64,000 nt of DNA from Microlunatus capsulatus (GTDB lineage: Bacteria; Actinomycetota; Actinomycetes; Propionibacteriales; Propionibacteriaceae). Both the position numbers and the translations under genes were made by a program. The notes below the pieces were generated by a model that saw only the letters and a program-made list of their open reading frames with translations, had not been told where the DNA came from and searched no databases. This document shows positions 1 through 64,000 of this stretch, piece by piece (within the stretch, counting starts at the first letter, position 1; each line of letters opens with the position of its first letter). The DNA is taken from NCBI RefSeq assembly GCF_017876495.1, contig NZ_JAGIOB010000001.1, positions 1,240,001 through 1,304,000 of the forward strand, read 5' to 3'.

Positions 1-534
1 GTGCTGCCGTCGCCGCCGGAGCAGCTCAGCACCTACGGCAGCTGGACCGACGGCGGCACCGCCTGCGACTCCTGGCACCACGCCGGCCGGGCCTTCGACC
101 TGGCCCGCGTCCGGCTGGCCGACGGCACCGAGGTGTCCTGCCGCCACGACCGCTGGCGCTCCCTCGACGGGGCCCGGCTGGACGAGGCCAGGCAGCGCTA
201 CTGGGCCCTCGCCGCCGGCCTGCACGCCCGGTTCTCCTACGTGCTCACCTACCTCTACGACGCCCAGCACGCCAACCACGTGCACGTCGACAACGGCCGC
301 TCCGGCGACGGCGACCCCACCTTCAGCCCGCGCTCGGGTGTCCAGGTCGACGTCGTCCAGGCCGTCTGCCGCTACCTGTGGGGGCAGCCCGTCGAGCTGA
401 CCGGCTCGTGGGACGCCGCGACCCGCCGCGCGGCCGGCACGGTGCTGGACGGGCTCGGCCTCGACGACGACCTGCAGGCGCCGGGCAGCTGGACCGGCCT
501 GATGTCCGCCGCCGCCGCGCGCGGCCGGGACTGA
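1..534 (+). CDS. Extensin-like / M15-like peptidoglycan hydrolase, 5' end possibly outside window
   Basis: The visible 177 residues match the extensin-like C-terminal fold, a relative of VanY/LAS metallopeptidases. SWHHAGRAFDL carries a candidate zinc His (26/27) and Asp33, and HANHVHVDNG carries His93 and His95. These are the expected H...D...HxH ligands for cutting peptide bonds in peptidoglycan. The last ~65 residues (VQVDVVQAVCRYLWG onward) look like a small helical wall-binding tail. The GTG at base 1 is only the first codon available, so a signal peptide and the true start may lie upstream. The family is likely; the substrate is inferred. Confidence 0.6.
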   Translation: MLPSPPEQLSTYGSWTDGGTACDSWHHAGRAFDLARVRLADGTEVSCRHDRWRSLDGARLDEARQRYWALAAGLHARFSYVLTYLYDAQHANHVHVDNGRSGDGDPTFSPRSGVQVDVVQAVCRYLWGQPVELTGSWDAATRRAAGTVLDGLGLDDDLQAPGSWTGLMSAAAARGRD

Positions 535-555
535 CGCCGGACCCGCGGTACCCCG

Positions 556-614
556 GGAACCGCTGACGGGTCGCGCGCCGCGCGTCCTCCGACGGCCCAC
601 CGCTCAGCGGTTCC
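556..614. terminator. Inverted repeat after the hydrolase gene
   Basis: Two perfect 11-base arms (GGAACCGCTGA at 556-566 and TCAGCGGTTCC at 604-614) enclose 37 bases, 21 bases after the upstream stop and ahead of pepN. There is no T tract. A terminator is the simplest reading; an operator for pepN is the alternative. Confidence 0.4.
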
Positions 615-695
615 GCACCGGCGACCCGCGAGCGGGTGACCAGCGGCGCCCCGCTCCCGACAGCGGTGTCAGGAGCGCGTGACAAGATCGCCCGC

Positions 696-3266
<2,571 letters not shown>

Positions 3267-3304
3267 GCACGGCGGCCGAGCCGGGCCGGCACCTCGCGCG
3301 GGAG

Positions 3305-4150
3305 GTGGCCGTCCCGGGGCCGTTCGCCGGGGCCGCGCTGCTGGACTTCCTGCTCCGGCACGCGGTAGCCGGGGTGGAGATCGGGGCGACGGCTGACGAC
3401 GGGTCGGTCCGCTACGCCCGGACGCTGGGCCTGGCGCACGGGCCGGCGACGCTGGACCTGCGGTGGGCGGACGGCGTGCTCGCGCTGGCGGTCGACGCCG
3501 ACCCGCGCGACCACGGCGAGGCGGTCCGGCGCGTCGAGCACCTCGTCGACGCGGCAGCCGAGCCGGCCGTCGTCGACGCCCACCTGGCGCGCGACCCGGC
3601 GCTGGCCGGGCTGGTGGCCGCCACCCCCGGGCTGCGGGTGCCGGGCGTGCTGGACCCCGCCGAGATGCTCGTCCGGACGCTCATCGGCCAGCAGATCTCC
3701 CTCGCGGCCGCGCGCACCCACGGGGCCGCGCTGAGCGCACGGCTGGGCTCCCCCGCGGCTGGCGGTGGTCCCGGCCTGGAGCGGCTGTGGCCGACGCCCG
3801 CGCAGTTCGCCGCGGTGGACCCGACGACGCTGCCGATGCCGCGGGCCCGGGGGCGCGCGCTGGTCGGGGTGGCGGAGCGGCTGCTCGACGGCCGGCTGGT
3901 GCTGGACCCGGCGCTGGACCCCGTCGAGGCCCGCGCCGCCCTGCTGGCCTGCCCCGGGATCGGGCCCTGGACAGCCGACTACGTGCTGATGCGGGTCTGG
4001 CACGTCCCCGACGTGCTGCTGGTCTCCGACCTGATCATCGGCCGGGAGCTCGCCGCCCTCGGCGCCGCCGACCCGGCGTCCTGGTCGCCCTACCGCTCCT
4101 ACGCCACGCTCCACCTGTGGCACGCGTTCCTGCAGCGCTCGCCGACCTGA
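3305..4150 (+). CDS. alkA: AlkA-type DNA-3-methyladenine glycosylase II
   Basis: HhH-GPD base-excision glycosylase removing alkylated bases. An N-terminal AlkA domain covers roughly residues 1-105 and the HhH-GPD domain roughly 110-275. The hairpin CPGIGPWTADY is at 216-226, and Asp242 in LLVSDLIIG aligns with the catalytic Asp of E. coli AlkA (DVFLPDDYLI). VRTLIGQQIS is the usual start of the glycosylase domain. The gene begins 38 bases after pepN in the same direction, so it may be co-transcribed. GTG 3305 is the first clear start, but the frame is open upstream into pepN and a slightly longer N-terminus (…LAREVAVPGPF) is quite possible. Confidence 0.85.
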   Translation: MAVPGPFAGAALLDFLLRHAVAGVEIGATADDGSVRYARTLGLAHGPATLDLRWADGVLALAVDADPRDHGEAVRRVEHLVDAAAEPAVVDAHLARDPALAGLVAATPGLRVPGVLDPAEMLVRTLIGQQISLAAARTHGAALSARLGSPAAGGGPGLERLWPTPAQFAAVDPTTLPMPRARGRALVGVAERLLDGRLVLDPALDPVEARAALLACPGIGPWTADYVLMRVWHVPDVLLVSDLIIGRELAALGAADPASWSPYRSYATLHLWHAFLQRSPT

Positions 4151-4198
4151 GGCTGCCGCTGCCTGAGCCTCCACCGCGGCCTGAGCCCGGACCCGCGG

Positions 4199-4233
4199 CC
4201 TGAGCCTGTCGAAGGCCCGTCGACGAGCTCAGG
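4199..4233. repeat. CCTGAGCC...GGCTCAGG palindromic repeat, diverged copy
   Basis: A 35-base inverted repeat: CCTGAGC-ct-GTCGA, loop aggcccg, TCGAC-ga-GCTCAGG. It lies between convergent alkA and the DUF5130 gene. It belongs to the same family as the copies at 15171 and 30629 and is preceded by several decayed CCTGAGCC units (about 4145-4198). It probably acts as a two-way terminator. Confidence 0.7.
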
Positions 4234-4271
4234 GGAGGGAGGACCGACGGCCTGGGCTGGGGGAACGGGCG

Positions 4272-4673
4272 TCAGGAGATGCGCGAGGTGTGCAGCGTCT
4301 CGGGGTGCCGGGCGGACTGGCCCAGCTGCTGGATGCCGTTGACGAGGCCGCCGACGACGTCGCCGGTCAGGAACGAGGTCTGCATGGAGACGGCGGCGAG
4401 GCGGCAGTCGAAGTCGTCGAGCACGCGGCGGGCCGTGGTGCCGGTGACGATCTCCAGGGAGCGGCCGGCCGGGTCGCAGAACACCAGGACGGTGCCGTCG
4501 GCGTCCTTCAGGCCGGCGTGCAGCCGCTCGGCGTGCCGGCGGACCGGGACCTCGCCCGGCCCGACGTAGACGGAGAAGGCGAGGCCGGAGATCTCCTCGG
4601 CGACCTCGACGGCGCGCTGCAGGCGGCGCTTCTCGACGAAGTCCAGCACCTCACCAGCGGGCACCGGCGCCAC
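4272..4673 (-). CDS. DUF5130 / TPM-like domain protein
   Basis: A 133-residue protein with the pattern of the actinobacterial DUF5130 family, related to TPM domains. Signature stretches are VEVAEEISGLAFSVYVG, HAGLKDADGTVLVFCDP and EIVTGTTARRVLDDFDC, followed by LTGDVVGGLVNGI. No membrane segment or signal peptide is visible. GTG 4673 lies inside the upstream gene (23-base overlap), so the two are translationally coupled and probably work together at the membrane. The biochemical role is unknown to me. Confidence 0.7.
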   Translation of the reverse strand: MAPVPAGEVLDFVEKRRLQRAVEVAEEISGLAFSVYVGPGEVPVRRHAERLHAGLKDADGTVLVFCDPAGRSLEIVTGTTARRVLDDFDCRLAAVSMQTSFLTGDVVGGLVNGIQQLGQSARHPETLHTSRIS

Positions 4674-5046
4674 CCGTCGTCGCGTCGTCGTCGTGCTGGG
4701 CGCGCCGGGCCCGGCCGCCCTGCGGGGCGCCGTCGTCCTGGGCGTCCTGCGCAGCCCCCTCCGTGACCGCCCGGTGGCCGGCCTCGATGGACTCGCGGGC
4801 CTGCTGGCTCTGGATCGAGGGCTCGACCCGCTCGCCGTTGACCCAGATCGGCTGGTTGGCCACGGCGGGCGTGCCCATGTTGCCCTTGACGGCGTGGTGC
4901 ACCCGGGTGAGCACGGCGATGACCGCGATGACCAGCAGCGGCGCCCCCACGAGCAGGCCGAGCACCTCGAGCAGCGAGGGGCTCGGGGCCTCCGGCCAGC
5001 CGGGCAGGGTTTCCAGAGGCACTAGCATGCTCAGGAGCTGATTCAC
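4651..5046 (-). CDS. Small single-pass membrane protein
   Basis: 131 residues with one hydrophobic segment ([22 protein letters not shown], about residues 26-47). After it come a basic stretch and a motif, [13 protein letters not shown], of the kind seen in short actinobacterial membrane proteins. The tail is polar and low-complexity. The GTG at 5046 is supported by a -10 element TACGGT exactly six bases upstream, the leaderless arrangement. The AGGAGG between them is therefore probably promoter spacer rather than a ribosome site. Function unknown; coupled to the DUF5130 gene by overlap. Confidence 0.65.
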
Positions 5047-5064
5047 CCTCCTACCGTAGCGGGA
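5044..5064. promoter_or_regulatory. Symmetrical -10 shared by divergent small-membrane gene and pyrR
   Basis: CTACCGTAG (5051-5059) reads as TACGGT on the minus strand, six bases from GTG 5046, and as TACCGT on the plus strand. One nearly palindromic -10 could therefore serve both directions. A plus-strand start near 5064 would give pyrR a leader of about 79 bases. Inferred from sequence only. Confidence 0.45.
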
Positions 5065-5088
5065 GGGCCAGCCCCGCCGTCACACGTA

Positions 5089-5120
5089 CGTGGGTCGCGG
5101 GCGAGAAGAGCCCGCGCACG
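5089..5120 (+). promoter_or_regulatory. Candidate PyrR-responsive stem-loop in the pyrR leader
   Basis: CGTG (5089-5092) pairs with CACG (5117-5120), with a three-base bulge GGT. The upper stem CGCGGGC/GCCCGCG (5096-5102 with 5110-5116) closes a purine-only loop GAGAAGA. A bulged stem with a purine-rich loop just ahead of the pyrR SD (GAGGAGG, 5127-5133) suits the translational autoregulation known for mycobacterial PyrR. It does not reproduce the Bacillus consensus, so the assignment is tentative. Confidence 0.4.
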
Positions 5121-5142
5121 GTGCCTGAGGAGGATCACGTCG

Positions 5143-5742
5143 GTGGCTGAGCCCGCGACGACCACGTCACGCCTGGTCCTGGACGCCGACCAGATCCAGC
5201 GGACCTGTGCCCGGATGGCCCACCAGGTGCTGGAGGCCAACCGCGGCGCCGAGGGCCTCGTCGTCCTCGGCATCCCGACCCGCGGCGTCCCCCTGGCCGA
5301 GCGGCTGGCCCGCGCGATGGCCGACGTCGAGGGCGTCGACATCCCCGTCGGGGCCCTGGACATCACGCTCTACCGCGACGACCTCCGCCGCCACCCCACC
5401 CGGGCCGTCGGCCGCAGCCGGCTGCCGGTCGGCGTCGACGACGCCGTGGTGGTGCTGGTCGACGACGTGCTCTTCTCGGGCCGCACCGTCCGGGCCGCGC
5501 TGGACGCCCTCGGCGACCTCGGCCGGCCCCGCGCCGTCCGGCTCGCGGTGCTGGTGGACCGCGGCCACCGCGAGCTGCCGATCCGCGCCGACCACGTCGG
5601 CAAGAACCTGCCCACCCGGGCCGACGAGCGGGTCAGCGTCCGGCTCGAGGAGACCGACGGGGTCAACGAGGTCACCATCTCCCCCGGCTGGGACGGCGCC
5701 GGGTCCGAGCTGAGCACGCCCGACGAGGAGGGGACCCGCTGA
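5143..5742 (+). CDS. pyrR: PyrR bifunctional regulator / uracil phosphoribosyltransferase
   Basis: 199-residue type-I PRTase fold protein that senses UMP/UTP and controls pyrimidine genes by binding mRNA. It usually also has weak UPRTase activity. The PRPP loop is [21 protein letters not shown], and [14 protein letters not shown] and [11 protein letters not shown] are family signatures. GTG 5143 follows GAGGAGG at good spacing. Its TGA overlaps the pyrB ATG (TGATG), giving a tightly coupled pyrRBC operon. The C-terminal ~15 residues ([12 protein letters not shown]) extend past the typical end. Confidence 0.95.
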
Positions 5743-6701
5743 TGCGGCACCTGCTGTCCGCCGCCGACCTGAGCCTGGCCGAGACCTCGGCGATCCTCGA
5801 CCTGGCCGAGGAGATGGCCCAGGTGCAGGCCCGGCCGGTCAAGAAGCTGCCCGCGCTGCGGGGCCGCACCGTCGTCAACCTGTTCTTCGAGGACTCCACC
5901 CGCACCCGGTCCTCCTTCGAGCTGGCCGGCAAGTGGCTCTCCGCCGACGTCATCAACGTCAGCGCCAAGGGCTCCTCGGTCTCCAAGGGCGAGTCGCTGC
6001 GCGACACCGTGCTGACGGTGGCCGCGATGGGCGTCGACGCGCTGGTCATCCGGCACGGCGCCTCGGGCGCCCCCGGCCAGGCCGCGCAGTGGGTCGACGC
6101 GCACGTGCTCAACGCCGGCGACGGCACCCACGAGCACCCCACCCAGGCCCTGCTCGACGCGTTCACCCTGCGCCGGCACTTCCGCACCACCGAGCCGGAC
6201 CTCGACACCTTCGCCGGCAAGCGGGTCGTGATCGCCGGCGACGTCACCCACTCCCGCGTCGCCCGCAGCAACGTGCTGCTGCTGCAGACCCTGGGCGCGG
6301 ACGTGACCCTGGTCGCCCCGCCCACGCTGATGCCCTCGGGCGTCGAGACGTGGCCGGTGACCACCAGCAGCGACTTCGACGCCGTGCTGCCCGAGGCCGA
6401 CGCCGTGATGATGCTCCGCGTGCAGCGCGAGCGGATGTCGGGCGGCTACTTCCCGACGCCGCGAGAGTACACCGTCGGCTACGGCCTCACCCGCGCCCGG
6501 CTGGCCAGCATGAGGCCCGGTTCGGCGATCTGCCACCCCGGCCCGATGAACCGCGGCCTGGAGATCTCCGCCGACGCCGCCGACGCGGCCAGCTCCCTGA
6601 TCCTCGACCAGGTGGCGGCCGGCGTGGCCGTGCGGATGAGCGTGCTCTACCAGCTGCTGGGCGGCGAGGACGCCCCGGCGACCCCCCGAGGAGATCTCTG
6701 A
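5742..6701 (+). CDS. pyrB: Aspartate carbamoyltransferase catalytic subunit
   Basis: Condenses carbamoyl phosphate and L-aspartate in the second step of UMP synthesis. The carbamoyl-phosphate motif STRTR is at residues 52-56 inside [13 protein letters not shown], and HPTQALLD and the late HPGPMNRG loop are present. At 319 residues the length is normal. No pyrI regulatory chain is seen, as is normal for Gram-positives. It overlaps pyrR upstream and pyrC downstream by TGATG junctions. Confidence 0.97.
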
Positions 6702-7975
6702 TGCCCGACGTGCTGGTCACCGGCGCCGACCTGCTCGGCGCCGGACGCGCCGACCTGCTGCTGCGCGACGGGCGCTTCGCCGACCCGGCGACGGCCGGCC
6801 CCGACGTCGAGCGGGTGGACGCCGACGGCCTGGTCGCCCTGCCCGGCCTGGTGGACCTGCACACCCACCTGCGCGAGCCGGGCCGCGAGGACGCCGAGAC
6901 CGTGGCCAGCGGCACCGACGCGGCCGCCCGCGGCGGGTTCACCGCCGTGCTGGCGATGGCCAACACCAACCCCGTCACCGACACCGCCGAGGCCGCGGAG
7001 CACGTCGCCGCGCTGGGCCGGCGCGACGGGCACGCCCAGGTAGTCCCCGTCGGCGCCATCAGCAAGGGCCTGGCCGGGGCCGAGCTGGCCGAGCTGGGCC
7101 TGATGGCCCGCTCGAGCGCCGGCGTCCGCGTCTTCTCCGACGACGGCCACTGCGTCACCGACGCCCGGCTGATGCGCCGGGCGCTGGAGTACGTCCGCGC
7201 CTTCGACGGCGTCATCGCCCAGCACGCGCAGGACCCGCGGCTGGCCGGCCCGGACGCCTGCTGCCACGAGGGCGAGCTGTCCGGGCGCCTCGGCCTGCCG
7301 GGCTGGCCGGCGGTCGCCGAGTCCACCGTCGTCGCCCGCGACGTCCAGCTGGCCGCGCTCACCCGCTCCCGGCTGCACGTCTGCCACGTCTCGACCGCGG
7401 AGACCGTCGACGTGCTGCGCTGGGCCAAGGCCCGCGGCGTCGACGTCACGGCCGAGGTGGCCCCGCACCACCTGCTGCTGACCACCGCGGAGGTCGCCGG
7501 CTACGACCCGACCTACAAGGTGAACCCGCCGCTGCGACCCGACGAGCACGTCGCCGCGCTGCGCGAGGCCCTCGCCGACGGGACGCTCGACGTCGTGGCC
7601 ACCGACCACGCGCCGCACGCCCGGCACGACAAGGAGCACGCCTTCGCCGACGCCGCCCCGGGGATGCTCGGGCTGGAGACGGCCCTCGCCGTGGTCCTCG
7701 AGACGATGGTGCTGCCCGGCCGCCTCGGCTGGGGCGACGTGGCCCAGCGGATGTCCGCCGTCCCCGCGCGCATCGCCCGGCTCACCGGCCAGGGCCGCCC
7801 GCTGGCCGTCGGCGAGCCCGCCAACCTGACGCTGGTCGACCCGGCCGCGCGCGCCGTCGTCGACCGGGCCGGCTCGGCGTCGCTGTCCCGGAACAACCCG
7901 TGGCACGGGCGCGACCTGCCCGACCCGGTGGTCGCCACCTTCTGGGCCGGCCGGGCCACCTACCGCCGGGCCTGA
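6701..7975 (+). CDS. pyrC: Dihydroorotase (class I)
   Basis: Zinc amidohydrolase of 424 residues that cyclises carbamoyl aspartate. Metal ligands His54 and His56 lie in DLHTHLREPG, and later ligands are visible in VTAEVAPHHLLLT, IAQHAQ and VATDHAPH. ATG 6701 overlaps the pyrB stop; a longer frame running back to 5933 is a chance opening across pyrB. The operon ends here: the hairpin at 7977-7994 and an EAL gene follow, where related actinobacteria often continue with carA-carB-pyrD/F. Those steps must be encoded elsewhere. Confidence 0.97.
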   Translation: MPDVLVTGADLLGAGRADLLLRDGRFADPATAGPDVERVDADGLVALPGLVDLHTHLREPGREDAETVASGTDAAARGGFTAVLAMANTNPVTDTAEAAEHVAALGRRDGHAQVVPVGAISKGLAGAELAELGLMARSSAGVRVFSDDGHCVTDARLMRRALEYVRAFDGVIAQHAQDPRLAGPDACCHEGELSGRLGLPGWPAVAESTVVARDVQLAALTRSRLHVCHVSTAETVDVLRWAKARGVDVTAEVAPHHLLLTTAEVAGYDPTYKVNPPLRPDEHVAALREALADGTLDVVATDHAPHARHDKEHAFADAAPGMLGLETALAVVLETMVLPGRLGWGDVAQRMSAVPARIARLTGQGRPLAVGEPANLTLVDPAARAVVDRAGSASLSRNNPWHGRDLPDPVVATFWAGRATYRRA

Positions 7976-7976
7976 C

Positions 7977-7994
7977 CGCCCGGCCGCCCGGGCG
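7977..7994 (+). terminator. Hairpin ending the pyr operon
   Basis: CGCCCG (7977-7982) and CGGGCG (7989-7994) close a six-base loop two bases after the pyrC stop, and just before a new promoter at 8000. No T tract. Confidence 0.4.
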
Positions 7995-7999
7995 TCACC

Positions 8000-8005
8000 T
8001 AGGCT
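8000..8005 (+). promoter_or_regulatory. -10 element of the EAL gene
   Basis: TAGGCT lies 39 bases before ATG 8045. The SD GGGAGA at 8034-8039 has five-base spacing, so this is a leadered transcript. No convincing -35 is visible. Confidence 0.4.
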
Positions 8006-8044
8006 GACCGCCTCGGGGATCGTCGCCAGTCCTGGGAGACCCCG

Positions 8045-9328
8045 ATGACCTCGCTGCTGCCCGCCGACCACCGGGCCCCAGCCGCCCCGACGGCGCTGCG
8101 GGAGGTCCTGGACCACGACGGGATCCGCTCGGTCTACCAGCCGCTGGTCGAGCTGGCCACCGGACGGCTGGTCGGCTACGAGGCGCTCGCCCGCGGCCCG
8201 GTGGGCCCGCTGGAGCGGCCCGACCACCTCTTCGCCGCCGCCCGCGAGCACGGCCTGCTCGCCGAGCTGGACGCCGCCTGCCGCCGGTCGGCGCTGCGCG
8301 GCGCCGTCGGTCAGGGCCTCGTCGCCCCGCTCACCCTGTTCGTCAACGTCGAGCCCGAGGTGCTGGAGAGCGCTCCCCTCGACGACCTCGTGGCCCTCGC
8401 CGCGCAGGCGCCCGGCCGGCTGCGGGTCGTGCTGGAGATCACCGAGCGCGCGCTCACCGCCCGTCCCGCCGAGCTGCTGCAGACGGTGCAGCGGGTCCGC
8501 GAGCTGGGCTGGGGCGTGGCCCTGGACGACGTCGGGGCCGAGTCGGCGTCGCTGGCCTTCCTCGAGGTCGTCCGGCCGGACGTGGTGAAGCTGGACCTCC
8601 GGCTGGTGCAGCAGCGGCCCGACCGGGCCGTCGCCGAGATCATGAACGCGGTCAACGCCTACGCCGAGCGCAGCGGGGCGCTGCTGCTGGCCGAGGGCAT
8701 CGAGACCGAGCAGCACCGGCGGGCCGCCGAGGCGCTGGGCGCGACGCTCGGCCAGGGCTGGCTGTTCGGCCGCGGCACCGACCACCCCGCCGGTCCGGAC
8801 GCCGTCGACGTCGCGCCGCTGGCCCTGGCGACGTCGGCGGACCCGGTGCCGCCGGGACCCCGGGTCACCCCCTTCGACTGCCTGCCCGCGGGCACGCCGC
8901 TGCGCCGCTCCACCAAGCGGCTGCTGGTGCAGCTGAGCATCCAGCTGGAGCGGGAGGCCCGACGGCTCGGCGACACCTGCGTGGTCGGCGCGACCTTCCA
9001 GCACGCCCGGCACTTCACCCCCGACACCGCGCGCCGCTACGCCGGGCTCGCCGCGGGCACGGCCTTCACCTGCGTCCTGGGCGAGGGGCTGGGCGACGAG
9101 CCGGCGCCCGGGCTCCGCGGCGCCCCGCTGGCCGCCGACGACCCCGTGGCCGACGAGTGGGACGTCACCGTCCTCAGCCCGCACTTCAGCGCCGCGCTGC
9201 TCGCCCGCGACCTGCGCAGCGGCGGCCCCGACGGCGAGCGCGAGTTCAACTACGCGCTCACCTACCGGCGCGAGACGGTGGTCGCGGCCACCCGGGCCCT
9301 GCTCGGCCGGGTCGCCCCGCGCCGCTGA
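8045..9328 (+). CDS. EAL-DICT protein (c-di-GMP phosphodiesterase with DICT sensory domain)
   Basis: 427 residues. The EAL domain covers about 20-255: YEALARGP (signature Glu), LFVNVEP (metal Asn), VLEITERA, VALDDVGAESASL, VVKLDLRLV (Lys), LLAEGIETEQH (Glu) and LGQGWLFGR. All main metal and catalytic positions appear kept, so hydrolysis of c-di-GMP to pGpG is plausible. Loop 6 reads DDVGAESASL rather than DDFGTGYSSL, a variant I associate with actinobacterial EAL proteins. Residues about 275-420 fit a DICT domain (STKRLLVQLSIQLEREARRLGD...VGATFQHARHF), known from light and c-di-GMP signalling proteins. No membrane segment, so the sensor is cytosolic. It stands alone with its own promoter. Confidence 0.85.
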   Translation: MTSLLPADHRAPAAPTALREVLDHDGIRSVYQPLVELATGRLVGYEALARGPVGPLERPDHLFAAAREHGLLAELDAACRRSALRGAVGQGLVAPLTLFVNVEPEVLESAPLDDLVALAAQAPGRLRVVLEITERALTARPAELLQTVQRVRELGWGVALDDVGAESASLAFLEVVRPDVVKLDLRLVQQRPDRAVAEIMNAVNAYAERSGALLLAEGIETEQHRRAAEALGATLGQGWLFGRGTDHPAGPDAVDVAPLALATSADPVPPGPRVTPFDCLPAGTPLRRSTKRLLVQLSIQLEREARRLGDTCVVGATFQHARHFTPDTARRYAGLAAGTAFTCVLGEGLGDEPAPGLRGAPLAADDPVADEWDVTVLSPHFSAALLARDLRSGGPDGEREFNYALTYRRETVVAATRALLGRVAPRR

Positions 9329-9388
9329 CCCCCGCCAGGGGTATCGCGGGAGGCCCTGCGGTGCTCTCCTGGGGGGAGGCTGCCGGAG

Positions 9389-12127
9389 GTGGCCGGGCGG
9401 GGGTGGGTGATGGCGGTGACGAGCGGGACCGCGGCGCTGGACGAGCTGCGACGGCTGCTGGACGAGGGGCACCCGGACCTGCCCTTCGCCGAGGCGCCGC
9501 TGCCGCCGGGCCACGACCGCGAGGAACCACCCGGCTGGCTGTGGGCGGACGGCCCGGTCCGGCCCGGGCTGCGGGACCCCGCCGCCTACACCGCCACCCT
9601 GCACGCCGACCCGGTGCTCCGGCCGGTGCTGCACCTCTCCCCCGCCGCAGCCCTGGCGCCGGCGGGCGGGACGGCGGACGGGCGCGGGGACGGGTCGGTC
9701 GGGGGCGCGAGCCCGGCCCAGCAGGCCTACCTGCGGGCCAGCATCGACGTCACGATGAAGGGCGGCACGACCAGCGGCGTCATCTACCCGCTGGCCCTGT
9801 GCGAGATCGCCCGCGACTTCCGGCTGCGCAACGTCGGCGGCGCCTCGGCCGGCGCCATCGCGGCGGCGTTCGCCGCGGCTGCGGAGGTGGGCCGGGCCAC
9901 GGCGGACCTGCGCGACGAGCCGCCCGCCCCGGCGCGCCCCGAGCCGGCCCGCGACGGCCACCTCCGGCGCGGCTTCGCCGGGCTCGCCGACGTCATCGCC
10001 TGGCTGGCCCAGGTCGACGACCCGGCGGGCACCCCCGACGAGCTGCGCACCGCTCAGCTGTTCAAGCCCAAGCGGACGGCCCTGCCGCTGTTCCGGCTGG
10101 TGGCCGCGGTGATGCGCGGCCGGTCCTGGGCGCTGCCCCTGCTGGCCGCCACCAGCTTCGGCGACGGGGTGCGCGCCGTCTGCCTCGCCTTCCTGCTGGT
10201 CCTGCCCGCGCTGCTCTCCGTCGGCACCTGGCTGGTGGAGGGCGCCCCCGCCCCCGACCCGGTCACCGCCTACCTGGTGGCCGCCGGGTGGCTGCTCGCC
10301 CTCACGGTGGCCGTCCTCGGGCTCGCGGCCGGGCTGCTCTCCCTGCGCCGCCCGCGGCCGCCGGCGGTTCCCGCCGAGCTGCGCGAGCCCGTACCCGCCC
10401 CGCCCCGGCCGCCCGTCGCCCGCCGCACCGCCCTCCTGCTGGGGCTCGGCGGGCTCGGCCTGCTCGTCGTGGTCGCCCTGCCGCTGGTCTCGGAGACCTG
10501 GCGCTGGCTGGGCCTCGCCCGCTCGGTGCTCGCCTGGCTGGCCGGGGCGCTGGTCGTCCTGGCCGGCGTCGCCGTCAGCGTGCTCCGGCTGCTCGGCCGG
10601 GCGAAGAGCCACCGCTTCGGCCTGGTGGCCGGCAGCAGCACCGGCCCCGACGGCACCGGGTACCTCGACGGCCGCTTCGCCCGGCTGATGGGCATGCCCC
10701 GGGTGACCGTGCCGCTCAACCTGGTCGACTGGCTCGACCGCAGCCTGTCCGAGCTGGCCGGCACCACGGAGGTGCTGCGCTTCGGGCACCTGTGGGACGC
10801 CCGCTACACCGCCGCCGGGCCCCGGTCCGCCGCGCTGGCCGCGGCGCTCGAGCGGGCCGCCGCCTCCCCCGACCACCGGATGGTCAACCTGGAGCTGATG
10901 GCGAGCGAGCTGGTGCACCGGGTGCCGTACCGCTTCCCGCTCGCCCCGGGCGGGGAGCAGCTCTACCTGTCCCGCGGGGAGCTGGCCGGGGTCTTCCCGC
11001 CCGACGTCGTCGACGCCCTGACCGCCGGCGCCCCGCTCCGTGGCGGGCGCGACCTCGACACCGGCGCCGTGCTCGGCGACCTGCACCCGCTGCCGGAGGC
11101 GGCCGACCTGCCGGTCGTGTTCGCCGTCCGGGTGAGCCTGGCGTTCCCCGGCCTGTTCGAGGCCCTGCACCTCTACCGGACGGCGGCCCCGTCGGTCGTC
11201 CGCGACGACTTCGGCGCCCCGGTGCGCCGGGACGGCCGCCGGCTGCACCACCCGGCCGGACCGGCCGACGGCCCGGGCAGCACCTGGGTGCAGGAGCTGT
11301 GGTTCACCGACGGCGGGGTGACCTCGAACTTCCCCATCCACTTCTTCGACGCGATCCTGCCGCGCTGGCCGACCGTGGGCATCAACCTCGGCGCGCACCC
11401 CCGCGGCGCCGGCCACCAGGACGTCTACCTGCCCAGCGACCGGCAGGCCGCCCACGGCGTGGCCGCCCCGATGGGCCGCAGCCTGCTGGGCTTCCTGGCC
11501 GCCGTGGTGGACACGGCCCGCAACTGGCGCGACACCGCGCAGACCTTCCTGCCGGCGTCGAAGGGCCGGGTGGCCTGGGTGCGCCAGCGCCCCGACGAGG
11601 GCGGGTCGAACCTGTTCATGCCCCGGGACCGGATCGCCGCGCTGGCGCTGCGGGGTGCGGTGGCCGGGGCCCGGCTGCGGCGCCGGTTCGCCGCCGACGG
11701 CCAGTGGCAACGCCACCAGTGGCTGCGGATGCGGGCCGGCCTGGACAACCTGGCCCAGCTGCACGCCCGGGTGGCGGCCGCGCTGCGCGACCCGCAGTAC
11801 GCCCAGTTCACCCGGGGCGGGGAGGCGGGCCGGGCGGCGGTCAGCGGGATGATCGACGCGCTGGGGGCGCAGGCCGACCCGACCGGCGCGGGCTGCGACC
11901 CCTACGGCCGGCCCGACGGCACCGCGGGGGGCGACGCCGGGGCCGGCGGAGCCGCCGGACCGGGCGAGCCGACGCTGGCCTGGTACCTGCCGGGCGTCGA
12001 CGACGTCTTCTGGGACGCCGCCGGCTCTCTGCTGCAGCACTACGGCGCGCCGCTGCCCCACGGCGCCGCGCTCACCGCCGACGCCCCGGCGCCGGCGGCG
12101 TCGCTGCGGCAGGTGCCGCCGAACTGA
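9389..12127 (+). CDS. Patatin-like phospholipase with membrane segments inserted in the hydrolase fold
   Basis: 912 residues. The N-terminal patatin half has MKGGTTSGVIYPLAL (oxyanion side) and the nucleophile elbow GGASAG with Ser153. The matching Asp641 is in TDGGVTSNFPIHFF. These Ser-Asp dyad residues are about 490 apart because a block near residues 245-410 holds several hydrophobic helices (for example GVRAVCLAFLLVLPALL and RTALLLGLGGLGLLVVVALPLV). The protein thus looks like a membrane-anchored acyl hydrolase acting on lipids from the cytosolic face. GTG 9389 has a strong GGGGGGAGG SD nine bases away; ATG 9410 is the alternative. The substrate is unknown. Confidence 0.8.
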   Translation: MAGRGWVMAVTSGTAALDELRRLLDEGHPDLPFAEAPLPPGHDREEPPGWLWADGPVRPGLRDPAAYTATLHADPVLRPVLHLSPAAALAPAGGTADGRGDGSVGGASPAQQAYLRASIDVTMKGGTTSGVIYPLALCEIARDFRLRNVGGASAGAIAAAFAAAAEVGRATADLRDEPPAPARPEPARDGHLRRGFAGLADVIAWLAQVDDPAGTPDELRTAQLFKPKRTALPLFRLVAAVMRGRSWALPLLAATSFGDGVRAVCLAFLLVLPALLSVGTWLVEGAPAPDPVTAYLVAAGWLLALTVAVLGLAAGLLSLRRPRPPAVPAELREPVPAPPRPPVARRTALLLGLGGLGLLVVVALPLVSETWRWLGLARSVLAWLAGALVVLAGVAVSVLRLLGRAKSHRFGLVAGSSTGPDGTGYLDGRFARLMGMPRVTVPLNLVDWLDRSLSELAGTTEVLRFGHLWDARYTAAGPRSAALAAALERAAASPDHRMVNLELMASELVHRVPYRFPLAPGGEQLYLSRGELAGVFPPDVVDALTAGAPLRGGRDLDTGAVLGDLHPLPEAADLPVVFAVRVSLAFPGLFEALHLYRTAAPSVVRDDFGAPVRRDGRRLHHPAGPADGPGSTWVQELWFTDGGVTSNFPIHFFDAILPRWPTVGINLGAHPRGAGHQDVYLPSDRQAAHGVAAPMGRSLLGFLAAVVDTARNWRDTAQTFLPASKGRVAWVRQRPDEGGSNLFMPRDRIAALALRGAVAGARLRRRFAADGQWQRHQWLRMRAGLDNLAQLHARVAAALRDPQYAQFTRGGEAGRAAVSGMIDALGAQADPTGAGCDPYGRPDGTAGGDAGAGGAAGPGEPTLAWYLPGVDDVFWDAAGSLLQHYGAPLPHGAALTADAPAPAASLRQVPPN

Positions 12128-12136
12128 GGCCGACGG

Positions 12137-12472
12137 CTAGAGGAGGCCCTGCTCCGCGGTGCCGGCGGGGATGGGGCTGAGCCGGAGCACCTGGGTGGGG
12201 CCGGCGGTGAGGCCCGCCGTCAGCTCCTGCAGGCGGGCGACGGCCGGGCCGGAGCCGTGCGCGTCGAGCAGCGCGGCGCTGGTCCACTTCTCGAGCATGT
12301 AGATCTGGTCGTCCGGGGCGTCGTGGATGGCGTAGAGCAGGCAGCCCTCCTCCTCGTGGACGGCCGGGATGGCCTCGACGAGGGCGGAGCGCAGGGCGTC
12401 GAGCTGCCCGGGGGCGGCGGTGAAGACGGCGACGACGACGACGGTCTCGTCGGGAGCGGCGGTGCTGGTCAC
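12137..12472 (-). CDS. Antibiotic-biosynthesis-monooxygenase (ABM) family small protein
   Basis: About 111 residues in the dimeric alpha-beta barrel (ABM) fold: VVVVAVFTAAPGQLDALRSAL, HEEEGCLLYAIHDAPDD, IYMLEKWTSAALLDAHG. Relatives include quinol monooxygenases and many uncharacterised stress proteins. The frame opens earlier (to 12538), but GTG 12472 places the start just before the conserved strand. It converges on the patatin gene with only nine bases between stops. Precise reaction unknown. Confidence 0.75.
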   Translation of the reverse strand: MTSTAAPDETVVVVAVFTAAPGQLDALRSALVEAIPAVHEEEGCLLYAIHDAPDDQIYMLEKWTSAALLDAHGSGPAVARLQELTAGLTAGPTQVLRLSPIPAGTAEQGLL

Positions 12473-12570
12473 GGGATGCGGTTCTCTCTGCTCGGTGGGG
12501 TGCTCACCGTAGCCAGCGGTGCACCCCTGCCCGTGCACGAGGGGCTTGCCCGGACGAGGACACTGGCCCG

Positions 12571-13380
12571 GTGCCCGAAGGTGACAGCGTCTACAAGGTC
12601 GCCCGGAAGCTGGAGCCCTCGCTGGTCGGGCAGACCCTGGTGCGCGGGGAGCTCCGGGTGCCGGCGCACGCGACCGACGACCTCGCCGGGCACGCCGTCA
12701 CCGGGATCGACACCCACGGCAAGCACCTGCTGACCCGGCTGGACTCGGGCCTGACCCTGCACACCCACCTCAGGATGGACGGCTCCTGGACCGTCACCCG
12801 GCCGGGCCGCCGGCTGCCGCGCGACCTGCTGCCCGACGTCAGGGTGCTGCTGGAGACCGCGGCCGGGTCGACCGCCTACGGGATCTCCATGCCGGTCGTC
12901 GAGCTGGTCCGCACCGCCGAGGAGCACGAGGTCATCGGGCACCTCGGACCCGACCCGCTGCGCGCGGACTGGGACCCGGCGGAGGCCGCCGCCCGCCTCG
13001 CCGCGGACCCGGCCCGGCCGCTGGCCGCCGCGCTGCTCGACCAGCGCAACGTCGCCGGGCTGGGCAACCTGTGGGTCAACGAGCTCTGCTTCCTCCGCGG
13101 GCACAGCCCCTGGACCCCGGTCGGCGAGGTCGACGTGCCGGCGACCCTGCGGCTGGCCGCCCGGGCCCTCAAGCACTCCGCCCTGGTGCCCGGCGCCTAC
13201 CAGGTGACGACGGGCAACAGCCGACGCGGCCAGGACCACTGGGTGTCCGGCCGCAGCGGTCAGCCCTGCCTGCGCTGCCGCACGACCATCCAGGTCGCCG
13301 CCGAGGTGCCCGGCGACCCCGAGCGGCGTCGCACCTGGTGGTGCCCGCGCTGCCAGCCCGGACCCGGCCCCGACCGCTGA
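12571..13380 (+). CDS. nei: Fpg/Nei family DNA glycosylase (endonuclease VIII-like)
   Basis: 269-residue bifunctional glycosylase/AP lyase for oxidised bases. The mature N-terminus PEGD (Pro2 nucleophile, Glu3) follows the GTG. LHTHLRMDGSW, the H2TH stretch LLDQRNVAGLGNLWVNELCF and a C-terminal zinc finger (CLRC...CPRC) are all present. MPEGDSVY and HLRMDGSW resemble mycobacterial Nei2 more than MutM (which begins MPELPEV). The start is certain because Pro2 is required. Confidence 0.92.
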   Translation: MPEGDSVYKVARKLEPSLVGQTLVRGELRVPAHATDDLAGHAVTGIDTHGKHLLTRLDSGLTLHTHLRMDGSWTVTRPGRRLPRDLLPDVRVLLETAAGSTAYGISMPVVELVRTAEEHEVIGHLGPDPLRADWDPAEAAARLAADPARPLAAALLDQRNVAGLGNLWVNELCFLRGHSPWTPVGEVDVPATLRLAARALKHSALVPGAYQVTTGNSRRGQDHWVSGRSGQPCLRCRTTIQVAAEVPGDPERRRTWWCPRCQPGPGPDR

Positions 13381-13409
13381 CCCGCCCGACCGCCACCCGG
13401 AGGAGCACG

Positions 13410-13520
13410 GTGCCGTCCACCACCCCGAGCCGACGGCGCCCCCACCGCTGGCTCGGCGTGGTCAGCACCGGCGGACGGCCTGACGGCCTAGGCCGCCGTC
13501 TCCGGGACGGCGGGACGTGA
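13410..13520 (+). CDS. Possible 36-codon ORF with strong ribosome site
   Basis: GTG 13410 lies four bases after GGAGGAG (13399-13405) and opens a basic peptide (MPSTTPSRRRPHRWLG...) ending at TGA 13520. Its end overlaps the 3' end of the convergent EamA gene. I do not recognise it. The SD and position behind nei argue for translation; the short length and GC-driven open frames argue against. Confidence 0.25.
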   Translation: MPSTTPSRRRPHRWLGVVSTGGRPDGLGRRLRDGGT

Positions 13521-14474
13521 CGGCCGGCGGGCCAGCGCCACCCCGACGAGGGACAGCACCCCGCCGGCGACGGCCAGCAGCGCCGGCACCTCCTGCAGGA
13601 ACAGCCAGCCCAGCCCGATGGCGATCGGCGGCACGACGTAGGTGGTCACGCCCAGCCGGCCGGCGCTGGTCCGGCTGAGGGCGTAGGCCCAGGTGGAGAA
13701 GGCCAGGGCCGTCGGCACGACGCCCAGGTACAGCACGCCCAGCAGGGCCGACGTCGGCGCCACCCGGACCTCCGCGACCAGCGTCGGGGCGAACACGAGC
13801 GTCGCGACCGTCCCCACCAGGCAGGCCAGCCAGGTGACCTGCAGCCCGGGCACCCGGCGCAGCACCACCTTCTGCGCCACCATGGCGACTGCGTAGACGA
13901 CCGCGCTGAGCAGGACGAGCAGCACGCCCACGACGTCGGCGTCGCCTGTGCTGGTCGCGATCCCGATGACGAGCGTGCCGGCGAAGGCCACCAGGCCGCC
14001 GACGACGAGCGCCCGCGGGAACCCCTCGCCCAGCAGCAGGCCGGCCAGCACCCCGATGAGGATCGGCGCGACCTGGATGAGCATGGCCGCCGTGCCCGCG
14101 TCGACGTGCTGCTCGCCGGCGTTGAGGGCGACGTTGTAGACCCCGAACCAGGCGACCCCGATGAGGCCGACGAGGGCCCACTCCCGGCGGCCCAGCCGGA
14201 CCTTGCGGCGGCCGGCGACGACCAGGGTGAGCACGACGCTGCCCACCAGGAGCCGGCCCAGCGTCAGGGCCCCGGGCGAGAAGTGCGGGCCGGCGGAGCG
14301 GATGACGACGAAGGCCGAAGCCCAGGCCAGCACCGTGGTGGCGACGGCGAGCAGCAGCCTCGCGTCCGGGGGCCCGTCCTGGACGGGATGCGGGCCCGGG
14401 CCCTCGTCGGGGCGGGTCGGGGTCACGGCAGGACGGGGCACGGGCCCACCCTCGCCGACGGCGTGGTCGCTCAC
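13488..14474 (-). CDS. EamA/DMT family exporter
   Basis: 328 residues with about ten hydrophobic helices in two EamA repeats (first from LLLAVATTVLAWASAFVVIR, second from VLLVLLSAVVYAVAMVAQKVV). The N-terminus has a ~35-residue cytosolic extension. This drug/metabolite family exports amino acids or other small metabolites; the substrate cannot be told here. I prefer GTG 14474 to 14477 because GACAAT (14481-14486, minus strand) stands exactly six bases upstream as a leaderless -10. Divergent from mscS. Confidence 0.85.
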   Translation of the reverse strand: MSDHAVGEGGPVPRPAVTPTRPDEGPGPHPVQDGPPDARLLLAVATTVLAWASAFVVIRSAGPHFSPGALTLGRLLVGSVVLTLVVAGRRKVRLGRREWALVGLIGVAWFGVYNVALNAGEQHVDAGTAAMLIQVAPILIGVLAGLLLGEGFPRALVVGGLVAFAGTLVIGIATSTGDADVVGVLLVLLSAVVYAVAMVAQKVVLRRVPGLQVTWLACLVGTVATLVFAPTLVAEVRVAPTSALLGVLYLGVVPTALAFSTWAYALSRTSAGRLGVTTYVVPPIAIGLGWLFLQEVPALLAVAGGVLSLVGVALARRPSRPAVPETAA

Positions 14475-14514
14475 CACCCGATTGTCGGTCCCGGGGCTGA
14501 CAGTTCTGCCGCCC

Positions 14515-14520
14515 TAGGCT
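14515..14520 (+). promoter_or_regulatory. -10 of the mscS-like gene, leaderless
   Basis: TAGGCT ends seven bases before ATG 14528, putting the transcript start on or next to the A of the ATG. No SD is present in those seven bases. Confidence 0.5.
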
Positions 14521-14527
14521 GGCCCCC

Positions 14528-15157
14528 ATGCCCACCTGGTTCCCCGACACCCCGGCCGAGGTCGCCGCGTTCGTCCCGCTGCGGATCGCGTTCCTGCTGC
14601 TGGTGGCCGTGGTGGCGCGCGCGCTCCTGCACCGGCTGATCGACCGGACGGTCCGGCAGTCCGTGCGCCGGGCGCCCGTGACCCGGTTCAAGGCCGCTCA
14701 GGTGCTCTTCGAGACCCCGGACGCGTCGCCCGACCGGCGGGACGCGCGGATCGGCGCCCTGGGCAGCCTGGCCAAGAGCCTGGTCACCTTCGTGGTCCTG
14801 CTGGTGACGGCGCTGACCGTGCTGGCCGAGCTGGGCTACCAGATCACCACGCTGGTGGCGGGGGCCTCGGTCGCCGGCGTCGCGGTCGCGTTCGGCACGC
14901 AGAACATCATCAAGGACCTGATCTCGGGCGTCTGCATGCTCATCGAGGACCAGCTGGGCGTCGGCGACTGGGTCGACATGGAGAAGGCGTCGGGCCGGGT
15001 GGAGGCCATCGGCCTCCGCGTCACCTCGCTCCGCGACGACGACGGCACCGTCTGGTACGTCCGCAACGGCGAGGTGCTGCGGGTGGGGAACTACTCCCAG
15101 GGCGGGCCCGGCCGGCCCCCGGTGGTCGAGGAGCCCGCACCGGCACCCGCGCCCTAA
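14528..15157 (+). CDS. Short MscS-type mechanosensitive channel
   Basis: 209 residues. Hydrophobic helices (LRIAFLLLVAVVARALL, SLVTFVVLLVTALTVL) are followed by the pore helix LVAGASVAGVAVAFGTQNIIKDLISG and the beta domain start CMLIEDQLGVGDWVDM...VRNGEVLRVGNYSQ. The protein ends right after the beta domain, so the usual alpha/beta cage domain of MscS is missing and a Pro/Ala tail takes its place. It should still form an osmotic release pore, but gating may differ. The start is set by the leaderless promoter. Confidence 0.85.
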   Translation: MPTWFPDTPAEVAAFVPLRIAFLLLVAVVARALLHRLIDRTVRQSVRRAPVTRFKAAQVLFETPDASPDRRDARIGALGSLAKSLVTFVVLLVTALTVLAELGYQITTLVAGASVAGVAVAFGTQNIIKDLISGVCMLIEDQLGVGDWVDMEKASGRVEAIGLRVTSLRDDDGTVWYVRNGEVLRVGNYSQGGPGRPPVVEEPAPAPAP

Positions 15158-15170
15158 GCCGGCCCCGTGC

Positions 15171-15205
15171 CCTGAGCCTGTCGAAGGGCCTTCGACAGGC
15201 TCAGG
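15171..15205. repeat. CCTGAGCC...GGCTCAGG palindromic repeat, perfect copy
   Basis: Perfect 16-base arms (CCTGAGCCTGTCGAAG and its complement) around GGC. It sits between convergent mscS and osmC and would form a very stable hairpin in either transcript, hence a two-way terminator. Further decayed units (GGCTCAG) continue to about 15260. Confidence 0.8.
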
Positions 15206-15256
15206 CCGCGGAGTTCGGCTCAGCGCGCGAGGTCGGGCTCAGGCCGCGGCGAGGGC

Positions 15257-15688
15257 TCAGCCCTCGACGAGCGTGGCCTCGAGGGTGATGGTGGTGCCGG
15301 TCAGGGCCTGCGAGACGGGGCAGTTCTTCTTGGCGTCCTGGGCCGCCTCCTCGAACTGCAGCGGCGTGAGGCCGGGCACGACGCCCTTGACGCTCAGCTT
15401 GATGCCGGTGATGCCCTCGCCGGCCTGGAAGGTCACGTCGGCGGTGGTGTCGATGGAGGTCGGCGCGTTGCCGGCCTGCGCGAGGCCGTGCGAGAGGGCC
15501 ATCGAGAAGCAGGTGGAGTGGGCGGCGGCGATGAGCTCCTCGGGGCTGGTGCGGCCGTCGGACTCGTTGGCGCGCGAGGCCCAGTTGACCTCGAAGCTGC
15601 CGACGCCGGAGGTGACGAGCTCGACCTCGCCCTGGCCCTCCATGAGCGAGCCTTCCCAGTGGGCCTCTGCGGTGCGGACGGTAGCCAT
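15257..15688 (-). CDS. OsmC/Ohr family peroxiredoxin
   Basis: 143 residues. The redox pair Cys60 ([12 protein letters not shown]) and Cys123 ([11 protein letters not shown]) marks a thiol peroxidase for organic hydroperoxides. [14 protein letters not shown] is the family signature and favours the OsmC branch over Ohr. ATG 15688 follows AGGAGAAGC. Cytosolic; probably stress-induced, though no operator is evident. Confidence 0.92.
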
Positions 15689-15817
15689 GCTTCTCCTCGT
15701 GTGGTCGGACCCGACCGACGCAGGTCGGGTGGGCGCGACTCATCCTGCCAGCCCGCAGCCTCGCGCGCGGCGACCGGTCCGGGAGCGGCCGCCGGTGGGT
15801 GGGGGATGATGGAGCCG

Positions 15818-16249
15818 ATGACCGAGCCAGCACCGCCCCTGCAGACCTTCTACGACGCCGTCGGCGGGCACGAGACGTTCGTGGCCCTCGTGAAGCGCTT
15901 CTACGAGGGCGTCGCCGGCGACCCGCCGCTCCGCGCGCTCTACCCCGAGGAGGACCTCGGCCCGGCCGAGACCCGCTTCCGGATGTTCCTGGAGCAGTAC
16001 TGGGGCGGTCCGACGACCTACAGCGAGCAGCGCGGCCACCCGCGGCTGCGGATGCGGCACATGCCGTTCGAGGTGACCCTCGACATGCGCGACCGCTGGC
16101 TGCGGCACATGCGCGACGCCGTCGACTCCCTCGAGCACCTGACCCCGGCCCAGTCGCAGGAGCTCTGGAGCTACATGGAGCGCGCGGCCCACTCGATGGT
16201 CAACCGGATGGACGGCCCGGCGGGCGCGGCCCGCGGCCTCCAGCTCTGA
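15818..16249 (+). CDS. glbO: Group II truncated hemoglobin
   Basis: About 143 residues. [23 protein letters not shown] is the N-terminal A/B helix region with TyrB10. [10 protein letters not shown] holds the proximal His (F8), and RDRWLRHM contains the Trp (G8) typical of trHbO. It probably handles O2, NO or peroxide. ATGs at 15806, 15809 and 15818 are all in frame. 15818 gives the better distance to the purine-rich GGTGGGGG, but this is not decisive. Confidence 0.92.
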
Positions 16250-16258
16250 CGTCCGGGT

Positions 16259-16300
16259 TGTGAGGAGTTCGTCCGGGAGTACCCGGTCGAACTCCTCACA
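16259..16300. terminator. Strong two-way hairpin between glbO and the zinc dehydrogenase
   Basis: 13-base arms TGTGAGGAGTTCG (16259-16271) and CGAACTCCTCACA (16288-16300) enclose a second stem CCGGG/CCCGG with an AGTA loop. The two genes converge here. Confidence 0.75.
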
Positions 16301-16317
16301 CCGTCAGGGTCGGTCGC

Positions 16318-17367
16318 TCAGAAGCGCTCGGTACCCGGGTAGACGACGGGCTTGAGGCTGTGCGGGTCGCGGCGCGACGCCGTCAGCGCCTCCTCGACCT
16401 GCTCCAGCCCGAACTTGCCGGTCACCAGGCCGTCGAGGTCGACGGCATCGCTGGCCGCCAGGCCGATGGCCGCGGGGTAGCAGTTGGCGTAGCGGAAGAC
16501 GCCCGTCACCTCGAGCTCCTTGACCTGGATCGTGGCCACGGGCAGCTCCATCGCCGGCGCGCCCAGGCCGACCAGCACCACGCGCGCGGCCGGGGCGGCG
16601 ACGCCGAACGCGGCCTGCACGGCCGGGGTCGCGCCGCTGCACTCGAGGATGACGTCGACGGCCTCGACCTGGCTCTCCAGCGGGGCCGTGGCGACGTTCG
16701 CGGTCTGGCTGGCGCCGCGCCGGCGGGCGACCTCCAGACGGGTGTCGTTGGTGTCGCTGACGCCGACCCAGGCGGCGCCGCGGGCGCGGGCCACGTCGGC
16801 GCACAGCAGGCCGACCGGTCCGGCGCCGGTGACCAGCACCCGGTCCCCCGGCTCGATCCGGGCCTTGCGGGCGGCGGCGACGGCGACCGAGAGCGGCTCG
16901 ATGAGCGCGGCGGCCTCGTCGCTCAGGCTGTCCGGCACGGGGTGGGCCCGCGAGGAGTCCAGCACGACGTACTGGGTGAACGCGCCGTCGACGGGCGGGG
17001 TCGCGAAGAACTGGACGTGCGGGCACAGGTTGTAGCGCCCGGCCAGGCACTGGGTGCAGCGGCCGCAGGTCTCCTGCGGCTCCATCGCGACCCGCTGGCC
17101 GACGGCGCGGTCGTCGACGGCGCTGCCCAGCGCGCGGATGGTCCCGGACGCCTCGTGGCCCAGCACCAGCGGCGCCTCGACGACGAAGTCGGCGATCCGG
17201 CCGTGCTCGTAGTAGTGCACGTCGGAGCCGCAGATGCCGACGGCGGCGACCTCGATGAGCACCTGGTGCGGTCCGGGCTCGGGGACCGGGCCGGGCTGCA
17301 CGGCGACCTCGTGCTCGCGCAGCAGCAGGGATCGGGTCTGGTCGCTCGGCGCCGAGGTGGTGGTCAT
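16318..17367 (-). CDS. Zinc-dependent medium-chain dehydrogenase (sorbitol/iditol dehydrogenase-like)
   Basis: 349 residues. Catalytic zinc Cys46 is in VGICGSDVHYY, followed by GHEASG and the structural-zinc cysteines in CGRCTQCLAGRYNLC. The Rossmann motif VLVTGAGPVGLLCA precedes an acidic NAD-type strand end (WVGVSDTNDTR). CGSDVHYYEHG and VALGHE-type spacing resemble polyol dehydrogenases (sorbitol, xylitol). The actual polyol is not determinable. ATG 17367 (MTTTSAPSD) has GGTGG upstream; a GTG at 17376 is the alternative. It follows the thioesterase by ten bases, so the two form an operon. Confidence 0.85.
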   Translation of the reverse strand: MTTTSAPSDQTRSLLLREHEVAVQPGPVPEPGPHQVLIEVAAVGICGSDVHYYEHGRIADFVVEAPLVLGHEASGTIRALGSAVDDRAVGQRVAMEPQETCGRCTQCLAGRYNLCPHVQFFATPPVDGAFTQYVVLDSSRAHPVPDSLSDEAAALIEPLSVAVAAARKARIEPGDRVLVTGAGPVGLLCADVARARGAAWVGVSDTNDTRLEVARRRGASQTANVATAPLESQVEAVDVILECSGATPAVQAAFGVAAPAARVVLVGLGAPAMELPVATIQVKELEVTGVFRYANCYPAAIGLAASDAVDLDGLVTGKFGLEQVEEALTASRRDPHSLKPVVYPGTERF

Positions 17368-17377
17368 GGCCGCCACC

Positions 17378-18217
17378 CTAGTGGCTGGCCGCGAGGTCCT
17401 CCGGAGCCCACCGGGCCAGCGCGGTGCGCTGAGACGGGGTCAGCGGGCGCTCCCCCACGACCACCGTCCGGGCGGTCGCGTGCAGGCCGCCGTCGCGCGG
17501 GTTGCGGATCTCCACGGCCAGGGTGAACGAGCGCGTGCCCAGGGCGCTGACCGAGGTGACGACGTCGTAGGGCTCCGGCTGCAGGTCCATCGGCCGGCGG
17601 TACTCCAGGTCCTGCCGGGCCACCACCCAGACGTCCTCGGGCTGCCAGTCCAGCGTGGCGAGCATGAGCTCGATCCGCGCCTCCTGCACGTAGTCGAAGT
17701 ACTTGACGTTGTTGACGTGGCCGTAGGAGTCCAGGTCGGACCAGCGCACGGCCAGCGGGTGGTGCGACGCCGGCTCGGCGACGGCGGTCCGGGGCAGCGG
17801 GCGCAGCGGCCGGGGCGGCTCCAGCACCGCGCTCAGCCCGGCGCGCTCGCCCGGGTCCAGCCGGCGCAGCCCGCCGCCGGCGAGGTCGAAGGGGGTGGCG
17901 CCGGTCCGGGCCCGGGCGGCGAGCACGTCGCCGTCCCACACGTCGTAGGCGACGGTGAAGCGGCTCGCACCCACCGTGTCCGCCCACAGCTCGACCAGCA
18001 GCGGGCGCTCGCCGTAGCCGACGGGGGCCAGGTACTCCACCTGGTGGCTGACGACGAGCACGCCCGCGTCCAGCAGGTGCGCCATCTCCGGGGGTCCGGC
18101 CAGCAGCCAGTCGACGCGGGCCTCCTGGAGGTAGTCGAGGAACGCCGCGTTGTTGACGTGCCCCTGCGCGTCCAGGTCACCCCAGCGGATCGGACAGCGG
18201 TAGCGGTGCCGGCTCAC
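17378..18217 (-). CDS. Tandem-hotdog acyl-CoA thioesterase
   Basis: 279 residues with two 4HBT hotdog domains in one chain. Their active-site helices repeat clearly: WGDLDAQGHVNNAAFLDYLQEAR near residue 12 and WSDLDSYGHVNNVKYFDYVQEAR near 159, each with the catalytic Asp. The duplication makes an internal dimer. Predicted to hydrolyse acyl-CoAs in the cytosol. In other actinobacteria this family is often close to ettA and globin genes; here glbO is near but ettA is 22 kb away. Confidence 0.88.
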   Translation of the reverse strand: MSRHRYRCPIRWGDLDAQGHVNNAAFLDYLQEARVDWLLAGPPEMAHLLDAGVLVVSHQVEYLAPVGYGERPLLVELWADTVGASRFTVAYDVWDGDVLAARARTGATPFDLAGGGLRRLDPGERAGLSAVLEPPRPLRPLPRTAVAEPASHHPLAVRWSDLDSYGHVNNVKYFDYVQEARIELMLATLDWQPEDVWVVARQDLEYRRPMDLQPEPYDVVTSVSALGTRSFTLAVEIRNPRDGGLHATARTVVVGERPLTPSQRTALARWAPEDLAASH

Positions 18218-18256
18218 CGGCTCATGCTGCCAGACGGCCCCCGCCCGACCGGCCCC

Positions 18257-18262
18257 TAGGAT
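18257..18262 (+). promoter_or_regulatory. -10 of the yihY gene
   Basis: TAGGAT lies 41 bases before GTG 18304, which has GAGGAGGA as its SD. This is a conventional leadered transcript. Confidence 0.35.
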
Positions 18263-18303
18263 GAGCGCGCCCCGGCCGACCCGGGCCGGGCCGAGGAGGA
18301 CGT

Positions 18304-19332
18304 GTGCCCGACCACGCCCCCCACCCCGCCCCCGGGGAGGTCGTCCCGCTGCGGTCGGTGAGCGCGAGGGCCTGGCTCTACGCCCTCCGCCGCGTCGGCC
18401 GCGGGTTCTGGCGCCACCAGGACCACGACCTCGCCGCCGGCCTCACCTACCACGCGGTGCTCGCCGTCTTCCCCGCGCTCGTGGCCCTCGTGTCGCTGCT
18501 GGGCCTGCTCGGCGCCGGCGACCGGTCCACCGACACCGTGCTGGTCGTCGCCCGGCTGCTGGTCCCCGCCGAGGCGCTCGGCGTCGTCGAGCCGCTGGTG
18601 GAGAACCTCGCGGCCTCCTCCTCACGGGTGGTGACCCTGGTCCTGGGCGTCGTCCTCGCCCAGTGGTTCGTCACCATCTACGTGCTGGCCGTCGGCCGCG
18701 CGCTCAACCGGGTCTTCGAGGTGCGCGAGGGGCGGCCGCTCCTGCCGCGCCTGGTCCGCACGGTGGGCCTGACGCTGGTCCTGGGCGTGCTCGTGCTGCT
18801 CGCCGCGGTCCTGCTCCTGCTGTCCGCGCCGGTGGCCGAGGCGCTCGGGTTCCTCTTCGGCGTCGGCTCGCCGGTGGTGCGGGTGGTCGGGGTGCTCAAG
18901 TGGCCGCTGCTCGCCGCGGTGCTGGCCCTGCTGGTCGGGCTGCTGTACGCCCGGGCCCCCAACGTGCGGCCGCCCCACCGGCGCTGGGTGAGCCCCGGCG
19001 CGGTGCTCGCCATCGTCATCTGGCTCGTCGGCTCGCTGGCCTTCGGCTTCTACGTCCGCCACGTCGCCGGCTACCAGCGCACCTACGGCGCGCTGGCCGG
19101 GCTCGTGGTTCTGCTGGTGTGGCTGTGGGTGTCCAACCTCGCGCTGCTGCTGGGGGCCGAGGTGGACCGCGAGGTCGAGCGGGTGCGCCAGCTCGCCGCC
19201 GGGGTGGCCGCGGAGGAGCGCGTCGTGCTGGAGCCCCGCGACGTCCGGCTCAGCGAGAAGGTGGCGGCGCGGGACCGCCGTGACGTCGAGGCCGGGCGAC
19301 GCCTGCGGCAGCGCCGCCCGCCGCCGCGCTGA
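18304..19332 (+). CDS. YihY/BrkB family membrane protein
   Basis: 342 residues with six or seven hydrophobic helices. The family signature GLTYHAVLAVFPALVALVSLLG is followed by RALNRVFEV, and the central GYQRTYGALAGLVVLLVWLWVSNLALLLGAEVDREVER is highly typical. The C-terminal 50 residues are charged and cytosolic. YihY members were once thought to be RNase BN; the true role (envelope or transport) is unsettled. Confidence 0.9.
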   Translation: MPDHAPHPAPGEVVPLRSVSARAWLYALRRVGRGFWRHQDHDLAAGLTYHAVLAVFPALVALVSLLGLLGAGDRSTDTVLVVARLLVPAEALGVVEPLVENLAASSSRVVTLVLGVVLAQWFVTIYVLAVGRALNRVFEVREGRPLLPRLVRTVGLTLVLGVLVLLAAVLLLLSAPVAEALGFLFGVGSPVVRVVGVLKWPLLAAVLALLVGLLYARAPNVRPPHRRWVSPGAVLAIVIWLVGSLAFGFYVRHVAGYQRTYGALAGLVVLLVWLWVSNLALLLGAEVDREVERVRQLAAGVAAEERVVLEPRDVRLSEKVAARDRRDVEAGRRLRQRRPPPR

Positions 19333-19414
19333 CACCCTTGCGCCGGTCACGGGCCGCCGCCATGCTGAGGCGCCGGCGCCCCTGCACCGGTCCTCGACGA
19401 CGATCGGACCCTCC

Positions 19415-20452
19415 GTGCCGCTCCGCGCCCCCGCTCCCCTCCCCGGCCCCCTCCCCGCTCCCCGTCCCGGCCGTCTCCGGCTGGTCGTCGCGACCGTCGC
19501 GCTGGCCCTCGCCGGCTCGACGCTGCTGGCCGGCCCCGCCCAGGCCGCGCCGGCCGGCGGGCGCACCGTCGCCCTCGGCGACTCCTTCGCCTCCGGGGAG
19601 GGCCTGGCCCCCTACCGCGCCGGCACCGACACGGCCACCACCACCTGCCACCGCTCGCCGCGGGCCTACCCCGAGCTGCTCGACGAGGGCCGGCACCCGG
19701 CGGTCAGCAGCGTCCGCTCGGTCGCCTGCTCCGGCGCGCTGACCGGCGACGTGGTCGCCGACCTCCGCCCGGGCGACGACGTGGCGGCCCAGACCGCCGC
19801 CCTCAGCCGGCGCACCCGGACCGTGACGCTCACCGTCGGCGGCAACGACATCCTCTTCGCACCGGTGCTGGCCACCTGCACCTACACCCCCGTCCCCGCG
19901 CTCCAGGGCGTCGTGCTGGGCCGCCCGGGCTGCCGGGAGAAGCTGGAGCCGCTGGTCGCCGGGGCCACCGCCGGGCTCGCCGGGAAGGTGCCGACCGGTC
20001 CGGGCCGCGTCAGCCTGGCGACGGTGCTGGCCGAGGTGCACCGCAAGGCCCCGCGCGCGAAGGTCTACGTCACCGGCTACCCCCGGCTGTTCGGGCTGAC
20101 CGGCTTCGACGCCTACGGCTGCCGGGTCGGCTCCGTCGCTGGCGCCCCGCTGTACGTCAGCAGCGCCGACGTCCGCTGGGTGCGCGCCAAGGCCGACGGC
20201 CTCAACGCGGCCCTGCGGGCCGGCGTCGCCCAGGCCCGCAGCCTCGGTGTCCCGGCCACCTACGTCGACGTCGCCGACGCCTTCACCAGCCACAACGTCT
20301 GCGGCTCGGGCACGCCGTGGCTCAACGGCGTGCTGCTCGCCCCGACGGCGCCGCCCTCGCTGGACCCGGCCACCTTCCACCCGAACGCGGCGGGGCAGAA
20401 GGCCTACGCCAAGGCCGTCACCGCTGCCGTGCAGGCGCGCCCGCGCACCTGA
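19415..20452 (+). CDS. Secreted SGNH/GDSL esterase
   Basis: 345 residues with a Sec signal peptide (arginines, then LVVATVALALAGSTLLAG, likely cut after AQA at residue 44). Ser57 lies in LGDSFASGEG, the Asn block in LTVGGNDILF, and the Asp/His pair in DPATFHPNAAGQ. Cysteines spread through the chain would form disulfides, as in Streptomyces lipase/esterase SGNH enzymes. GTG 19415 places the signal peptide properly; the earlier open frame overlaps yihY and is not credible. Acts outside the cell on ester substrates, perhaps lipids or acylated glycans. Confidence 0.88.
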   Translation: MPLRAPAPLPGPLPAPRPGRLRLVVATVALALAGSTLLAGPAQAAPAGGRTVALGDSFASGEGLAPYRAGTDTATTTCHRSPRAYPELLDEGRHPAVSSVRSVACSGALTGDVVADLRPGDDVAAQTAALSRRTRTVTLTVGGNDILFAPVLATCTYTPVPALQGVVLGRPGCREKLEPLVAGATAGLAGKVPTGPGRVSLATVLAEVHRKAPRAKVYVTGYPRLFGLTGFDAYGCRVGSVAGAPLYVSSADVRWVRAKADGLNAALRAGVAQARSLGVPATYVDVADAFTSHNVCGSGTPWLNGVLLAPTAPPSLDPATFHPNAAGQKAYAKAVTAAVQARPRT

Positions 20453-20491
20453 GCGCACCCCCTCCGTCCGCCCGCCGGCGCCGAGATCCGG

Positions 20492-20546
20492 CCAGAAGTC
20501 CGGCCCGGACCAGAAGTTTGGCCCGGAGCAGAAGAGGTACTGCGGA
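20492..20546 (+). repeat. 18-base tandem repeats upstream of the GT2 gene
   Basis: CCAGAAGTCCGGCCCGGA (20492-20509) is followed directly by CCAGAAGTTTGGCCCGGA (20510-20527) and a decayed third unit starting GCAGAAG. They fill the gap between the esterase and the glycosyltransferase, 40-95 bases before ATG 20587. Possible regulator-binding iterons. Confidence 0.55.
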
Positions 20547-20586
20547 CGGAGGGGTCGCCCGGCCCCGCTGAGCAGAGGGGGCAGCC

Positions 20587-21471
20587 ATGGCGTCGTCCGG
20601 TCCGGAGCCGTCCCGCCGCTGGTCGGAGGACTGGTCCCGGCCGGTGGAGCGCGTGCCGCCCGTCGTCGACGTGCTGGTGCCGACCGTCGACCGGCCGGCC
20701 GAGCTGGCCGTCACCCTGGCCGGCCTGGCCGCGCAGGACGACCCGCCCTTCCGGGTCACGGTCAGCGACCAGTCCGACGACGGCAGCGCGGCCCGCGCCC
20801 CGGCCGTCGAGGCGATGGTCCGGGTGCTGCGGGCCCAGGGCCGGGAGGTCCGGCTGCTCCGGCACCTGCCCCGCCGCGGGCTGGCCGAGCACCGCCAGTT
20901 CCTGCTGGACACCGCCGAGGCGGACCAGGTGCTGTTCCTCGACGACGACGTCTGGCTGGAGCCGGGCACGCTGGCCCGGATGTCGGAGGCCCTGGACCGG
21001 CTGGGCTGCGGCTTCGTCGGCAGCGCCCCGATGGGGCTGAGCTTCCTCGACGACCGCCGTCCGCACCACCAGGCGCCGTTCGAGCCCTGGGACGGCCCCG
21101 TCCGGCCCGAGCGCGTCCGCGACGACAGCCCGGCGATCGCCCGGGCCTCCCTGCACGGCGCGGCGAACCTCGTGCACGTCGCCGAGCGGGTGCCGGTCCC
21201 GCGCGACGGCTGGCTGCCGTACAAGATCGCCTGGGTCGGGGCCTGCACCCTGTTCCGCCGCTCGGCCCTGGTGGAGTCCGGCGGCTTCGACTTCTGGCGC
21301 CGGCTGCCCCCGTCCCACGCCGGCGAGGACGTCGCCGCCCAGTGGCGGGTGATGGAGCGCCACGGCGCCGCGGGCCTGCTGCCCAGCGGCGCGGTCCACC
21401 TCGAGGCCCCGACGACGGTCCCCGACCGCACGGTCGAGGCCCGATCCGTGCTCTTCGCCGACGCGCCCTGA
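20587..21471 (+). CDS. Family 2 glycosyltransferase
   Basis: 294 residues, GT-A fold. VVDVLVPTVDRPAELAVTLAGL is the nucleotide-sugar entry strand and VLFLDDDVWLEPGTL carries the metal-binding DxD-type motif. HAGEDVAAQWRVMERHG is the acceptor-side ED motif. No membrane anchor. Donor and acceptor are unknown; the GT9/HldE block 7 kb away may be part of the same glycan pathway, but this is only a proximity argument. The SD GAGGGGG sits before ATG 20587. Confidence 0.85.
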   Translation: MASSGPEPSRRWSEDWSRPVERVPPVVDVLVPTVDRPAELAVTLAGLAAQDDPPFRVTVSDQSDDGSAARAPAVEAMVRVLRAQGREVRLLRHLPRRGLAEHRQFLLDTAEADQVLFLDDDVWLEPGTLARMSEALDRLGCGFVGSAPMGLSFLDDRRPHHQAPFEPWDGPVRPERVRDDSPAIARASLHGAANLVHVAERVPVPRDGWLPYKIAWVGACTLFRRSALVESGGFDFWRRLPPSHAGEDVAAQWRVMERHGAAGLLPSGAVHLEAPTTVPDRTVEARSVLFADAP

Positions 21472-21505
21472 GCGACCACCCCGCGCCCTGAGCCGCCGGC
21501 GGTCG

Positions 21506-23317
<1,812 letters not shown>

Positions 23318-23479
23318 GGTGTTCCACCTCGCGTGAGAAGGGCGCCCCCGGCGCACGCCACGCTCGGCCTGCCGCGGTGAGGGCTTGCCCTGAGCGTATC
23401 GGGCCCGCGCCCGCTCCCCCGCCCGCGCGGCCGTGCACAGCCGATTCTCAGCCTCCGGGCCGACGTCCCCCCGGTGACC

Positions 23480-24703
23480 TCAGGAGAGCCGCTCGAGGAT
23501 GACGGCCATCCCCTGCCCCCCGCCGACGCACATCGTCTCCAGGCCCACCTGGACGTCGCGGCGCACCATGGCGTGCAGCAGCGTCGTCATGATCCGGGCG
23601 CCGGTGGAGCCGAACGGGTGGCCCAGCGCGATCGCGCCACCGTGCACGTTGAGCCGGTCCGGGTCGATGCCGAGGTCGCGCTGGGAGGCGATGACCTGCA
23701 CGGCGAACGCCTCGTTGATCTCGACGAGGTCGACGTCGGACATCCGCATCCCGGCCCGGGTCAGCGCCTGCCGGCTGGCCTCGACGGGCCCGAGCCCCAT
23801 GATCTCGGGGCTCAGCGCGCTGACCCCGGTGGCGACGATCCGGGCCAGCGGCGTCAGCCCCAGCTCGGCCGCGCGGGTGCTGCTCATGATGACCACGGCC
23901 GCCGCGCCGTCGTTGAGCGGGCAGCAGTTGCCGGCCGTCACGGTGCCGTCGGGCCGGAACACCGGGCGCAGCCCGGACACGCCCTCGAGGGTGACGCCGG
24001 CCCGGGGCCCGTCGTCGGTGCGGACGACGGTCCCGTCGGCGAGCGTGACGGGGATGATCTCGGCCTCGGGGACGCCGTCGGCGATGGCCTGCTCGGCCCG
24101 GTTCTGGGAGCGGACGGCGAACTCGTCCTGCTCGCGGCGGGTGATGCCGCGCAGCCCGGCGACGTTCTCGGCCGTCTGGCCCATCGCGATGTAGACGTCC
24201 GGCAGCTCGCCGTCGCGCCGCGGGTCGTGCCAGGGCCGGTTCTCCTCCGCGGTCGCGCGGGTGCGCTCGGCGGCGGCAGCGAAGGCGGGGTGGTGGCTCT
24301 CGGGGGCGTCGACGCCGGCGGAGCCGAAGCCGCGGTAGCGCGACACGCACTCGACGCCGCCGGAGACGAAGGCGTCGCCCTCCCCCGCCCGGATCGCGTG
24401 GAAGGCCATCCGCGCGGTCTGCACGCTGGAGGCGCAGAACCGGTTGACGGTGGCGGCGGGGACGCCGTCGAGCCCCAGCTGGACAGCGACCCGGCGGGCG
24501 ATGTTGCCGCCGTGCTCGTCACGCGGCTCCGCGCAGCCGAGGTAGAGATCGTCGAGGGTGGCCGGGTCCAGCTCCGGGACCCGGTCCAGGACGCCGCGGA
24601 CGACGCCGGCGGCGAGGTCGTCGGGGCGGACGGAGGCCAGCGAGCCCTTGACGGCGCGCCCGATCGGGGTCCGGCCGGCGGCGACGACGACGGCGTCGGG
24701 CAT
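23480..24703 (-). CDS. Thiolase (acetyl-CoA acyltransferase)
   Basis: 407 residues. Nucleophile Cys90 in VNRFCASSVQ, the NVHGGAIALGHPFGSTGAR histidine loop and the second Cys in CVGGGQGMA give a complete thiolase site. INEAFAVQ is also kept. A FadA-type degradative role is likeliest because the acyl-CoA dehydrogenase is immediately upstream (TGATG overlap at 24703). The open frame that runs on to 25618 lies antisense-free across the dehydrogenase and is not a fusion. Confidence 0.93.
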   Translation of the reverse strand: MPDAVVVAAGRTPIGRAVKGSLASVRPDDLAAGVVRGVLDRVPELDPATLDDLYLGCAEPRDEHGGNIARRVAVQLGLDGVPAATVNRFCASSVQTARMAFHAIRAGEGDAFVSGGVECVSRYRGFGSAGVDAPESHHPAFAAAAERTRATAEENRPWHDPRRDGELPDVYIAMGQTAENVAGLRGITRREQDEFAVRSQNRAEQAIADGVPEAEIIPVTLADGTVVRTDDGPRAGVTLEGVSGLRPVFRPDGTVTAGNCCPLNDGAAAVVIMSSTRAAELGLTPLARIVATGVSALSPEIMGLGPVEASRQALTRAGMRMSDVDLVEINEAFAVQVIASQRDLGIDPDRLNVHGGAIALGHPFGSTGARIMTTLLHAMVRRDVQVGLETMCVGGGQGMAVILERLS

Positions 24704-25878
24704 CAGTGGGCCCGCACCTTCACGGGCTGGCCGCCGAGCCCGAGGTCGCGCCCGATCAGCTCCTTCATGATCTCGTTCGAGCCGGCCCAGATCCGTGACA
24801 CCCGGGCGTCGGCCCAGGCCCGCGTCACCCGGTACTCGTTCATGTAGCCGTAGCCACCCCACAGCTGGACGCAGGCGTCGAGGATGTCGTTCTGCACCTG
24901 GGCGGTCCACCACTTGGCCTTGGCCGCGTCGACGGCGGTGAGCCGGCCGTGCAGCTGCTCCATGACGCACGCGTCGACGAAGGCCTGCGTGACCTCGGCC
25001 GTGGTCACCAGCTCGGCGAGGGTGAACCGGTTGGCCTGGAACGAGCCGATCGGCTGGCCGAACGCCTGCCGCTCGCGCACGTAGACCAGCGTCTCGTCGA
25101 GGATCTGGCGGGCGTGGGAGAGGTTGTAGACGGCGGCACCGATCCGCTCGGTGACCAGCCGCTCCATCATCGCGACGAAGCCGCCGTCGACCTCCCCGAC
25201 CACCTGCTCGGGGCCCAGCCGGACGTCGGCGAAGAACAGCTCCGCGGTGTCGGACTCCTGCTGGCCCACCTTGTCGAGCTTGCGGCCGCGCTCGAAGCCG
25301 GGCATCCCGGTCTCGACGGCGAACAGGGTGATGCCGCGGGCGCCCTTCTCCGGGCTGGTGCGCGCGGCGACCAGCACGAGGTCGGCCGACCAGCCGTTGG
25401 TGATGAAGGTCTTGGAGCCGTTGAGCACCCAGCCGTCGCCGTCGCGGACGGCCGTGGTCCGCAGGGCGGCCAGGTCGGAGCCGCCGGAAGGCTCGGTCAT
25501 GCCGATCGCGGTGACCAGCTCGCCGGTGCAGAACCGGGGCAGCCAGCGGCGCTTCTGCTCCTCGGTGCCCAGCTCGACGAGGTAGGGCGCGACGCAGTCG
25601 GCGTGGATGCCGACGCACGAGGGGTAGGCGAAGGACAGCTTGGAGAGCTCCTCGCTGAGCACCATCGTGAACCGGGGGTCGTCGACGCCGACGCCGCCGT
25701 ACTCCTCCGGCACGTTGAGGCCCAGCAGGTCGAGGCGGCCCAGCTCCAGCCAGACGTCGCGGCCGAAGCCGTGGTCGGCGATGTGCTTCTCCTGGTCGGG
25801 CCGCAGCACGCGGTCGACGAAGGTGCGGCAGGTGTCGCGGAACGCCTCGTGGTCCTCGTCGAAGATGGTGCGCCTCAT
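24703..25878 (-). CDS. Acyl-CoA dehydrogenase
   Basis: 391-residue FAD enzyme for the first beta-oxidation step. IGMTEPSGGSDLAALRTTA is the FAD/substrate signature, GSKTFITNGWSADLVLVAARTS the middle domain, and WAGSNEIMKELIGRDLG carries the likely catalytic Glu. ATG 25878 follows GGGGAGGACGCG. It leads the dehydrogenase-thiolase operon and has an operator-like palindrome in its 5' region. Confidence 0.93.
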   Translation of the reverse strand: MRRTIFDEDHEAFRDTCRTFVDRVLRPDQEKHIADHGFGRDVWLELGRLDLLGLNVPEEYGGVGVDDPRFTMVLSEELSKLSFAYPSCVGIHADCVAPYLVELGTEEQKRRWLPRFCTGELVTAIGMTEPSGGSDLAALRTTAVRDGDGWVLNGSKTFITNGWSADLVLVAARTSPEKGARGITLFAVETGMPGFERGRKLDKVGQQESDTAELFFADVRLGPEQVVGEVDGGFVAMMERLVTERIGAAVYNLSHARQILDETLVYVRERQAFGQPIGSFQANRFTLAELVTTAEVTQAFVDACVMEQLHGRLTAVDAAKAKWWTAQVQNDILDACVQLWGGYGYMNEYRVTRAWADARVSRIWAGSNEIMKELIGRDLGLGGQPVKVRAH

Positions 25879-25908
25879 CGCGTCCTCCCCGTCACCCTCG
25901 GGGCGAAG

Positions 25909-25937
25909 TTACCCGTCGGTAGGTAAGCGGCAGACTA
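25909..25937 (-). promoter_or_regulatory. Promoter and operator-like palindrome of the acyl-CoA dehydrogenase operon
   Basis: Minus-strand -10 TAGTCT (25932-25937) is followed, around the expected start point, by nested inverted repeats: TTACC/GGTAA (25909-25913, 25922-25926) and TACC/GGTA (25910-25913, 25918-25921). A palindrome at +1 suggests repression, plausibly by an acyl-CoA-sensing TetR protein. No such regulator lies next to it. Confidence 0.45.
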
Positions 25938-25989
25938 CCCGTTCCGCGCCCGCTGCGGCACCTCCGCGCCGAGCCGTCGCGGCCTGCAC

Positions 25990-25995
25990 TACGGT
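25990..25995 (+). promoter_or_regulatory. -10 of the SDR epimerase gene, leaderless
   Basis: TACGGT ends six bases before GTG 26002. No SD intervenes, so the mRNA probably starts at the initiation codon. Confidence 0.5.
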
Positions 25996-26001
25996 CGCCC
26001 G

Positions 26002-26832
26002 GTGAGCACCGAGCGACGACGGGTCCTGCTGACCGGGGCGACGGGGACGGTGGCCGGGCAGCTGCTGCCGGCCCTGCGGGAGGCCTACGACCTCCGGCTG
26101 GTGGACGTCCGCGACACCGACCGGGACGGCCACCGGGTCGAGGGCGTGGAGCTGCTCGACCTGCTGGGGGCCGACGACGCGGAGCTGCTCGCGCTCGTCG
26201 ACGGCGTCGACACGGTCGTGCACTGCGGCTACGCGCCGTCGGCCGGCGAGCCCACCTACGCGCAGGAGCGGCGCAACGTCGACATGACCCAGCGGGTCCT
26301 CGAGGCGGCGCGCACGGCCGGCGTCCGCCGCGTCGTCGCCGCGAGCACCAACCAGGCCTCGAAGTGGTACGAGCGGCCCTGGGCCGAGCACCGGATCGAC
26401 CGCGTCGGTCCCGAGGACTACCCGAAGCCCGACTCCTGGTACGGCTGGGCCAAGGCGGCGTACGAGTCGATGGGCTTCCTCTACGCCTGCGGCGCCCTGG
26501 GCCGCCCCGTCGAGGTGGTGCTGGTGCGGATCGTCGCCCCGCGGGAGATCGACGCCGCCGACTTCGCCGACCGCCCCCTGGAGCGCTACCTGCGCGACAT
26601 CGCCGGCTACGTGAGCCCGCGCGACCTCGCCCAGCTGTTCACCCGCTCGGTCGACGCCCCGTCGGTCGACGACCGGTTCGGCGTGCCGTTCCAGATCTTC
26701 TACGGCGTCTCGGCCAACGCGCGCACGTTCTGGAGCACCACCAACGCCCGGGAGGTCGTCGGCTACGACCCCCAGGACGACTCCGAGGTGCGGTTCGCCG
26801 ACGACATCGCCCGGATGCTCGCCCGCGGCTGA
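26002..26832 (+). CDS. NAD(P)-dependent epimerase/dehydratase (extended SDR)
   Basis: 276 residues. Rossmann motif TGATGTVAGQLL at the N-terminus, catalytic Tyr and Lys in SWYGWAKAAYE, and NAD-loop VRRVVAASTNQ. The pattern (short length, STNQ...WYGWAKAAYE) resembles uronate dehydrogenases as well as sugar epimerases. It points away from hldE, with an 18-base gap between the two stops, so a role as HldD is possible but not shown. Start fixed by the leaderless promoter. Confidence 0.8.
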   Translation: MSTERRRVLLTGATGTVAGQLLPALREAYDLRLVDVRDTDRDGHRVEGVELLDLLGADDAELLALVDGVDTVVHCGYAPSAGEPTYAQERRNVDMTQRVLEAARTAGVRRVVAASTNQASKWYERPWAEHRIDRVGPEDYPKPDSWYGWAKAAYESMGFLYACGALGRPVEVVLVRIVAPREIDAADFADRPLERYLRDIAGYVSPRDLAQLFTRSVDAPSVDDRFGVPFQIFYGVSANARTFWSTTNAREVVGYDPQDDSEVRFADDIARMLARG

Positions 26833-26850
26833 CCCGCGGCCGGGACCTGC

Positions 26851-28356
26851 TCAGTCCGCCAGCGGCTGGCCCCGGCGGGCCCGGATCCGGCCGACGACGT
26901 CGGTGGTGGACTGGCTGGGCACGAAGCCGAGGATCTGCACCTCGCCGCCGTAGCCCTCCACCACCGCCGCCTCGACGAGGTCCTCGGGCCGGTAGTCCCC
27001 GCCCTTGGCGTAGACGTCGGGCCTCAGCCGCTCCAGCAGCGGGACCGGGGTGTCGGTGTCGAAGACGGTGACGTAGGAGACGCAGCTGAGGGCGGCGATG
27101 ACGCCGGCCCGGTCCGCCTCGCCGTTGATCGGCCGCTCCGGCCCCTTGAGCCGGCGCACGGAGCGGTCGCTGTTGACCGCCACCACCAGCACGTCGCCGA
27201 GCTGCGCGGCCTGCTGCAGGTAGGTGGTGTGCCCGCGGTGCAGGACGTCGAAGCAGCCGTTGGTCATCACGACCCGGCGGCCGGCCGCGCGCTCGGCGGC
27301 GACCCGGCGCAGCAGGGTCTCCTCGTCGAGCGCGGCGTCGCCCACGCCGAGGTGCTCGACCAGCTCGTCGGTGGAGCAGACCGAGGTGCCGAAGCGCTGA
27401 ACGACGACGTCCGCGGCGGCCTGCGCCAGCGCGGCCGCGACGCGCAGCGGGGTGCCGGCGGCGCGGGCCAGGGTGAGCGCGGCGACGAAGGTGTCCCCCG
27501 CACCCGCCGCCTGCTTCTCGGCGCGCGGCGAGCCGGAGGTGCGGAACGGCCGGCCCTCGACGTCGTCGCCGGTCAGCAGCATCGAGCCGTCGCGGTCCAG
27601 GGTGACGAGCACCGCCGCCGCCCCCGAGCGCTCGCGGAGCTCGTCGGCCGCGCCGGTCAGCGCGGCCAGCCGGGTGCCGTCGGTGGGCACCGAGCGGCTG
27701 AGCAGCCGGAACGCCTCCTCGGCGTTCGGGGTGACCACGTCGGGCCGCAGGGCCGACCAGGGCGCGGCGTCGTGGGCGTCGACGACCACGAGGGGCGGGC
27801 GGGCCTGGCGGGTGAACGCGGTCCGGACGGCGTGCAGCAGGACGCCCGAGTCGTAGTCGCAGACCACCAGCGCCTCGGCCTCGACCAGGGCCTTGGCGGT
27901 GGCGGTGGCCAGGTCGTCCTCCAGGGCCGGCGTCAGCGCCAGGGGCTGGACGTCGTCGATCCGGACCAGCATCTGGTCGTCGGCGACCACCCGCGTCTTG
28001 GTCACGGTGGCGACGTCGGGTGAGTCCAGCAGCCCGCTGACCTCGACGCCGGCCCGCTCCAGCAGCGCGCGGAGCGTGCGGCCCGCCTCGTCGGCCCCGA
28101 CCAGGCCGACCAGCCGGACGTCAGCGCCCAGCGCGGCCAGGTTCATCGCCGTGTTGGCCGCCCCGCCGGGGACCTCGTGCCGCCCGCTGACCTCGACGAC
28201 GGGCGCGGGCGCCTCCCGCGAGAGCCGGTGGCTGGAGCCGACCCACCAGCGGTCGAGCATCACGTCACCGACGACGACGACCCGCGGCGCCCGGTGCCGC
28301 AGCGCCAGCGGGAGGTCGGGGGTGAGCGCGGTGACGTCGGCGAGGGAGGCGCTCAC
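26851..28356 (-). CDS. hldE: Bifunctional heptose-7-phosphate kinase / heptose-1-phosphate adenylyltransferase
   Basis: 501 residues. The PfkB kinase half (about 20-330) has VVVVGDVMLDRWW, VPGGAANTAMNLAALGADV and the catalytic AAGAGDTFVAALTLA. The nucleotidyltransferase half (about 360-501) has MTNGCFDVLHRGHTTYL (HxGH) and VNSDRSVRRLKGPERPI. Domain order equals E. coli HldE, which makes ADP-heptose from D,D-heptose-7-P with GmhB. gmhA and gmhB are not in the window. GTG 28356 overlaps the stop of an 18-codon ORF that has the only strong SD, implying translational coupling. The frame further upstream (to 28701) is not real coding. Confidence 0.93.
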   Translation of the reverse strand: MSASLADVTALTPDLPLALRHRAPRVVVVGDVMLDRWWVGSSHRLSREAPAPVVEVSGRHEVPGGAANTAMNLAALGADVRLVGLVGADEAGRTLRALLERAGVEVSGLLDSPDVATVTKTRVVADDQMLVRIDDVQPLALTPALEDDLATATAKALVEAEALVVCDYDSGVLLHAVRTAFTRQARPPLVVVDAHDAAPWSALRPDVVTPNAEEAFRLLSRSVPTDGTRLAALTGAADELRERSGAAAVLVTLDRDGSMLLTGDDVEGRPFRTSGSPRAEKQAAGAGDTFVAALTLARAAGTPLRVAAALAQAAADVVVQRFGTSVCSTDELVEHLGVGDAALDEETLLRRVAAERAAGRRVVMTNGCFDVLHRGHTTYLQQAAQLGDVLVVAVNSDRSVRRLKGPERPINGEADRAGVIAALSCVSYVTVFDTDTPVPLLERLRPDVYAKGGDYRPEDLVEAAVVEGYGGEVQILGFVPSQSTTDVVGRIRARRGQPLAD

Positions 28357-28409
28357 GCGGCTGCCCCGCGACCGGCGGCGGCGGAGCCGATCCAGCTGTT
28401 GGTACCCAT
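28353..28409 (-). CDS. 18-residue leader ORF overlapping the hldE start
   Basis: ATG 28409 sits seven bases after a perfect AGGAGGAG and encodes MGTNSWIGSAAAGRGAAA, with TGA overlapping the hldE GTG (GTGA). The hldE GTG itself has only a weak purine run, so ribosomes finishing this ORF probably reinitiate there. No known family is recognised. Confidence 0.55.
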   Translation of the reverse strand: MGTNSWIGSAAAGRGAAA

Positions 28410-28489
28410 AACTGCTCCTCCTACCCACTTCTCCTCGCCTCGACTGCTCGGGAGGAGAAGAAGTCCGGCAGCCCTCTGCAGGGACCGTA
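28410..28489 (-). promoter_or_regulatory. hldE leader with two mutually exclusive hairpins
   Basis: A minus-strand -10 TACGGT is at 28484-28489. In the transcript, arm A CTTCTCCTCC (28451-28460) can pair with arm B GAGGAGAAG (28428-28436, nine pairs) or with the SD AGGAGGAG of the leader ORF (28415-28422, seven pairs). A-B pairing frees the SD; A-SD pairing hides it. The layout is that of a translational switch. The ligand or trans-factor is unknown. Confidence 0.5.
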
Positions 28490-28534
28490 GCGGAGGTGCG
28501 GCAGGATCCCCGTCGTCGAGGAGAGGGAGGACGC

Positions 28535-29686
28535 GTGGAGGTCGAGAACACCTGGGTGGGGCGGGCGGCTCCCCGCTTCCCCGACGTGCGCCGGGTGGCG
28601 GTGCTGCGGGGCAGCGGGCTCGGCGACCTCGTGCAGTCGCTGCCGGCCGCGGAGGCCCTGGCGGCGGCGTACCCCGACGCCGCGCTGACGCTGCTGGGCA
28701 CGCCCGGCCACCTCGCCCTGCTGGCCGAGCGGCCGTCCCCGTACCGGACGCTGCTGGCGCTGCCGGCCCGGCCCGGCGTCCAGGCGGGCGTCGAGGACCC
28801 GGCGGCGACGGCGACGTTCCTCGCGGACGCCCGGGCGCAGCGCTACGACCTCGCGGTGCAGCTGCACGGCGGCGGCCGCAACGCCAACCCCTTCCTGCTC
28901 GGGCTGGGCGCGCGGCACACCGTCGGCAGCCGGACCGACGACGCCCCCGAGCTCGAGCGGTGGCGCCCCTTCCTCCACCTCCAGCACGAGGTGCTGCGCG
29001 GGCTGGAGGTGGTGGCCCTGGCCGGTGCCGAGCCGGTCGGGCTGGAGCCGCGGATCCACCTGCGCCCGGTCGAGCAGGAGCAGCGGGACGCGGCCCTCGA
29101 CGGCCCGCCCACCGTGGTCGTGCACCCCGGGGCCAGCGACCCGCGGCGGCACTGGCCGGTCGAGCGGTTCGCGGCGGTGGTCGGGGCGCTCGTCGCGGAC
29201 GGGGTCCGGGTCGCGGTGGTCGGCGACGCCGCCGAGGCCGGGCTGGCGGAGGCGCTGCTGGCCGCGGTCGACGACCCCCGGGGGCGGGTCCGCTCCCTCG
29301 CCGGCGAGCAGGACATCGGCGCGCTGGTGGGCACGCTGGCGTCGGCCGACGTCGTGCTGGCCAACGACTCCGGGCCCCGGCACGTCGCCGCCGCCGTCGG
29401 CACCCGGACCGTCGGGGTCTACTGGGTCGGCAACGTCGTCACCGCCGCGCCGCTCGGCCGCAGCCGGCACCGGGTCCAGGTCGGCTTCACCACGCACTGC
29501 CCGGTGTGCGGGCGCGACCTCACCGAGCCGGGCTGGACGGCGGAGCGCTGCGAGCACGACCCGTCGATCGTCGGCGACGTCGACCCGGGCCGGGTGCTGG
29601 CCGACGTGCGGGCGCTGCTCGCCGACGCGGTGCAGGAGCGGCGGACGGCCGCGGGGACGGGAGGGCGACGTGGACAGGCTGGGTGA
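28535..29686 (+). CDS. Family 9 glycosyltransferase (heptosyltransferase-like), first copy
   Basis: 383 residues, GT-B fold. AVLRGSGLGDLVQSLPAAEAL is the N-terminal GT9 signature. VVVHPGASDPRRHWPVERFAAVV and LANDSGPRHVAAAVGTRTVGVYWVG form the ADP-heptose-binding half. A C-terminal CPVCGRDL...RCEH cluster is present. GTG 28535 follows GAGAGGGAGG. Divergent from hldE and overlapping the next GT9 by 17 bases, so it belongs to a heptose-transfer unit; the acceptor is unknown. Confidence 0.88.
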   Translation: MEVENTWVGRAAPRFPDVRRVAVLRGSGLGDLVQSLPAAEALAAAYPDAALTLLGTPGHLALLAERPSPYRTLLALPARPGVQAGVEDPAATATFLADARAQRYDLAVQLHGGGRNANPFLLGLGARHTVGSRTDDAPELERWRPFLHLQHEVLRGLEVVALAGAEPVGLEPRIHLRPVEQEQRDAALDGPPTVVVHPGASDPRRHWPVERFAAVVGALVADGVRVAVVGDAAEAGLAEALLAAVDDPRGRVRSLAGEQDIGALVGTLASADVVLANDSGPRHVAAAVGTRTVGVYWVGNVVTAAPLGRSRHRVQVGFTTHCPVCGRDLTEPGWTAERCEHDPSIVGDVDPGRVLADVRALLADAVQERRTAAGTGGRRGQAG

Positions 29687-30620
29687 GCCGGACGGCCGAC
29701 CGGAGCTGCTGGTGCTGCGCGCGCTGGGGCTGGGCGACCTGCTGGTCGCGGTGCCGGCGCTGCGCGGGATCCGCCGGGCCCGGCCCGACGCGCGGGTCGT
29801 GCTGGCGACATCGGCCTGGCTGGAGCCGGTGGTGGAGCTGGCCGACGCCGTCGACGTGCTGCTGCCGACCGTGGAGCTCGCCCCGCTGGAGCTCGCGCCG
29901 GGGCGGGTGGAGGCGGCGGTCGACCTGCACGGGCACGGGCCGCGCAGCCGGGCGGTCTGCGAGGCGGTCCGGCCGCAGCGGCTGGTCGGCTGGCGGGCGC
30001 CGGGCTGGGAGGGTCCCGAGCACCCCGACGACGTCCACGAGCGGGAGCGCTGGGCGAGCCTCGTCACCGCCCACGGGATGCCGGCCGACCCGCTGGACCT
30101 CGCCCTGCGGCGCCCCGACCTGCCGAGCCCCCACCCCGGGGCGGCGGTGGTGCACGTCGGCGCCGCCTTCGGCTCCCGGGAGTGGCCGGTGGAGCGGTTC
30201 GGCGCCGTGGCGGCCGCGCTCCGCGGCCGCGGCCTGGAGGTCGTCGTGACCGGCGGGGAGCGCGACGTCGAGCGGGCCCGGCGGGTGGCCGAGGTGGCGG
30301 GGCTGCCCCCGGCCGCGGTGCTCGCCGGACGGCTCCCGCTGCTGGACTTCGCCGCCCTGGTGGCCGGGGCCGCGCTGGTGGTGACGGCCGACACCGGTGC
30401 CGGGCACCTGGCGTCGGCCTACGCACGCCCCTCGGTCGTGGTCTTCGGCCCCGCCCCGCCGGAGCACTGGGGCCCGCCGCCCGGACCGCACGTCGCCCTC
30501 ACGCACGCCGCGCTGCGCGGCTCCTCCCCCTTCACCGACCAGCCCGACCCGGCGCTGCTCGCCGTCACCGTCGAGGAGGTGCTGGCCGCGGTCGACTCGC
30601 TCGACGTGAGCCCGCCCTGA
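29670..30620 (+). CDS. Family 9 glycosyltransferase (heptosyltransferase-like), second copy
   Basis: 316 residues, a diverged paralogue of its neighbour. LLVLRALGLGDLLVAVPALRGI opens the GT9 fold. AVVHVGAAFGSREWPVERFGAV and VVTADTGAGHLASAYARPSVVVFGP match the donor-site motifs. Start GTG 29670 is chosen by GGAGGG four bases before it and by the GT9 signature beginning right after. The longer open frame upstream overlaps the first GT9. It probably adds a second sugar to the same chain. Confidence 0.88.
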   Translation: MDRLGEPDGRPELLVLRALGLGDLLVAVPALRGIRRARPDARVVLATSAWLEPVVELADAVDVLLPTVELAPLELAPGRVEAAVDLHGHGPRSRAVCEAVRPQRLVGWRAPGWEGPEHPDDVHERERWASLVTAHGMPADPLDLALRRPDLPSPHPGAAVVHVGAAFGSREWPVERFGAVAAALRGRGLEVVVTGGERDVERARRVAEVAGLPPAAVLAGRLPLLDFAALVAGAALVVTADTGAGHLASAYARPSVVVFGPAPPEHWGPPPGPHVALTHAALRGSSPFTDQPDPALLAVTVEEVLAAVDSLDVSPP

Positions 30621-30628
30621 CGTGCGCG

Positions 30629-30663
30629 CCCTGAGCCTGTCGGAGGGCCTTCGACAGGCTCAG
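30629..30663. repeat. CCTGAGCC...GGCTCAGG palindromic repeat, third copy
   Basis: Same 35-base unit as at 15171, with one change (GTCGGAGG for GTCGAAGG, pairing kept by G-T). It lies between the convergent GT9 and yceI genes. Likely two-way terminator. Confidence 0.75.
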
Positions 30664-30718
30664 GCAGCGGTGGGCAGGCTCCGGCAGCGGAAGGGCCGGC
30701 CCTTCAGCGGGGTGGTCC

Positions 30719-31267
30719 TCAGGCGAGGACGGCCTCGATCTCGAGGCTGATGTCGATCTTGTCGCCGATGAGCAGCTTGCCGCCCTCGAGCGGGACGTTG
30801 AAGTCGACGCCGAACTCCTTGCGGCTGATCGAGGTGGTGGCCTCGGCCCCCAGCCGGGTGACGCCGTAGGCGTCGACGGCCACGCCGAGGAACTCCGCGG
30901 CCAGCTCGACGGGGCGGGTGCGGCCGTTGATGGTCAGGTCGCCGACGATGACGTGGCCGTCCGGGCCCTCGGTGACGCCGGTGGAGACGAAGACCAGCTG
31001 CTGGCCCGCCTCGGCGTCGAAGAAGTCGGTCGAGCGCAGGTGGCCGTCGCGCTGCTCGTTGTTGGTGGTGACCGAGGCGCTGGTGATGGCGACCTCGACG
31101 GTGCTGGCGGTCGGGTCGCCGGTGGTGACGATCGTGCCGGAGAAGTCCGCGAAGGTGCCGCGCACCTTGCTCATCAGGTGCCGGACGGTGAAGCCGACGG
31201 TGGAGTGGCTGGGGTCGACGGTCCAGGTGCCGGCCACCAGGCCGGTTCCGACGAGCTCTGCGGTCAT
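30719..31267 (-). CDS. YceI family lipid-binding protein
   Basis: 182 residues, lipocalin-like fold: WTVDPSHSTVGFTVRHLMSKVRGTF, INGRTRPVEL and SISRKEFGVDFN are diagnostic. No signal peptide is visible, so the protein is cytosolic, as in many actinobacteria, and may bind isoprenoid or amphiphilic molecules. ATG 31267 follows GAGGAGAGC. It is divergent from, and probably repressed by, the MarR regulator. Confidence 0.92.
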   Translation of the reverse strand: MTAELVGTGLVAGTWTVDPSHSTVGFTVRHLMSKVRGTFADFSGTIVTTGDPTASTVEVAITSASVTTNNEQRDGHLRSTDFFDAEAGQQLVFVSTGVTEGPDGHVIVGDLTINGRTRPVELAAEFLGVAVDAYGVTRLGAEATTSISRKEFGVDFNVPLEGGKLLIGDKIDISLEIEAVLA

Positions 31268-31314
31268 GGTGCTCTCCTCGAGAGGGACGGGTGCGGGCAC
31301 GGTGCCCGACACAG

Positions 31315-31382
31315 GTTGACGCTTCAACTGAGACCACCGTAAGCCGCACTGGTTGAAATGTCAACTAGTTGTGGGCTAGACT
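31315..31382. promoter_or_regulatory. Shared yceI-marR control region with two MarR-type operators
   Basis: Two palindromes GTTGA-N4-TCAAC lie at 31315-31328 and 31352-31365. The yceI promoter is TTGACA (31359-31364, minus), 17 bases, TACGGT (31336-31341). The marR promoter is TTGAAA (31353-31358), 18 bases, TAGACT (31377-31382), seven bases from ATG 31390. Operator 2 thus contains both -35 elements and operator 1 covers the yceI start point. Confidence 0.75.
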
Positions 31383-31389
31383 TCCGGCC

Positions 31390-31854
31390 ATGCCCCGCGT
31401 CCAGACCGCTCCCCGTTGGCTCGACGTCGAGCAGCAGAAGGTCTGGCGGGCCTACCTGCTGGGCAGCGCCCGCCTCGCCGAGCGGCTCGACGCCGACCTG
31501 CGCGAGTTCGGCCTGGACCTCGGGGAGTACGAGATCCTCGTCACCCTGTCCGAGGCCCCGGACCGCCGGGTGCGGATGTCCGAGCTGGCCGAGGCCGTGC
31601 ACCAGTCCCGCTCCCGGCTGACCCACACCGTCTCCCGGATGGAGAACGCCGGGCTGGTCGACCGCGCCAGCTGCCCGACCGACCGACGCGGCGTCTGGGC
31701 CCACCTGAGCGACGAGGGCTTCCGGCTGCTCGAGGTGGCCGCCCCCACCCACGTCGAGGCGGTCCGCCGCCACTTCGTCGAGGCCATGACGCCGGAGGAC
31801 TACGCCGCCGTCGGCCGCGGCTTCAGCGCCGTCCTCGCCACCACCGAGGACTGA
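31390..31854 (+). CDS. MarR family transcriptional regulator
   Basis: 154 residues with a winged helix: MSELAEAVHQSRSRLTHTVSRMENAGLVDRASCPTDRRGVWAHLSDEG holds the recognition helix and the DxR wing. Dimerisation helices flank it. The gene has a leaderless-type start (TAGACT seven bases upstream). Palindromes in its own promoter indicate autorepression and co-control of yceI. A Cys in RASCPTDRR, at the wing, might make it redox-sensitive; this is a guess. Confidence 0.92.
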   Translation: MPRVQTAPRWLDVEQQKVWRAYLLGSARLAERLDADLREFGLDLGEYEILVTLSEAPDRRVRMSELAEAVHQSRSRLTHTVSRMENAGLVDRASCPTDRRGVWAHLSDEGFRLLEVAAPTHVEAVRRHFVEAMTPEDYAAVGRGFSAVLATTED

Positions 31855-31928
31855 GCCGGCGGCCGCGGCGGTCCACCCCGTCGCGAGGACCGGGCGGGCG
31901 CGGCGCCGCCGACTAGCATGCACTCGAC

Positions 31929-34745
31929 ATGCCGAACGCCGTGAGCCTGCCGAACCCGGTCGCCGAGCTGCCCGAGGTCGGTGACCTGCGGGACCAGCTG
32001 CGCCGGCGCGGCGTCGCGCACACGCTGGACTCCACGAAGCTGACGCGCGCCCTCTACTCCTCCGACGCCTCGCTGTACCGCGTCGTCCCGCAGGCCGTCG
32101 CCCACCCCCGCACCGTCGAGGAGGCCGTCGCGGTCCTCGAGGCGGCGCGCGCGGCCGGCATGCCGGTGACCACCCGCGGCGCCGGCACCTCCTGCGCCGG
32201 CAACGCCGTCGGCCCCGGCCTGGTGCTGGACACCTCCCGCCACCTGACCGCGATCACCGCGCTCGACCCCGAAGCCCGGACGGCGACCGTCGAGCCCGGC
32301 GTCGTCCAGTCCTCGCTGCAGGTGGCCGCGGCCCCGCACGGCCTGCGCTTCGGGCCCGACCCCTCCACCCACAACCGCTGCACCATCGGCGGGATGATCG
32401 GCAACAACGCCTGCGGCCCCCGGGCGCTGGGCTACGGGCGGACGGCGGACAACGTCGTCGCCCTCGACGTGCTGACCGGCAGCGGCGAGCGGATCCTGCT
32501 CGACGGCACCGAGAGCGTCGACGCGTTCGCCAGCCTCACCGCGCTGAAGAAGGTGGTCGGGGCGAACCTCGGCACCATCCGCACCGAGTTCGGCCGCTTC
32601 GGCCGCCAGGTGTCCGGCTACAGCCTCGAGCACCTGCTGCCCGAGCGCCGCTTCGACGTCGCCCGCTTCTTCGCCGGCACCGAGGGCACGCTGGGCGTCA
32701 TCCTCGGCGCGACCGTCCGGCTGGTGGCCGACGCCCCGCACAAGCTGATGATCGCGCTCGGCTACGCCTCGATGGCCGACGCCGGCGACGCCGCCACCGC
32801 GATCCTCCCCCACCGCCCGACCGCCGCCGAGGGCCTGGACCGGCGCATCGTCGAGGTCGTCCGGCGCACGCACGGCGAGTCCGCGGTGCCGCCGCTCCCC
32901 CGCGGCGACGGGTGGATGTTCGTCGAGGTCGTCGGGGACGACCCGGCCGAGGTGCGCGCCCGGGCCGAGCGGGTGCTGGCCGACGGGCAGGCGCTCGACG
33001 GCTTCGTCGTCGACGACCCGCGGCAGGCGCTGGCGCTGTGGAAGATCCGCGAGGACGGCGCGGGGCTGGCCGGCGTCAGCCTGGCCTCGCCGGCCTACCC
33101 CGGCTGGGAGGACGCGGCGGTGCCGCCCGAGCACCTGGGCAGCTACCTGCGCGACTTCGACGCCCTGCTGGGACAGCACGGCCTCGACGGCCTGCCCTAC
33201 GGCCACTTCGGCGACGGCTGCGTGCACGTCCGGATCGACTTCCCGCTGACCACCGCGGGCGGCGACGCCGTGCACCGCGCCTTCCTGCAGGACGCGGCCG
33301 CGCTGGTCGCCCGCTACGGCGGCTCGATGTCCGGGGAGCACGGCGACGGCCGGGCCCGGTCCTCGCTGCTGCCCGCGATGTACTCCGCGGACGCCATCCG
33401 GCTGTTCGGGGAGGTCAAGGCGGCCTTCGACCCCGACGACCTGATGAACCCCGGCGTCCTCGTCGACCCGCGCCCCTACGACGCCGACCTGCGCGCGGTG
33501 CAGCTGGTGGGCAAGGTCGACCACTTCGCCCAGGAGGTGCACAACTGCTCCGGGGTGGGCAAGTGCCTGGCGAACACGACGCCGGGGCTCGGCGTCATGT
33601 GCCCCTCCTACCAGGCGACGCGGGAGGAGAAGGACTCCACCCGCGGCCGCGCCCGGGTGCTGCAGGAGATGATCAACGGCGAGGTGATCACCATGGGATG
33701 GAAGTCGCCCGCGGTGCACCAGGCCCTCGACCTCTGCCTGTCCTGCAAGGGATGTGCGCGCGACTGCCCCACCGGCATCGACATGGCCTCGTACAAGTCG
33801 CAGGTGATCGACCACACCTACAAGGGCAAGATCAGGCCGCGCAGCCACTACACGTTGGGCTGGCTGCCCCGCTGGGGCCGGATGATCACCCGCCACCGGC
33901 TGCTCTCGACCCTGATCAACACCACCATGGCCACCCCCGGCCTGCGCCGCGTCGTCCGCTGGACCGCCGGCGTCGACCAGCGCCGCGACCTGCCCCGCTT
34001 CGCCACCCGGGCCGCGCGCGACCGCGTCGCGGTGCCGGACGGCGGCGGGCGGCGCGTCGTGCTGTGGGTCGACTCGTTCTCCGACTGCTTCACCGGCGAG
34101 GGCGTCGAGGCGGCGGTGGCACTGCTGACCCAGGCCGGCTACGCCCCCGAGCTCCTGGAGCGCAACGCGTGCTGCGGGCTCACCTGGATCAGCACGGGCC
34201 AGCGCGACGGCGCCCGCCGCCAGCTGCTGAACGCCCTCGACGTCCTGCACCCGCACGTCGCCGCCGGCACCCCCGTCGTCGGGCTGGAGCCGTCCTGCCT
34301 CGCGGTCTGGCGCAGCGACGCCGCCGAGCTGCTGCCGGACGACCCGCGGGTCGCCGACCTGGCCACCGGCGTGCTGACCATGGCCGAGCTGCTCACCCGG
34401 ACCGAGGGCTGGCGACCGCCCGACCTCAGCGGCGTCGAGCTGGTGGCCCAGCCGCACTGCCACCACGCCTCGGTGATCGGCTGGAAGGCCGACGCCGACC
34501 TGCTCGCCGCCTCGGGGGCCACGGTGACGACGGTCGGCGGGTGCTGCGGTCTGGCCGGGAACTTCGGGGCCGAGAAGGGCCACTACGACGTCTCGGTCAA
34601 GGTGGCCGAGCACGACCTGCTGCCGGCCGTCGAGGCGCGACCCGACGCCGTCGTGCTGGCCGACGGGTTCTCCTGCCGGACGCAGCTGGCCGAGCTGGCG
34701 GGCCGCCGGGCCGTCACCCTGGCCGAGCTGCTCACCCGTCCCTGA
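31929..34745 (+). CDS. FAD-binding and Fe-S-binding oxidase (GlcD-GlcF-like fusion, D-lactate/2-hydroxyacid dehydrogenase type)
   Basis: 938 residues. The FAD_binding_4 domain (about 35-270) has TRGAGTSCAGNAVGPGLVLD and GMIGNNACGPRALGYGRTADNV. A FAD-oxidase C domain runs to about 540 and contains YGHFGDGCVHVRIDF. Iron-sulfur ligands follow in CSGVGKCLANTTPG...MCP and CLSCKGCARDCPTG. Two CCG domains (NACCGLTWIS; HCHHAS...GGCCGLAGNFG) finish the chain. It oxidises a D-2-hydroxyacid and passes electrons toward the membrane chain; D-lactate is the best guess. TAGCAT nine bases upstream suggests a nearly leaderless mRNA. Confidence 0.88.
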   Translation: MPNAVSLPNPVAELPEVGDLRDQLRRRGVAHTLDSTKLTRALYSSDASLYRVVPQAVAHPRTVEEAVAVLEAARAAGMPVTTRGAGTSCAGNAVGPGLVLDTSRHLTAITALDPEARTATVEPGVVQSSLQVAAAPHGLRFGPDPSTHNRCTIGGMIGNNACGPRALGYGRTADNVVALDVLTGSGERILLDGTESVDAFASLTALKKVVGANLGTIRTEFGRFGRQVSGYSLEHLLPERRFDVARFFAGTEGTLGVILGATVRLVADAPHKLMIALGYASMADAGDAATAILPHRPTAAEGLDRRIVEVVRRTHGESAVPPLPRGDGWMFVEVVGDDPAEVRARAERVLADGQALDGFVVDDPRQALALWKIREDGAGLAGVSLASPAYPGWEDAAVPPEHLGSYLRDFDALLGQHGLDGLPYGHFGDGCVHVRIDFPLTTAGGDAVHRAFLQDAAALVARYGGSMSGEHGDGRARSSLLPAMYSADAIRLFGEVKAAFDPDDLMNPGVLVDPRPYDADLRAVQLVGKVDHFAQEVHNCSGVGKCLANTTPGLGVMCPSYQATREEKDSTRGRARVLQEMINGEVITMGWKSPAVHQALDLCLSCKGCARDCPTGIDMASYKSQVIDHTYKGKIRPRSHYTLGWLPRWGRMITRHRLLSTLINTTMATPGLRRVVRWTAGVDQRRDLPRFATRAARDRVAVPDGGGRRVVLWVDSFSDCFTGEGVEAAVALLTQAGYAPELLERNACCGLTWISTGQRDGARRQLLNALDVLHPHVAAGTPVVGLEPSCLAVWRSDAAELLPDDPRVADLATGVLTMAELLTRTEGWRPPDLSGVELVAQPHCHHASVIGWKADADLLAASGATVTTVGGCCGLAGNFGAEKGHYDVSVKVAEHDLLPAVEARPDAVVLADGFSCRTQLAELAGRRAVTLAELLTRP

Positions 34746-34836
34746 CAGGTCCTTCCGTCCCGACTTCGCAGGACCAAGGTCCTGACTCGCGTCCGCGTCG
34801 GCGTGTCCGGGATGCTTCGCTGACAGACTTCCTGCC

Positions 34837-37209
34837 ATGTTGGCGATCCCCCGAGCCATCCCTGTTCGCGCGCGCTCCCTGGCCCTCGGCCTCCCCCTGC
34901 TCCTCACCGCACTGCTGACCCTGGACGCCGCCCCGGCCCAGGCGGCACCCGCGGGGACGGCGCCGGCGGCGGCCGCCGCGGTCGACCCGGGCGACCGCGC
35001 GTCGGTGGCGGCGGCCTACCGCGACGTCTACCTGCCGGCGGTGGCGGTGAGGGCCCCGGAACCGGCGGCCGGCACCACGACCAGCTGCGACGCCGGGAGC
35101 ACGCCGGTCGTCCTGCAGAACGCCACCCGCGACCTGGTGAACTACTTCCGGGCCATGAGCGGCGTCGGCCCCGTGACCTTCGACGCCCGCTTCTCGGCCA
35201 AGGCCCAGAAGGCGGCCCTGATCGGCTACGCCAACGGCGCCCTGAGCCATACCCCGTCGTCGCGGTCGACCTGCTGGAGCAGCGACGGCGCCGAGGCCGC
35301 GGCCAGCTCGAACCTCGCCCTGGGCTACGGCGGCGCCGACGTCGTCCGCGGCTACATGGACGACGCCGGGGAGGGCAACCTCGCGGCCGGGCACCGCTGG
35401 TGGCTGCAGCGACCCCGCACGCTGACGATGGGCAACGGGACCGTCGGCGGCTCCAACGCGCTGTGGGTGGCCGGCGACAGCGGCTTCACCACCGGCCCGC
35501 GCTACACGAGCTGGCCCTCGGCCGGCTACGTCCCCGGACCGCTGGAGCCGGGGGGCCGCTGGTCCTTCACCACCTGGGACCCCGACTACGACCTCAGCCG
35601 CGCCACCGTCGCCGTCCGCGGACCGGCCGGCGACCTCGCCGTCCGCCCGGCGCCGGTCGACGCGGCCTTCGGCTCGCTCGTCTTCGACGTCGGCACCATC
35701 GCGCGGCCCGCCGGCGCGGCCACGGACGCCTACGCCGTGACCGTCACCGGCATCCTCAAGCGGGGCGAGCCGATCACCCCGTACCGCTACACCGTCACGC
35801 TGTTCGACCCCGCCGCCGACATCCCCCTGGAGGCGGCCGGCCCGGTCACCGTCGAGGGCTCGCCGCTGGCGGGGCAGACCCTGCGCGCGACGGCGCCCGG
35901 CTGGTCGCTGCCGGGCACCACCACCACCTACCAGTGGTACCGCGGCAGCGGTCCGCTCCCCGGGGCCACGGGCGCCACGCTCCTGCTGGCACCCGGCGAT
36001 GTCGGCGAGCGGGTCAGCGTGGCCGTCACGGGCACGGCGCCCGGTCGGGACCCGCTCACGGTCTCCTCCGCCCCTACGTCGGTGGTGCGCGCGCCGGCCA
36101 CGGTCGAGGTCACCGCGACCTCGCCCGACCAGCGCCAGGTGGCGCTGGACGTCACCGTGACGGCGGGCGCCGAGCCCGCTCCGACCGGGACCGTCGACGT
36201 GCTCGAGGACGGCACCGTGGTCGCGCCGGGCGTGGCCCTGACGGCGGGGCGGGCCGACCGCACCCTGACCGACGTCAGCCCGGGCAGCCACCGCTACACC
36301 GTCCGCTTCGCCGGTGGCCCCCGCGTGGGCGCCGCCTCGACGACGGCCGCGGCCGTCGACGTGGGCGGGCCGGTCGCGGCCGAGCTGGACGTCGAGCCCC
36401 GCTCGACCGCCCCGGGCCGGCTGGCGCTCGACGTCGTCGTCTCCGCGGCGGGCGAGTCCGCCCCGGACGGCCGGCTCGAGGTGCGCGACGGCGGCCGGTT
36501 GGTGGGCACCACCACCTCGGTCACCGACGGCCGCGCGACCTGGTCGGTGACCGACCTCGCCCCTGGCGACCACACGCTGACCGTCCGCTGGCTGGGCTCG
36601 ACCCGTGTCGCGCCGGCCGCCGTCACCACCGTCGTCACCGTGCAGGACCGGGCCACCGCCGCGCTCGCGGTGACCCCGACCTCGACCTCGGTCGGCGCCC
36701 TCACCCTCGCCGTGGCGGTCGACGCGGCCGGCGCGCCGGTGCCGGGCGGGACCGTCACCGTCACCGAGGGCTCCCGCACGGTGGCCGGCGGCCTGCCGGT
36801 CGTGGCCGGCCGGGCCAGCTGGACGGCGAAGGGCCTGCCCAGCGGCGCGCACACCTACACCGTCAGCTTCAGCGGCACCGGCGCGGTGAAGCCCGCCCGG
36901 ACCACCCTCACGACCACGGTCAAGGCCAAGGTCACGCCGACCGTCACCCTGAAGGGGAGCTCGCCGTCGTCGCGGAAGGCGACCGTGGCGGTCACCGTGA
37001 AGGCCAGCGGACAGACCGGCCTCGGCGGCACCGTCACGGTCAAGGAGGGCAGCAGGACGCTGAAGAAGGGCCTGGCCGTGACGAAGGGCCGGGCGACCTG
37101 GACGGCGACCGGCCTGACGGCGGGCAAGCACACCTACACCGTCGTCTACGCCGGCACCTCGCAGGTGACGAGCGGCTCGGCGAAGGTGGCGGTCACGGTC
37201 AAGAAGTAG
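34837..37209 (+). CDS. Secreted CAP-domain protein with bacterial Ig-like repeats
   Basis: 790 residues with a signal peptide (cut near AQAA, about residue 37). A CAP/SCP-like domain covers about 85-215 (LVNYFRAMSGVGPVTFD, LSHTPSSRSTCWSS, GHRWWLQRP); the canonical GEN glutamate is replaced by SSNL. An Ig/PKD-like module follows (about 330-417, YQWYRGSGPLPGAT). Four Ig-like 3/5-type repeats of ~93 residues begin near 420, 513, 607 and 700. The last repeat is lysine-rich. No LPXTG or membrane anchor is seen, so the basic tail may hold it to the wall. CAGACT seven bases before ATG gives a leaderless start. Confidence 0.8.
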   Translation: MLAIPRAIPVRARSLALGLPLLLTALLTLDAAPAQAAPAGTAPAAAAAVDPGDRASVAAAYRDVYLPAVAVRAPEPAAGTTTSCDAGSTPVVLQNATRDLVNYFRAMSGVGPVTFDARFSAKAQKAALIGYANGALSHTPSSRSTCWSSDGAEAAASSNLALGYGGADVVRGYMDDAGEGNLAAGHRWWLQRPRTLTMGNGTVGGSNALWVAGDSGFTTGPRYTSWPSAGYVPGPLEPGGRWSFTTWDPDYDLSRATVAVRGPAGDLAVRPAPVDAAFGSLVFDVGTIARPAGAATDAYAVTVTGILKRGEPITPYRYTVTLFDPAADIPLEAAGPVTVEGSPLAGQTLRATAPGWSLPGTTTTYQWYRGSGPLPGATGATLLLAPGDVGERVSVAVTGTAPGRDPLTVSSAPTSVVRAPATVEVTATSPDQRQVALDVTVTAGAEPAPTGTVDVLEDGTVVAPGVALTAGRADRTLTDVSPGSHRYTVRFAGGPRVGAASTTAAAVDVGGPVAAELDVEPRSTAPGRLALDVVVSAAGESAPDGRLEVRDGGRLVGTTTSVTDGRATWSVTDLAPGDHTLTVRWLGSTRVAPAAVTTVVTVQDRATAALAVTPTSTSVGALTLAVAVDAAGAPVPGGTVTVTEGSRTVAGGLPVVAGRASWTAKGLPSGAHTYTVSFSGTGAVKPARTTLTTTVKAKVTPTVTLKGSSPSSRKATVAVTVKASGQTGLGGTVTVKEGSRTLKKGLAVTKGRATWTATGLTAGKHTYTVVYAGTSQVTSGSAKVAVTVKK

Positions 37210-37261
37210 GGATCCGTCGCGGACCGCACGGCGGAGGGCAGGGCCTGACAGACTCCGCCCC

Positions 37262-38989
37262 ATGTCGTCAGGCCCCCATGCCGGCTCTGCCCGTGCGCGC
37301 GCTCTCGCCCTCGTCCTCCCGTCCCTGCTGGCCACCCTGCTTCTGGCCCCGCCCGCCCTGGCCGCCCCGCCCGACCCCGCCCGCGTGGTCGCGGCGGAGG
37401 AGGGCGAGGAGGTAGCCCTCCAGGCGACCGCTCCCCCGGTCGTCGCCGGCGCGCCCGTCGTCGGCTCGACCCTCACGGCGCAGCCGCCGACCTGGAACTT
37501 GGCCGACGTCGTCACGGGCTACCAGTGGCTCCGCGACGGCGCCCCGGTCCCGGAGGCCACCGGGCCGACCCTCGTCCTCGGCGTCGCCGACGTCGGGGCC
37601 ATCCTGACGGTCCGCGCGACGGGCACCACCCCCGACGGTCGCACCGCCACCGCGGACTCCGACGCGACCGCCGCGGTCGCGAGGATCACCTCGACCACGG
37701 CCGTGAACGCCCGCCCGGGGTCCCCGGGCTCGGCCGATCTCACCGTCACCGTCCGGGCCGCGGACGACGACGTCGACGCCGGCACCGTGGAGGTGCGCGA
37801 GGGCACGACCACCTTGGCCGCCGGCGCCGCGCTCGTGAGCGGCGTCGCCGCCGTGCGGCTGACCGACCTCGACGCGGGTCAGCACGTCCTCACCGTCGGC
37901 TACGCCGGCACGGAGCGGGTGGCACCCTCCGAGGACACGGTCACCGTCCTGGTCAAGGCGGCCGCAGCACTCGCCGTCACGACCTCGTCCCCCGGCATCG
38001 GGCGGCTGGTGCTGACCGCGCGGGTGACGAACGACGGGTCCGCCGTGAGCGGGGGCACCGTGCTGGTGCGCGAGGGCGGCTCCGTGGTCGCCCGGCCGGC
38101 CCTGTCGCGGGGCACGGCCACCTGGACGTCGACCGGGCTGGTGCCCGGCGCGCACCGCTACACCGTCGAGTACAGCGGGACGGCAGCGGTCGCACTCGCG
38201 TCGCGCACCGTGACGGCTACCGTGCGAGACCGGGCCACCGCAACGCTCGCGGTCTCCGCGAGCTCACCGGCAGTCGGCCGGCTGACGCTGACCGTCCGGC
38301 TGACCAGCGGCGCGAAGGCTCTCGGCGGGCGGGTCACCGTGCACGAGGGGGAGCGGACGGTGAAGACGCTGACGCTGGCCCGCGGTCGGGCGGTCTGGTC
38401 GGTGGGAGGCCTGAAGCCAGGACGGCACACGTACGTGGTGCGCTACGCCGGCACGAGCAGCACCAAGCCCGTCCAGAGGAGCACCGCCGTCACTGTGCGC
38501 GCCAAGGCCGTTCCGGCCGTCACGGTCACCGGGAGCTCCCCCGCCGCCGGGAAGGTCGCGCTGAAGGTGACCGTCAAGGCGTCGGGCCAGCGCAGCCTCA
38601 GTGGCACCGTCACGATCAAGGACGGCGCGAAGACGGTGAAGAAGGGCCTCAGGGTGAAGGCGGGCAAGGCGAGCTGGTCCGCCAGCGGGGTGAAGGCCGG
38701 CAAGCACGCCTACACCGTCGTGTACGGCGGGACCTCGCAGGTGACCCGCGGGACAGGGAAGGTGACCGTCACCGTCAAGAAGAAGGCGAAGCCTGTCGCG
38801 CTCGTCGACTACGCCAACTGCACGGAGCTGAACCAGGTGCACCCCCACGGCGTCGGGCTCCCCGGCGCCGTCGACCAGGTCAGCGGCTCCACCGAGCGTG
38901 TCACCGACTTCCTCCGTCACCAGAAGCTGTACGAGCTCAACGACGAGAGCGACCGGGACGGCGACGGGATCGCCTGCGAGAAGCTCTGA
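37262..38989 (+). CDS. Secreted Ig-like repeat protein with C-terminal Excalibur domain
   Basis: 575 residues, paralogue of the preceding gene. Signal peptide to about ALAAPP (35), one YQWLRDGAPVPEAT module (about 55-140), then four Ig-like repeats starting near 140, 235, 325 and 417. It lacks the CAP domain and instead ends in an Excalibur calcium-binding motif (NCTELNQVHPHGVG...DRDGDGIACEKL). The final repeat is nearly the same as the final repeat of its neighbour. The promoter motif CTGACAGACT is also shared. Probably wall-associated. Confidence 0.82.
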   Translation: MSSGPHAGSARARALALVLPSLLATLLLAPPALAAPPDPARVVAAEEGEEVALQATAPPVVAGAPVVGSTLTAQPPTWNLADVVTGYQWLRDGAPVPEATGPTLVLGVADVGAILTVRATGTTPDGRTATADSDATAAVARITSTTAVNARPGSPGSADLTVTVRAADDDVDAGTVEVREGTTTLAAGAALVSGVAAVRLTDLDAGQHVLTVGYAGTERVAPSEDTVTVLVKAAAALAVTTSSPGIGRLVLTARVTNDGSAVSGGTVLVREGGSVVARPALSRGTATWTSTGLVPGAHRYTVEYSGTAAVALASRTVTATVRDRATATLAVSASSPAVGRLTLTVRLTSGAKALGGRVTVHEGERTVKTLTLARGRAVWSVGGLKPGRHTYVVRYAGTSSTKPVQRSTAVTVRAKAVPAVTVTGSSPAAGKVALKVTVKASGQRSLSGTVTIKDGAKTVKKGLRVKAGKASWSASGVKAGKHAYTVVYGGTSQVTRGTGKVTVTVKKKAKPVALVDYANCTELNQVHPHGVGLPGAVDQVSGSTERVTDFLRHQKLYELNDESDRDGDGIACEKL

Positions 38990-38999
38990 GCGAGCCGAG

Positions 39000-39030
39000 C
39001 GGGCCGGCCACCACCGCGGTGACCGGCCCG
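39000..39030. terminator. Hairpin between Ig-repeat gene and dienelactone hydrolase
   Basis: CGGGCCGG (39000-39007) and CCGGCCCG (39023-39030) with inner CAC/GTG pairing, between convergent genes. Confidence 0.55.
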
Positions 39031-39038
39031 ACGACGGC

Positions 39039-39734
39039 TCAGCCGACGTGGCGGTGCAGGAACTCCAGGGTGCGCTGCCAGGCCAGGGCGGCGCTGTCGG
39101 CGTCGTAGGTGCCCATGTGGTCGTCGTCGTTGGCGAACGCGTGGCCGGCCGGGTAGTAGAAGTACTCGACCTCCACGCCCGCCTCGTCGCGGATCTGCTG
39201 CTCCTGGGCGCGGGCCTGGTCGACGGGGTACATCCCGTCCTGCTCGCCGTAGTGGCCCTGCACGGGGGCGTTGATCGCCGCGTAGGAGCCGGGCAGGTGG
39301 CCGACGCCGTAGTAGGGCACGACGGCGCCGATGGAGTCCGGGCGCTCGGTGGCCAGCAGCAGCACGAAGCCGCCGCCCATGCAGTAGCCGACGGCCCCGA
39401 CCTTCTCGGACGTGACGGCCTCCTGCTCCAGCAGGTAGTCCACCGCCCCGGCCAGCGCGCGCGCCGCCTCGGGCTCGGACAGCGAGCCGGCCAGCTCGGC
39501 CGCCTCGTCCGCGCCGTGGGTCACCCGGCCGCCGTAGAGGTCCGGGGCCAGGGCGACGAAGCCCTCGGCGGCGTAGCGGTCGACCAGGGCGACGATGTGG
39601 TCGTCCAGCCCCCACCACTCCTGGATGACGACGAGCCCGGGACCGCTGCCCCCGGGCGGCAGCTGCAGGTAGCCGCTGATGGTGGTGCCGTTGCGGTCGA
39701 ACTTCACGTTCTGCCGGGGTGCGAGGTCGCTCAA
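39039..39734 (-). CDS. Dienelactone hydrolase family protein
   Basis: 231 residues, alpha/beta hydrolase with a Cys nucleophile: Cys118 in VGYCMGGGF, helper Glu39 in VIQEWWGLDDH, Asp in GEQDGMYP and His in PAGHAFAND. The frame opens up to 39848, but TTG 39734 has GAAGGA at the right distance and sits just before the conserved SDLAPRQNVKF. I choose this rare start on that basis. It hydrolyses dienelactone or related lactones/esters; the natural substrate is uncertain. Confidence 0.88.
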   Translation of the reverse strand: MSDLAPRQNVKFDRNGTTISGYLQLPPGGSGPGLVVIQEWWGLDDHIVALVDRYAAEGFVALAPDLYGGRVTHGADEAAELAGSLSEPEAARALAGAVDYLLEQEAVTSEKVGAVGYCMGGGFVLLLATERPDSIGAVVPYYGVGHLPGSYAAINAPVQGHYGEQDGMYPVDQARAQEQQIRDEAGVEVEYFYYPAGHAFANDDDHMGTYDADSAALAWQRTLEFLHRHVG

Positions 39735-39813
39735 GGCTGTGGTCCTTCGGTGCGTCGTGGGTGGGTCCGGCGCCACTGTAGCCAGGCCCGTCGCACGCGA
39801 CCGACCACGGAGC

Positions 39814-40263
39814 TCAGCCGGCCGGCGTCGCCTCGTGCCCGGTCTCACCGCGCGTCCGCCCGACCTGCTTCAGCCGGGCCTCGAAGAGGTGCCGACGGCC
39901 GCCCGCGAGCTGGTCGCGGGCGTCCTTCTCCAGGGCGCGGAAGAGCGACCAGTAGCCGTCGTCGTACTCCTCGACGACCTGGAAGGTCCAGCGCCCCTGC
40001 AGCACGTTGCGGCCCACCAGCTCGCGCTCGATCCGGTCCGCCACCGCGGCGTGCCCGGCCTCGCGCAGGGCGTCGACCGCGCCCTGCAGCGCGATGTCGG
40101 CCTCACCGGTCAGCTGGTGGAACGTGTAGAGCTGCCCGCGCGCCCGCTCCACCGTCTCCAGCGCCTCGCTGAGCTGGCCGAGGGCGTCGACCGTGGCGTC
40201 GTCCACCCCGTCCGGGGTGGTGTGGTCGGGGTCGGGCAGGTCCGCGGACGGGACGTCGGGCAC
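39814..40263 (-). CDS. Conserved actinobacterial hypothetical protein next to ettA
   Basis: 149 residues, all-helical pattern, no signal or membrane segment. GQLYTFHQLTGEADIALQGAVDALREAGHAAVADRIERELVGRNVLQGRWTFQVVEEYDDGYW is the distinctive core, and I recall it as conserved in actinobacteria without a known role. GTG 40263 follows AGGAGAGCCC. It lies 41 bases behind ettA on the same strand, so a shared transcript is likely. Confidence 0.75.
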   Translation of the reverse strand: MPDVPSADLPDPDHTTPDGVDDATVDALGQLSEALETVERARGQLYTFHQLTGEADIALQGAVDALREAGHAAVADRIERELVGRNVLQGRWTFQVVEEYDDGYWSLFRALEKDARDQLAGGRRHLFEARLKQVGRTRGETGHEATPAG

Positions 40264-40304
40264 GGGCTCTCCTGGGTTCGGGTCGGGTGCTCCCGACCCT
40301 AGCC

Positions 40305-41987
40305 TCAGCCCCGGGTGAGCCGCCGGTGGGTGGCGCGGTGCGGCCGGGCCGCCTCGGCACCCAGCCGGGCGATCTTGTTGGCCTCGTAGTCGGCGTAGTT
40401 GCCCTCGAACCAGAACCACTGGGCCTGGTCCTCGTCGTCGCCCTCCCAGGCCAGGATGTGCGTGGCCACCCGGTCCAGGAACCACCGGTCGTGGGAGATC
40501 ACCACGGCGCAGCCCGGGAACTCCAGCAGCGCGTCCTCCATGGACTGCAGCGTCTCGACGTCCAGGTCGTTCGTCGGCTCGTCGAGCAGCAGCAGGTTGC
40601 CGCCCATCTTCAGCGTGAGGGCCAGGTTCAGCCGGTTCCGCTCACCACCGGAGAGGACGCCGGACGGCTTCTGCTGGTCCGGGCCCTTGAAGCCGAAGGA
40701 GGCGACGTAGGCCCGCGAGGGCACCTCGAAGCTGCCGACCTTGATGTAGTCGAGGCCGTCGGAGACGAGCTCCCAGACGTTCTTCTTCTCGTCCAGGCCC
40801 GAGCGGCTCTGGTCGACGTAGGAGTACTTGACCGTCTCGCCGATGCGCAGGGCGCCGGAGTCCGGGGTCTCCTCCCCCACGATCATCCGGAACAGCGTCG
40901 ACTTGCCGACGCCGTTCGGGCCGACGACGCCGACGATGCCGGCGCGGGGCAGCGAGAAGCTGAGCCCGTCGAAGAGCAGGCGGTCGCCGAAGCCCTTGAC
41001 GATCTTGTCGCCGTCCAGGACGGTGCTGCCCAGCCGGGGACCGGCCGGGATGTTGATCTCCTCGAAGTCCAGCTTGCGGTTGCGGTCGGCCTCGGCCGCC
41101 ATCTCCTCGTAGCGGGCCAGCCGGGCCTTGTTCTTGGCCTGCCGCGCCTTGGGGTTGGCGCGGGCCCACTCCAGCTCGCGCTCGAGGATCTTGGCGCGCT
41201 TGGCGTCCCGCTTGCCCTCGACCTGCAGCCGGGCCCGCTTGGAGTCCAGGTAGGTCGAGTAGTTGCCCTCGTAGGGGTGGGTCTTGCCGCGGTCGATCTC
41301 GAGGATCCACTCGGCGACGTTGTCCAGGAAGTACCGGTCGTGGGTGACGGCCAGGACGGCGCCGGCGTAGTTCTTGAGGTGGCCCTCCAGCCAGTGCACC
41401 GACTCGGCGTCCAGGTGGTTGGTGGGCTCGTCGAGGAGCAGCAGGTCGGGCTGCTGGAGGAGCAGCTTGCACAGCGCGACGCGGCGGCGCTCACCGCCGG
41501 AGAGGACGTCGACGATCGCGTCCGGCGGCGGGCAGCGGAGCGCGTCCATCGCCTGCTCCAGCTGGGAGTCGATGTCCCAGGCGTTGCGGTTGTCGAGCTC
41601 GGTCTGGACGTCGCCCATCTCGGCCATCAGGGCGTCGAAGTCGGCGTCGGGCTCGCCCATGGCGACGCCCAGCTCGTCCATCCGGCGCTGCAGCGCCTTG
41701 ATGTCGGCGACGGCCTCCTCGACGTTCTCGAGCACCGTCTTGCCCTCGGTCAGCGGCGGTTCCTGCAGCAGGATGCCGACCGTCGCCTCCTTGGCCAGCA
41801 TGGTGTCGCCGTTGTTGGGCTTCTCGATGCCGGCCATCAGCTTGAGCAGCGTCGACTTCCCGGTGCCGTTGGGGCCGACGACGCCGATCTTGGCGCCCGG
41901 GTAGAAGGACAGGGTGATGTTGTCGAGGACGACCTTGTCACCGAGCGCCTTGCGGACGTTGTGCATCGAGTAGATGAACTCAGGCAT
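40305..41987 (-). CDS. ettA: Energy-dependent translational throttle protein EttA (ABC-F)
   Basis: 560 residues with two ABC domains: GPNGTGKSTLLKLMAG and GPNGVGKSTLFRMIVG (Walker A), LSGGERRRVAL and LSGGERNRLNL (signature), LLLDEPTNHLD and LLLDEPTNDLD (Walker B). The charged linker near residues 270-320 and the arm inserted in domain 1 match the ABC-F EttA type, which binds the ribosomal E site and gates the first elongation step by ATP/ADP ratio. No membrane segments. A CATACT -10 lies about 100 bases upstream (42084-42089, minus). Confidence 0.96.
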   Translation of the reverse strand: MPEFIYSMHNVRKALGDKVVLDNITLSFYPGAKIGVVGPNGTGKSTLLKLMAGIEKPNNGDTMLAKEATVGILLQEPPLTEGKTVLENVEEAVADIKALQRRMDELGVAMGEPDADFDALMAEMGDVQTELDNRNAWDIDSQLEQAMDALRCPPPDAIVDVLSGGERRRVALCKLLLQQPDLLLLDEPTNHLDAESVHWLEGHLKNYAGAVLAVTHDRYFLDNVAEWILEIDRGKTHPYEGNYSTYLDSKRARLQVEGKRDAKRAKILERELEWARANPKARQAKNKARLARYEEMAAEADRNRKLDFEEINIPAGPRLGSTVLDGDKIVKGFGDRLLFDGLSFSLPRAGIVGVVGPNGVGKSTLFRMIVGEETPDSGALRIGETVKYSYVDQSRSGLDEKKNVWELVSDGLDYIKVGSFEVPSRAYVASFGFKGPDQQKPSGVLSGGERNRLNLALTLKMGGNLLLLDEPTNDLDVETLQSMEDALLEFPGCAVVISHDRWFLDRVATHILAWEGDDEDQAQWFWFEGNYADYEANKIARLGAEAARPHRATHRRLTRG

Positions 41988-42137
41988 GAGGAGCCGGACC
42001 TTTGCTGTCGCGTGCGGGGTCGTGCGGTGTGCCCGCGCGGGGCGGGGCGGGACCAGACCCTGGTCGGGCGCCCGCAGCCGCCCAGTATGCCAGCGGTGCG
42101 GGACCGGCTCGACCTCGACGGGAGGCCGTCGGGGCCG

Positions 42138-42161
42138 GGCCGACCCCGGGCGCGGTCGGCC
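42138..42161 (-). terminator. Hairpin directly after the MFS exporter stop
   Basis: GGCCGACC (42138-42145) and GGTCGGCC (42154-42161) are perfect 8-base arms with an eight-base loop, starting at the base after the MFS stop. They separate it from ettA on the same strand. Confidence 0.6.
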
Positions 42162-43655
42162 TCAGCCGAGGTGGGGCGCCGGCTCGACCGCGGTGAAGCG
42201 GCGCCGGTCGACGCGGATCATGAACCAGGCCACCGGGGCCGCCGCCACCAGGCCGATGGCCGCGGCGCGGAACACCCACGCGTAGCCCTCGACGAGCGCG
42301 GCGGGGTCGGGACCCTGCGGGCCGGACGCACCGGTGAGCACGGCGGCGTAGACGGCGGTGAAGACGGCCGTCCCGATGGAGCCGCCGATCTGCTGTGTGG
42401 CGGTGACGGCGGCGCTGGCCACGCCGGCGTCGCGGGCCTCGATCCCGAGCAGCGCGACGTTCTGCAGCGGCACGAACACCAGCGCGAGCCCGACGCCCAG
42501 CAGCAGCTGGCCGGGCAGCACCTGGGCGGCGTAGGTGCCGTCGACGGTGATGGTGCCCATCAGCAGCAGGCCCGTGGCGGCCACGAGCGGTCCGACGGTC
42601 ATCAGGACCCGGGGGCCGACGGTGCCCAGCAGCTTGGCCACCAGAGGCGCGGTGACCATGATCGCCGCCGTCATCGGCAGCGACGCGAGGCCCGCCTGCA
42701 GCGGGGTCATGCCCCAGACGATCTGGAAGTGGAAGGTCAGGTAGAGCAGCGCGCCGATGAGGGCGGCGCCGACGACGACCGCCACCAGGTACGCGCCGCC
42801 GCGGGTGCGGTCGGCCAGCACGCGCATCGGCAGCAGGGCGTGGCCGGTCCGGCTCTCGACGGCGACGAAGGCGGCGAGCAGCACGACGCCGAGCGCGAGG
42901 AACGTCACGGTGTCCCAGCGGCCCCAGCCGCCCTCGGCCTGGGAGAAGCCGTAGACCAGCGAGGCCAGGCCCGCCGTCACCAGCACGGCGCCGGGGACGT
43001 CGTAGCGGGTGTCGCCGTCGGCGCGGCTCTCCTTGAGCAGCGGCAGCGCGGCGGCGATGGCCACGACGGCGATCGGCACGTTGACCAGCAGGCACCAGTG
43101 CCAGCTGAGGAACTCGGTGAGCACCCCGCCCAGCACCAGGCCGACCGCGGCCCCGCCGCCGCCGATCGTCCCGTAGACGGCGAAGGCGCGGACCCGGTCA
43201 CGGCCCGAGGGGAAGGTGACCGACAGGACGGCGAGCGCCGCCGGGGCGAGCAGGGCCGCGAAGGCGCCCTGCAGCCCGCGGGCCGCCAGCAGCATCTCCC
43301 CCGAGGTGGCCACGCCGCCCAGCGCCGAGGCCAGCGCGAAGCCGGCCATGCCGACGACGAAGGAGCGCTTGCGGCCCCAGAAGTCGGCGATCCGGCCGCC
43401 GAGCAGCAGCAGGGCGCCGAAGGCGAGGGCGTAGACGGTGACGACGGCGCCGCGCTGGGCGTCGGTCATGGCCAGGTCGGCCTGGGCCGCCGGCAGGGCG
43501 ATGTTGACGATGGTCGCGTCGAGCACGACGGTCAGCTGCGCGAGGGCGACGACGAGCAGCACGAGCCAGCGACGACGGCCGGCGGGGGCGGCGGACGCCG
43601 GCTCGGCGGGTCCGGTCCCGTCGGCAGGTACGGCTGGACGGGTGGAAACGGACAC
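42162..43655 (-). CDS. DHA2-type MFS multidrug exporter
   Basis: 497 residues, about 14 hydrophobic helices. VVLDATIVNIALPAAQADL is the DHA2 (EmrB/QacA) motif in helix 1, LLLGGRIADFWGRKRSFVVGM is motif A, and GGAAVGLVLGGVLTEFLSWHWCLLVNVPI is motif C, all typical of drug:H+ antiporters. GTG 43655 follows TGAGGG. It is divergent from tetR with a palindromic operator between, so inducible drug efflux is the likely role. Confidence 0.92.
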   Translation of the reverse strand: MSVSTRPAVPADGTGPAEPASAAPAGRRRWLVLLVVALAQLTVVLDATIVNIALPAAQADLAMTDAQRGAVVTVYALAFGALLLLGGRIADFWGRKRSFVVGMAGFALASALGGVATSGEMLLAARGLQGAFAALLAPAALAVLSVTFPSGRDRVRAFAVYGTIGGGGAAVGLVLGGVLTEFLSWHWCLLVNVPIAVVAIAAALPLLKESRADGDTRYDVPGAVLVTAGLASLVYGFSQAEGGWGRWDTVTFLALGVVLLAAFVAVESRTGHALLPMRVLADRTRGGAYLVAVVVGAALIGALLYLTFHFQIVWGMTPLQAGLASLPMTAAIMVTAPLVAKLLGTVGPRVLMTVGPLVAATGLLLMGTITVDGTYAAQVLPGQLLLGVGLALVFVPLQNVALLGIEARDAGVASAAVTATQQIGGSIGTAVFTAVYAAVLTGASGPQGPDPAALVEGYAWVFRAAAIGLVAAAPVAWFMIRVDRRRFTAVEPAPHLG

Positions 43656-43688
43656 GGGGATCCCTCAGGTAGAGCTGGCGGAGACCTC

Positions 43689-43744
43689 AGCGTAGGCGGG
43701 CACCCCGCGGCTGGTCAAACGAACTAGTTCGGCTGGTCTACCCT
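43689..43744. promoter_or_regulatory. MFS-tetR control region with a perfect operator palindrome
   Basis: The MFS promoter reads TTGACC (43713-43718, minus), 18 bases, TACGCT (43689-43694). The palindrome CGAACTAGTTCG (43720-43731) lies just upstream of that -35 and ahead of the tetR -10 TACCCT (43739-43744), which is six bases before ATG 43751. Binding would block both promoters. Confidence 0.7.
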
Positions 43745-43750
43745 GGGTCC

Positions 43751-44311
43751 ATGACCGCGACCACCGCCGACGTCCGCAGCCGCGTGCTGCTGGCCGCCCG
43801 GGCCGAGTTCGCGGAGCGCGGGCTGGCCGGGGCCCGCGTCGACCGGATCGCCGCCGAGGCCCGCGCCAGCAAGGAGCGGCTGTACGCCCACTTCGGCGAC
43901 AAGGCCACGCTCTTCCAGGCGGTGCTGGACGCCGATGCCGCCGAGTTCCACGAGGCCGTCGCCCTCGACCCCGCCGACGTCGCGGGCTTCGTGGGCGCGG
44001 TCTTCGACGAGTCGGCCCGCCACCCCGAGCACCTGCGGATGCTGACCTGGGCCCGGCTCGAGGGCATCGACTACCGGCTCCCGGCCGGCGTCACCCCGCG
44101 CCGCAAGGTCGAGGCCCTGGAGCAGGCGCAGCGCGACGGCGTCGTCGACCCGGCCTGGCGGCCGGAGGACCTGCTAGAGCTGCTGTTCTCCATCGCGCAC
44201 GCCTGGGTGCAGACCCCGGTCCGCCCCGAGGACCAGATCTCCTCCCCCGCCGAGCAGCGGGCCGCCGCCGTCGAGGCGGCGCGGCGGGTCATCGCGGTCC
44301 CCGCCCCCTGA
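43751..44311 (+). CDS. TetR family regulator of the adjacent exporter
   Basis: 186 residues. The HTH region is RSRVLLAARAEFAERGLAGARVDRIAAEARASKERLYAHFGDKATLFQAVL. A C-terminal ligand domain of the TetR_C type follows (FVGAVFDESARHPEHLRMLTWARLEG). Leaderless-type start. The shared palindrome and divergent layout are the classic arrangement for local repression of an efflux pump. Ligand unknown. Confidence 0.92.
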   Translation: MTATTADVRSRVLLAARAEFAERGLAGARVDRIAAEARASKERLYAHFGDKATLFQAVLDADAAEFHEAVALDPADVAGFVGAVFDESARHPEHLRMLTWARLEGIDYRLPAGVTPRRKVEALEQAQRDGVVDPAWRPEDLLELLFSIAHAWVQTPVRPEDQISSPAEQRAAAVEAARRVIAVPAP

Positions 44312-44315
44312 TTCT

Positions 44316-44373
44316 GCAGACGCAGTGGCCCGGATCGGGTGCCCAGCGGGCCGCGGGGCGTCACTGCGTCTGC
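44316..44373. terminator. Long inverted repeat between tetR and the GTPase gene
   Basis: GCAGACGCAGTG (44316-44327) and CACTGCGTCTGC (44362-44373) are perfect 12-base arms; the 34-base centre has further GCCC/GGGC pairing. The genes converge. Confidence 0.6.
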
Positions 44374-44400
44374 GTTCTCAGGGCGTCTCCGAGCAGGCGG

Positions 44401-44419
44401 CCCTTCGACAGGCTCAGGG
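44401..44419. repeat. Half-copy of the CCTGAGCC...GGCTCAGG repeat
   Basis: One arm, CCCTTCGACAGGCTCAGGG, without its partner, again in a convergent gap. Confidence 0.6.
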
Positions 44420-44429
44420 TGCGGGGTGG

Positions 44430-46091
44430 TCAGCGCGCGGTGCGGGCCCGGTCCAGGGCGGCGCGGGCGTCGTCGTAGCGCTGCCGCTCCAGGCGCAGCG
44501 GCTCGACCACCAGCCGGTCGGCGACGGCGGCGACGGACCTGCGCAGGGCGGCGCGGGCCCGGCGGGCGCGACGGCGGGCGCCGACCACGACGCCGATCCG
44601 GGACAGCGCGGCGACCAGCAGCCCGGCGACCACCCCGCCCAGGGTGAGCACCGTCGGCGCGGGCAGCCCCCACCAGAGCACGTCGGGCAGCGGGGGCAGA
44701 CGCAGGTAGGCCAGCACGAAGGCCGAGCCCAGCCAGACCAGCCCGGCCACGACGGCGGCGACCAGCGCCCACTGCAGCACCCGCACCGCCTGCCACCAGC
44801 GCCGGTGCCCCGACAGGTCGAGGTCGGTGCCGGCGACGGCCCGGTCCAGGGCGTCGGACAGCTGGCCCTCCCCCGAGCGGGCGGCGGCGCGGACGGCGTC
44901 GACCCAGCCGCGGCTCATCCCGGACGAGGCCGTGTCGGCCAGCGAGCGCAGGGCGGTGTCGACCCGGGCCTTCTGCACGCCGGTGGTCGCGGGCAGCGAG
45001 GTGCGCCCCACCCCGGACGGGTCAATCTCACGGCGCCGGCCGCCGCTGCCGAGGCGGTCCAGGTGCAGCCGGCGGAGCGGGTCGGGCTTGAACTTGGCCA
45101 GCCACGCGAGCACCGGCCAGCCGGTCGCCAGCCCGCCGCGCAGCCGCCACGCCTTGTCGACCGCCTCGACGACGACGGGCACCCCGGCCGCCTGGGCCAG
45201 CTGGGTGGTCAGCGCGTCGACCGTCGACGACGACAGCGCCGGCAGCTTCTCCTCCCCCGACGCCCGGACCAGCCCGGCGGCGGCGTCCTCGACGTCGGCG
45301 GCCAGCCGACGGGCCGCGGCCCGCTTGTCGGCGATCCGCCTGCCCAGCCGTGCCCGCAGCTGGTCGAGGCCCTGGCCGGTGCGGGCCGAGACGCCCAGCA
45401 CCTCGGCCGCACCCAGCCCCTCGCTCGCCAGCAGCCGGCGGAGGTCGCGCAGGCACTGCTCCTGCTGCTCCGGGGTCAGCGTGTCCACCTGGTTGAGGAC
45501 GACCATCATCACGTCGACGTGCGAGGCGAGCGGGCGGAGGTAGCGCTCGTGCAGCGCGGCGTCGGCGTACTTCTGCGGGTCGACGACCCAGACGAGCATG
45601 TCGACGAGCTGGACCAGCCGGTCCACCTCCAGCCGGTGGGCCACCTCGGTCGAGTCGTGGTCGGGCAGGTCCAGCAGGACCAGGCCGTCGAGACCGGCCG
45701 CCAGCCGCGGGTCGGCCTCCAGCGCGTGCCGGCGCGGGATGGCCAGCCAGTCGAGGAGCTCCTCGGCCGAGTCCTCCCCGAAGCTGCAGGCCAGCGCCGT
45801 CGACGTCGTCGGCCGGCGCACGCCGACGGTGGCCAGCTCGGTGCCGGTGAGCGCGTTGAAGGTGCTCGACTTGCCCGAGCCGGTCGCCCCGGCCAGGGCC
45901 ACGACGGTGGCGGCCCCGGAGACGGCGAGCCGGCGGTCGGTCTGGGTGACGACGCGCCGGGCCTCCGCCACCGCGGCGTCGTCCACCCGCCCCTCGCAGA
46001 GGTCGGCCGCCTCGCCGAGCGCCCGGACCCGGGTGACCAGCTGGGCCGTCTCGTCGTGCCGCCGCAGCAGGGCGACGCCCTTGCCCGCCAT
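44430..46091 (-). CDS. Dynamin-like membrane GTPase A
   Basis: 553 residues. G1 GATGSGKSS at 68-76, switch G3 as DLPDHDS (Pro then Asp instead of Gly), and G4 NQVD in VVLNQVDTLT. A long helical middle is followed by two hydrophobic helices (ALVAAVVAGLVWLGSAFVLAYL and VLTLGGVVAGLLVAALS, about 445-515) and a basic helical tail. This is the layout of bacterial dynamin-like or YfjP-type GTPases that remodel membranes. It starts 13 bases after the stop of a second such gene, so the two are likely partners, like DynA/DynB of Streptomyces or IniA/IniC of mycobacteria. Confidence 0.8.
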   Translation of the reverse strand: MAGKGVALLRRHDETAQLVTRVRALGEAADLCEGRVDDAAVAEARRVVTQTDRRLAVSGAATVVALAGATGSGKSSTFNALTGTELATVGVRRPTTSTALACSFGEDSAEELLDWLAIPRRHALEADPRLAAGLDGLVLLDLPDHDSTEVAHRLEVDRLVQLVDMLVWVVDPQKYADAALHERYLRPLASHVDVMMVVLNQVDTLTPEQQEQCLRDLRRLLASEGLGAAEVLGVSARTGQGLDQLRARLGRRIADKRAAARRLAADVEDAAAGLVRASGEEKLPALSSSTVDALTTQLAQAAGVPVVVEAVDKAWRLRGGLATGWPVLAWLAKFKPDPLRRLHLDRLGSGGRRREIDPSGVGRTSLPATTGVQKARVDTALRSLADTASSGMSRGWVDAVRAAARSGEGQLSDALDRAVAGTDLDLSGHRRWWQAVRVLQWALVAAVVAGLVWLGSAFVLAYLRLPPLPDVLWWGLPAPTVLTLGGVVAGLLVAALSRIGVVVGARRRARRARAALRRSVAAVADRLVVEPLRLERQRYDDARAALDRARTAR

Positions 46092-46104
46092 CAGCGAACC
46101 GCCG

Positions 46105-48000
46105 TCATCGTCGGTCCTCGCGCCGCACCGGGGCCGGCTCGACGAGCTCGGCGTCCAGCACGTCGGCGTCGGGGTCGGAGTCGTCGAGGCCGGGGGCGTA
46201 GGGCACCTGGGTGACGGTGGGCGGCGCGATGGCCAGCCGCTCCTCGGCCGCGGCCAGCGCCGGCTCGTCCGCCGGCCCGGTCGAGCCCGTCGGCAGCCCG
46301 TCGGCGCGCGCCCGCTGGACCGCGTCGGCGGCGGCGCGGAGCCGGTCGGCGGTCTCCGGGTCGAGCGCCGCGGCGTCCAGCAGGGCGTGGTAGCGCAGCA
46401 GCTCGGCGGCCATCAGCGCCTCGACGCGGGTGTCGAGCTCCTCCTTCGCCGTCTCGGCCAGCCGGCGGACGGCCTGGTCGCCGAAGACGGCCTCCAGCAC
46501 CCGCTGGGCGAGGATCGCGGTGCCGCCGGCGACGCCGACCTCGGCCCCGACGAGGCCGCCGGTGTGGGCGAAGACGACGATCATCAGCGCGACGCCGATG
46601 CCGTTGACGCCGAAGGCGAGGAACCGGGCCCGGGAGCGCTTGCCCATCCCCTCGTCGGCGACGAGGTCGAGGACGGCGCCCTGCCAGTCGCGGATGGTCC
46701 GCTCTACGGAGCGGTCGAAGTCGGGCGAGGCCCGGGTGAGGTCGACGCGGCTGCGCTCCAGCAGGGCGCGGCCGGCGGCGTTGGCCCGCCAGGACGCCTC
46801 GGCCCGCTCGGCGGCGGCGTCGCCCTCCTCGCGGATGAGCGACTCCAGACCCGACTCGACAGCCACCTTGAGGTTGTCCACCTCCGGCGGCTGGCCCTTG
46901 AACGCCGAGACGACCCGGTCCCGCAGCCAGCCGACCTTCTGCTCCAGCGCGCGGAAGAACTCCCCGGTGCCGACGAACTCGTGCCAGCGGGCCAGCACCT
47001 CCCCGCGCAGCAGGGTGCCGTCGGTGGTCTGCACCTGGACGGTGCGGACGGCCTCGGCGTAGGAATGGTCGACCTCGGCGCGCAACCGGGTGAGGGCCTC
47101 CACCTGGTCGTCGACGGCGGTGGCCAGCTCCGGCGTCCTCGTGACCAGGGCGCCGATCGCGCCGTCGAGGGTGCGCTGGACCACCTGGATCCGGCTGCTC
47201 TGGTCGGCGGCGAGGGCGGCGAGCCAGCCGCGGATGGGCTGCACGGCCGCGACGGGCAGCAGGCCCTCGGCGTCCACCGCGGTCTCGGGGACCGCGAACA
47301 GCGGCGAGCCGGCCAGCCCGCGCTCGCTCATCATCTGGCCGAGGTGCGGTGGCACCTCCGCCATGGCCCGCGGCGGGACCCGGTCCAGGACGACGGCGAC
47401 GGCGGCGCTGCGCTCCGCGGCGGCGTGCAGGAAGTCCCAGGGCACCTGGTCGGCGTAGCGGGCGGCGGAGGTGACGAAGAGCCACAGGTCGGCGGCCGCC
47501 AGCAGCTGGGCGGCCAGGGCGCGGTTCTCGCTGACGACGGAGTCAATGTCCGGGGCGTCGAGGATGGCCAGGCCCGGCGGGATCGAGTCGTCGGTGACCA
47601 GCTGGAGCGACCGGGCGTCGTCGCGGCTGCCGGTGGAGCGGGCCAGCCCGGGCAGGATCCGGTCGTCGGCGAACCAGCGGGCGTCGGTGCTGTGGTGGAC
47701 CAGGACGGGCGCCCGCGTCGTCGGCCGGATGACGCCCGGCGTCGTGACGCGGCGGCCGACGAGGGAGTTGACCAGCGTCGACTTGCCGGCGCCGGTGGAC
47801 CCGCCGACGACGGCCAGCAGCGGGGCGTCGATCGTGGCCAGCCGGGGCAGGACGTAGTCGTCGAGCTGCCGGGTGATCTCGGTGACGGCCCGCTGCTGCT
47901 CGGCCGCACGGGCCAGCGGGAGCGGGAAGGTGACGGGGGCGACGACGGCCCGAAGCTCGGCGAGCGCGGCCTCCAGCGGCGTCGGCTGCCTGCTGGCCAT
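46105..48000 (-). CDS. Dynamin-like membrane GTPase B
   Basis: 631 residues. G1 GGSTGAGKST at 66-75 and G3 DAPDIDS are present, but G4 is weak (VVLDRVPP where N/TKxD is expected), so guanine specificity may be relaxed. Long helices follow, with a hydrophobic hairpin near 470-510 (FLAFGVNGIGVALMIVVFAHTGG, GVAGGTAILAQRVLEAVFG) resembling a dynamin paddle. An acidic low-complexity tail ends the protein. ATG 48000 has GGAGGAGGAG. It is the first gene of the GTPase pair. Confidence 0.8.
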   Translation of the reverse strand: MASRQPTPLEAALAELRAVVAPVTFPLPLARAAEQQRAVTEITRQLDDYVLPRLATIDAPLLAVVGGSTGAGKSTLVNSLVGRRVTTPGVIRPTTRAPVLVHHSTDARWFADDRILPGLARSTGSRDDARSLQLVTDDSIPPGLAILDAPDIDSVVSENRALAAQLLAAADLWLFVTSAARYADQVPWDFLHAAAERSAAVAVVLDRVPPRAMAEVPPHLGQMMSERGLAGSPLFAVPETAVDAEGLLPVAAVQPIRGWLAALAADQSSRIQVVQRTLDGAIGALVTRTPELATAVDDQVEALTRLRAEVDHSYAEAVRTVQVQTTDGTLLRGEVLARWHEFVGTGEFFRALEQKVGWLRDRVVSAFKGQPPEVDNLKVAVESGLESLIREEGDAAAERAEASWRANAAGRALLERSRVDLTRASPDFDRSVERTIRDWQGAVLDLVADEGMGKRSRARFLAFGVNGIGVALMIVVFAHTGGLVGAEVGVAGGTAILAQRVLEAVFGDQAVRRLAETAKEELDTRVEALMAAELLRYHALLDAAALDPETADRLRAAADAVQRARADGLPTGSTGPADEPALAAAEERLAIAPPTVTQVPYAPGLDDSDPDADVLDAELVEPAPVRREDRR

Positions 48001-48030
48001 CGGGCTCCTCCTCCACTGCGTCCCGGCCGG

Positions 48031-49560
48031 CTACTCCCCGGGCGGCTTCCAGGTCGGGTCGACCTCGGAGTACTGGGTAGCAGTCTGCCCCAGCGGTGCC
48101 GACGCCGACGGCGGGACACCCGGCGGGCGGGCGGTCAGCGCGGGAGCCGGGTAGTTGCCGCCGAGGCCCGCGGGCCCGGGGTAGCTGGCCGGCGCGTAGC
48201 CGCCCGGCGCCCCCGCCGTCCGGCGACGGCGGAGCGACGGGTAGGCGGCCCGCCCCTCGGGCTGGGTGACGGCGGCCGCCCGGAGCGAGCGGATCCGGGC
48301 CAGCAGGACGCGTTCGCGGCGGGTGCCGGCCTCGTCGACGAGGCCGCGGACCATGGAGTCGCGCAGGTAGGCCAGCTCCGTCGCCGCGCGCTGCATCCGC
48401 AGGGTGGCCAGCAGCCGGTCGGGGCCGAGGAACAGCGCGTGCCAGACGGCCTTGCTGCGGGTGCGCAGCCGCGACAGCGCCGCCGGGTCCCCTTCGGGCA
48501 GCCAGCCGACCCGCACGTAGTCGACCAGCCGGTCGCGGATCAGCCGGCCCTCGCGGAACAGCTGGCGGACGACGAAGACGACGACGCCGACCACCAGGGG
48601 CAGGGCGACGAAGAGGTAGACGAAGAGCTGGCTGCGGCCCTGGGTCAGCGAGGCGGTGGTGTTGAAGGCCATGTGCAGGAACGCGGCGGCCAGGTAGCCG
48701 GCCAGCGGGGCGACCACCCGCACCGTCTTGCTCTTCGAGCGCAGCGCGACGGCCAGGCCGATCCCCAGCATCGCGGTGAAGAGCGGGTGGCCGAAGAACG
48801 TGATGAGCCCGCGGAGCACGAACAGCTGCTGCAGGGCCTCCAGCGGCGGCACCTGGCCGAAGGTCCGCGCCGCGAAACGGTAGGCGCGGCCGTAGTACAG
48901 GATGTTCTCGACGAAGGCGAAGGCCGCCCCGGACAGCCCGGCCAGCACGATCCCGCTGAGCCGGCTCACCCACTGGTAGCGCATGAGGATGGCCAGCCAG
49001 AAGAGCACGGTCCCCTTGGCCGCCTCCTCCACGAACGGCGCGACGAAGATGGCGGCCCGCGCCCCGGTCGCGGGGTCGCCGTCGCCGGCGATGCTCAGCT
49101 GCGACGCGGCCCAGGTGTTGACCTGCGCCGAGACGAAGGTGGCCACGCAGGCGCCCCAGCCGAAGGTCATCAGCCAGACCCAGATCCGCTGGGGGCGGAA
49201 GCGGTCGGCCCACAGGAAGACGAGCGAGAGCGGGACGGCGGTGATCGCCGCGTAGCGGGCGGCGATCGGCAGGGCCTCGGTGCCCAGGCCCGGGATCGTG
49301 CCGCCGGGCACCTCCTGGTCGGGGACCACCTGGCGGTAGAGCAGCAGCAGGCAGGCGACGTAGCCGAGCAGCACGGCGACGCTGACCCAGAACAGCCGGT
49401 TGCGCAGCAGCCGCTTCGGCAGCGGCACCGAGGGGTCGACGTCGGCGGGCAGGCCGTTGCGGCTGAGCGCGCGGCGGTCGTCGGGGGCCGACGTCCGTCC
49501 CCGGCGGGTCCGTCGGTCACCGCGCGCGGGGGCACGCCTCTCGCTGCTGGCCACCGACAT
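48031..49560 (-). CDS. PrsW family intramembrane metalloprotease
   Basis: 509 residues with about eight hydrophobic helices between 55 and 335. Catalytic motifs: EEAAK at 178-182 (APFVEEAAKG), FAFVENILYY, FFGHPLFTAMLGIG and FLHMAFN, which together match the CPBP/PrsW glutamic/metallo site. PrsW cleaves anti-sigma factors in Bacillus. Here a ~150-residue cytosolic tail, Pro/Gly-rich at its end, is added. ATG 49560 has TAGCCT six bases upstream (leaderless). It sits just upstream of the dynamin pair (31-base gap), so it may be co-transcribed with them. Confidence 0.88.
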   Translation of the reverse strand: MSVASSERRAPARGDRRTRRGRTSAPDDRRALSRNGLPADVDPSVPLPKRLLRNRLFWVSVAVLLGYVACLLLLYRQVVPDQEVPGGTIPGLGTEALPIAARYAAITAVPLSLVFLWADRFRPQRIWVWLMTFGWGACVATFVSAQVNTWAASQLSIAGDGDPATGARAAIFVAPFVEEAAKGTVLFWLAILMRYQWVSRLSGIVLAGLSGAAFAFVENILYYGRAYRFAARTFGQVPPLEALQQLFVLRGLITFFGHPLFTAMLGIGLAVALRSKSKTVRVVAPLAGYLAAAFLHMAFNTTASLTQGRSQLFVYLFVALPLVVGVVVFVVRQLFREGRLIRDRLVDYVRVGWLPEGDPAALSRLRTRSKAVWHALFLGPDRLLATLRMQRAATELAYLRDSMVRGLVDEAGTRRERVLLARIRSLRAAAVTQPEGRAAYPSLRRRRTAGAPGGYAPASYPGPAGLGGNYPAPALTARPPGVPPSASAPLGQTATQYSEVDPTWKPPGE

Positions 49561-49596
49561 GGCGCCAGGCTACCCAACGGGCGGGCAGCCCCCGGG

Positions 49597-50286
49597 TCAC
49601 TTGGCGAAGGGCTGGAGGAAGGGCTCGACGACCGTGAGCACCTCGCCCGGCCGGTCCTCGTGCATCGCGTGGTCCAGGTCGAGGCCGACGTAGCGCCCGT
49701 TCGGCAGCCGCTCGGCGAGGTCGCGCAGCCGCTGCTGCGGCAGGTGGCTGCGCAGGCCGCCGAGGACGAGGGTCTCGGTGCCGATCCGGTCGGCGTACTC
49801 CCACCAGCCCGGCGTCGGCTGGTTGCGCCAGCGGTGGACGGCGATCTCGGCGCGCCAGTCGTGGTCGGCGCCGGGCTCGGGCTGGCGCGGGATCGGGCGG
49901 GGCGGGTCGGCCGGGTCGGGCGGGGGCATGTCCTCGAGCACCATCATCCGCACGAGGTCGGGCTGGGTGGCGGCCAGCTGGTAGGCCGTCAGCGCCCCCA
50001 TCGAGTGGCCGTAGGGGATCGCGCCGAGGATGCCCAGCGCGTCCATCAGGCCCGCGACGTCGGCGGTCAGGGCGTCGAGGGAGTACTCCTTCGTCCACTC
50101 CGACTCCCCGTGCCCGCGGGCGTCGGGGGCGATGCAGCGGAAGTGCTGCCCCAGCACCGGGGCGACGTGGCGCCAGCTGGCGCTGGAGCTGCCCAGGCCG
50201 TGCAGCAGCAGGACGACCGCTCCGTCGGGACGGCCCCACTCGCGGTAGCTCAGCGTGGGCCCGCCCGGGAGCGTCGTGGTCGCCAT
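49597..50286 (-). CDS. Alpha/beta hydrolase
   Basis: 229 residues. Oxyanion motif LLLHGLGSSSASW, nucleophile Ser in PYGHSMGALTA, late His in LDLDHAMHED. The family is broad and the substrate unknown. It lacks a long lid domain. GATACT eight bases before the ATG could be its -10. The gap to the PrsW gene is 36 bases with its own promoter. Confidence 0.85.
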   Translation of the reverse strand: MATTTLPGGPTLSYREWGRPDGAVVLLLHGLGSSSASWRHVAPVLGQHFRCIAPDARGHGESEWTKEYSLDALTADVAGLMDALGILGAIPYGHSMGALTAYQLAATQPDLVRMMVLEDMPPPDPADPPRPIPRQPEPGADHDWRAEIAVHRWRNQPTPGWWEYADRIGTETLVLGGLRSHLPQQRLRDLAERLPNGRYVGLDLDHAMHEDRPGEVLTVVEPFLQPFAK

Positions 50287-50322
50287 GGCTGCACAGTATC
50301 GGGCCGCTCCCGGGCCGGCGGG

Positions 50323-52227
50323 TCAGCGGTAGGTGACGGCGGTCAGCCCGGTGGTGCTGTCCCAGGTGATCGTCCCGCCCGAGAAGTCGACGGCGCGCCC
50401 GCCGGGGACGGCGTGGTCGCCCCGGACCGGCAGGCCGAGCCGTGACGCCTCGGCGCCCAGCCCGGCGTAGGCGGTGAAGACGGCGCCGTTCACCTCCTGC
50501 ACCCCCGTCGAGCGGGACCAGTACAGGCTGCCCTGCTGGAAGGCTTGGACCTGCGAGCCGGCGACCGCGCCGCGGTGCTGGGCGGCGGTCGGCAGCCCCA
50601 GCCGGGACACCGCGGCCCCCAGCGCGGCGTGGTGGCGGGCGAACGCGCCGTGCACGTCGACGGTGCCGGAGGCCCGGCTGGAGTAGATGACGCCGTCCTG
50701 GAACGTGACCCGGCGCGAGCCCAGGACGCCGGCCCGCTCGTCGGAGGTGGGGAAGCCGAGGGCGTGCCGGGCCTCGCCGAGCGCTCGATAGCGGGTCCGG
50801 ATCGCGCCGCCGACGCGGTGGGTCCCGGTCGTCGGGCTCCACAGCAGGTCGCCCCGCTGGAAGTGGGTGACCCGGCCCTTCCCGACCACCCGCTCCGGCG
50901 TCGTGGGCGAGCCCAAGGCGCCCTTCTCCCCGCCCAGCCGCTGCCAGGTCGTGAAGATCGGCGTCCGGTACGAGCCGACCCGGCGGTCGACGGCCTTGCG
51001 CAGCGCGCCCATCCGGGAGCGGACGTTGCGGCCGGGGCAGGCGGTCTGCATGACGTCGCCGTGACCGGCGATGACGTTGATGCGCTTGCCCGCCAGGGTG
51101 ACCTTGCCGCGCGGGTCGCGGTAGAAGCCCTCGAGCTTCCAGGCCAGCACCTTCGCGGTGCTGGTCATCATGGCGGCGGTCGGCTGGCCGGTGTCGAAGT
51201 TGCCCATCAGCGAGACCCCGACCGTCTCGCCGTTCCACCGGGTGGCGTGCGCCCCGTGGACGACGGCCCAGACGCCGCCGTAGCGGCCCTCGAAGACGGT
51301 GCCGAAGCGGTCGACGAGGAAGTTGTAGCCGATGTCGCACCAGCCCTTGCTGCGGGTGTGGAAGGCGTAGATGCCCCGCACGATGGCCGCCGAGTCGGAG
51401 CGGCTGTAGCGGTTGGCGCCGGCGGTGTGGTGGACGATCGCCGCCCGCAGCGTGGTGTCGTAGTCGGGCGTCGCGCAGCGCTTCCCGTTGAGCGTGCGCA
51501 GCTTCTCGTCGGCCCCCCACCGGGCGCGGGTCACGATCGCCGGCGCCGGGGAGAGCTTCGGCGCCCCGGCGGCGCGGAGCGCGGCGGCGGGGGGCGGGAC
51601 CACCACCGCCGTCGGAGCGGCGTCGCTCGGCAGCACCTGCGGGTCGACGAGCGCGACCCGCACGTCGGCCGGGGCCGTCGCGCCGACCGGGTCCGCCGTC
51701 GCCCGGAGCCGGACCTCGACGCCGGTCGCGTCGCCGAACCAGCGGGGCTCGGTGCCCGGCCGCGCGCCCGCCGCCTCGGCCCCGTCCGCGTCGTCGGCGC
51801 TCGCCAGGGCCTCCCAGCCCGACCAGGCACCGCCGGCCCGGACCCGGACCTCGACGCGCGGCTGCGCGTCGGTGCCGGCCGCCCAGGTGACGCCGACCGT
51901 CGAGAACGTGGGCGTGCGCGTCGCCGCGAGCCGGGCCAGCACGGTGCCGGGCCGGGCCCGCAAGGTGCTGGCCGACCGCCCCGCACCACCGGTGGCCGGG
52001 ACCACGGCGGGCACCGCGAGCTCGCGGACCTCCGGGGTGGCCGGGACCGGGGCCGGCTCGACGGCGGTGGGGGCGCTGGGCGCGGCCGGCGTCGACGGGC
52101 TGGTGGGTGCCGCGCCCGCGGGAGTCAGCCAGCCCGCCGTCAGGGCGGCGACGCCGAGCCCGACGAGGGCGGCGCGGACCCGCGGGCTCCGGGTGAGGTG
52201 CGGACGGGGACGGGAAGCGGGCGGCAT
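50323..52227 (-). CDS. Secreted N-acetylmuramoyl-L-alanine amidase with LGFP repeats
   Basis: 634 residues with a signal peptide (LVGLGVAALTAGWLTPAGAA). An Ala/Pro linker and a beta-rich domain (about 85-205) precede the amidase_2/PGRP domain (about 240-410): IVHHTAGANRYS, YNFLVDRFGTVFEGRYGG and GHGDVMQTACPGR supply the zinc His, His and Cys. Four LGFP repeats follow (GALGSPTT, HALGFPTSDE, SRLGLPTAAQ, SRLGLPVRG), wall-binding units known in actinobacteria. ATG 52227 has GAGAGG; upstream openness is chance. Cuts muramyl-peptide links in wall turnover or division. Confidence 0.92.
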   Translation of the reverse strand: MPPASRPRPHLTRSPRVRAALVGLGVAALTAGWLTPAGAAPTSPSTPAAPSAPTAVEPAPVPATPEVRELAVPAVVPATGGAGRSASTLRARPGTVLARLAATRTPTFSTVGVTWAAGTDAQPRVEVRVRAGGAWSGWEALASADDADGAEAAGARPGTEPRWFGDATGVEVRLRATADPVGATAPADVRVALVDPQVLPSDAAPTAVVVPPPAAALRAAGAPKLSPAPAIVTRARWGADEKLRTLNGKRCATPDYDTTLRAAIVHHTAGANRYSRSDSAAIVRGIYAFHTRSKGWCDIGYNFLVDRFGTVFEGRYGGVWAVVHGAHATRWNGETVGVSLMGNFDTGQPTAAMMTSTAKVLAWKLEGFYRDPRGKVTLAGKRINVIAGHGDVMQTACPGRNVRSRMGALRKAVDRRVGSYRTPIFTTWQRLGGEKGALGSPTTPERVVGKGRVTHFQRGDLLWSPTTGTHRVGGAIRTRYRALGEARHALGFPTSDERAGVLGSRRVTFQDGVIYSSRASGTVDVHGAFARHHAALGAAVSRLGLPTAAQHRGAVAGSQVQAFQQGSLYWSRSTGVQEVNGAVFTAYAGLGAEASRLGLPVRGDHAVPGGRAVDFSGGTITWDSTTGLTAVTYR

Positions 52228-52366
52228 GACGACCTCTCGGCTCGCAGGCGCTCGACCCCCCGGGACCTGGTGGCCCCTTGCTACCACGGATCGGCTCGCC
52301 GCAGCGAGTGCTGAGACGTCCCAGCGCAGCGGGCCCCGGATCTGCGAGTTCGCAGCACTCGTGTCA

Positions 52367-52409
52367 CAGCCGGTGCGCCCCCGACTGGATTCGAACCAGT
52401 GACCGGCTG
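52367..52409 (-). other. tRNA 3'-half remnant forming a capped hairpin
   Basis: Just downstream of tRNA-Arg the minus strand holds an intact T arm (ACTGG-TTCGAAT-CCAGT, 52384-52400) and acceptor 3' strand CGGGGGC+G (52376-52383) identical to that of the tRNA-Arg. There is no 5' acceptor strand or normal anticodon arm. CAGCCGGT (52367-52374) and ACCGGCTG (52402-52409) enclose it. A decayed tandem tRNA or an attachment-site duplicate. Confidence 0.5.
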
Positions 52410-52439
52410 ATGAGAAGCTGGTCGGGCTGTCGTCTTCTG

Positions 52440-52512
52440 CGCCCCCGGTAGGAATCGAACCTACGACCGACAGATTAGAAGGCTGCTGCTCTATCCTCTG
52501 AGCTACGGGGGC
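52440..52512 (-). tRNA. tRNA-Arg (anticodon TCT)
   Basis: Cloverleaf by eye: acceptor GCCCCCG/CGGGGGC, D arm GCTC...GAGC, anticodon loop CTTCTAA, T arm GTAGG-TTCGAAT-CCTAC, discriminator G. CCA is not encoded. Reads AGA. A -10 TAGGAT (52547-52552, minus) lies about 35 bases upstream. Confidence 0.95.
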
Positions 52513-52611
52513 CAGGCGAGCGGTGGGCTCCCTCGTCCGTCCGGGCATCCTAGCCGCTGGTCGCCGCGCGGGACCGGGACGGCGGGTCGTCCGGCGGAGG
52601 ACCTCGCGACG

Positions 52612-52617
52612 TAGGTT
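52612..52617 (+). promoter_or_regulatory. -10 of the MFS gene, leaderless
   Basis: TAGGTT ends seven bases before ATG 52625. Confidence 0.45.
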
Positions 52618-52624
52618 CGGCCGC

Positions 52625-53905
52625 ATGACCGGGACCGACCGACCTCCCCCGCCCCCGTCCCCGGGTCACGCCCCTCCGGAGTCGGTCAGCTGGCGCTCGC
52701 TCGCCGTCCCCGCCTACGGGCCCACCGTGCTGGTCTCGATCGGGCAGGGCGCGATCCTGCCGCTCGTCGCCCTCTCGGCCCGCGACCTCGGCGCCAGCGT
52801 CACCGTCGCGGCCCTCGTCGTCGCCCTGGCCGGGCTCGGCCAGCTGATCGGCGACCTGCCGGCCGGCGCGCTGGCCGCCCGGATCGGCGAGCAGCGGGCG
52901 CTGATCGGCGCCTGCGTCCTCGACGCCCTGGCCCTGCTGGGCGCGTTCCTGGCCCAGTCCCTCGTCCTGCTGGCCCTCGCCGTCCTGGTCACCGGCCTCG
53001 CCGGCGCCGTGTTCAGCCTGGCCCGGCAGGCCTACCTGACCGAGGCCGTGCCGGTCCGGATGCGGGCCCGGGCCCTGTCCACCCTCGGCGGCACGTTCCG
53101 GATCGGGCTGTTCATCGGCCCCTTCATCGGGGCCGGGCTGGTCACGGCCTTCTCGATCCAGGCGGGCTACGGGTTCGCGGCGGTGATGAGCCTGTCGGCC
53201 GCCGTGCTGACGGCCTTCCTGCCCGACATCACCCGGCAGAGCCGCGCCGACCGCGCGGCCTCGGGGGTGGCGCACCGCACGGTCTGGTCGGTGCTGGCCG
53301 AGCACCGGCGCGTGCTGCTGACCCTCGGGCTGGGCGTCCTGGTGATCGCCGCCGCCCGCTCGACGCGGCAGTCGATCATCCCGCTGTGGGCCGAGTCGCA
53401 GGGGCTCGACGCCGCGACGACCAGCATCATCTACGGCGTCTCCGCCGGGGTCGACATGCTGCTGTTCTACCCGGGCGGCGCGATCATGGACCGCTTCGGC
53501 CGGGTGTTCGTCGCGGTGCCGTCGATGGTCGTGCTGGGTCTCGGCTTCGTGCTGCTGCCGCTGACCAGCACCGCCGTCGGGATCGGCGCGGTCGCCTGCC
53601 TGATGGGGCTGGGCAACGGGATCTCGGCCGGCATCGTCATGACCCTGGGCGCCGACGCCTCCCCCGCCGGCCACCGCAGCCAGTTCCTCGGCGGCTGGCG
53701 GCTCTGCGCCGACCTCGGCAACGCGTCCGGCCCGCTGCTGATCGGCGCCGTCAGCCTCGTCGCCCCGCTGGCCGTCGCCACGGTGGTGATGGGTGGGCTG
53801 ACGATCCTCGGCTCGGGCTGGCTGGCCCGCTGGGTGCCGGCCTACGCGGCGGGCCCGCACGCCCGCCTGCGCCGCCGGACCGGACGGCGCCGACCCGGAC
53901 CGTAG
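52625..53905 (+). CDS. MFS transporter (12-helix type)
   Basis: 426 residues, about 12 hydrophobic helices. GDLPAGALAARIGEQRALIGA is motif A between helices 2 and 3; the second half repeats it as GGAIMDRFGRVFV. This resembles DHA1-like efflux carriers. An N-terminal Pro-rich cytosolic tail and a basic C-terminus flank the core. Substrate unknown. The earlier open frame overlaps the tRNA region and is rejected in favour of the leaderless ATG 52625. Confidence 0.88.
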   Translation: MTGTDRPPPPPSPGHAPPESVSWRSLAVPAYGPTVLVSIGQGAILPLVALSARDLGASVTVAALVVALAGLGQLIGDLPAGALAARIGEQRALIGACVLDALALLGAFLAQSLVLLALAVLVTGLAGAVFSLARQAYLTEAVPVRMRARALSTLGGTFRIGLFIGPFIGAGLVTAFSIQAGYGFAAVMSLSAAVLTAFLPDITRQSRADRAASGVAHRTVWSVLAEHRRVLLTLGLGVLVIAAARSTRQSIIPLWAESQGLDAATTSIIYGVSAGVDMLLFYPGGAIMDRFGRVFVAVPSMVVLGLGFVLLPLTSTAVGIGAVACLMGLGNGISAGIVMTLGADASPAGHRSQFLGGWRLCADLGNASGPLLIGAVSLVAPLAVATVVMGGLTILGSGWLARWVPAYAAGPHARLRRRTGRRRPGP

Positions 53906-53908
53906 GGT
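53903..53908 (+). promoter_or_regulatory. -10 of orn, embedded in the MFS stop codon
   Basis: TAGGGT begins with the TAG stop of the MFS gene and ends six bases before ATG 53915, giving orn a private leaderless promoter. Confidence 0.5.
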
Positions 53909-53914
53909 GGGGGG

Positions 53915-54541
53915 ATGCGTGAGCTGATGGTGTGGGCCGACTGCGAGATGACCGGTCTCGACCTGTCCGGGGACGCGCTCGTCGAGGTGGCCGCGCTGGT
54001 CACCGACGGCGAGCTGAACGTCCTGGGCGAGGGCGTGGACGTGATCATCAAGCCCGGCGACGAGGCCCTGGAGCGGATGGGCGACTTCGTCCGCGAGATG
54101 CACACGAAGTCGGGCCTGCTCGAGCAGCTGGCCACGGGGCTGACCATGGCCGAGGCCGAGGAGCGGGTGCTGGCCTACGTGCGCGAGTTCGTGCCCGACC
54201 CGCGCAAGGCACCGCTGGCCGGCAACACCATCGGCACCGACCGGGCGTTCCTAGCCCGCGACATGCCGACCTTCGAGGCCCACGTTCACTACCGCAACGT
54301 CGACGTCTCCAGCATCAAGGAGCTGGCCCGCCGCTGGTTCCCGCGGGCCTACTACTCCTCCCCCGCCAAGTCGGGCAACCACCGCGCCCTCGCCGACGTC
54401 CAGGAGTCGATCGAGGAGCTGCGGTACTACCGCGACGCCGTCTTCGTCCCCCGGCCCGGCCCGGACAGCGCCACCGCCAAGGAGATCGCCAGCCGGCACG
54501 GGGGCGCCCTGACCGGGGTCACCGCGACGCCCGCCCGCTGA
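53915..54541 (+). CDS. orn: Oligoribonuclease (DEDDh 3'-5' exonuclease)
   Basis: 208 residues. The first Exo motif is WADCEMTGLD (Asp9, Glu11), followed by LAGNTIGTDRAFLARDMP, YRNVDVSSIKELARRW and KSGNHRALADVQESIEEL (His and Asp of Exo III). It degrades the last di- to pentanucleotides of RNA and, importantly, pGpG, the product of EAL enzymes such as the one at 8045. The length is typical for actinobacterial Orn. Confidence 0.97.
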   Translation: MRELMVWADCEMTGLDLSGDALVEVAALVTDGELNVLGEGVDVIIKPGDEALERMGDFVREMHTKSGLLEQLATGLTMAEAEERVLAYVREFVPDPRKAPLAGNTIGTDRAFLARDMPTFEAHVHYRNVDVSSIKELARRWFPRAYYSSPAKSGNHRALADVQESIEELRYYRDAVFVPRPGPDSATAKEIASRHGGALTGVTATPAR

Positions 54542-54626
54542 TTTCAGCATCCGGGTCGGCGGCCGTTACACTCGTCGTCGCCCCTGTGGCCGTCGGACTC
54601 CTCCGCCGGATCCGCGGGCAGCGATG

Positions 54627-54702
54627 GTGGGTGTAGCTCAGTTGGTAGAGCACCTGGTTGTGGTCCAGGTGGCCGCGGGTTCAAGTCCCGTCACTCACCC
54701 CA
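54627..54702 (+). tRNA. tRNA-His (anticodon GTG)
   Basis: Acceptor GTGGGTG/CACTCAC, anticodon loop TTGTGGT, T loop TTCAAGT, encoded CCA (54700-54702). G at 54626 is the genomically encoded G-1, facing discriminator C73. A -10 TACACT is at 54567-54572. Confidence 0.97.
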
Positions 54703-54712
54703 TCCGCACGAC

Positions 54713-54741
54713 AGCCCCCGACCGGGTCCCGGTCGGGGGCT
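54713..54741 (+). terminator. Perfect hairpin after tRNA-His
   Basis: AGCCCCCGACCGG and its exact complement around GTC, ten bases after the tRNA. No strong T run. Confidence 0.75.
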
Positions 54742-54780
54742 GCGTCGTCCCCGGGGTCGGTGGCTCGCCGGTGCGGGCCC

Positions 54781-55275
54781 TCAGCCCTCGGCGCGGTCCC
54801 GCACCACGAGCACCGGGCAGGCGGCGTAGCGCACGCACTGGTCGCTGACCGAGCCCAGCACCATCTCGCGCAGCCCGCCCACGCCCCGGGAGCCGACGAC
54901 GAGCATCCGCGCCTCGCGGGCGGCGTCGATGAGGGCCCGGACCGGACCCGCGTGGTAGGCCCGGCAGGTGACCTCGACGCCGGGGAACGCAGCGGCCGGC
55001 GCTCGGACGTCGTCCTCCAGCTCGGCGGTGACGGCGGCGGCCAGCTCGTCGGTAGAGGGGACGGTGCCGAAGGTCCAGCCGGGCGGCCGCGGCGCCGTGA
55101 CCATCGACCAGGCCCGGACGACGGTGACCGGTGCGCCCAGCTCGGCGGCCAGCTGGAGCGCCGTCCCCAGCGCACGGGAGGCGCAGTCCGAGCCGTCGTG
55201 GCCCACGACCAGCGCGGTCGGGGCGGCGGGCTCGACGTCGTCGGGCGTCTCGGAGATCAGGCGGTCGGTGGTCAT
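54781..55275 (-). CDS. Universal stress protein (UspA family)
   Basis: 164 residues, one USP domain: ALVVGHDGSDCASRALGTAL at the start and VVGSRGVGGLREMVLGSVSDQCVRYAACPVLVVRD at the end. The latter holds the ATP-binding G-x2-G-x9-G-S pattern, so this is probably an ATP-binding USP. ATG 55275. Cytosolic; stands alone. Confidence 0.92.
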   Translation of the reverse strand: MTTDRLISETPDDVEPAAPTALVVGHDGSDCASRALGTALQLAAELGAPVTVVRAWSMVTAPRPPGWTFGTVPSTDELAAAVTAELEDDVRAPAAAFPGVEVTCRAYHAGPVRALIDAAREARMLVVGSRGVGGLREMVLGSVSDQCVRYAACPVLVVRDRAEG

Positions 55276-55330
55276 GGGGCCACCTTCGTGGGCGTGCCCC
55301 CGGTTGTCCAGGACCGGCGCCCCGACGGGG

Positions 55331-55627
55331 TCAGCGCCGCCGGCCGACCGCCAGGATCGCCACCAGGGCGGCGATGAACATGACGCCGAGGACGGTGCCC
55401 TCGACGCCGTGCCCGCTGGCCACCAGGTAGACGCAGGCGGCGAGGAAGGCGAGGGTGACGACGACGCCGTAGTTCAGCCCGCGGGCGTTCAGCTGGGCGT
55501 CGCGCTGGTCGAGCAGGTCGATGCGGTCCAGCTCCTTCTCGATCACCGCCCGGGTCTGCGGGTCCGCCTCGGCGTAGACCTGCAGCGGGTCCTTGTAGCG
55601 GTCGGTGCCGACGGGTCGTTCGCTCAT
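55331..55627 (-). CDS. Small two-helix membrane protein
   Basis: 98 residues. A charged N-terminal half (YAEADPQTRAVIEKELDRIDLLDQRDAQLNARG) is followed by two hydrophobic helices (YGVVVTLAFLAACVYLVAS, TVLGVMFIAALVAILAV). The layout recalls DUF2335-type holin-like proteins, but I am not certain. Its ATG overlaps the stop of the next gene upstream (ATGA), so the two are coupled. Confidence 0.6.
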   Translation of the reverse strand: MSERPVGTDRYKDPLQVYAEADPQTRAVIEKELDRIDLLDQRDAQLNARGLNYGVVVTLAFLAACVYLVASGHGVEGTVLGVMFIAALVAILAVGRRR

Positions 55628-56058
55628 GCGGGCTCTCTCGGGTGCGGGGCCGGGCCGCGGTCGGGCCGGGTCCGGTCGGGGTCTGCGGGGGCCGGGGCCG
55701 CCGGTGCGGGGCTGGGGGTGGTGCGGGTCGCGGCGGACCCGTCGGCGAGCCCGGCCTGCAGCAGGGCCTCGCCGATCCGCCGGGGCGCCTCGTGCGGGTC
55801 GACGGAGTCCACGCGGGCGAAGGCCCGCGCCAGCCGGTCGTGCACCCCGGCGCGCCGGACGCCGGGCGGCGGCGAGACGTGCAGGTAGCTGAAGCCGCGG
55901 GCCAGCGAGCCGGCCGGGCTGCCCGGTCCGGCGTCGACGGCCGGGCGGGTGCCGAGGGACTCGCTGCCGCGGCGGCCCAGCGGGACCAGGAAGACGAGCA
56001 GGGCGACCAGCGTCGCCACCGCCGCCGCGCCCACGAACACCCACGCCACGCCGGCCAC
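55624..56058 (-). CDS. Membrane-anchored hypothetical protein
   Basis: 144 residues: one N-terminal hydrophobic segment (VAWVFVGAAAVATLVALLVFLVPL), a soluble middle (FSYLHVSPPPGVRRAGVHDRLARAFARVDSVDPHEAPRRIGEALLQAGL) and a Pro/Ala tail. GTG 56058 follows GGGGAGGG. Not recognised. Confidence 0.55.
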   Translation of the reverse strand: MAGVAWVFVGAAAVATLVALLVFLVPLGRRGSESLGTRPAVDAGPGSPAGSLARGFSYLHVSPPPGVRRAGVHDRLARAFARVDSVDPHEAPRRIGEALLQAGLADGSAATRTTPSPAPAAPAPADPDRTRPDRGPAPHPREPA

Positions 56059-56190
56059 GGCACCCTCCCCTCGTCGTGCTCACCCTAGCCAGCCGGAGCG
56101 GCCGTTCCCGGCCGGGACGTGAGCGAGCCGACACCGCGGTGCCGCCGTGCCGCGTCGACCGCGCGCGGGCCGCCCGGCGATGATGGGGCC

Positions 56191-57501
56191 ATGGCCGCCC
56201 CACCCCCGCCGCAGCACCCCCACCCCGCCCCCGTGCGGCGGGCCGGTCGGGCCCGGCTGCTCGCCGCGACGACCGCCGGCCGGCTGGCCCAGGTGGCGAG
56301 CCGGGTCGCCGGCCGCGGCTCCGGTGCCTCGATCCGCGGTCAGGTGATGATGCGGCTCGACCCCGCCGCGCTGGCCAAGCTGCTGCAGGGCAAGCGGGTC
56401 GCGATGGTCTCGGGCACCAACGGCAAGACGACGACGACGCACTTCCTGGCGGCCGCCGTCCGTGCCCACCTCGGCGAGGACGCCTCGCAGCTGGTGCACA
56501 ACGCCGACGGCGCCAACCTGCACTTCGGCATCGCCTCCGCGCTCAGCGCGAACCCGCGGGCGACCACCGCCGTCCTCGAGACCGACGAGCGGGTCGTCGC
56601 CGACGTCGTCCGGCTGGGCCGGCCCGAGGTGCTGGTGCTGCTGAACTTCAGCCGCGACCAGCTGGACCGCCACCACGAGATCAAGGGCCTCGGCCGCAGC
56701 TGGCGCAACGCGCTCGCGGCCGCCGGGGAGGACGGGCCGGTCGTCGTCGCCAACGCCGACGAGCCGCTGATCGTCTGGGCGGCCGAGACCGCGCGCGAGG
56801 TCGTCTGGGTCGACACCGCCAGCACCTGGACCCAGGACGCGTCGCTGTGCCCGAACTGCGGCTCGGCCCTGCTGCGCGAGCAGCCCGAGCACACCGGCGG
56901 GCCCGGCGGGGACTGGCACTGCTCCGGCTGCGAGCTGCGCCAGCCTCCGGCGTCCTACCGGGTGCAGGACGGCACGATCGTCGGGCCCGACGGCCAGGTC
57001 TGGCTGCCCGAGCTCTCCGTGCCCGGCGCCTTCAACGTCAGCAACGCGGCCTGCGCGCTGGCCGCCGCCGAGCTGCTGGGCGTCCCCGCGGCCACGGCGC
57101 TGGCCGGCATGCGCACCGTGACCGCCCCGGCCGGCCGGTTCGCCACCATGCAGGTGGGCGGCACCACGGCCCGGCTGCTGCTGGCCAAGAACCCGGCGGG
57201 CTGGGCCGAGGCGCTGCCGCTGGCCCAGAGCGCGACGGTGGTGCTGGCCATCGACTCCGCCGCCGCCGACGGCCGCGACGTCTCCTGGCTGTGGGACGTC
57301 GAGTACGAGCAGCTGGCCGGCCGCACGGTCGTGGCCACCGGCCCGCGCGCCCAGGACCTGGCGGTCCGGCTCGCCTACGCCGGCGTCGAGTTCCGCGCCG
57401 TGCCCGACCTGGCCCAGGCCCTCGCCGGCCACCCCGAGCCGGTCGACGTGATCGCGACCTACACGCCGTTCCAGCGGCTGCGGAAGATGGGAGGCGTCTG
57501 A
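56191..57501 (+). CDS. murT: Lipid II isoglutaminyl synthase, glutamate-ligase subunit MurT
   Basis: 436 residues, Mur-ligase fold: P-loop GTNGKTTTT at 75-83, LETDERVVADVV, and the DUF1727 C-terminal domain. A CPNCGSALL...CSGCEL zinc ribbon is inserted in the central domain, as in Staphylococcus aureus MurT. With GatD it amidates the alpha-carboxyl of D-Glu in lipid II using glutamine and ATP, at the cytosolic membrane face. TGATG overlap with gatD. GATGAT six bases before ATG 56191 may be a leaderless -10. Confidence 0.95.
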   Translation: MAAPPPPQHPHPAPVRRAGRARLLAATTAGRLAQVASRVAGRGSGASIRGQVMMRLDPAALAKLLQGKRVAMVSGTNGKTTTTHFLAAAVRAHLGEDASQLVHNADGANLHFGIASALSANPRATTAVLETDERVVADVVRLGRPEVLVLLNFSRDQLDRHHEIKGLGRSWRNALAAAGEDGPVVVANADEPLIVWAAETAREVVWVDTASTWTQDASLCPNCGSALLREQPEHTGGPGGDWHCSGCELRQPPASYRVQDGTIVGPDGQVWLPELSVPGAFNVSNAACALAAAELLGVPAATALAGMRTVTAPAGRFATMQVGGTTARLLLAKNPAGWAEALPLAQSATVVLAIDSAAADGRDVSWLWDVEYEQLAGRTVVATGPRAQDLAVRLAYAGVEFRAVPDLAQALAGHPEPVDVIATYTPFQRLRKMGGV

Positions 57502-58268
57502 TGACGGCAGCGGGAGGCCTCGAGCAGGGCGCCGGACGGCGGGTCGAGGTGGTGCTGGTCTACCAGTCGCTGCTGGGCATCTACGGCGACCGCGGCAACG
57601 CCACCGTGCTGGCGAAGCGGCTGGCCTGGCGCGGCTTCGACGCCGTGCTCACCACCGTCGAGCCCGGCGAGGCGCTGCCGGACACCGGCGACGTCTACCT
57701 GCTGGGCGGTGGCGAGGACGCGGCCCAGATCTCGGCCGTCAAGGCCCTGCGCGCCGACGGCGGGCTGCACCGGGCCGTCGACCGGGGTGCGGCCGTGCTG
57801 GCCGTCTGCGCCGGCTACCAGATCGTCGGCCGCTCCTTCACCGTGGCCGACGGCCCCGACGACCGCGAGATCGAGGGCCTCGGGCTGCTCGACGTGACCA
57901 CCACCCGCGGTCCGGTCCGGGCCGTCGGGGAGATCCTCAGCCGCTGGCGGGGCCGCGAGGCCGACGGCGACGCCCAGTGGCTGACCGGCTTCGAGAACCA
58001 CGGCGGCTACACGGTGCTGGGTCCGGGCGCCACCCCGTTGGCCACCGTCGAGGTGGGCGTGGGCAACTGCGGCGACGGCACCGAGGGCGCCGTGGCGGGC
58101 ACGGTCGTGGGCACCTACCCGCACGGCCCGCTGCTCGCCCGCAACCCGGCCCTGGCCGACCACGTCCTCGAGCTCGCCCTCGACGAGCCGCTGGCCCCGC
58201 TCGACCGGCCCGAGATCGCCGAGCTGCGCCGGCAGCGGCTGGCGGCGGTCCGCCGCTCGGCGCGGTAG
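57501..58268 (+). CDS. gatD: Lipid II isoglutaminyl synthase, glutaminase subunit GatD
   Basis: 255 residues, class-I-like glutamine amidotransferase related to CobB/CobQ. Cys103 in AVCAGYQIVG and His208 in TYPHGPLLARN form the catalytic pair. VYQSLLGIYGDRGNATVLAKRLAWRG is the family signature. It hands ammonia to MurT. The N-terminus is ~15 residues longer than the S. aureus enzyme. Confidence 0.95.
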   Translation: MTAAGGLEQGAGRRVEVVLVYQSLLGIYGDRGNATVLAKRLAWRGFDAVLTTVEPGEALPDTGDVYLLGGGEDAAQISAVKALRADGGLHRAVDRGAAVLAVCAGYQIVGRSFTVADGPDDREIEGLGLLDVTTTRGPVRAVGEILSRWRGREADGDAQWLTGFENHGGYTVLGPGATPLATVEVGVGNCGDGTEGAVAGTVVGTYPHGPLLARNPALADHVLELALDEPLAPLDRPEIAELRRQRLAAVRRSAR

Positions 58269-58299
58269 CCCCGCCCCCCGAGCCGGCCGGCGGCCTGGC

Positions 58300-58305
58300 T
58301 AGCCT
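58300..58305 (+). promoter_or_regulatory. -10 of the aldo-keto reductase gene, leaderless
   Basis: TAGCCT ends six bases before ATG 58312. Confidence 0.5.
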
Positions 58306-58311
58306 CGCGCC

Positions 58312-59199
58312 ATGCGTACCAGGAAACTCGGACCCTTCACGGTGTCGGCCATCGGCCTCGGCGCCATGCCCGTCTCCATGAACAGCGACAACACCTTCCC
58401 CGACGAGGACCAGGCCATCGCCACGGTCCACGCGGCCCTCGACGCCGGCGTCACCTTCATCGACACGGCGGACATCTACAGCCCCACCTGGGACACCATG
58501 GGGCACAACGAGCTGATCGTCGGCAAGGCCGTCAAGAGCTGGGGCGGTGACACCTCCGGCGTCGTCATCGGCACCAAGGGCGGGATCACCCGCAGCGAGG
58601 GCGAGCAGTGGGGCCGCGACGGCAGCCTGGAGTACCTGCGCTCGGCGGTGCAGAAGTCGCTGACCAACCTGGGCGTCGACGTCATCGACCTCTACCAGTG
58701 GCACCGGCCCGACCGCTGGAAGGTCTACGGCGAGGTCATCGGCCACTTCAAGACCCTGCAGGACGAGGGCCTCGTCAAGAGCGTCGGCATCTCCAACGCC
58801 AACGTCGAGGAGATCCAGGTGGCCATCGACGTCCTCGGCGAGGGCGGCCTGGTCAGCGTCCAGAACGAGTTCTCCCCGCGCTTCCGCTCCTCCCAGGACG
58901 AGCTCGACTTCTGCGGCGAGCACGGCGTCGCCTTCCTGCCGTGGAGCCCGCTGGGCGGCACCGGCGGCGGCGCCCGCAAGGTCGGCGAGGACTTCGCGCC
59001 GTTCGCGGAGGTGGCGCAGGCGCACGGCGTCAGCCCCCAGCAGGTCGTTCTGGCCTGGGAGCTGTCGCTGGGCGAGCACGTCATCCCGATCCCGGGTGCC
59101 CGCCGGTCGGCGTCGATCACCGACTCCGCGAAGGCGGCCGACCTGGAGCTGACGGCCGACGAGCTGGAGCGGCTGAGCGCCACCCGCGGGCTGGCCTGA
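58312..59199 (+). CDS. Aldo/keto reductase
   Basis: 295 residues, TIM barrel with the full tetrad Asp51, Tyr56 (IDTADIYSP), Lys89 (IGTKGG) and His131 (YQWHRPD). IPIPGARRSASI is the NADPH phosphate-binding loop near the C-terminus. Cytosolic NADPH-linked carbonyl reductase; the physiological substrate is open. The following FAD oxidoreductase starts 11 bases after its stop, so they may be expressed together. Confidence 0.92.
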   Translation: MRTRKLGPFTVSAIGLGAMPVSMNSDNTFPDEDQAIATVHAALDAGVTFIDTADIYSPTWDTMGHNELIVGKAVKSWGGDTSGVVIGTKGGITRSEGEQWGRDGSLEYLRSAVQKSLTNLGVDVIDLYQWHRPDRWKVYGEVIGHFKTLQDEGLVKSVGISNANVEEIQVAIDVLGEGGLVSVQNEFSPRFRSSQDELDFCGEHGVAFLPWSPLGGTGGGARKVGEDFAPFAEVAQAHGVSPQQVVLAWELSLGEHVIPIPGARRSASITDSAKAADLELTADELERLSATRGLA

Positions 59200-59209
59200 G
59201 CGCCCGCCC

Positions 59210-60796
59210 GTGACGCCGACCGGCCCGGAGGGGTACGACGTCGTCGTGGTCGGCGGGGGCCACAACGCCCTCGTCGCCGCGACCTACCTCGCCCGGACCG
59301 GTCGGCGCGTGGTCGTCCTCGAGGCGGCCGACCGGCTCGGCGGGGCCGTCGCCGGCGGCCGGCCGTTCCCCGGCGTCGACGCCCTCCTCTCCCGCTTCTC
59401 CTACCTCGTCTCGCTGCTCCCCCAGTCGCTGGTCGACGAGCTGGGCCTGGACCTCCAGCTGGCCTCGCGCCGGATCGCCTCCTGCACCCCGGTCGGCGAC
59501 GCGGCCCTCGTCGTCGAGCGCGTGCCCGGCGCGGCCACCGCGGCCTCCTTCGCCGCGCTCGCCCCCGACGACGAGCCGCGCTGGCGCCGGCTGGAGGAGC
59601 GGCTGACCGCCTTCGCGGCCGTCGTCGCCCCCACCCTGACCGGCCCGCTCCCCCGGCTCGAGGACGTCCGGGCCCAGGTGGAGCCGGAGCTGTGGCGGGC
59701 GCTGGTGGAGCGACCGCTCGGCGCGCTGGTCGAGGAGAGCCTGGCCGACGACGCCCTCCGCGGCCTGGTGCTCACCGACGCCCTGATCGGCACGTCGGCC
59801 CGCGCGCACGAGCCGGACCTGCGGCAGAACCGCTGCTTCCTCTACCACGTCGTCGGCCGCGGGACCGGGGAGTGGAAGGTGCCCGTGGGCGGGATGGGTC
59901 GGGTGGCCGCCGAGCTGGTCCGGGTGGCGACCGGGGCCGGCGCCCAGCTGCGGACCGGCGCCCGGGTGACGGGGCTGGCCCCGCAGCCCGGGGGTGGCGC
60001 CACCGTGACGCTGGCCGACGGCAGCACCCTCACCGCACCCCACGTGCTCGTCGGCTGCGCCCCCGCGGCCCTGCCCGGCCTGGCGTCCGGCGGTGCCGTG
60101 CGGCCCGAGGGCAGCCAGACCAAGGTCAACCTCGTGCTCGCCCGGCTGCCCCGCCTCCGCTCGGGGGTCGACCCGGCGACGGCCTTCGCCGGCACCCTCC
60201 ACCTGGCCCAGGGCTACGCCCGGCTCGACGAGGCCTGGGCCGAGGCCGAGGCGGGCCGGCTGCCCGACCCGCTGCCGGTCGAGGCCTACTGCCACAGCCT
60301 CACCGACCCGACGATCCTCGGCCCGGACCTGCGCGCCGCCGGGGCGCACACCCTCACCCTCTTCGCGCTGCACACCCCCGCCCGGCTGTTCGTCGACGAC
60401 CCCGACGGCGCCCGCGCCGCGGTGGGCGCCGCGGCACTCCGGTCCCTGCAGGCGGTGCTCGCCGAGCCGCTGGAGGACTGCCTGGCCCACGACGCCGACG
60501 GCCGGGCCTGCGTGGAGGTGATGACGCCGCTGGACGTCGAGGCGGAGCTGTCCATGCCCGGCGGGCACATCTTCCACGGCGACCTCGTCTGGCCCTGGCT
60601 CCCGGAGGGCGCGCAGCCCGCCACGGCGGCCGAGCGCTGGGGGGTGGCGACGGCTCTCCCCGGCGTGCTGCTCTGCGGCGCGGCCGCCGTCCGCGGGGGC
60701 GCGGTGAGCGGGCTCGGCGGTCACGACGCCGCGATGGCCGTCCTGGAGGAGACCGGCGGAGCCTCCCGATTCGACCCTTCCGGCGGCGTTTGGTAA
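59210..60796 (+). CDS. FAD-dependent oxidoreductase (phytoene-desaturase / PYROXD2-like)
   Basis: 528 residues. The Rossmann motif DVVVVGGGHNALVAATYLARTGRRVVVLEAADRLGG is at the N-terminus and the FAD-closing GAAAVRGGAVSGLGGHDAA at the C-terminus. GGMGRVAAELVR matches the middle motif of the carotenoid-desaturase superfamily. No carotenoid genes are nearby, so a PYROXD2-like role is as likely as carotene chemistry. GTG start without a clear SD, ten bases behind the aldo-keto reductase. Confidence 0.83.
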   Translation: MTPTGPEGYDVVVVGGGHNALVAATYLARTGRRVVVLEAADRLGGAVAGGRPFPGVDALLSRFSYLVSLLPQSLVDELGLDLQLASRRIASCTPVGDAALVVERVPGAATAASFAALAPDDEPRWRRLEERLTAFAAVVAPTLTGPLPRLEDVRAQVEPELWRALVERPLGALVEESLADDALRGLVLTDALIGTSARAHEPDLRQNRCFLYHVVGRGTGEWKVPVGGMGRVAAELVRVATGAGAQLRTGARVTGLAPQPGGGATVTLADGSTLTAPHVLVGCAPAALPGLASGGAVRPEGSQTKVNLVLARLPRLRSGVDPATAFAGTLHLAQGYARLDEAWAEAEAGRLPDPLPVEAYCHSLTDPTILGPDLRAAGAHTLTLFALHTPARLFVDDPDGARAAVGAAALRSLQAVLAEPLEDCLAHDADGRACVEVMTPLDVEAELSMPGGHIFHGDLVWPWLPEGAQPATAAERWGVATALPGVLLCGAAAVRGGAVSGLGGHDAAMAVLEETGGASRFDPSGGVW

Positions 60797-60799
60797 TGT
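60770..60799 (+). promoter_or_regulatory. tRNA-Lys promoter inside the preceding gene's end
   Basis: TTCGAC (60770-60775), 18 bases, TAATGT (60794-60799). The -10 contains the TAA stop of the FAD oxidoreductase. The predicted start is a few bases before the tRNA. Confidence 0.5.
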
Positions 60800-60809
60800 T
60801 TCTCCTCGC

Positions 60810-60882
<73 letters not shown>

Positions 60883-60887
60883 CTACC

Positions 60888-60921
60888 AGCCCTGGTCGAC
60901 CTCCCGGTCGGCCAGGGCTTT
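60888..60921 (+). terminator. Terminator after tRNA-Lys
   Basis: AGCCCTGG and CCAGGGCT enclose CGACC/GGTCG with a short TCCC loop, followed by TTT. It lies five bases after the tRNA. Confidence 0.8.
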
Positions 60922-60960
60922 GTCGTCCCCGGGGCTCCGTCCCCGGCGCCAGGCCTCGGG

Positions 60961-61566
60961 CTAGCCGCTAAGCAGGAGGGACGCCGCCAGCGCGAGCATG
61001 ACCACCGCGATGACGGCGTCGAGCACCCGCCAGGCGCCGGGCCGGCGGAACACGGGCGTGAGGGCGCGGGCTCCGAAGCCGAGGGCGGTGAACCAGGTGA
61101 TGCTGGCCAGGCCGGCGCCGAGGGCGAACCACCACCGACCGGGGTCGCCGTGCGCGCTCGCGACCGAGCCCACCAGGAGCACGGTGTCCAGGTACACGTG
61201 CGGGTTCAGCCAGGTGAACGCCAGCGCCGCCGCGAGCACCGCCCCCGCGCTGAGCGGGCGGTCCTCCGCCGCCTCCAGCCGGCCGCCGCGGACGGCCCGC
61301 CGGGCGGCGAGCAGCCCGTAGCCGACCAGGAAGGCGGCCCCCGCCCAGCGGACGACGACGAGCACCGCGGGCGCCCGCTCGACGAGCGTCCCGATGCCGG
61401 CGACCCCGGCCAGGATCAGCAGCAGGTCCGAGAGGGCGCAGACGGCGACGACCAGCGCCACGTGCCGGCGCCGGAGCCCCTGGCGCAGCACGAAGGCGTT
61501 CTGCGCACCGATGGCGACGATGAGGGACAGGCCGGTGACGAACCCGGAGAGCGAGGCGAGGAGCAC
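60961..61566 (-). CDS. lysE: LysE/ArgO family amino-acid exporter
   Basis: 201 residues, about six hydrophobic helices: FVTGLSLIVAIGAQNAFVLRQGLRRRH is the family signature, with FTWLNPHVYLDTVLLVG in the middle. Exports lysine/arginine to avoid overload. GTG 61566 is chosen because TACGGT lies exactly six bases upstream; the frame to 61620 adds a non-hydrophobic piece. Divergent from its LysR regulator. Confidence 0.92.
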   Translation of the reverse strand: MLLASLSGFVTGLSLIVAIGAQNAFVLRQGLRRRHVALVVAVCALSDLLLILAGVAGIGTLVERAPAVLVVVRWAGAAFLVGYGLLAARRAVRGGRLEAAEDRPLSAGAVLAAALAFTWLNPHVYLDTVLLVGSVASAHGDPGRWWFALGAGLASITWFTALGFGARALTPVFRRPGAWRVLDAVIAVVMLALAASLLLSG

Positions 61567-61572
61567 GGGACG

Positions 61573-61628
61573 ACCGTAGGGCCCTGCGAGGCATGAGACC
61601 AGTTCATGTTCTGCACGCACCGTAAGAT
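61573..61628. promoter_or_regulatory. lysE-argP control region with LysR box
   Basis: Minus -10 TACGGT (61573-61578) serves lysE; plus -10 TAAGAT (61623-61628) serves argP, six bases before ATG 61635. Between them CATGA-N7-TCATG (61592-61608) has a T-N11-A core, the usual LysR-family binding pattern. Confidence 0.65.
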
Positions 61629-61634
61629 CGCTTC

Positions 61635-62540
61635 ATGGTGACGGTACAGCCCGAGCAGGCGGCGACCCTGGCGGCGATCGTCGGCGAGGGGACCTTCGAC
61701 GCGGCCGCCCGCCTCCTGCACCTCACCCCGTCCGCGGTGAGCCAGCGGGTCCGGGCGCTGGAGGTCGCCGTCGGGCGGCCGGTGCTGCGCCGGGTCCGGC
61801 CGGTGGAGCTGACGGAGGCCGGCGAGGCCGTCGTGCGCTTCGCCCGGCAGCTGGAGCTGCTCGCGGCCGACCTCTCCGACCAGCTGGCGCCGGCGTCCGC
61901 CGGGAGCGCGCCGCGGATCACCCTCGTGGTCAACGGGGACTCGCTGCACACCTGGGCCCTCGACGGGCTGGCGACGGTGGCCGACGACGTCCAGCTCACC
62001 GTGCTGCGCGAGGACCAGGACCACTCCCTCGACCTCCTGCGCCGGGGCACCGCGCACGGCGCGGTCACCGCCACCGCCGCCCCGGTGCCGGGCTGCTCGT
62101 CGCGCCCGCTCGGCGTGATGCGCTACCGGCCGGTGTGCTCCCCGGGGTTCGCGGCCCGCTGGTTCCCCGACGGCCCCACCCCGGCCGCCCTGGCCGCCGC
62201 CCCGGTGGTGGTCTACGACGAGAAGGACGACCTTCAGGACCGCTACCTGCGGCGGGCGCGCCGCGCGGCGACAGCACCGCCGCGGCACCACGTCCCCGCC
62301 ACCGCCGAGTTCGGCCGCGCCCTCCAGCTGGGCCTGGGCTGGGGCATGCTGCCCGACCTGCAGCTCGACCGGCTGGAGCCCGGCTCCCTGCGCCCGCTCG
62401 CCCCCACGGCACACCTCGACGTGGCCCTGCACTGGCAGCAGTGGCGGCTGGCCGCGGCCGGTCTCGACCGGGTGGCCGCCGCCGTCGCCGAGGCCGCCCG
62501 GGCGCTCCGGACGCCCCCGGCCCTCGGTCCTCGGCTCTGA
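61635..62540 (+). CDS. argP: LysR family regulator ArgP/LysG
   Basis: 301 residues. The N-terminal HTH is LAAIVGEGTFDAAARLLHLTPSAVSQRVRALEVAVGRPVLRRVRP; the ligand domain includes LVVNGDSLHTWAL and CSPGFAARWF, matching ArgP/LysG. It should switch on lysE when lysine or arginine is high. Leaderless-type start. Confidence 0.93.
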   Translation: MVTVQPEQAATLAAIVGEGTFDAAARLLHLTPSAVSQRVRALEVAVGRPVLRRVRPVELTEAGEAVVRFARQLELLAADLSDQLAPASAGSAPRITLVVNGDSLHTWALDGLATVADDVQLTVLREDQDHSLDLLRRGTAHGAVTATAAPVPGCSSRPLGVMRYRPVCSPGFAARWFPDGPTPAALAAAPVVVYDEKDDLQDRYLRRARRAATAPPRHHVPATAEFGRALQLGLGWGMLPDLQLDRLEPGSLRPLAPTAHLDVALHWQQWRLAAAGLDRVAAAVAEAARALRTPPALGPRL

Positions 62541-62564
62541 TCAGCTCGCCCGAGCACGGGGTCG

Positions 62565-63440
62565 CTAGGAGTCGCAGCCGACCCCGTCACCATCCCGGTC
62601 CAGGTCGTAAGGGTCCGCTCCGCTGACCTGAACGGTCCCCTCGACATACTCCGGTCCGTTGCCGCTCCCACCCGAGCAGTCGTAGTCCGATGCAGGCGGA
62701 AGACAGGGCGAGTATCCATCCGTGCAGCCACCGCTCTCGTCCCCGACGGCCTCGTCCTCGGCCTCCTCCTCACGCAGCGCCTGCGCCTCAGCCTCTTGCT
62801 CTCGTAGCGCCTGCTGCTCGGCGGCCTCCTCAGCAGCCCGCTCCTCGGCGGCCCTGATCTTCGCTGCCTTGGCCTTCGCCTTGGCTTTCGCCTTGGCCTC
62901 TGCCTTCGCCTTGGCCTCCGCCTTCGCCTTGGCCTCCGCCTTCGCCTCCGCCTCCGCCTTCGCCTTCGCCTTCGCCTTCGCCTTCGCTGCGGCCTTCTCC
63001 TCGGCGGCTCTCACCTTCTCCGCCTCAGCCTTCGCCCGTGCGGCTTCCGCTCGTTCCGCCTCAGCCCGCGCGGCCTCCGCCTCGGCAACCTGTGCCGCCT
63101 CGTCCTGACTTACCGCAGGGGTCTCCGCCGCCCCCGCCGCGTCCACGGCGTTGACGGGACGCGTTGCCGGAGGTTGGGCAGCACCCGCCGAACCCGCGGT
63201 CGGTCCACCGACCAGGACCCCGATCGAGAACAGGGCCACCAACAGTGCCAGCGGCGCTGCCAGCAGAACGGTCAGAAACCGGTGACGGCCGAACCATGTC
63301 GTCGACCGTTGCTCTTCCTGCCAGAACTGCCACCCACGCGGAGCCGGACCCCAGCGTGGGTCAGGCCGCCAGCCAGCAGGAGGACGCCAGCCAGCGGGTG
63401 ATGCCGGCCAGTTGGGTGGGGACACGAATCGCTTGGTCAT
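62565..63440 (-). CDS. Membrane-anchored Lys/Ala/Glu coiled-coil protein with Excalibur domain
   Basis: 291 residues. A Trp/Pro-rich cytosolic N-terminus (SPPNWPASPAGWRPPAGWRPDPRW) is followed by one membrane helix (FLTVLLAAPLALLVALFSIGVLVGG). Next is a long low-complexity stretch of KAKAEA repeats (about 150-195) expected to form a rigid charged helix. A C-terminal Excalibur calcium motif (DLDRDGDGVGCDS) with Cys pairs ends it. The predicted topology puts the Excalibur domain outside. ATG 63440 has AGGGGG upstream. Function unknown. Confidence 0.7.
   Translation of the reverse strand: MTKRFVSPPNWPASPAGWRPPAGWRPDPRWGPAPRGWQFWQEEQRSTTWFGRHRFLTVLLAAPLALLVALFSIGVLVGGPTAGSAGAAQPPATRPVNAVDAAGAAETPAVSQDEAAQVAEAEAARAEAERAEAARAKAEAEKVRAAEEKAAAKAKAKAKAKAEAEAKAEAKAKAEAKAKAEAKAKAKAKAKAAKIRAAEERAAEEAAEQQALREQEAEAQALREEEAEDEAVGDESGGCTDGYSPCLPPASDYDCSGGSGNGPEYVEGTVQVSGADPYDLDRDGDGVGCDS
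62866..62990 (-). repeat. GCCTTC/GCCTTG/GCCTCC hexamer array coding the KAKAEA stretch
   Basis: About 20 near-identical six-base units in tandem, kept in frame with the membrane-anchored gene. Prone to length change by slippage. Confidence 0.8.
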
Positions 63441-63499
63441 CGGACACCCCCTGGCCGGCGGGGGCAGCGGTCGGGGGTCTCGGGGAAGGACACCGGATG

Positions 63500-63622
63500 A
63501 CCCTAGGAAGGCTGAGGACGAGCCGCGGCACGCGCTCGAGACCGTTACCCAACTGCAGCGCACGTTCGGCGGACATCCGCGGGCGGACCGCCGACGAGGA
63601 CCCCCGCCCCCTCGGCTACCGT
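63500..63622. promoter_or_regulatory. Divergent promoters in the 222-base gap
   Basis: TAGGGT on the minus strand (63500-63505) fits the Excalibur gene and TACCGT on the plus strand (63617-63622) fits the epimerase. Otherwise I see no gene in 63441-63662. Confidence 0.35.
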
Positions 63623-63662
63623 GCGACGGGCACCACCGCCCGAGAACCCCGAGGAGCCCTGC

Positions 63663-64000
63663 ATGCGTGTCGTCGTCACCGGAGGAACCGGCAAGGCCGG
63701 GCAGTGGGTCGTCCGCTCGCTCGCGGGGGCCGGCCACGACGTCGTCAACCTCGACGTCGTCGACCGCCCCGAGCTGGACCTGCCCGCGGAGTTCTGCCGC
63801 GTGGACCTGACCGACGCCGGCAAGGTCTACGACGCCCTGTTCCAGTTCCGCCCCGAGGGGATCTGCCACCTCGCGGCCAACCCGGCGCCCAGCGGCCAGG
63901 CGCAGGTCGACGTCTTCACCAACAACACCCTCAGCGCCTACCACCTCATGCAGGCGGCCGGGGACGCGGGCGTGCGGCGCTTTGTCTACGCCTCCAGCGA
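63663..64000 (+). CDS. NAD-dependent epimerase/dehydratase, cut by window end
   Basis: The first ~112 residues of an extended SDR: MRVVVTGGTGKAGQWVVRSL (Rossmann GxxGxxG), DLTD at the adenine pocket, ICHLAANPAPS and VRRFVYASS. The YxxxK site lies beyond the window. SD GAGGAGCCC precedes ATG 63663. Nucleotide-sugar epimerase/dehydratase is likely; the exact type is not visible. Confidence 0.8.
   Translation, partial: MRVVVTGGTGKAGQWVVRSLAGAGHDVVNLDVVDRPELDLPAEFCRVDLTDAGKVYDALFQFRPEGICHLAANPAPSGQAQVDVFTNNTLSAYHLMQAAGDAGVRRFVYASS

Follow-up and report, generated by a model that had tools for sequence, protein, structure and literature searches.

A Shine-Dalgarno-led short open reading frame overlapping the start of hldE in Microlunatus capsulatus as a candidate coupling mini-cistron

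Coupled small open reading frames and the hldE locus

In Mycobacterium tuberculosis the gene PPE2 depends on a short upstream open reading frame (uORF), uPPE2, and the coupling of the two was shown with reporters and tagging (PMC11260477). As described in the passages of that study considered here, uPPE2 and PPE2 resemble the arrangement that we report for hldE of Microlunatus capsulatus: a short, out-of-frame uORF led by a Shine-Dalgarno sequence (SD) precedes a gene that has no SD of its own, and stop and start codons overlap by 4 nt, as AUGA in uPPE2-PPE2 and as GUGA in hldE. The two differ in that a B12 riboswitch is linked to uPPE2, whereas the hldE leader has no Rfam match and precedes another gene. 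Some mycobacterial small ORFs coupled through RTGA keep the linkage but not the peptide, according to the relevant part of a second study (PMC4633059), and the hldE uORF is like them in that its TGA lies inside the downstream start as RTGA; the M. tuberculosis set in Figure 6 of that study, however, consists of leaderless transcripts, whereas the hldE uORF has a strong SD and an inferred 5' leader. On termination-reinitiation coupling of neighbouring genes, a review states that short ORFs may serve only for ribosome delivery (PMC12548453). Overlapping stop and start codons, as at hldE, are described there, but the partners are usually full genes, whereas the partner of hldE is a mini-ORF in M. 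capsulatus and an aldehyde dehydrogenase gene in 11 of the 24 relatives that we examined. Translation has also been portrayed as pervasive, such that a translated short ORF alone is no proof of function (PMC9094748, in the portion used here).

That the same architecture recurs in uPPE2-PPE2 and in the RTGA-coupled mycobacterial small ORFs argues for coupling at hldE. In the accessible parts of the open-licence literature we found no described leader, riboswitch or coupling for hldE or rfaE, which fits the statement of a first-pass annotation of this DNA that no leader was known for heptose synthesis in actinobacteria, although the general architecture had been described (PMC4633059, PMC11260477). 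The candidate hldE mini-cistron would be a new case of an arrangement, the SD-led or RTGA-coupled small ORF, that is already known in actinobacteria.

The window that we analysed is a stretch of 64,000 nucleotides of the M. capsulatus genome. On its minus strand, hldE (26851-28356) encodes, as judged from its domains, a bifunctional heptose-7-phosphate kinase / heptose-1-phosphate adenylyltransferase and begins with a GTG that lacks an SD. The protein matches PfkB (1.6e-37) and CTP_transf_like (4.2e-16) and passes the adenylyltransferase model TIGR02199 (193.6 bits against a cut-off of 181.5); it falls below the cut-offs of the full-length model PRK11316 (395 against 521 bits) and of the kinase model TIGR02198 (242.6 against 345 bits). 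Across a divergent region of 178 bp lies a heptosyltransferase-like gene of glycosyltransferase family 9 (GT9; 28535-29686, plus strand; PF01075, 6.7e-25), whose start was set by our own gene caller, and a second heptosyltransferase-like GT9 gene occupies 29670-30620 on the same strand (PF01075, 2.3e-23). An epimerase-like gene called by our script (26002-26832) is convergent with hldE. Because hldE is divergent from GT9 and convergent with the epimerase-like gene, the leader probably serves hldE alone.

In the nearest relative compared (G006), a long inverted repeat, which is perhaps a terminator, separates hldE from the epimerase-like gene convergent with it (L010, 1444-1494), with outer arms of 13 bp each (GGACTTCTGGCGG and CCGCCAGAAGTCC); in L009 of M. 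capsulatus there are no arms of this kind. A second sugar-kinase-like gene is seen at C1:2829589-2830476 of the M. capsulatus genome (L034) and at L002, preceded by a gene that by eye looks like GT9, with a TGA/ATG overlap in the form ATGA. Near L034, C1:2830619-2830760 is 80% identical to window positions 28559-28699 within the GT9 gene, and this neighbourhood may be another cluster of heptose type. The gene of the genome that best resembles gmhA (C1:3902102-3902557, L220) is distant from hldE and, at 158 bits, falls short of the TIGR00441 cut-off of 209 bits.

The mini-ORF and its conservation in the nearest relative

The proposed coupling cistron is an 18-codon ORF, MGTNSWIGSAAAGRGAAA, on the minus strand (28353-28409), with its ATG at 28409 and a counterpart in G006. 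Seven nucleotides from this ATG stands the SD AGGAGG (28417-28422), which is identical in G006 and has a score of 4.8 in both genomes; about 8% of 347 called genes have an SD score of at least 4. The TGA of the mini-ORF (28355-28353) overlaps the hldE GTG (28356-28354) within a 4-nt GTGA (28353-28356) that is also present in G006, the two frames being offset by one, and the SD score at the hldE GTG is 0 in both genomes. On a minus-strand reading, the coordinates that the first-pass annotation had given for the arms of its hairpins, the SD, the ATG and the ORF are all correct, and its observations that the stop of the ORF overlaps the hldE GTG and that hldE lacks a good SD are borne out.

How often such an arrangement arises was gauged in 400 kb of the M. 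capsulatus genome, the window included, and 400 kb of G006, with gene calls and SD scores from a home-made script using simple codon and SD criteria; an ORF was counted as a uORF if it was out of frame, had 8-60 codons and ended between -12 and +30 nt from the gene start. With an SD score of at least 4 demanded, only one of 213 first-in-unit genes in M. capsulatus and one of 222 in G006 had a uORF, and both times the gene was hldE, a rarity that argues for coupling. Lowering the score to at least 3 gave five genes of the 213 and four of the 222, hldE among them. When no SD was demanded, uORFs ending near the start were common (76/213 and 78/222), as was RTGA at first-in-unit starts (89/222 and 82/230, counted with a slightly different filter). 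The case therefore rests on the strong SD of the short ORF: what is unusual is that a short ORF with so strong a ribosome site ends at the same gene in both genomes.

HldE is about 90% identical between M. capsulatus and G006, and G006 retains the divergent GT9 neighbour. The SD, the ATG, the frame and the GTGA are retained as well, which also points to coupling. Its uORF has 19 codons (MGSETRTGPAVAGRGSAAA) and aligns to that of M. capsulatus with one 3-nt indel; elsewhere in the alignment of the leader, the indels are of 4 nt and 2 nt. The first 14 codons comprise six that are identical, one synonymous difference and seven non-synonymous differences, so that selection on the peptide is not apparent; as far as this comparison of two sequences goes, the frame of the uORF appears conserved and its peptide does not. 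At 79% identity, the 150-nt leader ranks 45th of 108 upstream regions, an ordinary rank that makes general conservation no argument for the uORF. A DNA search with the leader found matches in 16 of 198 family genomes; the whole leader was matched only in M. capsulatus and G006, and the matches in other genomes were stretches of 24-62 bases. By codon log-odds, the M. capsulatus uORF is near gene-like (-0.35, where the intergenic 90th percentile is -1.8 and the gene-start 10th percentile -0.3), and that of G006 is intermediate (-1.6 over 18 codons, where the intergenic 75th and 90th percentiles are -3.7 and 0.8).

Upstream, the hexamer TACGGT (28484-28489, minus strand) is a candidate -10 box within a conserved block, GCACCTCCGCTACGGTC, that is kept in G006. 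It occurs 13 times, against 1.02 expected, in the 353 upstream regions of both samples, and a sigma-70 consensus scan found no promoter. From this box, transcription would be expected to start near 28477. A leaderless hldE mRNA was considered and set aside, as by inspection there is no TANNNT just before 28356.

Competing folds and other readings of the leader

SD-sequestering leader switches and attenuators have a pyrimidine arm that can pair with the SD or, alternatively, with an arm that competes for it, and the same could happen here. On the minus strand, the pyrimidine arm CTTCTCCTCC (28451-28460), of which the same 10-mer is present in the G006 leader, could pair with the purine arm GAGGAGAAG (28428-28436), which G006 shares at 8 of its 9 positions, leaving the SD free, or, from sequence and folding, with the alternative arm AGGAGGAG (28415-28422), which contains the SD and would thereby be hidden. 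It is unlikely, in our estimation, that a signal sets the translation of the uORF and hence of hldE through this choice; the first-pass annotation had proposed that hldE expression depends in part on which hairpin forms, and this part of its proposal is not supported. Assuming a transcript from near 28477, two exclusive folds are indeed predicted in both genomes, the first hairpin while the SD is still to be transcribed and, after transcription has passed the ATG, a fold that hides the SD; in G006 the three arms have hardly changed. The M. capsulatus leader, however, folds no better than shuffled sequence (z = +0.34): among 1,000 dinucleotide shuffles, 479 match the stability of the hairpin formed before the SD, 440 the cost of opening the SD and 153 both. 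For G006 only 6 of 1,000 shuffles reach the stability of the first hairpin and none reaches both measures, although 447 match the SD-opening cost; this strong hairpin is the sole result favouring structure. Of the 108 upstream pairs, 13 have a 7-bp inverted-repeat core common to both genomes (the hldE/GT9 region is counted twice among them, once for each of its sides), and a purine-rich, SD-like repeat would be expected to pair with any pyrimidine tract. Covariation of the arms, on which the switch might have drawn support, was looked for by inspection of the two sequences, which showed no compensatory change; with arms that are almost the same in both genomes, this comparison neither supports nor excludes the pairing. 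A search of 28000-29000 against Rfam gave no match at an E-value of 1 or below, and there is no terminator-like site in 28200-28900. By inspection the uORF has no run of a regulatory codon, and its peptide is Ala/Gly-rich. Unlike known SD-sequestering switches and attenuators, the leader in the window does no better than its shuffles, and neither covariation nor a codon run was seen in it. An amino-acid attenuator was rejected on the lack of a codon run, of a terminator and of a conserved peptide.

The inverted repeat of the leader might instead be a DNA operator between divergent hldE and GT9 promoters, a reading that its place within the 178-bp divergent region would suit, as would the 11-bp perfect repeat seen by inspection in G006. 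The repeat nevertheless lies downstream of the likely -10 box, and the pattern CTTCTCC-N(10-30)-GGAGAAG recurs once elsewhere in M. capsulatus and once elsewhere in G006, has three occurrences in each of the genomes G001 and G010 and has none in G004, too few for a regulon to be visible; we hold an operator to be very improbable. A multi-copy operator or shared leader was discarded on the same single additional repeat in each of the two genomes. Perfect copies of GGAGAAGTGGGTAGGAGG were found only at the hldE leader of M. capsulatus and G006, and with up to three mismatches the pattern gave 23 matches in 20 genomes, against 50 for a reversed-pattern control. Were hldE to start at the in-frame GTG at 28428, with a basic N-terminal extension of 24 residues, the uORF would be accidental. 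G006 also has this GTG and its weaker site, a GAGG at a distance of 9 nt, and the hldE frame is open far upstream, but the extension looks non-coding, with log-odds of -16.5 over 23 codons in M. capsulatus and -12.4 over 24 in G006, and the contrast with the -0.35 and -1.6 of the uORFs favours the coupling reading. Moreover, the likely hldE starts of relatives lie within about 12 residues of the position of 28356, and the strong, conserved SD and ATG would be left unexplained, such that we think an upstream start quite unlikely. One could also imagine the uORF start to be the old hldE start, severed when an insertion shifted the frame and then rescued through restart at GTGA, since the start regions of hldE genes of 63% identity look alike by eye (M.T..W) and, without gaps, only 6 of 701 gene starts equalled the similarity of M. 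capsulatus to L013. For M. capsulatus against L011 and L012, by contrast, 47 of 701 gene starts did as well, for G006 against L011, L012 and L013 109 to 208 of 701, and in a gapped comparison 32 to 163 of 701. With similarity to the 63% clade thus mixed and strong only for M. capsulatus against L013, this origin was rejected, and we give it very little probability. A programmed frameshift fusing uORF and hldE was likewise rejected, no slippery heptamer common to both genomes being found by inspection.

Overlap partners of hldE among relatives and the proposed coupling

We compared 25 loci, that of M. capsulatus and those of 24 relatives with HldE identity of at least 47%. The relatives comprise all matches at E<=1e-120 in 198 family genomes, all matches at E<=1e-110 in genomes drawn from larger groups (391 of the order and 393 of the class), and the four actinobacterial records among the matches listed, at least 80 loci, in a further scan, of which the other 76, by title not actinobacterial, were left out. 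Immediately upstream of hldE, and on its strand, 11 of the 24 relatives examined have an aldehyde dehydrogenase gene that runs into the hldE start; the overlap is 4 nt (RTGA) in nine (L060, L061, L063, L041, L140, L141 and L143-L145), 1 nt in L062 and 11 nt in L142. No dehydrogenase gene lies directly upstream in M. capsulatus, G006 and 12 other relatives, one of which (L146) has only 384 nt of upstream sequence. At E<=1e-80 the aldehyde dehydrogenase has no match in the M. capsulatus or G006 genome; G001, G004 and G010 have one match each, 3.0-3.6 kb from hldE. For hldE of these three genomes, and likewise of L039 and L040, an SD-led ATG (scores 2.4-5.1) is available as a start.

By the same SD and overlap criteria, no such uORF was found in the other 23 relatives, except in L141, where an SD-led 10-codon ORF shares the stop of the dehydrogenase and is an internal start of that gene; L144 and L147 have SD-led ORFs of 22 and 32 codons near hldE that are weaker and overlap otherwise. 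Among the relatives, the SD, ATG, frame and GTGA of the mini-ORF are seen together in G006. The arrangement is carried by two genomes only, both of one genus, and thus belongs to a small clade; in the relatives around it, hldE often overlaps an upstream gene through RTGA (nine of the 24 examined). The dehydrogenase overlap in 11 relatives, together with the lack of a close match in M. capsulatus and G006, also favours coupling, and it may be that the mini-ORF replaced a lost dehydrogenase gene as overlap partner. That a two-layer heptose switch, with competing hairpins gating a mini-cistron obligatory for hldE, evolved in this small clade after the loss of the dehydrogenase seems to us rather improbable.

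The 18-codon ORF is likely, in our view, to be translated and to act as a coupling mini-cistron that hands ribosomes to hldE, a predicted role that is well supported by the anatomy of the locus and the base rate. The coupling suggested in the first-pass annotation fits a strong SD on the uORF, an hldE without one and a GTGA overlap kept in G006 despite divergence of the peptide. Translation, reinitiation, the transcription start and the history of replacement are the inferred parts of the model. Transcription would start about 70 nt upstream of the mini-ORF ATG, as placed from the -10-like box; ribosomes would load at the strong SD of the mini-ORF, translate its 18 codons, stop at the TGA within GTGA and reinitiate at the overlapping, SD-less GTG of hldE. 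The sequence of the peptide would be unimportant; what would matter is that the mini-ORF is translated and that it overlaps hldE by 4 nt. With the dehydrogenase gene missing in the lineage of M. capsulatus and G006, the mini-ORF may fill its role.

The locus carries a warning for gene annotation, in that hldE appears to be without a ribosome site. If the proposed coupling is correct, hldE would be preceded by a clean, SD-led mini-cistron whose sole job is to deliver ribosomes and, as the hldE of relatives overlaps a real gene, the locus would offer a natural comparison in which coupling has outlived the loss of the upstream gene.
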